A stretch of 39,571 bases of DNA from assembly GCA_013298995.1 (NCBI GenBank), contig JAAFJW010000010.1, positions 1 to 39,571 on the forward strand, read 5' to 3'. The notes under the pieces are model-generated. The model was given only the letters and a program-made list of their open reading frames with translations. It did not search any database and was not told the origin of the DNA. Shown here in pieces: positions 1-39,571 of this stretch. The stretch comes from Sphingobacteriales bacterium (lineage in GTDB: Bacteria > Bacteroidota > Bacteroidia > Sphingobacteriales > Sphingobacteriaceae). The first letter of the stretch is position 1; each line of letters begins with the position of its first letter. The position numbers and the translations under genes are program-made.

Positions 1-1
1 T

Positions 2-352
2 ATGATAGCAGAAACTAAAAATAGCGCACCAGTTACATTAACCGATGGTGCAAAAAAAGAGATTATAAAATTAATGTCGCAGCAAGAATTAGGCGAAGAT
101 TTTGGCTTACGCCTAGGTGTAGAAGGTGGAGGTTGTTCGGGCATGAATTATATTTTAGGTTTCGACCAAATAAAAGAAGGCGATAGCTCCTACGAAATTG
201 ATAACATCAAAGTTTTTATGAACAAAGCACATGGCTTATATTTGGTGGGGATGGAAGTTGATTTTCAAAATGGCTTAAATGCCCGTGGTTTTGTATTTAA
301 AAACCCCAATGCAGCCAGCACATGCGGTTGTGGCACCAGTTTTTCGGTATAA
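2..352 (+). CDS. HesB/IscA-family iron-sulfur cluster assembly accessory protein
   Basis: GGGCSGMNY and C-terminal CGCGTSF cysteine motifs typical of A-type Fe-S carriers; ORF begins at the window edge. Confidence 0.92.
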   Translation: MIAETKNSAPVTLTDGAKKEIIKLMSQQELGEDFGLRLGVEGGGCSGMNYILGFDQIKEGDSSYEIDNIKVFMNKAHGLYLVGMEVDFQNGLNARGFVFKNPNAASTCGCGTSFSV

Positions 353-570
353 GGTTTAGATAAAATTGGCCGCTATATAACGTAAACTTTTGTGTTATTG
401 TAAAAATGATGTGTTATGGTTTATGTGTTAGGCTTGTGCTGGCATATAAGTTATGAACTAAACTTTCGGAGTTGAATATTGGTATTTTAAATGCCTATTT
501 TCTGTCTAAAGCATTCGATTTAATATTGTATTTGCACTTTTTATATAAATCCATAAAATTTATAGGCCCA

Positions 571-657
571 AATTGGTGTATTGGTGGCTATTAAATTACG
601 AGGCTAAAAATAAATAAAGGCAAAGCCTTTATTTATTTGCCACGAATTTACGAATTT
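571..657. repeat. Imperfect palindromic dispersed repeat with an inner perfect 14-bp hairpin (608-621/625-638, loop AAA)
   Basis: AATTGGTGTATTGGTGGC at the left, GCCACGAATTTACGAATT at the right; a related copy lies at 15789-15863. Confidence 0.65.
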
Positions 658-770
658 TGCTGGCAAAAAAAAATCTAATAAGCCTTTTTACCGCAAAGCT
701 AGCTGTATAAAAATACGCTGCAAGGTAAACCCGCATTAAAAAGCACCACCCTGCGTACCTAAACCCGACA

Positions 771-908
771 GCCTGCCTGCGCAGGAGGTTGCGGATACCT
801 GCCTACCTGCGGTAAGCAGGCAGGCCGGCCTTGCGCCTAAGGCCTGTGGGCGTACCTGCCGGCCAGCAGGCGGGTGAGCGGACTTGCCTGCTTACCGCAG
901 GTAGGCAT
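771..908. repeat. GC-rich palindromic repeat block (REP-like) with 23-bp perfect inverted arms 800-822 / 885-907
   Basis: tgcctacctgcggtaagcaggca versus tgcctgcttaccgcaggtaggca; strong GC contrast with the AT-rich flanks. Confidence 0.75.
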
Positions 909-1128
909 GTGATGAAATGCTAGCCTTGGTTTTCCAAAATATTTTTATAAAATTATGTACTTGTATCGATTTTGTAAATAGCTGGTTGTAAAAATGGCAT
1001 TAAGTTTTGATTAACCTATTTATTAGCTACGAAACTTTAGATATGAATAATAATTTTGAACCAGCATTTATTCTAAAATAATCACTCAATTTTTCGTTAT
1101 TTGTAAACATATAAAACACACATTTTTT

Positions 1129-2736
1129 ATGAAAAAATTATTCGGCATTCCTTTATTATTTATAGCAATTACCAGCCTAGCCCAAAAACCTATTTTTACA
1201 AGGGCCAAGGTAAATGCAGTAACCGTTTACAATTACTCGGCCCAAATAGAACAAACCGCAACGCTAAACCTACCCAAAGGTGCTAGCGAAATTGTGGTAA
1301 AAAACGTAGCCGATTATTTGAACGAAAACACAGTTCAAATTGGTGTAGCACCATCATTAACGGTATTATCGGTACAGTTTACCAGTAATTATGTTTCGGA
1401 ATTTGAGCCCGACGATAACAATCCCACCATAAAAAAAGTAAGAGATAGCATTGCTTTTTATACCAAAAGTTTAAACAAACTAGAAATCGAAAAAACATCG
1501 TTAAGTAAAACCATCGAAATATTGGATAAAAACCAGCAAGTGTATGGGCAAAATTCGGGCTTAAATTTTGCCGAACTTGTTAAATTAATTGATTATTACA
1601 AAGCAAAACGTAGCGAAATGAATATACAAATAGCCGCTATTGACGAAAAAAGTATTGTAATAAACCAAGCCCTTAAAAAATTAAATACCAAGCTGGAAAT
1701 GGGCACCAAAAACGAGGAAAAAGCATCAAACGGAAAATTAATTATACAGGTAATGAACGATTTGCCTGGCAAAACCGACCTCGCCATTAGCTACTTAACC
1801 AGTAATGCAAGCTGGCAGCCATTTTACGATATGCGGGCTAGCAATATTACACAACCTATAGCTTTAATGTACAAAGCACAAGTTACCCAAAGCACAGGTA
1901 TAGATTGGGTGCAAGCAAAACTTAGCCTATCGAGCGGAAATCCTACCCAAAATAATACCGAGCCTGTGCTACAGCCTTGGGTACTACAATACAGCGTACC
2001 TATTGCCCAATACGATAAAAAACGAGCCAGCTACGCCATGGAAGATGCTGCCCCTGTGCCACTATTAAGCGCAAAGGTAAGTGCTTTGGCGGTATCAAAC
2101 ACCAATGCAACGCTTAGCGAAAACCAACTAAATATTTCGTTTGATATACCAATGCCTTACACCATATTATCGAACGGAAAAGCACACAGCGTAGCTTTAA
2201 AAGAAATAAAATTACCTGCTACTTACCAGTATTATGCGGCACCCAGAGCCGAAAACGAGGCTTTTTTAATAGCACAAATTACCAATTATGCCAATTATAA
2301 CTTACTAAATGGCGAAGCCAACATAATTTTTGAAGGCATGTATGTAGGCAAAACCAATGTAAACCCCAGCGCAACATCCGATACTTTGAAACTAAGCCTA
2401 GGGCGTGATAAAAAAATAGCCATAACCCGTGAAAAAGTGCTGGATAAATCGGGTATAAAATTTTTATCAGCCAAAAAAGAACAAATTTTTACTTACGATA
2501 TTACCCTACGCAACAATAAAAAAGAAAGCATACAATTGTTACTAACCGACCAATATCCATTAAGCAACGATAAAGAAATTGAAATAGAATTGCTACAAAG
2601 CGATAAGGCCGAAAATAATACCGAAACAGGTAAATTAACGTGGCTATTAAACCTAAAACCTAGCGAAACTAAAAAAATAAGGTTTAGCTATAAAGTAAAA
2701 TACGCTAAAGATAAGGTGATTAGTAATTTGTATTAG
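1129..2736 (+). CDS. DUF4139/DUF4140 domain protein (mucoidy inhibitor MuiA-like), secreted
   Basis: Signal peptide; N-terminal VNAVTVYNYSAQIEQTATLNLPKGASEIVVKNV (DUF4140-like), central coiled segment, C-terminal DUF4139-like beta domain. Confidence 0.82.
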   Translation: MKKLFGIPLLFIAITSLAQKPIFTRAKVNAVTVYNYSAQIEQTATLNLPKGASEIVVKNVADYLNENTVQIGVAPSLTVLSVQFTSNYVSEFEPDDNNPTIKKVRDSIAFYTKSLNKLEIEKTSLSKTIEILDKNQQVYGQNSGLNFAELVKLIDYYKAKRSEMNIQIAAIDEKSIVINQALKKLNTKLEMGTKNEEKASNGKLIIQVMNDLPGKTDLAISYLTSNASWQPFYDMRASNITQPIALMYKAQVTQSTGIDWVQAKLSLSSGNPTQNNTEPVLQPWVLQYSVPIAQYDKKRASYAMEDAAPVPLLSAKVSALAVSNTNATLSENQLNISFDIPMPYTILSNGKAHSVALKEIKLPATYQYYAAPRAENEAFLIAQITNYANYNLLNGEANIIFEGMYVGKTNVNPSATSDTLKLSLGRDKKIAITREKVLDKSGIKFLSAKKEQIFTYDITLRNNKKESIQLLLTDQYPLSNDKEIEIELLQSDKAENNTETGKLTWLLNLKPSETKKIRFSYKVKYAKDKVISNLY

Positions 2737-2879
2737 TTGTAAAGTTTTACAAAGTTGATGATGGCTTTTACCTGCCCTGTTTTTGGTTGGTTTGATTTAT
2801 GATTTTATGAACAAAGTAAATAGATGTTACAAATATTGAGATATACAATTTGTAGCAGATAATAAAGCGGAGCTTTTTA

Positions 2880-3485
2880 TTAAAAATCGTCTTCAAATAT
2901 TTTCTCAATCGGAAAATTCAATTCCGGGAAACGTAAACTAGTTATGGTTTCGCCCTCAATACAGGGTTTTAAACCAATATAGGTATCGCCTTGCAAGGTA
3001 TAAACATAAATTACTTTTTCGGCTGGTTCTACAATCCAATATTCGGGTATTAGGTTTTCCTCATACAATCTAAACTTAATGCCCATTTCTTTTTTTGAAT
3101 TTCCTGGCGATAAAATTTCAATAACCAAATCGGGCGAACCAATACAACCTCTATCATCAAGTTTTGTGCGGTCGCAAATTACACACAAATCGGGTTGTAC
3201 CACAGAAAAAACAGTATTGTCGTCGGTAGATTTTTGATAATTGATTAGCCGTACATCAAAAGGGGCATAGTACAAGCCACACGGATGATCTATAAAATAA
3301 CGATCTAAATAGCGGTACAAAACCCCTGATGCAACCTGATGTCGCCTAGATGGTGCGGGGCTCATGGCAAAAATTTTACCTTTTATAAGTTCTACACGCT
3401 CTTTAAATTGCCATAACAAATAATCGGCATAAGAGTACGTTCCGTTGGGGTCCAGTTGGTTAATATTGGTAATTGCTGCACTCAT
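2880..3485 (-). CDS. Uma2 family (DUF820, PD-(D/E)XK-like) putative endonuclease, copy 1
   Basis: ELIKGKIFAMSPAPSRRHQ, VVQPDLCVICD, PDLVIEILSPGNSKKEM and YWIVEP motifs. Confidence 0.88.
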   Translation of the reverse strand: MSAAITNINQLDPNGTYSYADYLLWQFKERVELIKGKIFAMSPAPSRRHQVASGVLYRYLDRYFIDHPCGLYYAPFDVRLINYQKSTDDNTVFSVVQPDLCVICDRTKLDDRGCIGSPDLVIEILSPGNSKKEMGIKFRLYEENLIPEYWIVEPAEKVIYVYTLQGDTYIGLKPCIEGETITSLRFPELNFPIEKIFEDDF

Positions 3486-3499
3486 TTCAAAAAATTTAA

Positions 3500-4105
3500 T
3501 TAAAAATCGTCTTCAAATATTTTCTCTATCGGAAAATTCAATTCCGGGAAACGTAAACTAGTTATGGTTTCGCCTTCAATACAGGGTTTTAAACCAATAT
3601 AGGTATCGCCTTGCAAGGTATAAACATAAATTACTTTTTCGGCGGGTTCTACAATCCAATATTCGGGTATTAAGTTTTCCTCATACAATCTAAACTTAAC
3701 GCCCATTTCTTTTTTTGAATTCCCTGGCGATAAAATTTCAATAACCAAATCGGGCGAACCAATACAACCTCTATCATCAAGTTTTGTGCGGTCGCAAATT
3801 ACACACAAATCGGGTTGTACCACAGAAAAAACAGTATTATCATCGGTAGATTTTTGAAAGTTGATTAGCCGTACATCAAAAGGAGCAAAATACAATCCAC
3901 ACGGGTGATGAGCAAAATGCTGCTTTAAAAAAGTATACAAAACCCCAGCTGCTACCTGATGTCGCCTAGATGGTGCGGGGCTCATGGCAAAAATTTTACC
4001 TTTTATAAGTTCTACACGCTCTTTAAATTGCCATAACAAATAATCAGCATAAGAGTACGTTCCGTTGGGGTCCAGTTGGTTAATATTTGTAATTGCTGTA
4101 CTCAT
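3500..4105 (-). CDS. Uma2 family putative endonuclease, copy 2
   Basis: Near-identical to the flanking copies; exact 620-bp spacing. Confidence 0.88.
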   Translation of the reverse strand: MSTAITNINQLDPNGTYSYADYLLWQFKERVELIKGKIFAMSPAPSRRHQVAAGVLYTFLKQHFAHHPCGLYFAPFDVRLINFQKSTDDNTVFSVVQPDLCVICDRTKLDDRGCIGSPDLVIEILSPGNSKKEMGVKFRLYEENLIPEYWIVEPAEKVIYVYTLQGDTYIGLKPCIEGETITSLRFPELNFPIEKIFEDDF

Positions 4106-4119
4106 TTCAAAAAATTTAA

Positions 4120-4725
4120 TTAAAAATCGTCTTCAAATATTTTCTCTATCGGAAAATTCAATTCCGGGAAACGTAAACTAGTTATGGTTTCTCCTTCAAT
4201 ACAGGGTTTTAAACCAATATAGGTATCGCCTTGCAAGGTATAAACATATATTGCGTTTTCGGCTGGTTCTACAATCCAATATTCGGGTATTAAGTTTTCC
4301 TCATACAATCTAAACTTAACGCCCATTTCTTTTTTTGAATTCCCTGGCGATAAAATTTCAATAACCAAATCGGGCGAACCAATACAACCTCTATCATCAA
4401 GTTTTGTGCGGTCGCAAATTACACACAAATCGGGTTGTACCACAGAAAAAACAGTATTATCATCGGTAGATTTTTGATAATTGATTAGCCGTACATCAAA
4501 AGGGGCATCGTAAAGTCCGCAAAGATGGTTTTCAAAGAATCTATCTAGCAAGCGGTTTAATTTGCGTGAAACAACCTGATGTCGCCTAGATGGTGCGGGG
4601 CTCATGGCAAAAATTTTACCTTTTATAAGTTCTACACGCTCTTTAAATTGCCATAACAAATAATCGGCATAAGAGTACGTTCCGTTGGGATCCAGTTGGT
4701 TAATATTGGTAATTGCTGTACTCAT
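4120..4725 (-). CDS. Uma2 family putative endonuclease, copy 3 (promoter-proximal)
   Basis: Near-identical to copies 1 and 2; first gene of the array in transcription order. Confidence 0.88.
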   Translation of the reverse strand: MSTAITNINQLDPNGTYSYADYLLWQFKERVELIKGKIFAMSPAPSRRHQVVSRKLNRLLDRFFENHLCGLYDAPFDVRLINYQKSTDDNTVFSVVQPDLCVICDRTKLDDRGCIGSPDLVIEILSPGNSKKEMGVKFRLYEENLIPEYWIVEPAENAIYVYTLQGDTYIGLKPCIEGETITSLRFPELNFPIEKIFEDDF

Positions 4726-4742
4726 TTCAAAAAAATTTAACT

Positions 4743-4750
4743 CAAAAATA
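4743..4750 (-). promoter_or_regulatory. Bacteroidota-type -7 box (TATTTTTG) for the Uma2 array
   Basis: Matches TAnnTTTG upstream of copy 3; only 14-bp spacers separate the other copies. Confidence 0.4.
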
Positions 4751-5013
4751 CAAAAAAAATAAAAGTAATGGTTTAGTTTAACATTTAGCCATGTTTATAA
4801 ACTAACATCAAAGCAAATAGTTGTGCTTTAATACCTACTTAATTGTTAAATATTCTAATAATTTGATTAAAATTTAAAATTAAAGTACTATAGATAAAAT
4901 AAATTAGACTCATTTATATTTATTACATGTTAATTTACTGTTATTAAATGTAGTATGCTCTAAAATTTATTAATAAAAACATTAATTTTGAATGTTTACT
5001 ACAATATCATAAT

Positions 5014-8000
5014 ATGATACTTAAATCTTTACCAAATACATTATCTAAATTATTTATTTTAAACACATTAACTAAATGGCGTTTAGCAATTTTACTATTT
5101 GGCTGTTTAATTTTAATTTCTAATGTTTCGTTTTCGCAATCTATATTTACCAATCCCATTACAGGTACCAACCCCAGCAGTGCCAACCCATATACTGCTG
5201 GGCAAGTACTAGATGCTAACTTAGACGCAGCAAACACCAATATAGGTTATGGCAGCGGTTTAACAAGCCAAGCAACCAACGATAGATACAATTTAAAAGC
5301 TTGGCCAACTGCTGATTTAGCAGCAAATGACTATATAGAGTTTAAACTCACTCCTAGCAGCACATTTGAAATAAACTTTACCAGTTTGGTTTACACAGGC
5401 TCTGTTTCTACAAATGGTCCATCAAGTTTGGTTTTACGTTCAAGTGTTGATAATTTCACAAACGATATCAGTACTTTAAACCCTACAGGTGCCACCATTA
5501 GTTTAACAGATGCTGCGTTTCAAAACATTAACACCGAAATAATTTTTAGAATTTACGGTTTTTATGCAACAAGTGCAACCGGAACTTATTCTATAAACAA
5601 TTTTACTTTTAATGGTACGGTTATACCAGCAATTCCTATTCTACCTGTTATTACAAGTAGTTTAACTGCCCTAAATGGCGTTGTAAACAACCCGATGAGT
5701 GTTTTTCCGGCCAATATTTATACCATAATGGCAAATAATTTTCCTACAGGCTTTAATGCAACAGGCTTACCTCCGGGTTTAAATATCAATTCCAGTACGG
5801 GTGCAATTACAGGTGTACCTACAACTTTTGGTACGTATAATGTAAGTATCAGTGCAAGCAATGCTGCAGGTACCGATACCAAAATTTTACAAATTATAAT
5901 TGGTGTTGAAGGCTGTAATACAGTAACCAACAACACAGTATATTGGAATTTTGATAACGGTGATGCAAACTTATTTAGCACTAGTCCTAACCCAATTTTA
6001 AATTTACCAAACAATAGCATATCGGCCATTACACTAGGAAATGGACATAGTACAAATGCTGCATTTAATGCCCCATCTCTATCAACTACATCTCCAAGTA
6101 ATACATATAGTGGCTTTAGTGCTAATAATAATATTATGGCGAGTTGTAAGCTTGGTGTTTTAGATATAAATACATCAACTTATTTCCAGTTTACGCTTAC
6201 GCCTGTAGCTGGTTTTAATAGCCGCCTTAGCGGTATTGAGTTTGGCTACAGAAGTACAGGTACTGGGCCAGCAAATTATAGCCTAAGAAGCAGTGCCGAT
6301 AATTATGCAAGTGATATTTCAACCGGCAGTTTAAATGTTACAGGTACTGCAACATGGTCTAAAATAACAGTTCCTAGTTTTGGTACACTACCTACAGAAG
6401 CCAACCCTGTTACTTACCGTATTTACGGATTTGGCGGTACAGGTACACCACCGCCAGTTGGTACACCGTCTGCTAATTGGCGAGTTGATGATGTAAAAAT
6501 TACCTTAGATGTAATTACCACTGCTCCTATTAAATATACTGTAACCAGCAGCGCAACAAGTTACTGTGCAGGTGGCACAGGTGTAAACGTAGGCTTAAGC
6601 AATTCACAAATAGGTATAAATTATCAACTGGTATTAAATGGCACTACAAATATTGGCACTCCAATAGCTGGTACAGGTAGTAGCATTAATTTTGGTTTGC
6701 AAACCGCTGCAGGCAATTATTCTGTAGATGCTTACCGAAACGCTACCAATTGTTTTTCTGATATGTTAAATAATGTAACAATTACTATCGACCCTGTAAA
6801 CACCTGGACAGGCAGCCTAAGCACCGCTTGGGAAACACCTGGTAATTGGGCTTGTGGCACAGTACCCAATGCAAGCACCACACAAATTAATATCCCTAGC
6901 GCCCCAGCTAATCAGCCTGTTTTAAATAGCAATGTTTTAATTTCAGGGATTTTAAATTTACAAAATACGGGCTCAACCCTTAGCATCAACGGCAATACCT
7001 TAACCTTAAATAACACCATTATTGGTAGCGGTAGCTTAATAGGTTCGGCCACATCAAACCTAGTTGTAGATAACGAAACTGGGGCAGCCTTTAACCTAAA
7101 CTTTAACCAAACTAGCGCAAGCAACCGCACCTTAAATAATTATACCCAAAACCGCAATGCTACCGTAACCCTTAGTAGCCCACTATGGATAAACGGCGTA
7201 GTAAATAATACCAGCAATACTGGCGTATTGGCATCGGGTACTGGTGCAGGCAACCTTACCTTGCTATGTACAGCAAGCAAGGTATCGGGCATAGCGTACT
7301 TAAATGCAGGTGCCGATGTTAGTGGCAATATAAACGTACAATCATACTTTACAGGTGGCCCGCAAGCAACCAAACGTGGCACCCGCATGATAGCCTTCCC
7401 CGTAAGGGATAACCAAGCATCGCCTAAGTATATTTTTGAGCAAATAAAAAGCCAAATGTTTTTTACTGGCCCAGGCAATACAGCCAATAATTTCGACCTA
7501 GGCGGTGCCGACCGCCCCAATGCCACTACCATGGTTACCCAAGATGAGTATAAACCACAAGCCGTTTACGCCTTTACCCCTATTGGCAACCTGCTTACAC
7601 GTACCATACCCGCTACCGCTTATTTCTTTTTTTACCGTGGCGATAGAACCACCAATGTTTTTAACAAACTTAACCAGCCTTTTGCCGACCCCGAAAATGT
7701 TACCGTTACCTATAACGGCCCTATTAATAAAGGCAATATTGATATAGGCGTTACCAACACCGCCAACGTGGGCGATAATTATAACGGTATATGCGCCATA
7801 GGCAACCCCTACCCTTCTATTATTGATTTTGATGCTTTCTTGGCCGATAACACCTCAAGACTCGAAGATATTATATCCATAATAAAACCCGACCGTACAG
7901 GTCAAATTACCAAAGTAGGCAATGTAAGTACCAATAATAATTTTAACGAGCCTAATGGCTCAATATTTAATAACCCCAGTACTGGCATACGCTATGTACA

Positions 8001-9150
8001 ACCCTGCCAATCGTTTTATGTAAAAGTAAAGCCTGGGCAAAGTGGCCTAGTATCGTTTAACGAACTACACAAAACAAGCAGCATTACCACACCTGCCCGC
8101 TTGCTAGGTAGGCCTAGCTCACCCATACTTAGCCCTAGGTTAATGGTAAAAAAACAACTTTCGGTACAGCCCGAAACCCAACAAGTATTAATGATTGCCA
8201 TTAGCGATAATACCATAAACAACGAAACCGCTATAATTTTTAAAAATGGCTACCTAGCAACTTACGAAGGTGCCGATGCCCCATTATTAACCACCCCATT
8301 ATTAAACTGCGCCACCCTAAGCAGCGATGGCGTGGCTATGGCCATAAACCTAATGCCCGATGTAACTGATGTAAGCACCGTTAAATTACTGGTAAACAGC
8401 GAAACATCGCAACAAAACCTAAAATTAAACTTTAAAGGTTTAAGCCATTTTAGCAACCAAAATATGGTATTAAAAGATAAATATTTAAACAAAAGCCAGC
8501 CTTTAGATAACGTAACCAGCAATTATGTTTTTGGTATTGATAAAACTGTAGCCGCATCGTTTGGTAGCGAGCGGTTCGAACTACAAATAAGCCCCAAAGC
8601 AGTATTGGCATTACATATTACAAAATTTGAGGTTGTAGGTAAAAACAATACCGCCCTATTAAAATGGGAAGTAAGCAGCAATAAAGAAATACAAAAATTT
8701 GAAATCGAAAAATCTGATGATGGAATTAATTTTAGCAAAACAGGCGAAACATTTACCCACACCAATACACAAAATAATAGCTACACTTTCGTGGATAATT
8801 ACCCATACCCTATTACCTACTATAAAATAAAACAAGTAAATACCACAGGTAGCGATTACAGCCCAATTGCAGTATTAAACAACAGCATTAAAAACCCCAA
8901 TACCGATTACCAAATATATCCTACCAATGTTAGCGATAAGCTAAATATAAACTGCAAAAGCAATTTACCCATTATGCTTAATATCCAAATTATAAGCCTT
9001 AATGGAAATATAATACATACATACCAAGCCTCACAAGCCAGTACTTTGCAAGTATCTACACAACAATTAAAAGCTGGTATGTATATCGTAAAAATAAGCA
9101 ATGCCGAAACCAAAGAAAATTTATACATTAGCAAAATTACGAAGCGGTAA
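5014..9150 (+). CDS. Large secreted protein with putative Ig domain and T9SS type A C-terminal sorting domain
   Basis: Signal peptide; GLPPGLNINSSTGAITGVPTTFGTYNVSISASNAAG (He_PIG-like); C-terminal YQIYPTNVSDKLNI...LKAGMYIVKISNAETKENLYISKITKR. Confidence 0.88.
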   Translation: MILKSLPNTLSKLFILNTLTKWRLAILLFGCLILISNVSFSQSIFTNPITGTNPSSANPYTAGQVLDANLDAANTNIGYGSGLTSQATNDRYNLKAWPTADLAANDYIEFKLTPSSTFEINFTSLVYTGSVSTNGPSSLVLRSSVDNFTNDISTLNPTGATISLTDAAFQNINTEIIFRIYGFYATSATGTYSINNFTFNGTVIPAIPILPVITSSLTALNGVVNNPMSVFPANIYTIMANNFPTGFNATGLPPGLNINSSTGAITGVPTTFGTYNVSISASNAAGTDTKILQIIIGVEGCNTVTNNTVYWNFDNGDANLFSTSPNPILNLPNNSISAITLGNGHSTNAAFNAPSLSTTSPSNTYSGFSANNNIMASCKLGVLDINTSTYFQFTLTPVAGFNSRLSGIEFGYRSTGTGPANYSLRSSADNYASDISTGSLNVTGTATWSKITVPSFGTLPTEANPVTYRIYGFGGTGTPPPVGTPSANWRVDDVKITLDVITTAPIKYTVTSSATSYCAGGTGVNVGLSNSQIGINYQLVLNGTTNIGTPIAGTGSSINFGLQTAAGNYSVDAYRNATNCFSDMLNNVTITIDPVNTWTGSLSTAWETPGNWACGTVPNASTTQINIPSAPANQPVLNSNVLISGILNLQNTGSTLSINGNTLTLNNTIIGSGSLIGSATSNLVVDNETGAAFNLNFNQTSASNRTLNNYTQNRNATVTLSSPLWINGVVNNTSNTGVLASGTGAGNLTLLCTASKVSGIAYLNAGADVSGNINVQSYFTGGPQATKRGTRMIAFPVRDNQASPKYIFEQIKSQMFFTGPGNTANNFDLGGADRPNATTMVTQDEYKPQAVYAFTPIGNLLTRTIPATAYFFFYRGDRTTNVFNKLNQPFADPENVTVTYNGPINKGNIDIGVTNTANVGDNYNGICAIGNPYPSIIDFDAFLADNTSRLEDIISIIKPDRTGQITKVGNVSTNNNFNEPNGSIFNNPSTGIRYVQPCQSFYVKVKPGQSGLVSFNELHKTSSITTPARLLGRPSSPILSPRLMVKKQLSVQPETQQVLMIAISDNTINNETAIIFKNGYLATYEGADAPLLTTPLLNCATLSSDGVAMAINLMPDVTDVSTVKLLVNSETSQQNLKLNFKGLSHFSNQNMVLKDKYLNKSQPLDNVTSNYVFGIDKTVAASFGSERFELQISPKAVLALHITKFEVVGKNNTALLKWEVSSNKEIQKFEIEKSDDGINFSKTGETFTHTNTQNNSYTFVDNYPYPITYYKIKQVNTTGSDYSPIAVLNNSIKNPNTDYQIYPTNVSDKLNINCKSNLPIMLNIQIISLNGNIIHTYQASQASTLQVSTQQLKAGMYIVKISNAETKENLYISKITKR

Positions 9151-9189
9151 ATGAAAATCCTTAGCTATAAATAAGTTATTGTGGTATGC

Positions 9190-9318
9190 TTAACGTTTTC
9201 GGGCTTTGCGAAGGTGGCGATTTTTACCACAAATGTTGATGCGGAGAACCAAGCTTTGTTTAACCACAAATGTTTCTTCGGAGCACTGAACCGCCAATTT
9301 GCCAAGCCCGTGTTAGAG
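9190..9318. repeat. Palindromic intergenic element with internal direct repeats
   Basis: Outer arms TAACGTTTTCGGGCTTTGC / GCCAAGCCCGTGTTAG; internal direct repeats ACCACAAATGTTGATGCGGAG (9226-9245) and ACCACAAATGTTTCTTCGGAG (9263-9283). Confidence 0.6.
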
Positions 9319-9412
9319 GTAGGTGTTTTATTTATTTGAACTGAATCTTTATTTTATTAATTTTGGTATATATTTAGCTTTTTACATTAGGTCAATTAAT
9401 TAAATTTTTATT

Positions 9413-9796
9413 ATGTCTAATTTACATTTAAGAGCTGATTTAGGTTTCGGTAATGGAAAATATCACGTTGGTCTTTCATTAGTGGAGTTTGAAGAAGATA
9501 ATGTAACCATAATATACTCTCCTGCGTTAGATTTAAGTGGATATGGCTATAATTACTCTGAAGCAAAGCATTCTTTTGCTGAAGCTTTACATGAATTTTT
9601 TAGATACACTAATAATAAAAACACCTTAGATAAGGTCCTTAAAGATTTAGGTTGGAATGTTAAAGACTCTAAAAAGAAACCAAAATTTAATCCTCCAAAA
9701 GATTCCGAATTAATTGTTTTAAATCCAATGTATAATGAAATTGTAAATAACAAAAGTTATAAAGTTTCAAGAGAAGATGTTGAATTTTCTTATTAA
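9413..9796 (+). CDS. HicB-like antitoxin family protein
   Basis: Compact beta-strand N-terminus with YSPALDLSGYGYNYSEAKHSFAEALHEFF, followed 5 bp later by a HicA-like frame. Confidence 0.65.
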   Translation: MSNLHLRADLGFGNGKYHVGLSLVEFEEDNVTIIYSPALDLSGYGYNYSEAKHSFAEALHEFFRYTNNKNTLDKVLKDLGWNVKDSKKKPKFNPPKDSELIVLNPMYNEIVNNKSYKVSREDVEFSY

Positions 9797-9801
9797 ATTT
9801 T

Positions 9802-10032
9802 ATGTCCACTCAACATTTAAGAAATATTCCACTTAAACTTTATAGAGATTTTTTGACATCCCAAGGTTGTATTTGTAACAGAACAAATGGATGACATGAG
9901 CATTGGTCAAGGGCTGATTTATTAAGACCAATAACGGTTCAATCACACGTTGATCCAGTTCCTGAATTTATAATTAAAAACGCTCTTAAACAGTTGGGAC
10001 TAACTAAAAAAGATTTTATTGATTGGATTTAG
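9802..10032 (+). pseudogene. HicA-like mRNA interferase toxin interrupted by an in-frame TGA at 9892-9894
   Basis: Translation MSTQHLRNIPLKLYRDFLTSQGCICNRTNG*HEHWSRADLLRPITVQSHVDPVPEFIIKNALKQLGLTKKDFIDWI*; resembles HicA with the catalytic His just after the stop. Confidence 0.75.
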
Positions 10033-10265
10033 TTCGTTTTTAATCTCAACGTCATTAACATTTACCGGTAACTATGTACTTAAAACGAAATTACAAATTT
10101 TATCATCCATACATCAAAAATAACTAGCTACATGCAAATATTTTATTTTTTTATTTATCAGTATTTGGGGAAGCATTTTGCAATGATTTTAATGAAATAA
10201 ACTACAGCTTTTTTAAAACATTGCAAAAAAAATCGTTTTTTTTTGGATTAAACAGAACATGAAGA

Positions 10266-10420
10266 ATGAAACAAAAAAAAACATTACATGAGAAAGCGTT
10301 TGATACTGTAAAACTTTTAGAGCTATCAAAGACAAAATAGCTGTGGAAATAGCAAATATGAATTTTGAGCAAATCAAAGAATACTTGAAAGAAAACAGTG
10401 CAAAACTATATGCCAAATAG
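10266..10420 (+). pseudogene. Frameshifted small antitoxin-like gene
   Basis: MKQKKTLHEKAFDTVK then a +1 frame change at an A-run, continuing TFRAIKDKIAVEIANMNFEQIKEYLKENSAKLYAK*; continuous protein if one A is restored. Confidence 0.6.
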
Positions 10421-10616
10421 CATAGCCAACAACATTAGGATATATTATTAGGATAATGTAAATAAAAATTTTTATTTTGCGTTGCTTTAACATACCTTTA
10501 GGCTTAGGTTATATTTAACTTAACTGTATTTTAGGCAAAAAAATGTAAAAGAAATTTTATTTTAGCGCAAACATATTTATTTTATCAAAAACCGATTAAA
10601 TTATTAAATAAGATAT

Positions 10617-13385
10617 ATGGATAACAATTACAAAAAGTTTTTATTGGGGAATAGCAAAGTTTTTAAAATAAAGAGCAAGTTGAGAGGCTTTTTATTATTT
10701 TTTGTAGCACTATTGAGTTTTCAAAGTAATTTATTTGCTCAAATAACCAGCGTTAGCCTAACACCTACTAACCCCCAATGTGCTGAATACGATAACGGAT
10801 CTATATTGGTTACTGTTGTTGGAGGCACAGCCCCATACACTTATTTATGGAATGATGGATTTACATCATCTCTCCCAACTCGCCCAAATTTAAAAGCTGG
10901 TACTTACTCGGTAGTAGTTACAGATAATGTTGGTGCTACATTCCCTGCACAATCAAGTACATTAACTGATCCAGCTAAAATGCAAGCTATTGGTGCAGGT
11001 TTAGGTGTTGTTGATGTAGATTGTTTTGGTAAAGCAACTGGTTCAATTGAAATCTCTATATTGAACAGTGTAGGTACCGTTACATATAAATGGACAAAAA
11101 ATGGAGTTATTGTAGGAGGCAATAGCCCAAAATTACCTGACATCTCTGCTGGTACTTATAGTTTACTTGCTACCGATTCGAGAGGTTGTTTTACTGCACC
11201 CACATTTCCAATATCACAACCTACAGAAATTATAGTTTCAGAAGTACCAGGCTCGCATGTAAACAATACCGACTTTGGACAAAATAATGGTGTAATAAAA
11301 TTAAATGTTACTGGTGGTGTTTCGGCGGCTAACCCCACGCCTACTTTTACCTACTTATGGAATGATGGAAATACAGATAAAGAGCGGTCTGGTTTAGCAT
11401 CAGGCACATACACTGTTACTGTTACAGATAATAAAGGATGTTCGAAAATTTATGAATCTAAGATTTTACCTTTGTCACCTTTTTTGGTAACTGGCGAATC
11501 TACGAATAATAAGTGCTTCGCATCACCAAACGGAAGCATAACAATTGCATTTAAAGATGGCGTACCACCCTACAAATTCAAATGGAGCGACCAAGCTACT
11601 TTTGTAAACAATCCTAACAGATCTATTCTATCGGCAGGTACTTACACTCTAACAGCGCAAGACGCCAATGGTTTAGGTGCTATTAGAACTTTATCATTTA
11701 CCATTACCGAACCACCCCTATTATCATTTACCAAAACATTCACTAGCAACAAATGCTTTGACCAAACAAGTGGTGTAATAAATTTAGAAGTAACAGGTGG
11801 TGTAGCTCCTTACCGTTATATATTAAATGGAGTTACATCAGCACCTTTTACTGACAATAATGTTTCTATACCTAATTTAGCTTCGCGTAATTATTCAGTT
11901 TCAATTATTGATAATGGTGGTTGCCCTACCCCAGCGCAAAGTGTGGATATATTGCCATTAAAGGCTTTGGCTTTTAAAAAGCAACAACCTGTACTAGTAA
12001 GATGTAACGATGATTTTTCTGGTGCTATTATTGTTACAGTCGAAGGTGGATTAGAACCTTATACCTATAAATGGTCGAACGATGTAAATAACAATACCAA
12101 TGAAAACCGCAACATCCCCGAAGGGTCTTATAGCTTAATAGTTTCGGATGCTTTAGGATGTATTTTACCAACTTATACTGTAAATCTTACAAGAGAAGCC
12201 TCAGCAGTTACCATTGAAGAATCTACTTTAGTAGGTACGCATATAGATAATACCTGTTTTAATAACGCAGATGGCACATTACAAAAAAACGGTAAAGCTA
12301 GCATTATAATTACTGGTGGTCTTGCACCTTACACATACACATGGCTTTTAGATGAGCAAGCTATTCCCTCACCCACAGATAGAGATTTATCAGCTACTAC
12401 TTTAAGTGTTGATAATTTAGCTTCGGGTAAATATAAACTTGTGGTTACTGATAAGCTTGGATGTGCTTCGTTACCTTTAACTATTGATATTAAGCCTATA
12501 AAACCCATAAATAGTAATCCTATTATTAAAAACGAAAAATGTTTAGGTAAAAAAAATGGGGAAATAACATTAAACCCAACAGGAGGAACACCACCTTATA
12601 CCTATGTGTGGGGGAATAAAATACCTTTAGCTCAACGAGGTAATTCAACTGTATCCTCTTTAGCACCTGATACCTATACTTTAAGAATATTTGATTTTAA
12701 AAATTGTCTTTTAGATACTGCAATCACCATCCTGCCCGCCACACCTGTTGAAATTAGTGATGAAATAAGGATAATTTTACCTAATTGTGATGGCAGTGTA
12801 CCGTTTTCAACCATTAAAGTACCTATTGAAGGTGGCGAGCCCGATTATACCTACACATGGTCCACCGCCGACCCTAAAACAGGTGCAATTATTGCTAATT
12901 TACCCGCTGTACCCGAAAACCCTTTATTGCCCAATGATATAGCTTATAGAGAAGGATTGCCTGCTGGTTATTATGTATTAACCGTAACCGATGCCAATGG
13001 TTGCGAAACAAAGCTTCCAAAATTTGATGTTGCCAATGTTTTAAATGCTTTTGAAATAAAAGCGGTAAGCTGTGGAGCGGCAAATAATGCCATTACGCCC
13101 GACCCATTAATGTCGCCCAATGGTGATGGCATAAACGATTTCTTTAGTATAAATGGTATCGAAAACTTCCCCGATAACCAAGTAATTATTTATAACCGTT
13201 ACGGCACCGAAGTATTTACCCGCAAAAGGTACAATAATGTGGATAGGATATTTAAAGGCATAGCCAATTCGGCTGTAACAAATACAGGGGTTGATTTGGT
13301 AGATGGCGTTTATTTTTACACCATCCGTACAGTGCAGGATAAAAAACCCCGCTTAAATAAAGGTTATATCATCATTAAACGATAA
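10617..13385 (+). CDS. Surface protein with about eight to nine SprB-type repeats and T9SS type B (gliding-motility type) C-terminal sorting domain
   Basis: Repeated GG-x-APYTYxW units; C-terminus MSPNGDGINDFFSINGIENFPDNQVIIYNRYGTEVF...GVYFYTIRT...KGYIIIKR. Confidence 0.93.
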   Translation: MDNNYKKFLLGNSKVFKIKSKLRGFLLFFVALLSFQSNLFAQITSVSLTPTNPQCAEYDNGSILVTVVGGTAPYTYLWNDGFTSSLPTRPNLKAGTYSVVVTDNVGATFPAQSSTLTDPAKMQAIGAGLGVVDVDCFGKATGSIEISILNSVGTVTYKWTKNGVIVGGNSPKLPDISAGTYSLLATDSRGCFTAPTFPISQPTEIIVSEVPGSHVNNTDFGQNNGVIKLNVTGGVSAANPTPTFTYLWNDGNTDKERSGLASGTYTVTVTDNKGCSKIYESKILPLSPFLVTGESTNNKCFASPNGSITIAFKDGVPPYKFKWSDQATFVNNPNRSILSAGTYTLTAQDANGLGAIRTLSFTITEPPLLSFTKTFTSNKCFDQTSGVINLEVTGGVAPYRYILNGVTSAPFTDNNVSIPNLASRNYSVSIIDNGGCPTPAQSVDILPLKALAFKKQQPVLVRCNDDFSGAIIVTVEGGLEPYTYKWSNDVNNNTNENRNIPEGSYSLIVSDALGCILPTYTVNLTREASAVTIEESTLVGTHIDNTCFNNADGTLQKNGKASIIITGGLAPYTYTWLLDEQAIPSPTDRDLSATTLSVDNLASGKYKLVVTDKLGCASLPLTIDIKPIKPINSNPIIKNEKCLGKKNGEITLNPTGGTPPYTYVWGNKIPLAQRGNSTVSSLAPDTYTLRIFDFKNCLLDTAITILPATPVEISDEIRIILPNCDGSVPFSTIKVPIEGGEPDYTYTWSTADPKTGAIIANLPAVPENPLLPNDIAYREGLPAGYYVLTVTDANGCETKLPKFDVANVLNAFEIKAVSCGAANNAITPDPLMSPNGDGINDFFSINGIENFPDNQVIIYNRYGTEVFTRKRYNNVDRIFKGIANSAVTNTGVDLVDGVYFYTIRTVQDKKPRLNKGYIIIKR

Positions 13386-13405
13386 CGCTTACATCACAAT
13401 AGTAA

Positions 13406-14389
13406 ATGTTTTTTATAAAAACTAACGATTTTAAAAATATGATAATTAATGCTACCGCAACTTTTAAGCTGGCTTACAAAAAGTGTATATTCATAGGTCT
13501 TTTTATTTGTGCAATAAGCCCATTACAGGCACAACAAAAACCCCAATACACACAATACATGTTTAACCCTATGGCCATTAACCCATCGTTTATGGCTATG
13601 GACGAAATGCTAAACATTACCTTACTGGGCCGTAGCCAATGGGCAGGCTTTGATGGTGCGCCTAATACACAAACGGTATCTATGCACACGCCTTACAAAA
13701 CCTCCAATAGTTTTTACGGTGCCATGCTTACCCGCGATAATATAGGCCAAGTAATTACCGAAACGGGTGGCAACCTAGCCTTTAGCCGCAGGGTAAGAAT
13801 AGGTGATATATCGTGGCTAGCCATGGGCGTAAATGGTGGTTTTAGTTATTACCATGCCTTGTATAGCCAAGCCAGCCAAACCAGTATTGGCGACCAAACT
13901 TTTTTAGACGAAAGAAACACCCGCATGAACCTAGGCATGGGTTTGGTGTTTTTTAATAAAAAATATTATTGGGGAGTTTCGTCGCCACATTTTTACGGCC
14001 GTGATATTTCCGACTCGCGTAATGCCAATACAGCAACCGCTTTTAGGCCACAATTTTTAATGCAAACAGGGGGTATATTTAAACTAGCAAACGATTATAA
14101 ACTTAGGCCAAGCGTATTGGTAAAATATGTAGATGGCTCGCCTGCAACATTTGATTTGAATGCCAATTTATTAATTAAAGACCTGTATTGGTTTGGTGCA
14201 GGTTACCGCTACCAAGATAGTTTTTCGGTGCTGGCATCGGCTTATATTACCCCTACTATATTAATAGGTTACTCGTACGATATTCCAAATTTTAACAACC
14301 CTAATTCGGCCAGAAAAGCATCGCATGAGTTGATGCTACAATTTAGGCTACCTGTAAAAGGTAGAGATCCTTTGGCTTGTTTCTTCTAA
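13406..14389 (+). CDS. PorP/SprF family T9SS membrane protein
   Basis: QQKPQYTQYMFNPMAINPSFMAMDEMLNITLLGRSQWAGFDGAPNTQ motif, directly downstream of a type B CTD protein; true start may be the internal M at codon 12. Confidence 0.93.
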   Translation: MFFIKTNDFKNMIINATATFKLAYKKCIFIGLFICAISPLQAQQKPQYTQYMFNPMAINPSFMAMDEMLNITLLGRSQWAGFDGAPNTQTVSMHTPYKTSNSFYGAMLTRDNIGQVITETGGNLAFSRRVRIGDISWLAMGVNGGFSYYHALYSQASQTSIGDQTFLDERNTRMNLGMGLVFFNKKYYWGVSSPHFYGRDISDSRNANTATAFRPQFLMQTGGIFKLANDYKLRPSVLVKYVDGSPATFDLNANLLIKDLYWFGAGYRYQDSFSVLASAYITPTILIGYSYDIPNFNNPNSARKASHELMLQFRLPVKGRDPLACFF

Positions 14390-14421
14390 AAATATGGGTT
14401 TAAAAGAGGCTTAAATTTACA

Positions 14422-14832
14422 TCACAAAAAAGGATTAATGATGGTTAACTGTTTGTTAACTATTAATTTGTGATGCATATCTTCGGTATATAAAATATCA
14501 CAACCAGCTTCTAATGCAGATGCTACCACGATAGCATCAAATAGTTGGAAATCATACTTTTTTATTAGTTCAAAACTATTATAATAAACAATTTGCGAAT
14601 TGGGATAAAATTTACACGTTTCTAATACTTGAGTAACTATATATTCACAAGATATTTTTTTTATCTTCCATTTATAAAGTAATACATTTATAAATTCGCT
14701 TAAATTTTGTGAACTAATATTTGGATTTTTATCTATAATTTGAATAGCAATTTTTTGTTTTCTTTTGTCGGTTTCATCTAAGCTATACAACAAAATATTG
14801 GTATCAATAGCACATAAGCTATGGGTAGTCAT
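14422..14832 (-). CDS. PIN-domain toxin (VapC-like); start reset from 14898 to MTTHSLCAIDTNILLYSLDE
   Basis: AIDTNILLYSLDE, QNLSEFINVL, FDAIVVASALEAGCDILYTEDM acidic PIN motifs; the ATG overlaps the upstream gene by 14 nt. Confidence 0.85.
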   Translation of the reverse strand: MTTHSLCAIDTNILLYSLDETDKRKQKIAIQIIDKNPNISSQNLSEFINVLLYKWKIKKISCEYIVTQVLETCKFYPNSQIVYYNSFELIKKYDFQLFDAIVVASALEAGCDILYTEDMHHKLIVNKQLTIINPFL

Positions 14833-15040
14833 TTGCTTCTGTTCTATTAAATTTATAACCACCTGTATTAAATGTATAGCCTTTAATCTTGGAAGCAAAG
14901 CTTACTTTTTTAGTTGCAGTATTTTCCAATTTTGGCTTTTTGACTTCAAAAGCTAAAATTTCTATATTTTTACCTCTCAACTCAATAGGAATTGTGATTT
15001 CGTAAGTAGGCGTATTAACTGTTGTTATTTCTCTATACAT
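14819..15040 (-). CDS. Small putative antitoxin paired with the PIN toxin
   Basis: 73-aa ORF directly upstream of and overlapping the PIN gene. Confidence 0.7.
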   Translation of the reverse strand: MYREITTVNTPTYEITIPIELRGKNIEILAFEVKKPKLENTATKKVSFASKIKGYTFNTGGYKFNRTEANDYP

Positions 15041-15149
15041 TTTTACACTTATTTAATTTCGAATATACTAAAGTTTCGCCACATTAAAAAAAACTCGTAG
15101 TGTACATAATTTATCAACCATAAAAAGGGGATAATATTGTACAAAAAAA

Positions 15150-15173
15150 CCACTACGTTGGATAACGTAGTGG
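15150..15173 (-). terminator. Rho-independent terminator downstream of the DUF3276 gene
   Basis: CCACTACGTT-(4 nt)-AACGTAGTGG, 10-bp perfect stem followed by a T run on the minus strand. Confidence 0.8.
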
Positions 15174-15209
15174 CCATATATTAGGTTTATAATTAGATGT
15201 CGGGAGGTG

Positions 15210-15524
15210 TTAAAAATCTTCGTCGGCTTTCATGCTTGCCGCATCTGGATTGTATTCGTATCGTTTTTCTTCTACTTCTTGATTTTCTTTAACGTAGTTT
15301 AAAGTTTCTATCAAGCCTTCGCTAAATTTTTCGAAATCTTCTTTGTATAAAAATATTTTATGTTTAACGAATACGCCGTCTTCTAACCTTTTTTTACTTT
15401 CGGTAATGGTTACATAATAATCGTTGGATCGTGTAGCTTTTACATCAAAAAAATAGGTTCTTTTGCCTGCCCTCACTTTTTTAGAAAATACTTCTTCTCT
15501 ATCTTTATTATCGTAATCTGCCAT
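15210..15524 (-). CDS. DUF3276 / PUR-alpha-like nucleic-acid-binding protein
   Basis: EEVFSKKVRAGKRTYFFDVKATRSNDYYVTITESKKR motif. Confidence 0.9.
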   Translation of the reverse strand: MADYDNKDREEVFSKKVRAGKRTYFFDVKATRSNDYYVTITESKKRLEDGVFVKHKIFLYKEDFEKFSEGLIETLNYVKENQEVEEKRYEYNPDAASMKADEDF

Positions 15525-15788
15525 TGCGTATGGTAAGTAAATTTATTTTTATTTGCGAGGCTAAATAAAGAAATAAAATACCGAAGTTCCAAATGGTATT
15601 TTATTGAAATTATAATTTATTATTATTTTTATTTAGTGAAATTTACACAAGAACTTGAAATACAAAGTTTTAAACCATAAAAATAAACAGAAATTGGCAA
15701 AAAACTAAAATTTATATACAAATTAATATTTCATATAAAGCTAAACTACTATAGCTGAAGTGAGCATTGTAAAATTTTGTACCACCGA

Positions 15789-15863
15789 AATTGGTGTATT
15801 TGTGGCAAATAAATAAAAGCTAAGCCTTAAAGCTAGGTGATAATAGCCACGAATACACGAATG
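15789..15863. repeat. Second copy of the dispersed palindromic repeat seen at 571-657
   Basis: AATTGGTGTATTTGTGGC ... GCCACGAATACACGAAT. Confidence 0.6.
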
Positions 15864-15900
15864 TACCACTAACATAAAAACAAAGAGCAAGCCAATGTTT

Positions 15901-17688
15901 TTATACGTTTTGGCTTTGTAGCGATTGCTGGCTTTGGAATAAATTGGCATACGTTCCTTTTAAAGCCATTAAATGGTGGTGGTTGCCTTGCTCTACAATG
16001 TGGCCATTATCTAGCACAATAATATTATCGGCATTTTTGATGGTTGATATACGGTGGGCAATAATAATACTTGTTTTATTTTGCATTACTCGGTTTAGGT
16101 TTTGTAATATTTCTTCTTCGGTTTGGGTATCTACGGCCGATAGGCAATCGTCAAAAATGAGTATTTTGGGTTGCTTAATAATGCCACGGGCTATAGATAT
16201 ACGCTGTTTTTGCCCGCCAGAAAGGGTAATGCCTCGTTCGCCTATTAGGGTTTCAAATTTTTTATCGAAACCCATAATATTATGGTAAACGGCGGCATCT
16301 TTGGCGGCATTAATAACATTGGGCATATCCAATGCATCGTTACCAAAGGCTATGTTACGGGCAATGGTATCGGAAAACAAGAAAACATCTTGCGGTACAA
16401 AACCTATTTGGTTACGGTAATGATACAGGTTTATGGCTTTAATATTGTGGTTATCAATAGTAATTTGGCCATTTGTAACATCGTACATGCGCATGAGTAA
16501 ATTGGCAATGGTTGATTTGCCCGAGCCTGTTTTACCTATTATGGCTGTAACCGAGCCTTTTTTAACCTCGAACGAAATGTTTTGTAAGGCTTTTATGCCC
16601 GTATCGGGGTAGGTAAATGAAACGTTTTCGAAGCTGATATTGCCCTCAATTTTGGGGCTATCGAGGCTTGGGTTTATAATATCTGGTGGGGTTTTTAAAA
16701 ACTCGTTGATTCTTTTTTGCGATGCTGCCCCTCTTTGTATCAGCGAAGTAACCCAGCCTAGCGATGTTATAGGGAAAGTAAGCTGGTTTACATACACGAT
16801 AAATTCGACAATGTTACCCGCCGTTATACTGCCCGAAATAACTTTTAAACCACCTACATAAACGGTAATTAGGGTACTTAGGCCTACCATCATTAGCATT
16901 AGCGGAAAAAATAAGGCTTGTGTTTTTACCAAATCGAGCGATTCTTGCTTGTAATTTTCGCTTTGCGCATTAAAGCCCATACGCACATAGCCCTCTCGGC
17001 TGTACGATTTTATTACCCTGATGCCCGAAAATGTTTCTTGTACAAATGCCGATAAGGTGCTTAAACGTTGTTGTATTTTTTCGCTTTTGCTATTTATTAG
17101 GCTATTAACTTTGTAAATACTAAGCACTAAAATAGGTAAAGGTAGCAGGCAGTAAACGGTAAGTTGGGTATTTACGCTTAGCATGGCAATAATGGTGAGC
17201 GCAAAAAGTACCACCGTATTGATGGTGTACATAATGGCTGGGCCAATGTACATGCGCACTCGCCCTACATCTTCGGTGGCTCGGGCCATTAAATCGCCGG
17301 TATTGTTTCGGCGGTAAAAAGAAAGCGAAAGCTGTTGGTAATGGCTATAAATTTCGTTTTTTAAATCATACTCTATGTACCTAGAGGTTAAAATAATGGT
17401 TTGGCGCATAAAAAACAAAAACATTCCTCGTATTAAAGCCAATAGCAAAACCAAGGCACCAAACAATAGCAAGCTGTTTGCAAATACTTTATAAACGATT
17501 GCTTGGCGGTTAAACCCACTAAAGAGTTGGTAAAGCGCAATGTTTTCGGTTACCAAATCAAAGGCTAAGCGTATTACTTGCGCTGGTAATACGGCAAATA
17601 GGTTAGATAAAATTACAAACAGAGCACCAGGCAATAACTTAAAGCGGTATTTATAAAAAAATTTATTAAGGTAGGCTAGCTCTTTCAT
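15901..17688 (-). CDS. ABC exporter, fused permease-ATPase (MsbA-like)
   Basis: Walker A GKTGSGKST, signature LSGGQKQRISIARG, Walker B ILIFDDCLSAVD, N-terminal TM domain. Confidence 0.94.
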   Translation of the reverse strand: MKELAYLNKFFYKYRFKLLPGALFVILSNLFAVLPAQVIRLAFDLVTENIALYQLFSGFNRQAIVYKVFANSLLLFGALVLLLALIRGMFLFFMRQTIILTSRYIEYDLKNEIYSHYQQLSLSFYRRNNTGDLMARATEDVGRVRMYIGPAIMYTINTVVLFALTIIAMLSVNTQLTVYCLLPLPILVLSIYKVNSLINSKSEKIQQRLSTLSAFVQETFSGIRVIKSYSREGYVRMGFNAQSENYKQESLDLVKTQALFFPLMLMMVGLSTLITVYVGGLKVISGSITAGNIVEFIVYVNQLTFPITSLGWVTSLIQRGAASQKRINEFLKTPPDIINPSLDSPKIEGNISFENVSFTYPDTGIKALQNISFEVKKGSVTAIIGKTGSGKSTIANLLMRMYDVTNGQITIDNHNIKAINLYHYRNQIGFVPQDVFLFSDTIARNIAFGNDALDMPNVINAAKDAAVYHNIMGFDKKFETLIGERGITLSGGQKQRISIARGIIKQPKILIFDDCLSAVDTQTEEEILQNLNRVMQNKTSIIIAHRISTIKNADNIIVLDNGHIVEQGNHHHLMALKGTYANLFQSQQSLQSQNV

Positions 17689-17717
17689 TTATATTTTGGG
17701 GGTGTGGTAAACGAATG

Positions 17718-18359
17718 CTATGGTTTATTGTTCAAAAAATTTTCTACTTTATGTTTCAATTCGGTTTCAAATTTTCGGAAAGCCGGTAATTGCCTTAAAA
17801 CATTAAAGTTTTCGATATTTTGGGCAACTAAATGTACCGCTTGGTGTACGTTAAAATTTTTTAGTTGCCTGCCTTTTAAACCACTCACCTGTTTTAGCAA
17901 ATCGTGTAAAACAACTTTAGGATTTATGTTTTCGACTTGCTTTAACGTTGGTAATTTTATTTCTGCTTTATAGTTTCGGTTACCTGCTGCTTTTTTAATG
18001 GCATTTTTATCAAATAATAACCAGGCTTCCATCATTTTTATGGGTATTAGGCATACTGTATTTGAGATATTATGGGCGGGTAACTGGGATTGTATTTCTT
18101 GTAACCTTTCTTCAATGATTGTTTTGGTGTTTGATTCTGCATCTCGATGGTAAAAAAGAATATCGAATGGAAAATAATCAGTTGCAAACCTTACACGAGA
18201 TTTAATGTCTTTATTTTGGGGTGGCGATTGGTGTGGTCTAAAATCAGCAAAAGTACCTTTATTAGGTATTTTTGGGTATAAATCGTCTAACAACCATTTT
18301 ATAATGTTTAATAAAGTTTTATCCGAGCTGCCATCGGCTATCAATGTGTATCGTATCAT
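17718..18359 (-). CDS. DUF4276-like / TOPRIM-like partner protein
   Basis: N-terminal LIADGSSDKTLLNIIKWLL, then FPFDILFYHRDAES and IPIKMMEAWLLFD; start codon abuts the stop of the ATPase gene. Confidence 0.65.
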   Translation of the reverse strand: MIRYTLIADGSSDKTLLNIIKWLLDDLYPKIPNKGTFADFRPHQSPPQNKDIKSRVRFATDYFPFDILFYHRDAESNTKTIIEERLQEIQSQLPAHNISNTVCLIPIKMMEAWLLFDKNAIKKAAGNRNYKAEIKLPTLKQVENINPKVVLHDLLKQVSGLKGRQLKNFNVHQAVHLVAQNIENFNVLRQLPAFRKFETELKHKVENFLNNKP

Positions 18360-19829
18360 TTAAAAATATTGAAATGGCATTTGGTACTGACCCACATTTT
18401 CGGCTACTGTTTTTCTCTTCTTTTTTATAGGTGTTATAATAGCGTTATTATCATTATTGGTTTGTTCTAAATTAGCCAAGCTATTTGATTCTAAATATGC
18501 CAAAATTTCTCCTTTTGATGTTGTATCTACAAGACTATGCTTGGTTTTCCAGGTACATCCTAATGCCGAAAAACCAGTATATTTTATTTTTTTGTTGGCT
18601 TGAGGTATGTACATTTCTTTTTCGGTTGCTAAATACAAGCTATCGTCTGAAACTGTACGTACCACCAAAGGCGAATGCGAGTTTATAATTACTTGACGAA
18701 GCGGGTTATTTTCATCAACCTCATATTCTGTATCGGTTGCTATTTCTTCTAACAGCCTAACCATTTGTTCTACTTTTTTTGGGTTTATTCCGTTTTCGGG
18801 CTCTTCTAAGCAAATTAAACTGCTGCTTAGGCTATCTTCTTTTATAATTGCTAAGCCCAAAAAACGCAATGTGCCGTCTGATAATGATTGTGCAGGCAAA
18901 ATCAAACCATCTTTAAATTTAATTTGTAAGGTTAATAAATCCCTTTTATCATCTTTATCAACATCAATTTCATCCACATTGCTTACCAGTTCTTTTAGCT
19001 TATTGGTAAGTGTTTGGTAAACATCGCCCTCTTTTTTCTCGCTATTTAACCTAAATAATGTTGCCGGTAAATTATTGCCACTAGCGGTTATTTCGGCATT
19101 TTTTACCTCATAAATAGAATTTGGTTGGCGCAGGGCACTGGGTTCAAATTGCAACATTACCCAATTACGCATTTCTTGGCGAACCAAAAAAGCCGTAGGC
19201 GATTCGGCTGTTACGGTTGATAACAGGGTTCGTGGCATTTTTTCGGCAATAAAATCGGTTGTACGCCCTTTATTACCATCTTGGTGAAGTTTTATTTTTT
19301 CGTTTTCGGTAGATATAAAAGGAATTTTTGTAGATCGTCGTCCTTCCAAAACAGAATTTAGCCATTCTTTTTTAAACTCAAAAAACAGACTGCTTTTAGT
19401 ATCTGTTTGGGTAAGGGGCAATAGTTCTTCTTTTATTATTTCAATGGGTTCTTTATCGCTATTTTCGTTGTTTAATTTAAGCTCAAGTATGTAGCGCAAG
19501 CTGGTAATAGTGGCTTTTGCCACTTGACCCAAATCATCAACGGTTTGTTTTGGTACCAACATATCCACCTCAAAATACATTTTATCGTAGTGATACTCTC
19601 CTGCTTTAAAAAATATATCTTTTATATTGGCATGTTTTTGATTTTCGCTACGGATAGATTTAGCTGCGTGTAAAATTGTGTTATCGGCTAGTTTTGATAA
19701 AAACAGTAAAGCATCAAAAAAATTAGATTTACCAATTGCATTTGCTCCTGCAATACAGGTAAATGGCCCAAAATATAAATTGGTTTCGAGCAAACTTTTA
19801 AAACCATTAATATGTATCCTTGTAACCAT
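18360..19829 (-). CDS. AAA15/AAA21-type OLD-like ABC ATPase
   Basis: HINGFKSLLETNLYFGPFTCIAGANAIGKSNFFDALLFLSKL Walker A; LSDGTLRFLGLAII signature; LICLEEPENGINP Walker B; QVIINSHSPLVV. Confidence 0.9.
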   Translation of the reverse strand: MVTRIHINGFKSLLETNLYFGPFTCIAGANAIGKSNFFDALLFLSKLADNTILHAAKSIRSENQKHANIKDIFFKAGEYHYDKMYFEVDMLVPKQTVDDLGQVAKATITSLRYILELKLNNENSDKEPIEIIKEELLPLTQTDTKSSLFFEFKKEWLNSVLEGRRSTKIPFISTENEKIKLHQDGNKGRTTDFIAEKMPRTLLSTVTAESPTAFLVRQEMRNWVMLQFEPSALRQPNSIYEVKNAEITASGNNLPATLFRLNSEKKEGDVYQTLTNKLKELVSNVDEIDVDKDDKRDLLTLQIKFKDGLILPAQSLSDGTLRFLGLAIIKEDSLSSSLICLEEPENGINPKKVEQMVRLLEEIATDTEYEVDENNPLRQVIINSHSPLVVRTVSDDSLYLATEKEMYIPQANKKIKYTGFSALGCTWKTKHSLVDTTSKGEILAYLESNSLANLEQTNNDNNAIITPIKKKRKTVAENVGQYQMPFQYF

Positions 19830-19919
19830 AAGTTAAACTCGGTTAATTATTTTTTATTTTTTTGTAATTTTTACCCAATGTAACACAATTTTTATAAAAA
19901 ATGCCCTTAGCAAGCAACC

Positions 19920-20696
19920 CTACCCTCCTTTTATTCCTTTTACAAAAGCATCAATATGTGCCAAATAATCATCTTTACCTGCCAATGTTTTCACAAATGC
20001 ACTGCCTACAATAGCACCATTGGCATATTGGTTGGCTCGGGTAAAGCTGGCATTATCAGATATACCAAAACCTATAATTAGTTTATTTTTAAGGTTCATA
20101 TCTTTAACACGCTGGTAATAAGCACTTATATCGTCCGATACGTTTAGGCTTTTGCCCGTAGTGGCCGATGAAGATAGCATATAAATAAAGCCATTAGATA
20201 GTTCATCTATTTTTCTGATTCTAGCTTCGGAGGTTTGCGGGGTAATTAAAAATATGTTGCTTAACCCATTATCTTCAAAATAGGGTTTATAAAACTCCTC
20301 GTATTCCTGTAGCGGTAAATCGGGTACAATAATGCCATTAACTCCTACCTCGGCGGCTTTTTTACAAAAATTTTGTACCCCGTATTGCAGCATTGGGTTG
20401 GCGTATCCCATTAATAAAACAGGTATTTTTACGCTTGGGCGGAGGTTTTTTAACTGCTCAAATAAAACGTTTAATGTCATCCCGTTGGCAATGGCTTCTT
20501 CGGAGCTTTTTTGAATTACAGGGCCATCGGCCAAGGGGTCCGAGTATGGGAAACCTATTTCCAAAAAATCGGCACCAGCTACTTCTAAGGCTTGGGCAAT
20601 GGGTAAAGTGGCCTCTAATTTTGGGTAGCCTGCTGTGTAATAAACAGATAATATATTGCTTTGCTTACGCTGAAAAAGTTGTTGGAGTGTGTTCAT
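19920..20696 (-). CDS. trpA: Tryptophan synthase alpha subunit
   Basis: ADFLEIGFPYSDPLADGPVIQKSSEEAIANG; GVNGIIVPDLPLQEYEEF; IIGFGIS. Confidence 0.97.
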   Translation of the reverse strand: MNTLQQLFQRKQSNILSVYYTAGYPKLEATLPIAQALEVAGADFLEIGFPYSDPLADGPVIQKSSEEAIANGMTLNVLFEQLKNLRPSVKIPVLLMGYANPMLQYGVQNFCKKAAEVGVNGIIVPDLPLQEYEEFYKPYFEDNGLSNIFLITPQTSEARIRKIDELSNGFIYMLSSSATTGKSLNVSDDISAYYQRVKDMNLKNKLIIGFGISDNASFTRANQYANGAIVGSAFVKTLAGKDDYLAHIDAFVKGIKGG

Positions 20697-21877
20697 TACA
20701 GTTTAAAATAAGTCATAAAAGTATCTAAATCTTTATCGCCCCTGCCTGATAGGCAAATAACTGCTACATCATCTTTTTTAAAAGCAATGTTTTCTAATGC
20801 AGCTAAAGCATGGCCAGTTTCTATGGCAGGAATAATGCCTTCTAATTTGCTACAAAGCATACAGGCTTGCATGGCTTGGTCATCGGTAATGGCTACATAG
20901 TTTACCCGTTTTACTTTGTGTAAGTGTGCGTGTTGTGGGCCTATGCCTGGGTAATCTAAACCTGCCGAAATAGAGTAAGGTTCAATAACTTGGCCATCAT
21001 CTGTTTGCATTAAAATGGTGCGAGAACCGTGTAAAACCCCTTCCCTACCCAATATTGATGTTGCTGCCGAGTGGCCCGAGTTTACGCCCAAGCCTGCTGC
21101 CTCGGCGGCTATTAATTGTACGTTTTCATCATCCAAAAAATGGTAAAACATGCCCATTGCATTGCTGCCACCACCTACACAGGCCAGTACATAATCTGGT
21201 TGGGAAGTGCCCGTTTGTGAAAATAATTGTGTTTTAGTTTCTTCGGATATGATGGATTGAAAAAGGGAAACCATCTCAGGATATGGGTGTGGCCCTACCA
21301 CGCTACCAATAATATAATGGGTATCTACTGGGTTGTTTATCCAATCTCGCATGGCTTCGTTGGTGGCATCTTTTAGGGTTTTACTGCCCGATGTGGCGGG
21401 TATAACCGTGGCACCCATCATTTTCATACGGGCTACATTGGGTGCTTGGCGTTTTATATCCACCTCGCCCATATAAATTACACATTCTAAACCTTTTAAT
21501 GCACAAACGGTTGCGGTTGCTACACCGTGTTGGCCTGCACCAGTTTCGGCAATAATGCGTTTTTTACCCAAGCGTTCGGCCAAAATAATTTGCCCAATGG
21601 TGTTGTTAATTTTATGTGCACCAGTATGGTTTAAATCTTCGCGTTTTAAGTAAATTGTAGCACCGTAACGCTTCGACAATCGTTCGGCGTGATACAAAGG
21701 CGAAGGCCTGCCTACATAATTTTTAAGCAAATCTTTGTATTCGGCCTGAAAAACAGGTTGATTTATTATAGATAAATAGCTATTGCGTAAATCTTCAATA
21801 TTGGGGTATAACATTTCGGGTATGTAAGCACCTCCAAAATCGCCATAATACCCTTTTTCGTTAATTCTATATTTCAT
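20696..21877 (-). CDS. trpB: Tryptophan synthase beta subunit
   Basis: GRPSPLYHAERLSKRYGATIYLKREDLNHTGAHKINNTIGQ; GAGQHGVATATVCAL; GGGSNAMGMF. Confidence 0.98.
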   Translation of the reverse strand: MKYRINEKGYYGDFGGAYIPEMLYPNIEDLRNSYLSIINQPVFQAEYKDLLKNYVGRPSPLYHAERLSKRYGATIYLKREDLNHTGAHKINNTIGQIILAERLGKKRIIAETGAGQHGVATATVCALKGLECVIYMGEVDIKRQAPNVARMKMMGATVIPATSGSKTLKDATNEAMRDWINNPVDTHYIIGSVVGPHPYPEMVSLFQSIISEETKTQLFSQTGTSQPDYVLACVGGGSNAMGMFYHFLDDENVQLIAAEAAGLGVNSGHSAATSILGREGVLHGSRTILMQTDDGQVIEPYSISAGLDYPGIGPQHAHLHKVKRVNYVAITDDQAMQACMLCSKLEGIIPAIETGHALAALENIAFKKDDVAVICLSGRGDKDLDTFMTYFKL

Positions 21878-22523
21878 TGTTTTTTAAATAAAAAAATGCT
21901 TTTTCTAATTTTATTGTATCTTTTATGCCAGGTTGGGTTTCAAATTTTGAATTCAAATCGACCCCAAAAAGCTGCGGATGTTTGATATTTTTAATCTCGG
22001 CTAAGTTATCTAAACTTATGCCACCGCTCAAAAAAAACGGAATATTTAATTTATACTTACTTAACAATTGCCAGTTAAATTGTTTGCCACTACCGCCATG
22101 TATTTCGGTTTTGGTATCCCACAAAAAATAATCTACCACGTTTTGGTAAGCCACTAACTGTTCCCAATCAAAATCATCGGCTATGCCAAAAGCTTTTATT
22201 AGGGTTAGCCCCGATGCTTTTATGGTGGCACAAAATGTAGGCGATTCGTTACCATGAAGTTGTACAGCCTGCATCCCATATAAATGGGCAAATTCTATTA
22301 CTTCGGCTTCGGTAGCGTTTACAAAAACCCCTGTTTTTATAGTTTGCTTAGGTATTGATGCTAGTACGGATTTATCAAAATCTAAACCTACAAAGCGTTT
22401 GCTTGGTGGATAAAAAATAAAACCCATAAAATCGGGTTGCAAGGCGTTTAAGTGCGCTATATTATCGGCATATTTCATGCCACAAACTTTTATTTTTAAG
22501 GGAATTGATGTTGGTTTTTGCAT
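21867..22523 (-). CDS. trpF: Phosphoribosylanthranilate isomerase
   Basis: KVCGMKYADNIAHL; MGFIFYPPSKRFVG; VQLHGNE; FLSGGISLDN. Confidence 0.95.
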   Translation of the reverse strand: MQKPTSIPLKIKVCGMKYADNIAHLNALQPDFMGFIFYPPSKRFVGLDFDKSVLASIPKQTIKTGVFVNATEAEVIEFAHLYGMQAVQLHGNESPTFCATIKASGLTLIKAFGIADDFDWEQLVAYQNVVDYFLWDTKTEIHGGSGKQFNWQLLSKYKLNIPFFLSGGISLDNLAEIKNIKHPQLFGVDLNSKFETQPGIKDTIKLEKAFFYLKNNEI

Positions 22524-22580
22524 TATATTTTAGGTTTTGAGAGGATTAAGCTAATATAGTTTGCATACTTAATCAGCCTA

Positions 22581-23573
22581 TTACCTACTTAATTTTTTAA
22601 TTTCTTTGTCTAAATCAGATACGTATTTTTTATCCTGTATAATCCTAAATTGCTCATATTCTAAATACGCTTTTTCAACAGCTTGTTCGTGGGTAATATT
22701 CCCTGCATTGGGTAAAATATCCAAACTATTACTATCCAAAAATTTATTGGTTCGTTCTAACCAATCTTTCATATTCATCACTTGATTTCTTCGGGCACTA
22801 AACTCGGCTAAATCCAAAAAAGCACTCACCAATAAATTTAAGTCGCCAATTTCATTTTCGGCTAAATAATTTTTAGCAATACTTACATCGCTTTTCAATA
22901 TTTTACCTTCTGGCGAGTTTTTCCAAGATGTTAAACCCATAAAATCTTTAGATTTATCTACCCTATCATATATTAGTTCGGCAACTGTTTTACCTGTAAT
23001 GGCAAAATGTAGTTTGTTTTGCACCATTTTATAAAATAGTTTGGTTTCATGTGAATTTTTATTGTAGTCGGCACTGCATTGTTCAAAAATATCTCCTAGC
23101 TTTTGATATAATCTACGTTCGCTATTTCGTATTTCTCTAATACGCTCCAATAGTTCATCAAAATAATCATTTCCAAAGGGTTTACCGTTTTTAAGCATTT
23201 CATCGTTTAATACAAAACCCTTTATGATAAATTCTTTTAAGGTTTGAGTAGACCAAATTCTAAATTGAGTAGCCTGTTTTGAGTTTACACGGTAGCCTAC
23301 GGCTATAATTGCATCGAGGTTGTAAAACTCAATATTTCTTTTTACTTGTCTGGCACCTTCTTTTTGAACAGTTTCCAAAATGGAAGTAGTTGCTTGTTGT
23401 TGCAATTCGCCTGTGTCATAAATATTTGCCAAATGTTTACTTATCGCAGGCACCTCTACGCCAAACAATGTTGCAATATCCTTTTGACTTAACCAAAAGT
23501 TTTCATTTTGGTAAGTAACATTTATATTCACGTTACCTGTTTCGTTGCTATAAAATATTATTTTATTCTCCAT
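22581..23573 (-). CDS. RhuM family protein
   Basis: FYSNETGNVNINVTYQNENFWLSQKDIATLFGVEVPAISKHLANIYDTGEL; KRNIEFYNLDAIIAVGYRVNSKQATQFRIWST. Confidence 0.92.
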   Translation of the reverse strand: MENKIIFYSNETGNVNINVTYQNENFWLSQKDIATLFGVEVPAISKHLANIYDTGELQQQATTSILETVQKEGARQVKRNIEFYNLDAIIAVGYRVNSKQATQFRIWSTQTLKEFIIKGFVLNDEMLKNGKPFGNDYFDELLERIREIRNSERRLYQKLGDIFEQCSADYNKNSHETKLFYKMVQNKLHFAITGKTVAELIYDRVDKSKDFMGLTSWKNSPEGKILKSDVSIAKNYLAENEIGDLNLLVSAFLDLAEFSARRNQVMNMKDWLERTNKFLDSNSLDILPNAGNITHEQAVEKAYLEYEQFRIIQDKKYVSDLDKEIKKLSR

Positions 23574-23616
23574 TATTACGCCAATTATATGGCTTTCGCC
23601 GATTAATTACACCTTA

Positions 23617-24609
23617 CTACACCGCCAATAAATTATCAAAACTCTGTTTTGCTTTGCCATTTAACAAGGCTTCTTCGGCAATATAAAAACAATCGGCAAA
23701 GGTTTTTTCTTTTTCTATGGTTTGTATGGCTAATGCGGCATTGCACAATACTACGTTTGTTTGTTGCGATGTGGCTTTATTGTTTAGTACCGAAGTAAAT
23801 ATTTGTGCGCCTTGGGCTACGGTGCTACCACCTGCAATGCTGGCGGCATTTATTTTATCAAAACCTAAATCATCTATGCTGTAAATTTGCTCGCCACGGT
23901 TGCTAAAAGTTTTAAAATCGCAAGTCATAGATACTTCATCGTACCCATCTAAAGCATGTACAATGGTGTAGTTTTTATTGCTTTGTTGGTATAAATAGGC
24001 ATATAGGCGGGCTAACTCTAAACTAAATACGCCTACCATTTGGTTTTGTGGTTGCAGAGGGTTTACCATAGGCCCTAGCATATTAAAAAATGTTTTTACG
24101 CCCAATTCTTTACGTATGGGGGCAACGGTTTTCATGGCTGGGTGAAAAAGTGGTGCGTGTAAAAAGCATATACCCGCTTGGGTAAGGCTTTGGTTTAACA
24201 CGGCTTCATCATTAGTAAATTTATAGCCCAAATATTCCATTACGTTTGATGAGCCACAGCCTGATGATACCCCGTAATTACCGTGTTTGGCCACTTTATA
24301 GCCTGCACCAGCCACCACAAACGATGCCAAGGTGGAGATATTAAAAGTATCTTTACCATCGCCACCTGTACCGCATAAATCAATTAAATTATAATCTTTA
24401 GCTAAATTTAGGGGCAAGCAAAGTGCTAGCATGGCTTCTCTAAAGCCTGATAATTCTTCAACGGTAATGGTGCGCATACAATAGGCGGTCATAAACGCTG
24501 CTACCTGTGCGGTGTTAAATTTACCTTCGGCAATTTGGGTTAAAATTTCTTTAGACTGGCTTGCGCTAAAGGTTTTTTGACTAAATAAATGGTTTAAAAT
24601 ATCTTTCAT
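23617..24609 (-). CDS. trpD: Anthranilate phosphoribosyltransferase
   Basis: DLCGTGGDGKDTFNISTLASFVVAGAGYKVAKHGNYGVSSGCGSSNVMEYLG; HALDGYDEVS. Confidence 0.97.
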   Translation of the reverse strand: MKDILNHLFSQKTFSASQSKEILTQIAEGKFNTAQVAAFMTAYCMRTITVEELSGFREAMLALCLPLNLAKDYNLIDLCGTGGDGKDTFNISTLASFVVAGAGYKVAKHGNYGVSSGCGSSNVMEYLGYKFTNDEAVLNQSLTQAGICFLHAPLFHPAMKTVAPIRKELGVKTFFNMLGPMVNPLQPQNQMVGVFSLELARLYAYLYQQSNKNYTIVHALDGYDEVSMTCDFKTFSNRGEQIYSIDDLGFDKINAASIAGGSTVAQGAQIFTSVLNNKATSQQTNVVLCNAALAIQTIEKEKTFADCFYIAEEALLNGKAKQSFDNLLAV

Positions 24610-24634
24610 TTTATTGATTTTGTAGTAAATAAAA

Positions 24635-24658
24635 AAGGGTAACCTACTGGCAACCCTT
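24635..24658 (-). terminator. Attenuator-type intrinsic terminator in the trp leader
   Basis: Minus-strand AAGGGTTGCC-AGTA-GGTTACCCTT followed by a T run, ending about 22 nt before the trpD ATG. Confidence 0.82.
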
Positions 24659-24690
24659 CTTTTATATAAAATTAAAATACACGGTTTAGC

Positions 24691-24741
24691 CTACAATTTA
24701 ATGCAAAGCCACCAACTTATATTTGTATAATTTATTTTCAT
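24691..24741 (-). CDS. trpL: trp operon leader peptide MKINYTNISWWLCIKL
   Basis: 17-codon ORF with tandem TGG TGG (24709-24714) followed by antiterminator-capable GGCTAAACC and a terminator hairpin, upstream of trpD. Confidence 0.85.
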   Translation of the reverse strand: MKINYTNISWWLCIKL

Positions 24742-24846
24742 TTTTTGTAATGCAAATATGGTATATTTTTTGAGAATAGAAAAAGGGAAATAATTTTAAT
24801 TCACCTTAGCCACCAACTAAAAACGAGATAACCCACGGTTTCAACC

Positions 24847-25410
24847 CTAGGCTTCGCCCCACCTTTGCGAAACGTTTTCAAAACCTGCTAAATCCAACAC
24901 ACGGTTTACCACCGTTTCTGCAAGTTGGGTTATGGTACTTGGTTTATGGTAAAATGAAGGTACGGCAGGGCAAATAATTCCACCAGCTTCGGTAATGGTT
25001 TTCATGTTATTAATATGGATAAGATTTAGTGGTGTTTCGCGGGCTACTAAAATAAGCCTACGGCGTTCTTTCAATATAACATCGGCTGCTCGGGTAAGTA
25101 AATCGTCCGATAAGCCACTAGCAATACGGCCTAGTGTACCCATAGAACAGGGTATCACAATCATGGTATCAAACTGTGCCGAGCCTGATGCAAATGGTGC
25201 CATAAAATCATTTTTATCGTAAAATTTAAAACCTATGTTTTCATAACTACTATCCTCGAGTTCGTAACGCCATACATCTTTGGCATTATCCGACATTATT
25301 ACACCTACCTCTTGCACTTGGCTAGTTAATATTTTTAACTTATCGAGCAATATTTTTGCATAAATAGCACCGCTGGCACCTGTGATGGCTATGATAACTT
25401 TTTTTGACTT
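24847..25410 (-). CDS. ubiX: UbiX-family flavin prenyltransferase (start placed at MKSKKVIIAITGASGAIYAK; track start is 25428)
   Basis: IAITGASGAIYAKILLDKL; PCSMGTLGRIASGLSDDLLTRAADVILKERRRLILVARETPLN. Confidence 0.93.
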   Translation of the reverse strand, partial: KSKKVIIAITGASGAIYAKILLDKLKILTSQVQEVGVIMSDNAKDVWRYELEDSSYENIGFKFYDKNDFMAPFASGSAQFDTMIVIPCSMGTLGRIASGLSDDLLTRAADVILKERRRLILVARETPLNLIHINNMKTITEAGGIICPAVPSFYHKPSTITQLAETVVNRVLDLAGFENVSQRWGEA

Positions 25411-25454
25411 CATAAAATCAATAACCAATAAAGTGAAAATTTGTTTATAAAAAA

Positions 25455-25481
25455 AGGGCCGAATAACAAGTATTCGACCCT
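25455..25481 (-). terminator. Intrinsic terminator hairpin upstream of ubiX
   Basis: Minus strand AGGGTCGAATA-CTTGT-TATTCGGCCCT (11 pairs, one G-T) followed by seven T. Confidence 0.8.
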
Positions 25482-25521
25482 ACATCTACCTATGAAAAAC
25501 ATGCCCTTTGAGAGGGCACTA

Positions 25522-25529
25522 CAAATATA
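25522..25529 (-). promoter_or_regulatory. Bacteroidota -7 box TATATTTG preceding a short leader/sRNA candidate
   Basis: Exact TAnnTTTG match on the minus strand about 40 nt upstream of the terminator. Confidence 0.5.
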
Positions 25530-25699
25530 GAATTAATTTAATTGTTTAAACAAATAAATTTTAAAATATTTATAATAAATATTTTTTAGCCGTATAATAA
25601 GCTATTAAAATCAATATTATCAAATACTTATACAAAAAAAACCTAGGCTTAACAATTTGTTTAAATAAATTTAATCGTTTCAAATTACAGAAAGGTTTG

Positions 25700-25707
25700 T
25701 ATTTTTG
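25700..25707 (+). promoter_or_regulatory. Bacteroidota -7 box TATTTTTG for asnS
   Basis: Matches TAnnTTTG 26 nt upstream of the likely asnS ATG. Confidence 0.5.
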
Positions 25708-25733
25708 AACTTAAATAATTCGAATATTTGCAG

Positions 25734-27170
25734 ATGATTAAAAGAAATAAGATAAAAAATTTATTAGTTGAGAGTGAATACGGTAAAAAAGTTACCGTAA
25801 TGGGTTGGGTAAAAACTTTTAGAAACAACCGCTTTGTGGCATTAAGCGATGGAAGCTGTATGCAAAATATTCAAATCGTATTGGATTACGAAAACTTACC
25901 CGATACCCTACTTAAAAGAATTACTACAGGCTGTAGCATAAGTGTTACTGGCCTACTTGTACAATCGATAGGTAAAGGACAAAATGTAGAAATAAATGCC
26001 GAAACCGTAGAAATACTGGGCGATTGCGATGCCGAAAAATTTCCACTACAGCCCAAAAAACATAGCCTCGAGTTTTTAAGAGAAAACGCCCATTTACGTT
26101 TTAGAACCAATACATTTAATGCAGTATTTAAAATAAGACATGTATTGGCCTTTGCCGTACACGATTTTTTTAACAAGCGTGGCTTTGTATATATGCACAC
26201 GCCTATTGTAACCGCATCCGATGCCGAGGGTGCAGGCGAAATGTTTAAGGTTACCACGCTCGATTTTGATAATACTCCACGTACCGAAACGGGAGAGGTA
26301 AATTTTAAAGAAGATTTTTTTGGCCGAGCGGCAAACCTTACCGTATCGGGCCAGTTAGAAGCCGAACTTGGTGCGATGGCACTGGGCGAGGTTTATACCT
26401 TTGGCCCCACCTTTAGGGCCGAAAACTCAAATACAACCCGCCACCTTGCCGAGTTTTGGATGATTGAACCCGAGGTGGCTTTCGCCGATTTAGAAGATAA
26501 CATGAACCTAGCCGAAGATTTGCTAAAATATGTTATCCAATATGCCATTACACAGTGTGGCGATGAAATTGAGTTCCTAAAAAATCGCTTGCTAGAAGAA
26601 GAAAAAAATAAACCACAGGCCGAGCGTAGCGAGCTAGATTTATTACAAAAACTACAATTTTGTTTAGATAATGATTTTGAAAGGCTAACCTATACCGAAG
26701 CTATTGATATATTAAAAGCATCAAAACCCAATCAAAAAAAACAATTCAAATATATTATTGATGGCTGGGGCGCCGATTTACAAAGCGAACACGAACGCTT
26801 TTTGGTGGAAAAACATTTTAAAAAGCCTGTTATACTTACCGATTATCCCAAAGAAATAAAATCATTTTACATGCGCCAAAATGAAGATGGCAAAACGGTA
26901 AGGGCTATGGATATACTGTTTCCTGGTATTGGCGAAATTATAGGTGGCTCGCAAAGGGAAGAACGCTTAGATATGCTTATTAACAGAATGAACGAGATGA
27001 ATATCCCGCAAGACGAATTATACTGGTACCTTGATTTACGGAAATTTGGCACCGCTCCTCATGCTGGCTTTGGGCTAGGTTTTGAAAGATTGGTGCTATT
27101 TGTAACCGGGATGACAAATATTAGGGACGTGATACCGTTTCCTAGGTTTCCAAAAAATGCGGAGTTTTAA
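25734..27170 (+). CDS. asnS: Asparagine-tRNA ligase (start [11 protein letters not shown]; track start 25728)
   Basis: [90 protein letters not shown]. Confidence 0.97.
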
Positions 27171-27305
27171 ATTATTTTAATAAGGTTGGTAACACCCTAA
27201 ATCGATTAAAAATATATAAACCCAAAAGCCATATAATTTAGGCCATTGCTAATTTAATTGTGAAAGCTAAAATTATTATTCTTTATTTGCGTAAAATTCA
27301 ATTTG

Positions 27306-29660
27306 ATGGCAAAAAACTTATTAATTGTAGAATCTCCGGCGAAAGCCAAAACAATAGAAGGCTACTTGGGCAAAGATTTTTTGGTAAAATCGAGTTTTGG
27401 CCACATTCGTGATTTAAAAAAAGACGATAGTGCCATAGAAACCGAAAATAATTTTAAGCAGCATTACGAAATCCCAGCTGATAAAAAATCGCTTGTTGCC
27501 GAGCTTAAAAAACTAGCCAAAGAAGCCGAAATGGTTTGGCTAGCATCGGACGAGGACCGCGAGGGAGAAGCTATTTCATGGCATTTATTCGAATCTTTGG
27601 ATTTAAAAGAAGCCAAAACCAAGCGTATTGTTTTTCACGAAATTACGCAACCCGCCATTTTAAAAGCCATACAAAACCCTCGAAATATAGATTATAACTT
27701 GGTTTATGCCCAACAAGCCCGCAGGGTTTTAGATAGGCTGGTAGGCTTCGAGCTTTCGCCCGTATTGTGGCGCAAGGTAAAACCTTCGCTATCGGCAGGT
27801 AGGGTACAATCCGTTGCGGTACGTTTAATAGTTGATAGAGAGCGTGAGGTAAATAAATTTGATAGTGAAGCCGCTTACCGTATTGTAGCCATATTTGCCA
27901 ACGATAAAAACCAAACTTTTAAAGCCGAACTCGCCCAACGCTACGAAAAAGAAGCCGATGCCGAAAAGTTTCTAAACGATTGCTTAAATGCTACTTTTAC
28001 GGTAAACAACCTAGAGGTTAAACCTTTAAAACGTAACCCTGCTGCACCTTTTACCACATCAACCTTGCAACAAGAGGCCAGCCGAAAATTAGGTTTTTCG
28101 GTTTCCCGAACCATGCAGGTAGCACAAAAACTGTACGAAACAGGTAAAATAACATACATGCGTACCGATTCGGTAAACTTATCGGATACCGCATTAGATG
28201 CTGCAGCAAAGGAAATAAAAGCGGCTTATGGTAACAATTACCATCAATTACGAAAATTTAAAACAAAAGCAGCAGGTGCGCAAGAAGCCCACGAGGCTAT
28301 ACGTCCAACCGATTTTAGCAACCACTCTATTTCGGATATGGATGCATCCGAAAAACGCTTGTACGAATTAATTTGGAAACGAGCTATTGCATCGCAAATG
28401 AGCGAAGCGCAGATAGAAAAAACCATTGCCAAAATTGGCCTAAGCACCCGTAAAGAAGAACTAACGGCCAGCGGCGAGGTACTAAAATTTGATGGCTTTT
28501 TAAAAGTTTATCTCGAAAGCGATGATGAAGAATCGGACGCACACTTAGACGATAGCAAAACCGATAATGCAATTTTACCGCCACTTGCAACGGGGCAAAA
28601 TGTAAATTTAAACGAGATGAATGCTACCGAACGCTTCTCACGCCCGCCATCTCGCTATACCGAAGCATCTTTGGTAAAAAAATTAGAAGAACTGGGCATA
28701 GGTCGCCCATCTACTTATGCGCCCACTATTTCTACCGTACAAAACCGTGGTTATGTAGTAAAAGAAGACCGTGAAGGTAAGCAACGCAATTATAAAACCA
28801 TACTTTTAAAAGCGGGTAAAATTACCAGCAATACCCTTAGTGAAGTTACAGGAACCGAGAAATCAAAACTTTTCCCTACCGATATAGGCGCAGTGGTAAA
28901 CGATTTTTTGGTAGAACATTTTAAAGATATTGTTGATTTTAATTTTACAGCTAATGTTGAAAAAGAATTTGACGAAATAGCCAAAGGGATGAAAGAATGG
29001 ACAGAAATGCTCCACTCATTTTACAAGCCATTTCATATAGATGTGGATAATACCATGAAAAATGCCGAGCGAGCAAATGGCGAACGTTACTTAGGCGAAC
29101 ATCCCGAAAACGGCAAAAAAATTACAGTACGTATAGGCAAATTTGGTCCTTTTGTGCAAATAGGCGAGGCATTGGCCGAAGGCGAAGAGGGCGAAAAACC
29201 AACTTATGCCAGCCTACGCAACGGTTTAATGATAGAAAGCATTACGCTTGACCAAGCTTTAGAACTTTTTAAGTTACCAAAATCGGTGGGCGAGTTCGAA
29301 GGAAGCGAAGTTAAAGCAAATATTGGCCGCTTTGGCCCTTATGTATTACACGATAAAAAATTTATATCTATACCCAAAGAGATAGACCCATTAGATATTA
29401 CACTCGAAAAAGCCATCGAACTAATTACCGAAAAACGCCAAAAAGATATTGATAAACTAATAAAAACCTTTACCGAAAATCCCGAAGCAAGTATCGAAAA
29501 CGGGCGATGGGGACCATTTATACGGTTTGGTAAACTCAATATTAAAATCCCGAAAGGTAAAGAAGTAGAAACCATTACTTATGATGATGTGCTGGCACTA
29601 GCCGCAGAAGCCGATAAGGCACCTAAAAAAGGTGGACGAAAATTTGCGAAGAAAAAATAG
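27306..29660 (+). CDS. topA: DNA topoisomerase I
   Basis: LLIVESPAKAKTIEGYLGKDF; ASDEDREGEAISWHL; TYMRTDSVNLS; AHEAIRPTD. Confidence 0.97.
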   Translation: MAKNLLIVESPAKAKTIEGYLGKDFLVKSSFGHIRDLKKDDSAIETENNFKQHYEIPADKKSLVAELKKLAKEAEMVWLASDEDREGEAISWHLFESLDLKEAKTKRIVFHEITQPAILKAIQNPRNIDYNLVYAQQARRVLDRLVGFELSPVLWRKVKPSLSAGRVQSVAVRLIVDREREVNKFDSEAAYRIVAIFANDKNQTFKAELAQRYEKEADAEKFLNDCLNATFTVNNLEVKPLKRNPAAPFTTSTLQQEASRKLGFSVSRTMQVAQKLYETGKITYMRTDSVNLSDTALDAAAKEIKAAYGNNYHQLRKFKTKAAGAQEAHEAIRPTDFSNHSISDMDASEKRLYELIWKRAIASQMSEAQIEKTIAKIGLSTRKEELTASGEVLKFDGFLKVYLESDDEESDAHLDDSKTDNAILPPLATGQNVNLNEMNATERFSRPPSRYTEASLVKKLEELGIGRPSTYAPTISTVQNRGYVVKEDREGKQRNYKTILLKAGKITSNTLSEVTGTEKSKLFPTDIGAVVNDFLVEHFKDIVDFNFTANVEKEFDEIAKGMKEWTEMLHSFYKPFHIDVDNTMKNAERANGERYLGEHPENGKKITVRIGKFGPFVQIGEALAEGEEGEKPTYASLRNGLMIESITLDQALELFKLPKSVGEFEGSEVKANIGRFGPYVLHDKKFISIPKEIDPLDITLEKAIELITEKRQKDIDKLIKTFTENPEASIENGRWGPFIRFGKLNIKIPKGKEVETITYDDVLALAAEADKAPKKGGRKFAKKK

Positions 29661-29674
29661 CTTTATAAGACATA

Positions 29675-29707
29675 AGACATTCCAAGTTTTAAAAACTTGG
29701 AATGTCT
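29675..29707. terminator. 16-bp perfect hairpin downstream of topA, first unit of a degenerate ACTTGGAA/ATGTCTA repeat stretch
   Basis: agacattccaagtttt-a-aaaacttggaatgtct. Confidence 0.55.
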
Positions 29708-29774
29708 ATTTGGAATGGAATGTCTAGTTGGAAAGTTTCTAAAACTTGGAAAGTCTAGTTGTAAATTAATCGCT

Positions 29775-29782
29775 TATATTTG
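29775..29782 (+). promoter_or_regulatory. Bacteroidota -7 box TATATTTG for mnmA
   Basis: Exact TAnnTTTG match 20 nt upstream of the ATG. Confidence 0.5.
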
Positions 29783-29802
29783 CAAGCTATACAGCATTAA
29801 AA

Positions 29803-30891
29803 ATGAGCAAACACGGTAGAATATTAGTAGCCATGAGCGGCGGAGTAGATAGCTCGGTTGCAGCTGTTATGCTACACGAGCAAGGCTACGAAGTTATTGG
29901 GCTTACTATGAAAACCTGGGATTACGCATCATCCGGTATAAATAACAAAGAAACAGGGTGTTGTAGCCTAGATTCGATAAACGATGCCCGTACATTGGCC
30001 GTTAATTACGGCTTTCCGCATTATATTTTAGATATTAGAGATGAGTTTGGCGATTTTGTGATTGATAATTTTGTGGACGAGTATGTGGCTGGCCGCACTC
30101 CAAACCCCTGTGTATTATGCAATACGCACATAAAATGGAATGCGCTTTTAAAACGAGCCAATAAACTAGATTGCGAATTTATTGCCACTGGGCATTACGC
30201 CAATATACGCAAACATACAAACGATAGGTATGTAATATCGAAAGGGAAAGACGAAAATAAAGACCAATCGTATGTGCTGTGGGGCGTTACACAAGAAAAC
30301 CTAGCCCGTACAAAATTTCCATTGGGTTCGTTTGCAAAATCAGAAATTAGGCAAATGGCTTTGGATATGGGCCAAGCCGAACTGGCCAATAAAAGCGAAA
30401 GCTACGAAATATGCTTTGTACCCGATAACGATTACCGAGCATTTTTAAAACACCGCCTACCCGAGCTAGAAAACACAGTAAAAGGAGGTGATTTTGTATT
30501 AACCGATGGCACAAAAGTAGGTACACACCAAGGCTACCCATTTTATACCATTGGCCAAAGGCGAGGCTTAAATATTGCATTGGGGCATCCCATGTTTGTA
30601 ACCCAAATACTGCCCGAAAGCAATACCGTAGTGTTAGGCACACAAGATGAATTACAAAAAATGAGTGCCAAAGTGCGTGGTTTAAACTTAATAAAATATG
30701 CCAGCATAACCGAACCATTAGAAGCAATAACCAAAATACGATATAAGGATGCTGGAGCGTTAAGTTATATTTACCAAGAAAACGATTTGATGCATATAAA
30801 CTTTCATCACTCGGTTTCGGGTATTGCACCTGGGCAGTCGGCAGTTTTTTACGAAGGTAACGACCTACTGGGTGGTGGATTTTTAATTTAA
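29803..30891 (+). CDS. mnmA: tRNA-specific 2-thiouridylase
   Basis: VAMSGGVDSSVAAVMLHEQGYEVIGLTMK; GRTPNPCVLCNTHIKW; GHYA; IGQRRGL. Confidence 0.97.
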   Translation: MSKHGRILVAMSGGVDSSVAAVMLHEQGYEVIGLTMKTWDYASSGINNKETGCCSLDSINDARTLAVNYGFPHYILDIRDEFGDFVIDNFVDEYVAGRTPNPCVLCNTHIKWNALLKRANKLDCEFIATGHYANIRKHTNDRYVISKGKDENKDQSYVLWGVTQENLARTKFPLGSFAKSEIRQMALDMGQAELANKSESYEICFVPDNDYRAFLKHRLPELENTVKGGDFVLTDGTKVGTHQGYPFYTIGQRRGLNIALGHPMFVTQILPESNTVVLGTQDELQKMSAKVRGLNLIKYASITEPLEAITKIRYKDAGALSYIYQENDLMHINFHHSVSGIAPGQSAVFYEGNDLLGGGFLI

Positions 30892-30897
30892 TAGGTT

Positions 30898-31566
30898 ATG
30901 ATAAAAATGTTTAAGGTTTTAGGTTTTTTATTTTTGATGTTTGTGATAATATCCTGTAATAAAGATAATCCTTCACCCGATTTTAAGTACAATTTTTATC
31001 CTTTGGCATTAAAAAAAGTTTTGATTTACGAAGTAGATTCTACCGATATAAACAGCTTTAACAAAACCACCAAAAACTTTAAATTTCAAATTAAAGATTC
31101 GATTGCCGATACTTATATAGATGCCACCAACCGCACAGCATACCGTATAGAGCGGTATAAGAAACAAGCAAACGAAACAGTATGGAGATTCCAAAAAATA
31201 ATTTCGAGAGTACTTAACACCCGCAATGCCGAAGAAACTATTGATAACAAAACCTATATCCGCTTGGTTTTTCCACCCGAAATTGGCACCAGCTGGAATG
31301 GTAACTCTAAAAACGATTTTATAGAAAAAGAGTTTTCGATTACCGAAATGTACGATACATTTTCATTGAAAAATTTAGCCTTTAAAAATACCTTAATTAC
31401 TCATTTTGAAGAAGTTAATTTAATTAGAGAAGATAAAGAAAGCCATACTTATGCCCAAGGCGTAGGCCTAATAGCCTCGGATGTAAGGGCGGTTGATGTA
31501 GATATATCGAACCAAAAAATAACCAATGGTTTTTTTTATACCATGCAGCTAATTGCTTACAGGTAA
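30898..31566 (+). CDS. Putative lipoprotein of unknown function
   Basis: Lipobox-like FVIISCNKD after a short hydrophobic segment. Confidence 0.75.
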   Translation: MIKMFKVLGFLFLMFVIISCNKDNPSPDFKYNFYPLALKKVLIYEVDSTDINSFNKTTKNFKFQIKDSIADTYIDATNRTAYRIERYKKQANETVWRFQKIISRVLNTRNAEETIDNKTYIRLVFPPEIGTSWNGNSKNDFIEKEFSITEMYDTFSLKNLAFKNTLITHFEEVNLIREDKESHTYAQGVGLIASDVRAVDVDISNQKITNGFFYTMQLIAYR

Positions 31567-31731
31567 TATCACATACACTTGTAAAATACGGAATGAAATG
31601 TATTAGTTAAAATAGCGGATAACTTTAAGCTCTAAAACGGTAAAATACATTGATTAATAATATATTAAAGTAATAATATAGTATTAAAATCTAGTTTTAA
31701 ACCCTTTTATATTTTATTTAACCACCTTTTT

Positions 31732-31772
31732 TGTTTTTAAAATTTTAGATGAAATGTAAAATTTTAAAAACA
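31732..31772. repeat. 16-bp perfect inverted repeat, 9-nt spacer
   Basis: TGTTTTTAAAATTTTA / TAAAATTTTAAAAACA. Confidence 0.6.
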
Positions 31773-31843
31773 CCAACTTCTACAAAAAATAAAATCTTAG
31801 TTTCGCCAATTCGTTAATTTTTATAAAACGAAATAAAACAACA

Positions 31844-33667
31844 ATGGCAAGAAACGGACTAAACAGCAGTTCAGCACAAACACAAGAGCTATCAAAAGCT
31901 AAAATCAATAAAGAAAATCTCCAAAAAATTTCGGGGCTACTAAAATACCTTAAACCTTACCGTGGTAAATTTGGTATTGGCATGGTGTTTTTATTGCTAT
32001 CGAGCTTAACAGGTTTGGCTTTCCCGGCATTAATAAAAATGATGGTAGAAACCGCACAAGGGCATTTGGCAGGTTATGGCTTGCCGCAAACGGTTAATGG
32101 CATAGGTTTTTTAGCTTTCGCGATTTTGTTTTTACAATCCTTTGTATCGTTTTTTAGAATACGCCTTTTTGTTGAAGTAGCCGAAAAAGCCTTGGCCGAT
32201 ATTAGGCGTGATACCTACTTTAAAATGATTACCTTACCCATGAATTTTTTTGCCAACCGCCGTGTGGGCGAATTAAATAGCCGTATATCGGCCGATTTAT
32301 CGCAAATACAAGACACCATAACCACTACCCTAGCCGAAATGATACGCCAAATTATTTTGCTTATTGGCGGCATTACTTTATTAATTATTGTATCGGGCAA
32401 GCTAACGCTGTTTAACCTATCTATACTGCCTTTAATTGTGGTAGCTGGTGTGTTTTTTGGTAAAGCTATACGCAAAATATCACGCAGTGCGCAAGATAAA
32501 TTGGCCGAATCGAACACCGTGGTTGAAGAAACCTTGCAAGGCATAGCCAACGTAAAAGCCTTTGTAAACGAAGCCTACGAAGCCAACCGTTACGATAAAA
32601 GCCTACGTGAAGTAGTAAAAATTGCCCTACGTGGGGCAAATTACCGTGGTGCTTTTGCATCGTTTATTATATTTTGCTTGTTTGGGGCTATTGTGGGCGT
32701 AATTTGGTACGGCAGTTTATTGGTGCAAGCAGGCAGCTTAAGTGTAGGCGATTTGCTGGCTTATGTACTCTACTCGGTATTTGTGGGTGCGGCAATGGGC
32801 AGTTTTCCAGAGCTTTATGCCAATGTACAAAAAGCCGTTGGCGCATCGGAACGGGTTTTAGAAATTTTAGACGAAGCAAACGAGCCAATCTCAATCCGTG
32901 AAAACGACAATAAAATTAACCAAGTTATAAAAGGCGATTTAGCTTTTAAAAACATCCGCTTTGCGTACCCTAGCCGTAGCGAAATTACGGTTTTACACGA
33001 TGTAAGTTTTGAGGCAAAAATGGGGCAAAAAATAGCCATTGTAGGCCCATCGGGTGCCGGAAAATCAACCATTGCAGGCTTAATTTTAAAGTTTTATGAT
33101 GCCCTTAACGGGGATATTTTATTTGATGGCAAACCTATTTCGGGCTATTTATTAACTGATATACGCAAGCAAGTAGCCATTGTACCGCAAGATGTGATTT
33201 TGTTTGGCGGCACCATTTTAGAAAACATTGCCTACGGTAAACTCGGCGCAAGCCAACAAGAAATTATGGAGGCTGCCCAAAAAGCCAATGCACACCAGTT
33301 TATATCGGCTTTCCCCGAGGCTTACGAAACTGTTGTAGGCGAACGGGGTGTAAAACTATCGGGCGGGCAACGCCAGCGTATTGCCATTGCTAGGGCATTA
33401 CTTAAAAATCCAGCCATACTTATTTTGGATGAGGCTACATCGTCGTTAGATTCCGAATCGGAACGGTTGGTACAAGAAGCCCTAGAAATTTTAATGAAAA
33501 ACCGTACTTCTATCATTATTGCTCACCGATTATCAACCATACGGGATGCCGATAAAATTATAGTTTTAGACCACGGCAATGTGGTAGAAAGCGGTACACA
33601 CCAACAGTTGGTGCAGATAGAAAACGGGTTGTATAAGCATTTGAGTGGGTTGCAGACTAATTTATAA
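31844..33667 (+). CDS. ABC exporter, fused permease-ATPase
   Basis: Walker A GPSGAGKST, LSGGQRQRIAIARALL, ILILDEATSSLDSES. Confidence 0.95.
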   Translation: MARNGLNSSSAQTQELSKAKINKENLQKISGLLKYLKPYRGKFGIGMVFLLLSSLTGLAFPALIKMMVETAQGHLAGYGLPQTVNGIGFLAFAILFLQSFVSFFRIRLFVEVAEKALADIRRDTYFKMITLPMNFFANRRVGELNSRISADLSQIQDTITTTLAEMIRQIILLIGGITLLIIVSGKLTLFNLSILPLIVVAGVFFGKAIRKISRSAQDKLAESNTVVEETLQGIANVKAFVNEAYEANRYDKSLREVVKIALRGANYRGAFASFIIFCLFGAIVGVIWYGSLLVQAGSLSVGDLLAYVLYSVFVGAAMGSFPELYANVQKAVGASERVLEILDEANEPISIRENDNKINQVIKGDLAFKNIRFAYPSRSEITVLHDVSFEAKMGQKIAIVGPSGAGKSTIAGLILKFYDALNGDILFDGKPISGYLLTDIRKQVAIVPQDVILFGGTILENIAYGKLGASQQEIMEAAQKANAHQFISAFPEAYETVVGERGVKLSGGQRQRIAIARALLKNPAILILDEATSSLDSESERLVQEALEILMKNRTSIIIAHRLSTIRDADKIIVLDHGNVVESGTHQQLVQIENGLYKHLSGLQTNL

Positions 33668-33710
33668 ACAGGCAACGGGCTTTCGGGCAGGATAGCTTTG
33701 GGCAGTGAGT

Positions 33711-33817
33711 TTAGGTGTTTAACCGCATCGCTTAGGTGTTTAACCTAATTGCATTGGGTCTATAACCTAAAACTTTGGGTCTAGAACCCAAACGGTGGGG
33801 TTGATAACCTAAACGAA
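33711..33817. repeat. Five degenerate 21-22-nt tandem units, each a mini-palindrome (TTRGGTnTnTAACCtAA)
   Basis: Units begin near 33711, 33732, 33754, 33775 and 33796. Confidence 0.65.
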
Positions 33818-33848
33818 GGGGTTTTTAGTAATGCGTTATAAGTTCAGC

Positions 33849-33899
33849 CCGTGGATGATGGCACACCAAAAATTAACGGTTGGTGTGCCACAACCACGG
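33849..33899. other. Long two-part hairpin in the convergent intergenic region
   Basis: Outer CCGTGG/CCACGG and inner TGGCACACCAA/TTGGTGTGCCA (11 bp perfect). Confidence 0.55.
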
Positions 33900-33935
33900 T
33901 AACGAACAATCCCCCCTACCAAATCCCAACCACAA

Positions 33936-33967
33936 AAAAAGCCCTTACAAAACTGCAAGGGCTTTTT
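33936..33967. terminator. Bidirectional intrinsic terminator between rpsJ (-) and the ABC exporter (+)
   Basis: AAAAAGCCCTT-(10 nt)-AAGGGCTTTTT. Confidence 0.85.
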
Positions 33968-33987
33968 AATATCAAAACAAAAACCTA

Positions 33988-34293
33988 TCAGACTTTAATC
34001 TCAACCTCTACACCCGAAGGAAGCTCTAATTTCATAAGTGCGTCAACCGTTTTGGCCGATGCGCTGTAAATATCCAACAACCTTTTGTACGAGCATAATT
34101 GAAACTGCTCTCTCGCTTTTTTGTTTACGTGTGGTGAACGTAATACGGTAAAAATTTTCTTTTCGGTAGGTAAGGGAATTGGTCCGCTTACTACTGCACC
34201 CGTAGGTTTTACTGTTTTTACAATTTTCTCGGCCGATTTATCAACCAAGTTGTAATCGTACGATTTTAATTTAATTCTAATTCTTTGGCTCAT
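33988..34293 (-). CDS. rpsJ: 30S ribosomal protein S10
   Basis: [43 protein letters not shown]. Confidence 0.97.
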
Positions 34294-34352
34294 TTTTATT
34301 TGTTTTAAGTGTAAGCAAGGTTAGAGCTATTAGTAACCAGGCCTTTTTTTTG

Positions 34353-34522
34353 ATGGTTAATTATTAATTGTTAATGGTAAATGGTTAATTGTTAATGGTT
34401 AATTGTTAATTGTTAATTGTTAATGGTTAATGGTTAATTATTAATGGTTAATTGTTAATTATTAATGGTTAATGGTTAATGGAATGGCTAATTAATAATT
34501 AACCATTTAACCATTAACAATT
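34353..34522. repeat. Heptamer-based AT-rich tandem repeat (TTAATGG/TTAATTG/TTAATTA) with a terminal inverted arm
   Basis: About 18 near-consecutive 7-nt units; 34366-34390 is an inverted match to 34497-34522 with one 1-nt indel. Confidence 0.85.
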
Positions 34523-34532
34523 ATGTTTATGT

Positions 34533-36641
34533 TTATGCGTTTGCTTTAGCGCCTTTAACTTTGGCTACCACTTCATCTTGTACACCTTTGGGTGCAGGGT
34601 CGTAGTGGTTAAATTCCATGGTTGAAGTTGCCCTGCCCGATGTAATGGTACGTAACTGGGTTACATAACCAAACATTTCTGATAAAGGTACCAATGCTTT
34701 AATTACTTGCGCACCTGCTCGGGTATCCATACCTTGTAACTGGCCTCTTCTACGGTTTAAATCGCCCATTACATCACCCATGTTTTCTTCTGGTGTTAAT
34801 ACCTCTATTTTCATAATAGGCTCCATTAAAACGGGTTTACATTTTGGTAAGGCTTCTCTAAACGCATTACGGGCAGCAAGCTCAAATGATAAAGCATCTG
34901 AATCGACAGCGTGAAACGAACCATCAATTAAGCGCACTTTCATTGAAGTAACTGGGTAACCAGCCAATACACCGTTTGATAGCGATGCTTCGAAACCTTT
35001 TTGTACCGAAGGTATAAACTCGCGAGGAATAGAACCGCCCGATATTTCGTTTACAAACTCTAAACCAATTTTAGTTTCATCTTCTACTGGCGAAATAATA
35101 ACTTGTATATCGGCAAATTTACCACGGCCACCCGTTTGTTTTTTGTAGGTTTCACGATGCTGCACTGTACCTGTAATAGCTTCTTTGTAAGCAACTTGTG
35201 GCGCACCTTGGTTTACTTCTACTTTAAATTCGCGTTTTAACCTATCCATCAAAATATCTAGGTGTAACTCGCCCATACCTTGTATAATGGTTTGGCCACT
35301 ATCTTCATCAGTATGTACACGGAAAGTTGGATCTTCTTCGGCTAGTTTATTTAAAGCCATACCCATTTTATCTACATCGGCCTGTGTTTTAGGCTCAATA
35401 GCTAAACCAATAACTGGGTCGGGGAAATTCATCGACTCTAAAATAATCGGATTTTTTTCTTCGCAAAGCGTATCTCCAGTTTTAATATCTTTAAAACCTA
35501 CTACTGCAGCAATATCGCCAGCACCTACATTAGGTATTGGGTTTTGCTTATTGGCATGCATTTGGAAGATACGAGAAATACGCTCTTTATTTCCCGAACG
35601 TACATTATATACATACGAACCAGCTTCTAAATTACCAGAGTAAACACGTATAAAACATAAACGACCTACAAATGGGTCGGTTGCAATTTTAAATGCTAAA
35701 GCTGCAAACGGTTCTTTTTCATCGGGTTTACGTAAAATTTCTTCGCCTGTATCGGGGTGTGTACCTACAATACCTTCTTGGTCCATTGGCGATGGCAATA
35801 ATTCCATCACATAATCCAACATGGTTTGTACACCTTTATTTTTGAAAGACGAACCACATACCATTGGTACAATTGAAGCATCTAAAACGGCTTTGCGTAA
35901 AGCGTCTAATATTTCACGTTCGGTAATGCTTTCTGGAGCTTCAAAAAATTTCTCCATCAAGCTCTCATCATAATCCGCAACCGATTCTAATAATTTTTCT
36001 CTCCACTCGGTAGCTTCTTCAATCAAATCTGCAGGAATTGGTACTTCGGTAAAGGTCATGCCTTTATCCTCTTCGTTCCAGATAATACCTCTCCAGTTTA
36101 TTAAATCAACCACGCCTTTAAATTGGTCTTCGCTACCAATAGGTATTTGTAATGGCACAGCATTACTGCCTAGCATATCTTTAACTTGTTTTACTACTTT
36201 TAGGAAATCGGCACCAGCCCTATCCATTTTGTTCACAAAACCTATGCGAGATACGCTGTAATTATTGGCTAAGCGCCAGTTGGTTTCTGATTGTGGCTCT
36301 ACACCATCAACGGCCGAAAACAAAAACACCAAACCATCCAATACACGTAGCGAGCGGTTAACTTCAACCGTAAAATCAACGTGGCCTGGGGTATCAATAA
36401 TGTTTATGTGGTAATTATCGCCTCTATATTTCCAGTTTACGGTAGTAGCTGCCGATGTAATGGTGATACCACGTTCTTGTTCTTGCGCCATCCAATCCAT
36501 TGTTGCAGCACCATCATGTACTTCACCAATTTTATGACTAACACCAGCGTAATACAAAATACGTTCGGTTGTGGTGGTTTTGCCGGCATCAATGTGGGCG
36601 GCAATACCAATGTTTCTTGTAAATCTTAAATCTCTAGACAT
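34533..36641 (-). CDS. fusA: Translation elongation factor G
   Basis: [36 protein letters not shown]; full-length EF-G domains. Confidence 0.98.
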
Positions 36642-36677
36642 TATATTTTGGGGGGATTTTCTGTGATTTTTTTAAAC

Positions 36678-36717
36678 AATTACACCGATTATTATTTAAC
36701 AAACAATCGGTGTAATT
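36678..36717. promoter_or_regulatory. 13-bp perfect inverted repeat in the rpsG-fusA spacer
   Basis: AATTACACCGATT / AATCGGTGTAATT, 14-nt loop. Confidence 0.6.
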
Positions 36718-36739
36718 TATAAACTATCTCATCTAATTT

Positions 36740-37207
36740 TTAGAACCTAAAATGTGAGAATGCTTTGTTAGCCTCGGCCATTTTGTGGGTATCTTCTTTT
36801 TTCTTAACTGCTGCACCTTCGCCTTTGGCTGCCGAAATAATTTCGCCTGCTAATTTCTCGGTCATTGTTTTTTCGCCACGTTTGCGGCTATAGCTTATTA
36901 ACCATTTCATACCTAGGGCAATTTTACGCTCGGGCCTTACTTCGGTAGGTACCTGAAAATTAGCACCACCCACACGGCGTGATTTTACTTCTACACCTGG
37001 CATAATATTATTTAATGCTTTTTTAAAGGTTTCTAAACCATTTTCGGTGGTTTTAGTTTCTACCATTTCTATTGCGCCGTAAAAAATATCGTAAGCGATA
37101 GATTTTTTTCCATCGTACATCATATTGTTTACAAACCTGGTTACCATTACGTCGTTAAACTTTGGGTCAGGCAGGATAATTCTCTTTTTTGGTTTCGATT
37201 TTCTCAT
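36740..37207 (-). CDS. rpsG: 30S ribosomal protein S7
   Basis: [52 protein letters not shown]. Confidence 0.97.
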
Positions 37208-37226
37208 TGTCTTGTCCTCCGTTTAA

Positions 37227-37649
37227 TTATTTCTTTTTCTTTGCACCACCTTTGGTAGGGGCTGCAACTACTTGCCCAGGTTTAGGGCGTTTGGTACCAT
37301 ATTTACTTCTACGTTGGTTACGGCCAGCTACGCCAGCAGTATCTAATGCGCCACGCACAATGTGATAACGTACACCAGGTAAATCTTTTACCTTTCCGCC
37401 ACGTACCAATACGATAGAGTGTTCTTGCAAATTGTGGCCTTCGCCAGGGATGTAAGCGTTAATCTCTTTGCCGTTGGTTAAACGTACACGAGCAACTTTA
37501 CGCATGGCCGAGTTTGGTTTTTTAGGGGTAGTTGTATATACACGTGTACATACGCCTCTTCGCTGTGGACAGCTGTCCAATGCTGGGGATTTACTCTTGT
37601 CCACCAGTGCTACTCTACCTTTCCTAACTAATTGTTGAATGGTTGGCAT
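37227..37649 (-). CDS. rpsL: 30S ribosomal protein S12
   Basis: [68 protein letters not shown]. Confidence 0.98.
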
Positions 37650-37973
37650 TTAAATAATTTATGTTTTAAAATTTATTTGTTTCCCTATTGCTTTTAGTTA
37701 CTACATAGCATACCCATGCAAAAGGAATGCAAAAGTAGAATTTTTATATTGATAAACAAAGCGTTGAAGTAATTATTTTTTGGGTGCTATTTTATATCCC
37801 TATTGGGGGAAATTTTAAGCGTTTAATAAGGTTTAGGTAAGAGGGTTTTTTATAAGTAGCGAATGTTGCTCAAAAGACGGAATAGCTTAACAAAAATGTT
37901 ACTCTATTTTTTTGTTGTAAGCAAAAAATAACATACAATTGTAAAATAAAATAACTTTTAAAATCAATTGAAA

Positions 37974-38318
37974 ATGAAAAAAAGAATCCTAACCATTGCT
38001 AGTGCATTTATTATTGCAAGCGTATTGTTTTTTGCTTGTAAAAAAGAAAAAGTTGAAACTTGTGGAGCTGATTTAGTTGCTAGAGCTACCGCTTTTGAAA
38101 AAAAGGCTGATGCTTTTGAGAAAAAAGCTGATTCACCAACTGGTGTTACCACAGCAGAGTGTGCAGCATTAAAAACCGAGGCTTTAGGTTTAATTTCCGA
38201 AGTTAAAGATTGTTCACAAACATCTTCTGATAAAAAATTAATTGCCGAATTAGAGGGTCTAGCTGCCGAAATTAATTGCAGCAAATTAGAGGCTGTGAAA
38301 GCGGCGGTTGTAAAGTAA
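37974..38318 (+). CDS. Small putative lipoprotein with an internal 7-aa tandem repeat
   Basis: Lipobox-like SVLFFACKKEK; AFEKKAD AFEKKAD encoded by a 21-nt duplication (38091-38132). Confidence 0.7.
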   Translation: MKKRILTIASAFIIASVLFFACKKEKVETCGADLVARATAFEKKADAFEKKADSPTGVTTAECAALKTEALGLISEVKDCSQTSSDKKLIAELEGLAAEINCSKLEAVKAAVVK

Positions 38319-38376
38319 ATTATTGGCATGCTTGACATCAGTTTTATTTACTGAACAAAAAAAATTGAACAGTTAT

Positions 38377-38409
38377 AAAAAAGCAGGAATTTATTATTCC
38401 TGCTTTTTT
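38377..38409. terminator. Intrinsic terminator downstream of the small lipoprotein gene
   Basis: AAAAAAGCAGGAAT-TTATT-ATTCCTGCTTTTTT. Confidence 0.85.
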
Positions 38410-38652
38410 TGTTTTAAAATATATTACATCGGCTACTATTGCATCTTAAATTCAATTAATAAATGTAACAGAAAAATTTTAAGGATTGATAAAAATGGGG
38501 TTATAAGCGGTATAATCTCCCGAAAGGGGAAACTAATTTAAAAATATTTATTAAAAAAACAGTTTCGTAAAAATAGCATTTTACAATGCTTAAATTTGTT
38601 TCTAAAAACAATAGAATTAAATATATTTACAATCTAAAAATAGGCTATTCCC

Positions 38653-38751
38653 AAGGATATAGTTATTTGCGATGATCATATGCTTTTTTTTGAGTGGTTG
38701 AGTTATCCTTTAAAGGCATTTTTGAAACTAACAGTAGCCCAAACAGGGTAA
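38653..38751 (+). pseudogene. Truncated N-terminal fragment of a NarL/FixJ-type response regulator receiver domain
   Basis: In-frame KDIVICDDHMLFFEWLSYPLKAFLKLTVAQTG*; no ATG start; the acidic DD pair of receiver domains is present. Confidence 0.65.
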
Positions 38752-38783
38752 TAAAGTTAAAATTATTATACTTATAAAATTAA

Positions 38784-39545
38784 ATGTCCACACAAATACA
38801 AAAACTACACGATGTATGGCTTAATTACCGCAACAAAAGCGAGCAAAATACAGACCTACCACAAATTACTCTTGAAGATTTAAACAACGCCATTACAAGC
38901 ACCGGTCCATTTTATTTTTATGTAATTGATTTTGCCGACATGTCTCTATCGCATATTAGCCCATCTATTTACGATATACATCATTTTGAACAAGGTAAGG
39001 TTACATTTGATGATATATTAAACACGCTTCATCCTGATGATATTGATTTTCTTAGTAAAACCGAAGCTAGTATTGCTAAGTTTTTTTACGAAAACATTGG
39101 TGAAGAAAAGTTTTTGCATTATAAAATCAATTACTGCTTTCGTTTAAAAATGAGAAATGGAGAGTATGCTTTAATTAACCATCAAGCACTTATGCTTACT
39201 TTAGATAAAAGCGGAGGTTACGGTAAAGTGTTAAATATACATACCCGAATAGATCATATAACAAAATCTAATACTTATCAGTTTTCGCTTATTGGTTTAA
39301 ATGGAGAACCATCTTATATGAATTTAAGTAACGAAACTGCGTTTTTAAAAGAAACCGCTTTTAGTAAACGGGAAATAGAAATTTTAAGATTGGTAAGCAA
39401 TGGCAACAATAATAACGAAATAGCCGATAAGCTATTTATAAGCGAATTAACGGTAAAAAAACACCGTAAAAACATTTTACAAAAAGCCAATTGCAAAAAC
39501 ACTACGCAGTTGATTAAAAATTGTGTGTTGCAAGGGTTGATATAA
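38784..39545 (+). CDS. LuxR-family (GerE-type HTH) regulator with PAS-like N-terminus
   Basis: FSKREIEILRLVSNGNNNNEIADKLFISELTVKKHRKNILQKANCKNTTQLI. Confidence 0.9.
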   Translation: MSTQIQKLHDVWLNYRNKSEQNTDLPQITLEDLNNAITSTGPFYFYVIDFADMSLSHISPSIYDIHHFEQGKVTFDDILNTLHPDDIDFLSKTEASIAKFFYENIGEEKFLHYKINYCFRLKMRNGEYALINHQALMLTLDKSGGYGKVLNIHTRIDHITKSNTYQFSLIGLNGEPSYMNLSNETAFLKETAFSKREIEILRLVSNGNNNNEIADKLFISELTVKKHRKNILQKANCKNTTQLIKNCVLQGLI

Positions 39546-39571
39546 TGCGATTGTTTTTTAGAGCGAAACGC

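Follow-up and report, generated by a model that had tools for sequence, protein, structure and literature searches.

What keeps three neighbouring genes nearly identical along most of their length while one short internal segment differs widely from copy to copy? The question is raised by a tandem array of Uma2 genes (PF05685, also DUF820 or COG4636) in the window, by which we mean the whole 39,571-nucleotide stretch of DNA that was analysed; the source genome amounts to 2.78 Mb in 211 contigs. The Uma2/DUF820/COG4636 nucleases have been treated by Feder and Bujnicki (2005; PMC551604) and by Makarova et al. (2009; PMC2701414). In the available text of the former, they are proposed to be selfish and account for over 2% of the genes of Gloeobacter, and in that of the latter they are proposed to be solo toxins that mostly form cassettes of paralogs. 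The searchable literature yielded neither an established Uma2 function nor a description of a variable helix in Uma2. We are aware of no biochemical activity, target or phenotype of the proteins described here. The array comprises the following features.

2737 to 4913, no strand: stretch missing from the sister genomes G015 and G016 at the same site (approximate limits of array insertion or sister loss)
2880 to 3485, minus strand: Uma2 copy 1 (201 aa), predicted PD-(D/E)XK nuclease; intact ORF; PF05685 E 1.4e-30
3264 to 3335, minus strand: variable cassette of copy 1, codons 51-74 (VASGVLYRYLDRYFIDHPCGLYYA); 31-38% nucleotide difference from copies 2 and 3, flanks about 2%
3486 to 3499, minus strand: 14-bp spacer between copies 2 and 1; plus strand TTCAAAAAATTTAA; identical to the spacer between copies 3 and 2
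3500 to 4105, minus strand: Uma2 copy 2 (201 aa); intact ORF; PF05685 E 6.6e-31; PADLOC PDC-S03 E 1.8e-44; AlphaFold mean pLDDT 91.9
3884 to 3955, minus strand: variable cassette of copy 2, codons 51-74 (VAAGVLYTFLKQHFAHHPCGLYFA); nucleotide difference 31% from copy 1 and 56% from copy 3; modelled helix 47-64
4106 to 4119, minus strand: 14-bp spacer between copies 3 and 2; plus strand TTCAAAAAATTTAA
4120 to 4725, minus strand: Uma2 copy 3 (201 aa), transcribed first of the three; intact ORF; PF05685 E 2e-32; AlphaFold mean pLDDT 92.0
4504 to 4575, minus strand: variable cassette of copy 3, codons 51-74 (VVSRKLNRLLDRFFENHLCGLYDA); nucleotide difference 38% from copy 1 and 56% from copy 2; modelled helix 47-64

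The copies start exactly 620 bp apart, and each consists of an intact ORF of 201 codons on the minus strand. The first-pass annotation had described three Uma2 genes with this period and with 14-bp spacers, and both its description and its coordinates were correct. The PF05685 profile scored copies 1, 2 and 3 at 106.5, 107.5 and 112.5 bits, against a curated cut-off of 27. When the sister genomes were aligned, the DNA match ended at 2735 and resumed at 4914, with about 84 and 64 bp in the gap in G015 and G016, respectively. The array is neighboured by genes for a DUF4139 protein and a secreted protein. According to the ORF list of the window, the roughly 2.2-kb array stretch absent from the sisters holds no transposase or recombinase; no methyltransferase ORF, as expected of a restriction-modification system, was found adjoining the array, and no same-strand antitoxin ORF of at least 80 aa, as expected of a type II toxin-antitoxin system, was found within or beside it, where the spacers measure 14 bp. 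Among the ORFs of the window, which were inspected by eye and not all scanned, none was recognisable as a reverse transcriptase, and a second copy of a cassette (template repeat) was not found elsewhere in the source genome.

Several other features of the window were recorded. Candidate defence genes interrupt a tryptophan cluster at 17718-23573: a PADLOC HEC-01A/B pair (ATPase, 18360-19829; partner, 17718-18359) adjoins trpA, while genes resembling trpF and trpD flank a RhuM-like gene (PDC-S05, 22581-23573). The heptamer ATGGTTA is repeated head to tail about 18.6 times at 34353-34482, with a ribosomal protein S10-like gene (33988-34293) on one side and a fusA-like gene (34533-36641) on the other, and a 33-nt inverted repeat, with arms 88% complementary and 48 nt apart, is found at 797-910.

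The differences between the three copies were concentrated in codons 51-74. For the pairs 1/2, 1/3 and 2/3, these 72 nt hold 22, 27 and 40 of 35, 40 and 50 nucleotide differences in total (Fisher p = 9e-14, 3e-18 and 2e-33, the pairwise p-values here and below being computed without correction for shared ancestry), which corresponds to a divergence of 31, 38 and 56% in the segment and of 1.9-2.4% in the remainder of the gene. The three cassettes thus differ beyond chance fluctuation. There are no indels between the copies, and the edges of the peak are sharp: within the segment, the first difference lies at nt 153-155 and the last at nt 217-222, while outside it the nearest difference lies at nt 60 or nt 36 upstream and at nt 246 or 264 downstream. 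Sharp edges without indels had been reported in the first-pass annotation and were borne out; its estimate by hand that about a third of the positions differ between copies 1 and 3 compares with a measured 37.5%.

The silent sites followed the same pattern. Flank dS was 0.07-0.10, whereas segment dS, which rests on 13-16 synonymous sites per pair, was at least 1.2 in every copy pair and near saturation (synonymous-site Fisher test of segment against flank, p = 1e-4, 2e-8 and 3e-16 for pairs 1/2, 1/3 and 2/3). Because divergence at the silent sites matches that of the other sites, the segment is older than the frame, which requires recombination, either homogenising the frame or importing a foreign segment, and cannot result from fast amino-acid change in young duplicates. 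Recombination is also indicated by the incongruence of copies 2 and 3, which have the closest flanks (1.9%) yet the most distant segments (56%). The contrast between flank and segment dS demonstrates, at the level of sequence, homogenisation of the frame or an equivalent process. Classical diversifying selection was rejected as the main signature, since in almost all pairs counted segment dN was lower than dS, although dS was near saturation. The dN/dS comparison by region proposed earlier did reveal a local divergence peak. The accompanying suggestion, that gene conversion homogenises the gene while one segment diversifies, held in part: recombination does set one diverged segment apart from a homogenised frame, but accelerated amino-acid change did not stand, given that dN is below dS, that silent sites are equally diverged and that some orthologs keep the segment.

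Uma2 genes were collected from 80 loci in other genomes and by genome searches. Tandem pairs from Raineya (5% divergence in the flanks, 39% in the segment), Pedobacter terrae (8%, 35%), Niabella (8%, 36%), a MAG labelled Rickettsiales (10%, 47%) and the genomes G343 (9%, 40%) and G354 (13%, 39%) all peak at the same codons as the source array. The Pedobacter sample came from the genus to which G377 belongs (its locus aligns with that of Pedobacter terrae) and took in two syntenic loci, one from 51 genomes and one from 31, with both flanks matching the reference in 41/50 and 29/30. In 32 of the 34 Pedobacter arrays, which have 2-4 copies, the most divergent 20-codon window fell on the segment, starting at codon 42-54 and spanning codons 42-73. 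Uniform divergence among paralogs elsewhere, which would have spoken against the first-pass reading, was thus not what was observed, in Pedobacter or in the other genera. Several of the Pedobacter array genomes are single contigs of 5-6 Mb, and a draft-assembly artefact is therefore not the cause of the pattern. Copy number at one Pedobacter locus varies from 1 to 4. On viral contigs, two distant Uma2 genes only were found, 36% apart in nucleotides.

Single-copy orthologs at syntenic sites of sister species also carried the peak. The loci L059 and L060 are 93% identical over 5.4 kb with a segment that is 44% different, and L040 and L096 are 94% identical over 7.9 kb with a segment that is 28% different; between L201 and L207 the difference was 3.5% outside the segment and 27.5% inside. 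In another phylum, two plasmids of Leptospirillum ferrooxidans show 34 differences in the 75 nt of the segment (45%) versus 20 in 486 nt outside it (4%; p = 5e-20). No peak was seen in one cyanobacterial plasmid ortholog pair, the sole cyanobacterial pair compared, which belongs to a subfamily without the His-Gln pair. Cyanobacteria are described as the main home of the Uma2 family, which is largest there. On the Anabaena cylindrica plasmid pANACY.03 (L278, 1-2913), Uma2 has a class I DNA methyltransferase gene on one side and a gene for a restriction specificity subunit on the other. On the Manganitrophus plasmids L274, L275 and L276, Uma2 follows a DUF2384/RES toxin-antitoxin-like pair, and in the aligned pair L274 and L276 the Uma2 segment is identical.

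Other orthologs have kept the segment. There was no amino-acid change (0%) in the segment between L036 and L038 although flank dS was 0.69, and segment dN was 0.04 between L042 and L096 although flank dS was 1.9. Since some orthologs keep the segment while other genes at the same site differ only there, the segments act like types: the same type may be retained in different species, and a given site may come to hold another. Type sharing was defined as a segment amino-acid difference of at most 15%, and was scored in Pedobacter for pairs with a frame difference of at most 10%. A segment type was shared in none of 18 within-array pairs versus 15 of 36 between-genome pairs (Fisher p = 9e-4). When genes were shuffled among arrays, 4.3 within-array pairs at or below 25% difference were expected and none was observed (p = 0.0065), while at 15% the p-value was 0.10. 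This non-repetition speaks against a tolerant region free of function, with a strength that varies with the control used.

As to the origin of new types, cassette exchange is likely from these comparisons; differential loss from older arrays is the alternative, and the change in copy number between 1 and 4 could explain much. Exchange with other Uma2 paralogs had been proposed for the source array, and the part of the proposal that places the donor among the paralogs of this genome found no support: the other matches there, three intact genes and one deleted copy, are 55-61% identical to the array, and none of the three cassettes matched outside it. A claim of cassette transfer between species was dropped, the signal being present in 2 of 445 pairs (p<1e-3), which is too few. 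Uma2 arrays also undergo deletion decay, as seen in locus L007 (contig C200 of the source genome, G000): at 1498-1667, just upstream of an intact Uma2 gene, lies a near-identical second copy that has lost its middle, its first 31 codons being joined to the last 29 in another frame.

The models of copies 2 and 3 generated by AlphaFold (mean pLDDT 92) place a helix at residues 47-64 in both cassette versions (pLDDT 96-97), followed by a strand at 70-73. The copy 2 model matched the PD-(D/E)XK structures 6okh (E 9e-18), 9y1l, 3ot2 and 1wdj, each of which has two or more chains. H49, D99, E123 and K137 are shared by all of 90 aligned sequences, the three copies among them, and by a reading of the alignment against all3650 they correspond to the predicted active site of the family (PD...E...K and an auxiliary His); K137 falls in the second helix of the model. 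The variable helix starts at the invariant H49-Q50 of this predicted site, and in the available text of PMC551604 the histidine corresponding to H49 is suggested to bind metal or substrate. The variable unit is taken to be the core helix alphaA, namely residues ~51-68, together with positions 70 and 73. Hydrophobic residues with less variation occupy positions 52, 56, 60, 63 and 64, and most other helix positions vary, a pattern consistent with an inward-facing stripe that is conserved and an outward face that varies. The earlier proposal that the segment corresponds to a helix or surface element therefore agrees with the models, in which it is mostly one helix, and with the hydrophobic/variable pattern of its positions. 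Among distant relatives, no 18-residue stretch varies more than the segment, but residues ~165-187 come close; because of the latter, the distinctive feature is the peak among otherwise near-identical copies. Net charge per residue was +0.10 at the variable segment positions versus -0.002 at other variable positions, a comparison of related sequences whose p-value is not literal. The source array cassettes have a net charge of 0 to +1 only and are rich in aromatic and aliphatic residues.

With moderate confidence, we propose that Uma2 combines a constant nuclease frame with an exchangeable specificity helix, the frames being homogenised by recombination and the arrays acting as small repertoires. 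Under this proposal, the array would encode three versions of one solitary PD-(D/E)XK nuclease, with the same catalytic frame and a different alphaA in each. Recombination would homogenise the frame and keep or move the cassettes as units, aided by the conserved flanking DNA that encodes PAPSxxHQ and APFDVRL. Selection would retain copies with different helices because the helix would set what the nuclease recognises, and the result would be a repertoire of nucleases with different targets, directed against foreign DNA or serving selfish maintenance. That the helix sets specificity is the best reading of type conservation and of non-repetition within arrays, and it makes plausible the specificity-determining region suggested in the first-pass annotation. 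A narrower version is held more tentatively: that Uma2 proteins are single-gene nucleases in which alphaA is an exchangeable target-recognition cassette of ~24 codons, and that the arrays are non-redundant specificity repertoires whose frame is kept uniform by recombination. The likeliest ligand may be nucleic acid, which is mildly favoured by the start of the helix at the predicted active-site histidine and by the more basic variable positions, a charge bias that is modest.

A partner or inhibitor surface is a serious rival as the ligand. The helix might be a protein-protein specificity element, either a homodimer-matching surface that keeps neighbouring copies from mixing, or a surface for a partner, antitoxin or phage inhibitor in an arms race; we consider this possible, if on the unlikely side. 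It would account for non-repetition within arrays, if copies need not to mix, and for the sharing of types between species, as balancing selection by an antagonist; it is also compatible with the at least two chains in all four solved relatives and with the aromatic- and aliphatic-rich, nearly neutral source cassettes. Against these points stand the variable positions of the segment (on average, more basic residues and fewer acidic ones than at variable positions elsewhere), the start of the helix at the active site predicted in PMC551604, and the family itself, for which no conserved partner gene is reported in the available text of that paper.

Two explanations that dispense with specificity were also weighed. 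The segment might be merely tolerant, a neutral island that persists where conversion tracts stop at the diverged sequence, and this has the merit that conversion needs matching sequence, whereby a diverged island could protect itself, and that dN is below dS with no excess of amino-acid change. We regard it as improbable, given that the same codons are affected in nearly all arrays, in single-copy syntenic genes and in another phylum, that some orthologs hold the amino acids of the segment while silent sites in the flanks diverge, that array mates in Pedobacter share no type, and that the inward stripe of the helix is conserved. Less probable still is an artefact of assembly, in which strain variants or a collapsed repeat would have produced the three-copy array. 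The 211-contig genome leaves room for it in one respect, as an identical stretch of more than 200 bp in copies 2 and 3 may be too long for short reads to span, and the copy number could be wrong; however, exact spacers and three distinct cassettes lie on one contig, the same architecture is found in the single-contig genomes G448 (4 copies), G518, G533, G547 and G507, and the same pattern separates the two complete Leptospirillum plasmids.

The variable helix shows experimenters which residues to swap, and natural protein pairs that differ almost only there are available. The array copies have the Pfam family, the fold and the predicted active-site residues of the Uma2 nucleases of PMC551604 and PMC2701414, but the available text of these papers does not contain the single hypervariable helix, its recurrence in arrays or the homogenised frames. 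Copy 2 matched four models of the PADLOC candidate defence gene PDC-S03 (best E 1.8e-44), which is a candidate label for predicted defence only, and the models are silent on the variable helix. Diversity-generating retroelements likewise produce a localised variable region in a constant gene; they mutate adenines, usually act at the C-terminus and need a reverse transcriptase, whereas the Uma2 types are old, are shared by different species, differ at silent sites of every kind and lie in an internal region. The target recognition domains of type I restriction S genes (Furuta et al., 2011; PMC3077401) also combine a conserved frame with exchangeable variable parts; recombination is thought to occur there at flanking conserved sequence, and allelic types are found at one locus, as in Uma2. 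In type I S genes, the cassette is a whole domain of a subunit that has no nuclease activity and works with a methyltransferase partner, while in the Uma2 array, which has no adjoining methyltransferase, a cassette of ~24 codons lies inside the nuclease itself. Uma2 may add an example of frame-and-cassette evolution in which the unit is a single helix and not an entire recognition domain.

Follow-up and report, generated by a model that had tools for sequence, protein, structure and literature searches.

The basic mechanism of attenuation by a leader peptide is textbook, and attenuators in Bacteroidetes were reportedly also listed by Vitreschak and colleagues in 2004. The RNA family closest to the element described here, Bacteroid-trp (RF01692; Weinberg et al. 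2010, PMC2864571), entered Rfam around 2010. It lies upstream of the trp operon of Flavobacterium psychrophilum, and its link to Trp attenuation in Flavobacterium has been discussed (PMC6414381). A study of the F. psychrophilum transcriptome structure reports strong clues for leader-peptide attenuation before amino-acid operons (PMC9723704).

We have analyzed a leader region upstream of trpD in a 39,571 bp stretch of DNA from a member of the Sphingobacteriaceae, the whole of which is called the window below. Taken together, the sequence comparisons and modelled folds indicate that this region is very probably a classical ribosome-mediated transcription attenuator controlling trpD-(rhuM)-trpF-trpB-trpA, the second half of a split pathway. 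It resembles Bacteroid-trp in its phylum, in its place as a trp-gene leader, and in its layout, in which an ORF with tandem Trp codons is followed by a 1:2 hairpin and a terminator with a 5' arm like GGCUUGUC. It differs from that family in its sub-threshold score, its two Trp codons, and its position before trpD of a split pathway rather than trpE. With E. coli trpL (Trp_leader, RF00513) it shares WW codons, predicted 1:2 / 2:3 / 3:4 alternatives and a T-run terminator, but the predicted mRNA is near-leaderless, there is no Shine-Dalgarno sequence, and the putative promoter is of the Bacteroidota type; moreover, trpL serves a whole operon, whereas the window attenuator would serve trpD-F-B-A. 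F. psychrophilum belongs to a different order and has a single trp operon, and the portion of its transcriptome study considered here (PMC9723704) gives no detailed description of a trpD attenuator.

No Rfam family, T-box and other regulatory families included, matched anywhere in the window at the gathering threshold. A permissive local search returned RF01692 over 24761-24649 at 34.1 bits against a cut-off of 49 (E 0.014-0.022) and RF00513 at 20.6 bits against a cut-off of 41; these were the sole trp regulators among the weak matches, and no T-box appeared in a local search to E 10. Some orthologous trpD leaders exceed the 49-bit Bacteroid-trp cut-off (L011, 49.4; L057, 53.9; L139, 49.6), and so does L233, which precedes trpE in another family (71.3 bits). 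Since the window copy falls short of a threshold that some of its orthologs pass, we classify it, by sequence, as a divergent new member of the already known Bacteroid-trp kind; the Rfam model misses divergent members of this sort. The same searches bear on the idea that tryptophan is sensed by some other device, either a T-box that reads uncharged tRNA-Trp or a binding site for a TRAP-type protein, and that the short ORF is incidental. Such devices do regulate trp genes in Firmicutes, but neither a T-box nor another regulatory family reached gathering here, the weak matches point to Bacteroid-trp and Trp_leader only, and what is conserved is a series of in-frame Trp codons, which a ribosome alone could read. 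This explanation is hardly credible.

The genes downstream of the leader were assigned by Pfam, which bore out the order given in a preliminary description of this DNA, all on the minus strand. The first controlled gene, trpD (24609-23617; Pfam Glycos_transf_3 and Glycos_trans_3N, NCBIfam TIGR01245), is followed by a rhuM-family gene (23573-22581; PF13310, PADLOC candidate PDC-S05), trpF (22523-21867; PF00697), trpB (21877-20696; PF00291) and trpA (20696-19920; PF00290). A flavoprotein (ubiX-like) gene lies upstream of the leader. Directly downstream of trpA there is an AAA ATPase and DUF4276 pair (19829-17718, minus strand) that resembles the PADLOC defence candidates HEC-01A/HEC-01B, and at 4725-2880 on the same strand there are three tandem, near-identical 201-aa Uma2-family genes (PDC-S03-like) that differ mainly in one internal block.

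The preliminary description had singled out the location of the leader before trpD instead of trpE. The location is correct but is no oddity, being normal for Sphingobacteriaceae. In relatives trpD-F-B-A form one operon, with trpE and trpC located elsewhere; the attenuator precedes trpD because this family splits its trp genes into two operons, both preceded by a Trp leader of their own. All 17 trpE loci of the genus carry a WW/WWW leader ORF and a terminator, while none of the 12 loci examined for pabB, the paralogue of trpE, has a Trp leader. Across the class, a Trp-codon leader precedes trpE in all 11 sampled loci, one of them from the family of the window; outside Sphingobacteriaceae the sampled trpD loci lack one, other families having a single Trp leader each, before trpE. 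The trpE leader of the genus (for example MNNQTNTKKWWWHNKIVASVILFVS in L064) is like that of the window in having a Trp-codon ORF just after the promoter and a terminator before the structural gene. It differs in its terminator, of the CCCGACGC..GCGTCGGG type, and in its region 2, GCxTCGG; thus trpE leaders (L061-L085) and trpD leaders of the same genomes are unlike in both elements.

The leader ORF of the window (24741-24691, minus strand) reads ATG AAA ATA AAT TAT ACA AAT ATA AGT TGG TGG CTT TGC ATT AAA TTG TAG and encodes MKINYTNISWWLCIKL, 16 codons plus the stop. Its tandem Trp codons (W10 and W11; 24714-24709, minus strand) are the putative sensing codons and form part of RNA region 1. 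Both the ORF and these codons had been proposed earlier, and they are upheld by the sequence and by family-wide conservation of WW or WWW. The leader peptides tested against Pfam and NCBIfam matched no profile. A second WW mini-ORF with a GTG start, VGYLVFSWWLR, lies at 24836-24801 (minus strand) and contains an exact 11-nt copy of AGTTGGTGGCT from the leader, at 24818-24808, 101 nt upstream of the leader copy. It is possibly a decayed partial duplication, or due to chance. We rejected AGTTGGTGGCT as a dispersed repeat, there being 6 copies in the genome against 2 for a reversed control. This low number, and the failure to find the upstream copy close to the leaders of the nearest relatives, G123 and G128, argue that the conserved Trp codons are not carried by a repeat.

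A consensus sigma-70 scan of the window was uninformative, as expected for Bacteroidota. A -7-like box, CATATTTG (24760-24753, minus strand), agrees by eye at 7 of 8 positions with the Bacteroidota sigma-A consensus TAnnTTTG. This box occupies -12 to -5 in Flavobacterium, according to PMC9723704 (PMC7366714 is a further source for the consensus or its position). Of 112 relatives, 105 have a box of the form AT.TTTG no more than 24 nt from the leader ATG, compared with 1.4% of shuffles; the commonest distance is 10 nt, and nearly all copies have the -7-like box 7-17 nt upstream of the ATG. Given the -12 to -5 placement, the leader 5' UTR would be about 5 nt in relatives and about 7 nt in the window, with transcription starting near 24748. 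UTRs this short are a small minority in the phylum; fewer than 10 nt are found in about 3.7% of Bacteroides mRNAs. A near-absent 5' UTR would be a testable trait of attenuators in a phylum without Shine-Dalgarno initiation.

The RNA elements follow on the minus strand. The 1:2 hairpin (24713-24683, extending from region 1 through region 2) is formed between GGUGGCUU, which overlies the second Trp codon, and AGGCU..ACC. Region 2, GGCTAAACC (24691-24683), shares its first position with the final base of the leader stop codon (24691) and has two possible pairing partners, region 1 and region 3. Region 3, AAGGGTTGCC (24658-24649), is the 5' arm of the terminator and the alternative partner of region 2. 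The 3:4 intrinsic terminator, AAGGGTTGCC-AGTA-GGTTACCCTT, has a stem (24658-24635) that contains a single U-U mismatch and a single G-U pair, and its T run extends to 24631, so that the hairpin-and-T-run feature spans 24658-24631; it ends 21 nt before the trpD start (24609). A simple terminator scan of the window did not detect this hairpin because of the mismatch in the stem. Folded without constraints, the leader RNA adopts exactly the 1:2 hairpin together with the 3:4 terminator. The energy of this fold stands out only modestly (z -1.84; 13 of 200 shuffles were equally good), and the argument for an attenuator therefore depends on comparison.

For that comparison, 151 genomes of the family were searched and 135 contained a TrpD relative, and 117 upstream regions, from Pedobacter, Pelobium and Mucilaginibacter among others, were examined. 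A short ATG-initiated ORF with WW or WxW lies within 300 nt of trpD in 109 of these, against 0.64% of shuffles, and within 600 nt in 112; a terminator-like stem and T run follow the ORF in 105 of the 109. Relatives lacking both the Trp codons and the hairpin would have spoken against the preliminary description, but nearly all have both. Exceptions comprise L053, which is a contig end, L104, whose degenerate leader has a single Trp codon, and L133, L140 and L151. The last three belong to one genus, g3, in which the Trp-codon leader before trpD has been lost and the terminator is retained in L133 and L140, making it a natural instance of loss of the leader ORF. Of 58 named or MAG loci of Sphingobacteriaceae, 57 carry the leader (all of L247-L303, comprising Pelobium, Pedobacter, Mucilaginibacter, Pararcticibacter and MAGs), and it was not found in the MAG L305. 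Nor was it found outside the family (L304, L306-L326), where a distant match in L324 lacked a T run. Most relatives have WWW, as in MKNLKVNTIWWWHYENS. The WW of the subclade of the window (L008-L010) is a derived form with a differing tail, common to the window and its two nearest relatives, whose TrpD proteins are 94% and 87% identical to that of the window.

A covariance model of the leader built without the clade of the window placed the window element first among its matches across the entire genome of 2.78 Mb (54.2 bits, E 1.6e-7) and matched 196 of 201 genomes of the order. The runner-up in the genome, C142 at 35.6 bits, was considered as a trpE leader and rejected, being an ordinary gene-end terminator; the hairpin thus supplies part of the score of the model. 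That a plain terminator elsewhere in the genome scores so well lends something to the view that the hairpin merely ends the upstream ubiX transcript, insulating trpD from read-through, and that the WW ORF arose by chance in AT-rich DNA. The stem is indeed a normal intrinsic terminator, and the fold energy of the region is only modestly better than that of shuffles. But conservation extends beyond the hairpin to the Trp ORF, region 2 and the promoter box (112 of 117 genomes, against 0.64% of shuffles), the 1:2 hairpin covaries, and the element accompanies trpD down to about 58% protein identity. We consider simple termination of the ubiX transcript very improbable.

Support for an attenuator from covariation differs among the three helices. 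When arms were exchanged among 111 sequences, with relatedness ignored, the 1:2 helix had a real energy of -8.29 kcal/mol and a permuted one of -5.55 kcal/mol (z -16.3); for the terminator the corresponding energies were -16.66 and -13.81 kcal/mol (z -14.5). With the same 111 sequences and relatedness likewise ignored, the 2:3 helix gave a weak signal (-11.13 against -10.72 kcal/mol, z -2.8). In a 65-sequence alignment the terminator showed 38 two-sided changes against 11.8 after shuffling, a number reached in 0 of 500 shuffles, and its columns are paired in 92% of cases against at most 65% for slid partners. Complementarity between regions 2 and 3 is also conserved (79.8% of cells paired, compared with 51.4% or less for slid partners), but counting of pairs revealed no 2:3 covariation, pairing being no greater than in shuffles. 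The strongest covarying position of the terminator, column 92, is unpaired in 2:3. Of what the preliminary description had expected from an alignment of trpD upstream regions, conserved WW codons and compensatory changes were found for 1:2 and 3:4, the arms of the terminator before trpD and of the pairing over the Trp codons both varying in concert among relatives; for 2:3 there were no compensatory changes.

Competing structures had been anticipated on folding, and they were obtained when a ribosome was simulated by masking the RNA through the first Trp codon plus 14 nt, or by extending the mask beyond the stop codon. With the mask at the first Trp codon, a mean of 9.5 pairs is expected in 2:3, and all 111 sequences have at least 4; with the mask at the stop codon the mean drops to 2.2, and 84 of 111 have fewer than 4. 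The stop-codon mask leaves at least 4 pairs in the other 27 relatives, the window not among them. Unmasked RNA is intermediate (mean 5.7; at least 4 pairs in 73 of 111), so that 1:2 and 2:3 do not strictly exclude each other in every relative. The corresponding values for the window are 8.5, 1.2 and 5.8. In the nascent RNA, the Trp-codon bases are paired with region 2 in 111 of 112 sequences. In these models the leader behaves as a classical attenuator, and its stop codon appears to be positioned so that a ribosome there would mask region 2. The proposed pairing of region 2 with the 5' arm of the terminator is favored by its conserved complementarity and its formation under the mask, and is without support from covariation. 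Together with covariation in 1:2 and 3:4, the masked folds favor the classical 1:2 / 2:3 / 3:4 logic suggested for this locus.

The switch would operate as follows. RNA polymerase would start a few bases upstream of the leader ATG, and a ribosome would translate MKINYTNISWWLCIKL. When charged tRNA-Trp is scarce, the ribosome would stall at the two Trp codons and cover region 1; region 2 (GGCUAAACC) could then pair with region 3 (GGGUUGCC), no terminator would form, and trpD and the genes beyond it would be transcribed. With tryptophan plentiful, the ribosome would move on to the stop codon adjoining region 2 and mask that region; region 3 would pair with region 4, and transcription would end at the T run before trpD.

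The source assembly (G000; 98% complete, 211 contigs) contains trpD, F, B and A, but trpE, trpG and trpC were not found in it; there is no TrpE other than PabB and no TrpG above the cut-off, and the trpE type of Trp leader is absent along with these genes. The gap may reflect Trp auxotrophy through recent loss, or the assembly, given that trpE and trpC are present in close relatives sharing this leader. These absences make the present physiological role of the window attenuator uncertain, and together with the two Trp codons in place of three they could mean that selection on the leader is relaxed. One might go further and regard the attenuator as a decaying relic in a Trp auxotroph that has lost both trpE, trpG and trpC and the regulation itself, citing the missing genes in a nearly complete assembly, the WW rather than WWW leader and the bulge in the 2:3 helix. 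Against this, G123 and G128 have the same derived WW leader yet retain trpE and trpC, so the derived form is older than any gene loss. The ORF, stop position, region 2 and terminator of the window are also intact, the simulated switch is strong (8.5 against 1.2 pairs), and with 211 contigs the absent genes may fall in gaps. Decay is unlikely, and we retain the reading of an attenuator that is complete in its parts.

The rhuM gene occupies the trpD-trpF junction in the window and in G123, and was not found in the other trpD contexts examined. At the same junction G128 has instead a Fic-like gene, recognized by eye from a HPFSDGNGRISR motif. The junction has the look of a small slot for insertions controlled along with trp. 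It is quite improbable, though conceivable, that the attenuator has been partly re-purposed in this freshwater-type, small-genome lineage and, with trpE, trpG and trpC absent, controls only trpD/F, tryptophan synthase (for indole salvage) and the co-oriented rhuM. If that were true, a defence-type gene, the PADLOC candidate rhuM, would be under the control of tryptophan starvation, and the Fic-like gene of G128 would suggest a cargo slot read from an attenuated promoter. For the family as a whole, the split trp pathway of Sphingobacteriaceae is very probably governed by two parallel and unlike leader-peptide attenuators that respond to one common signal.
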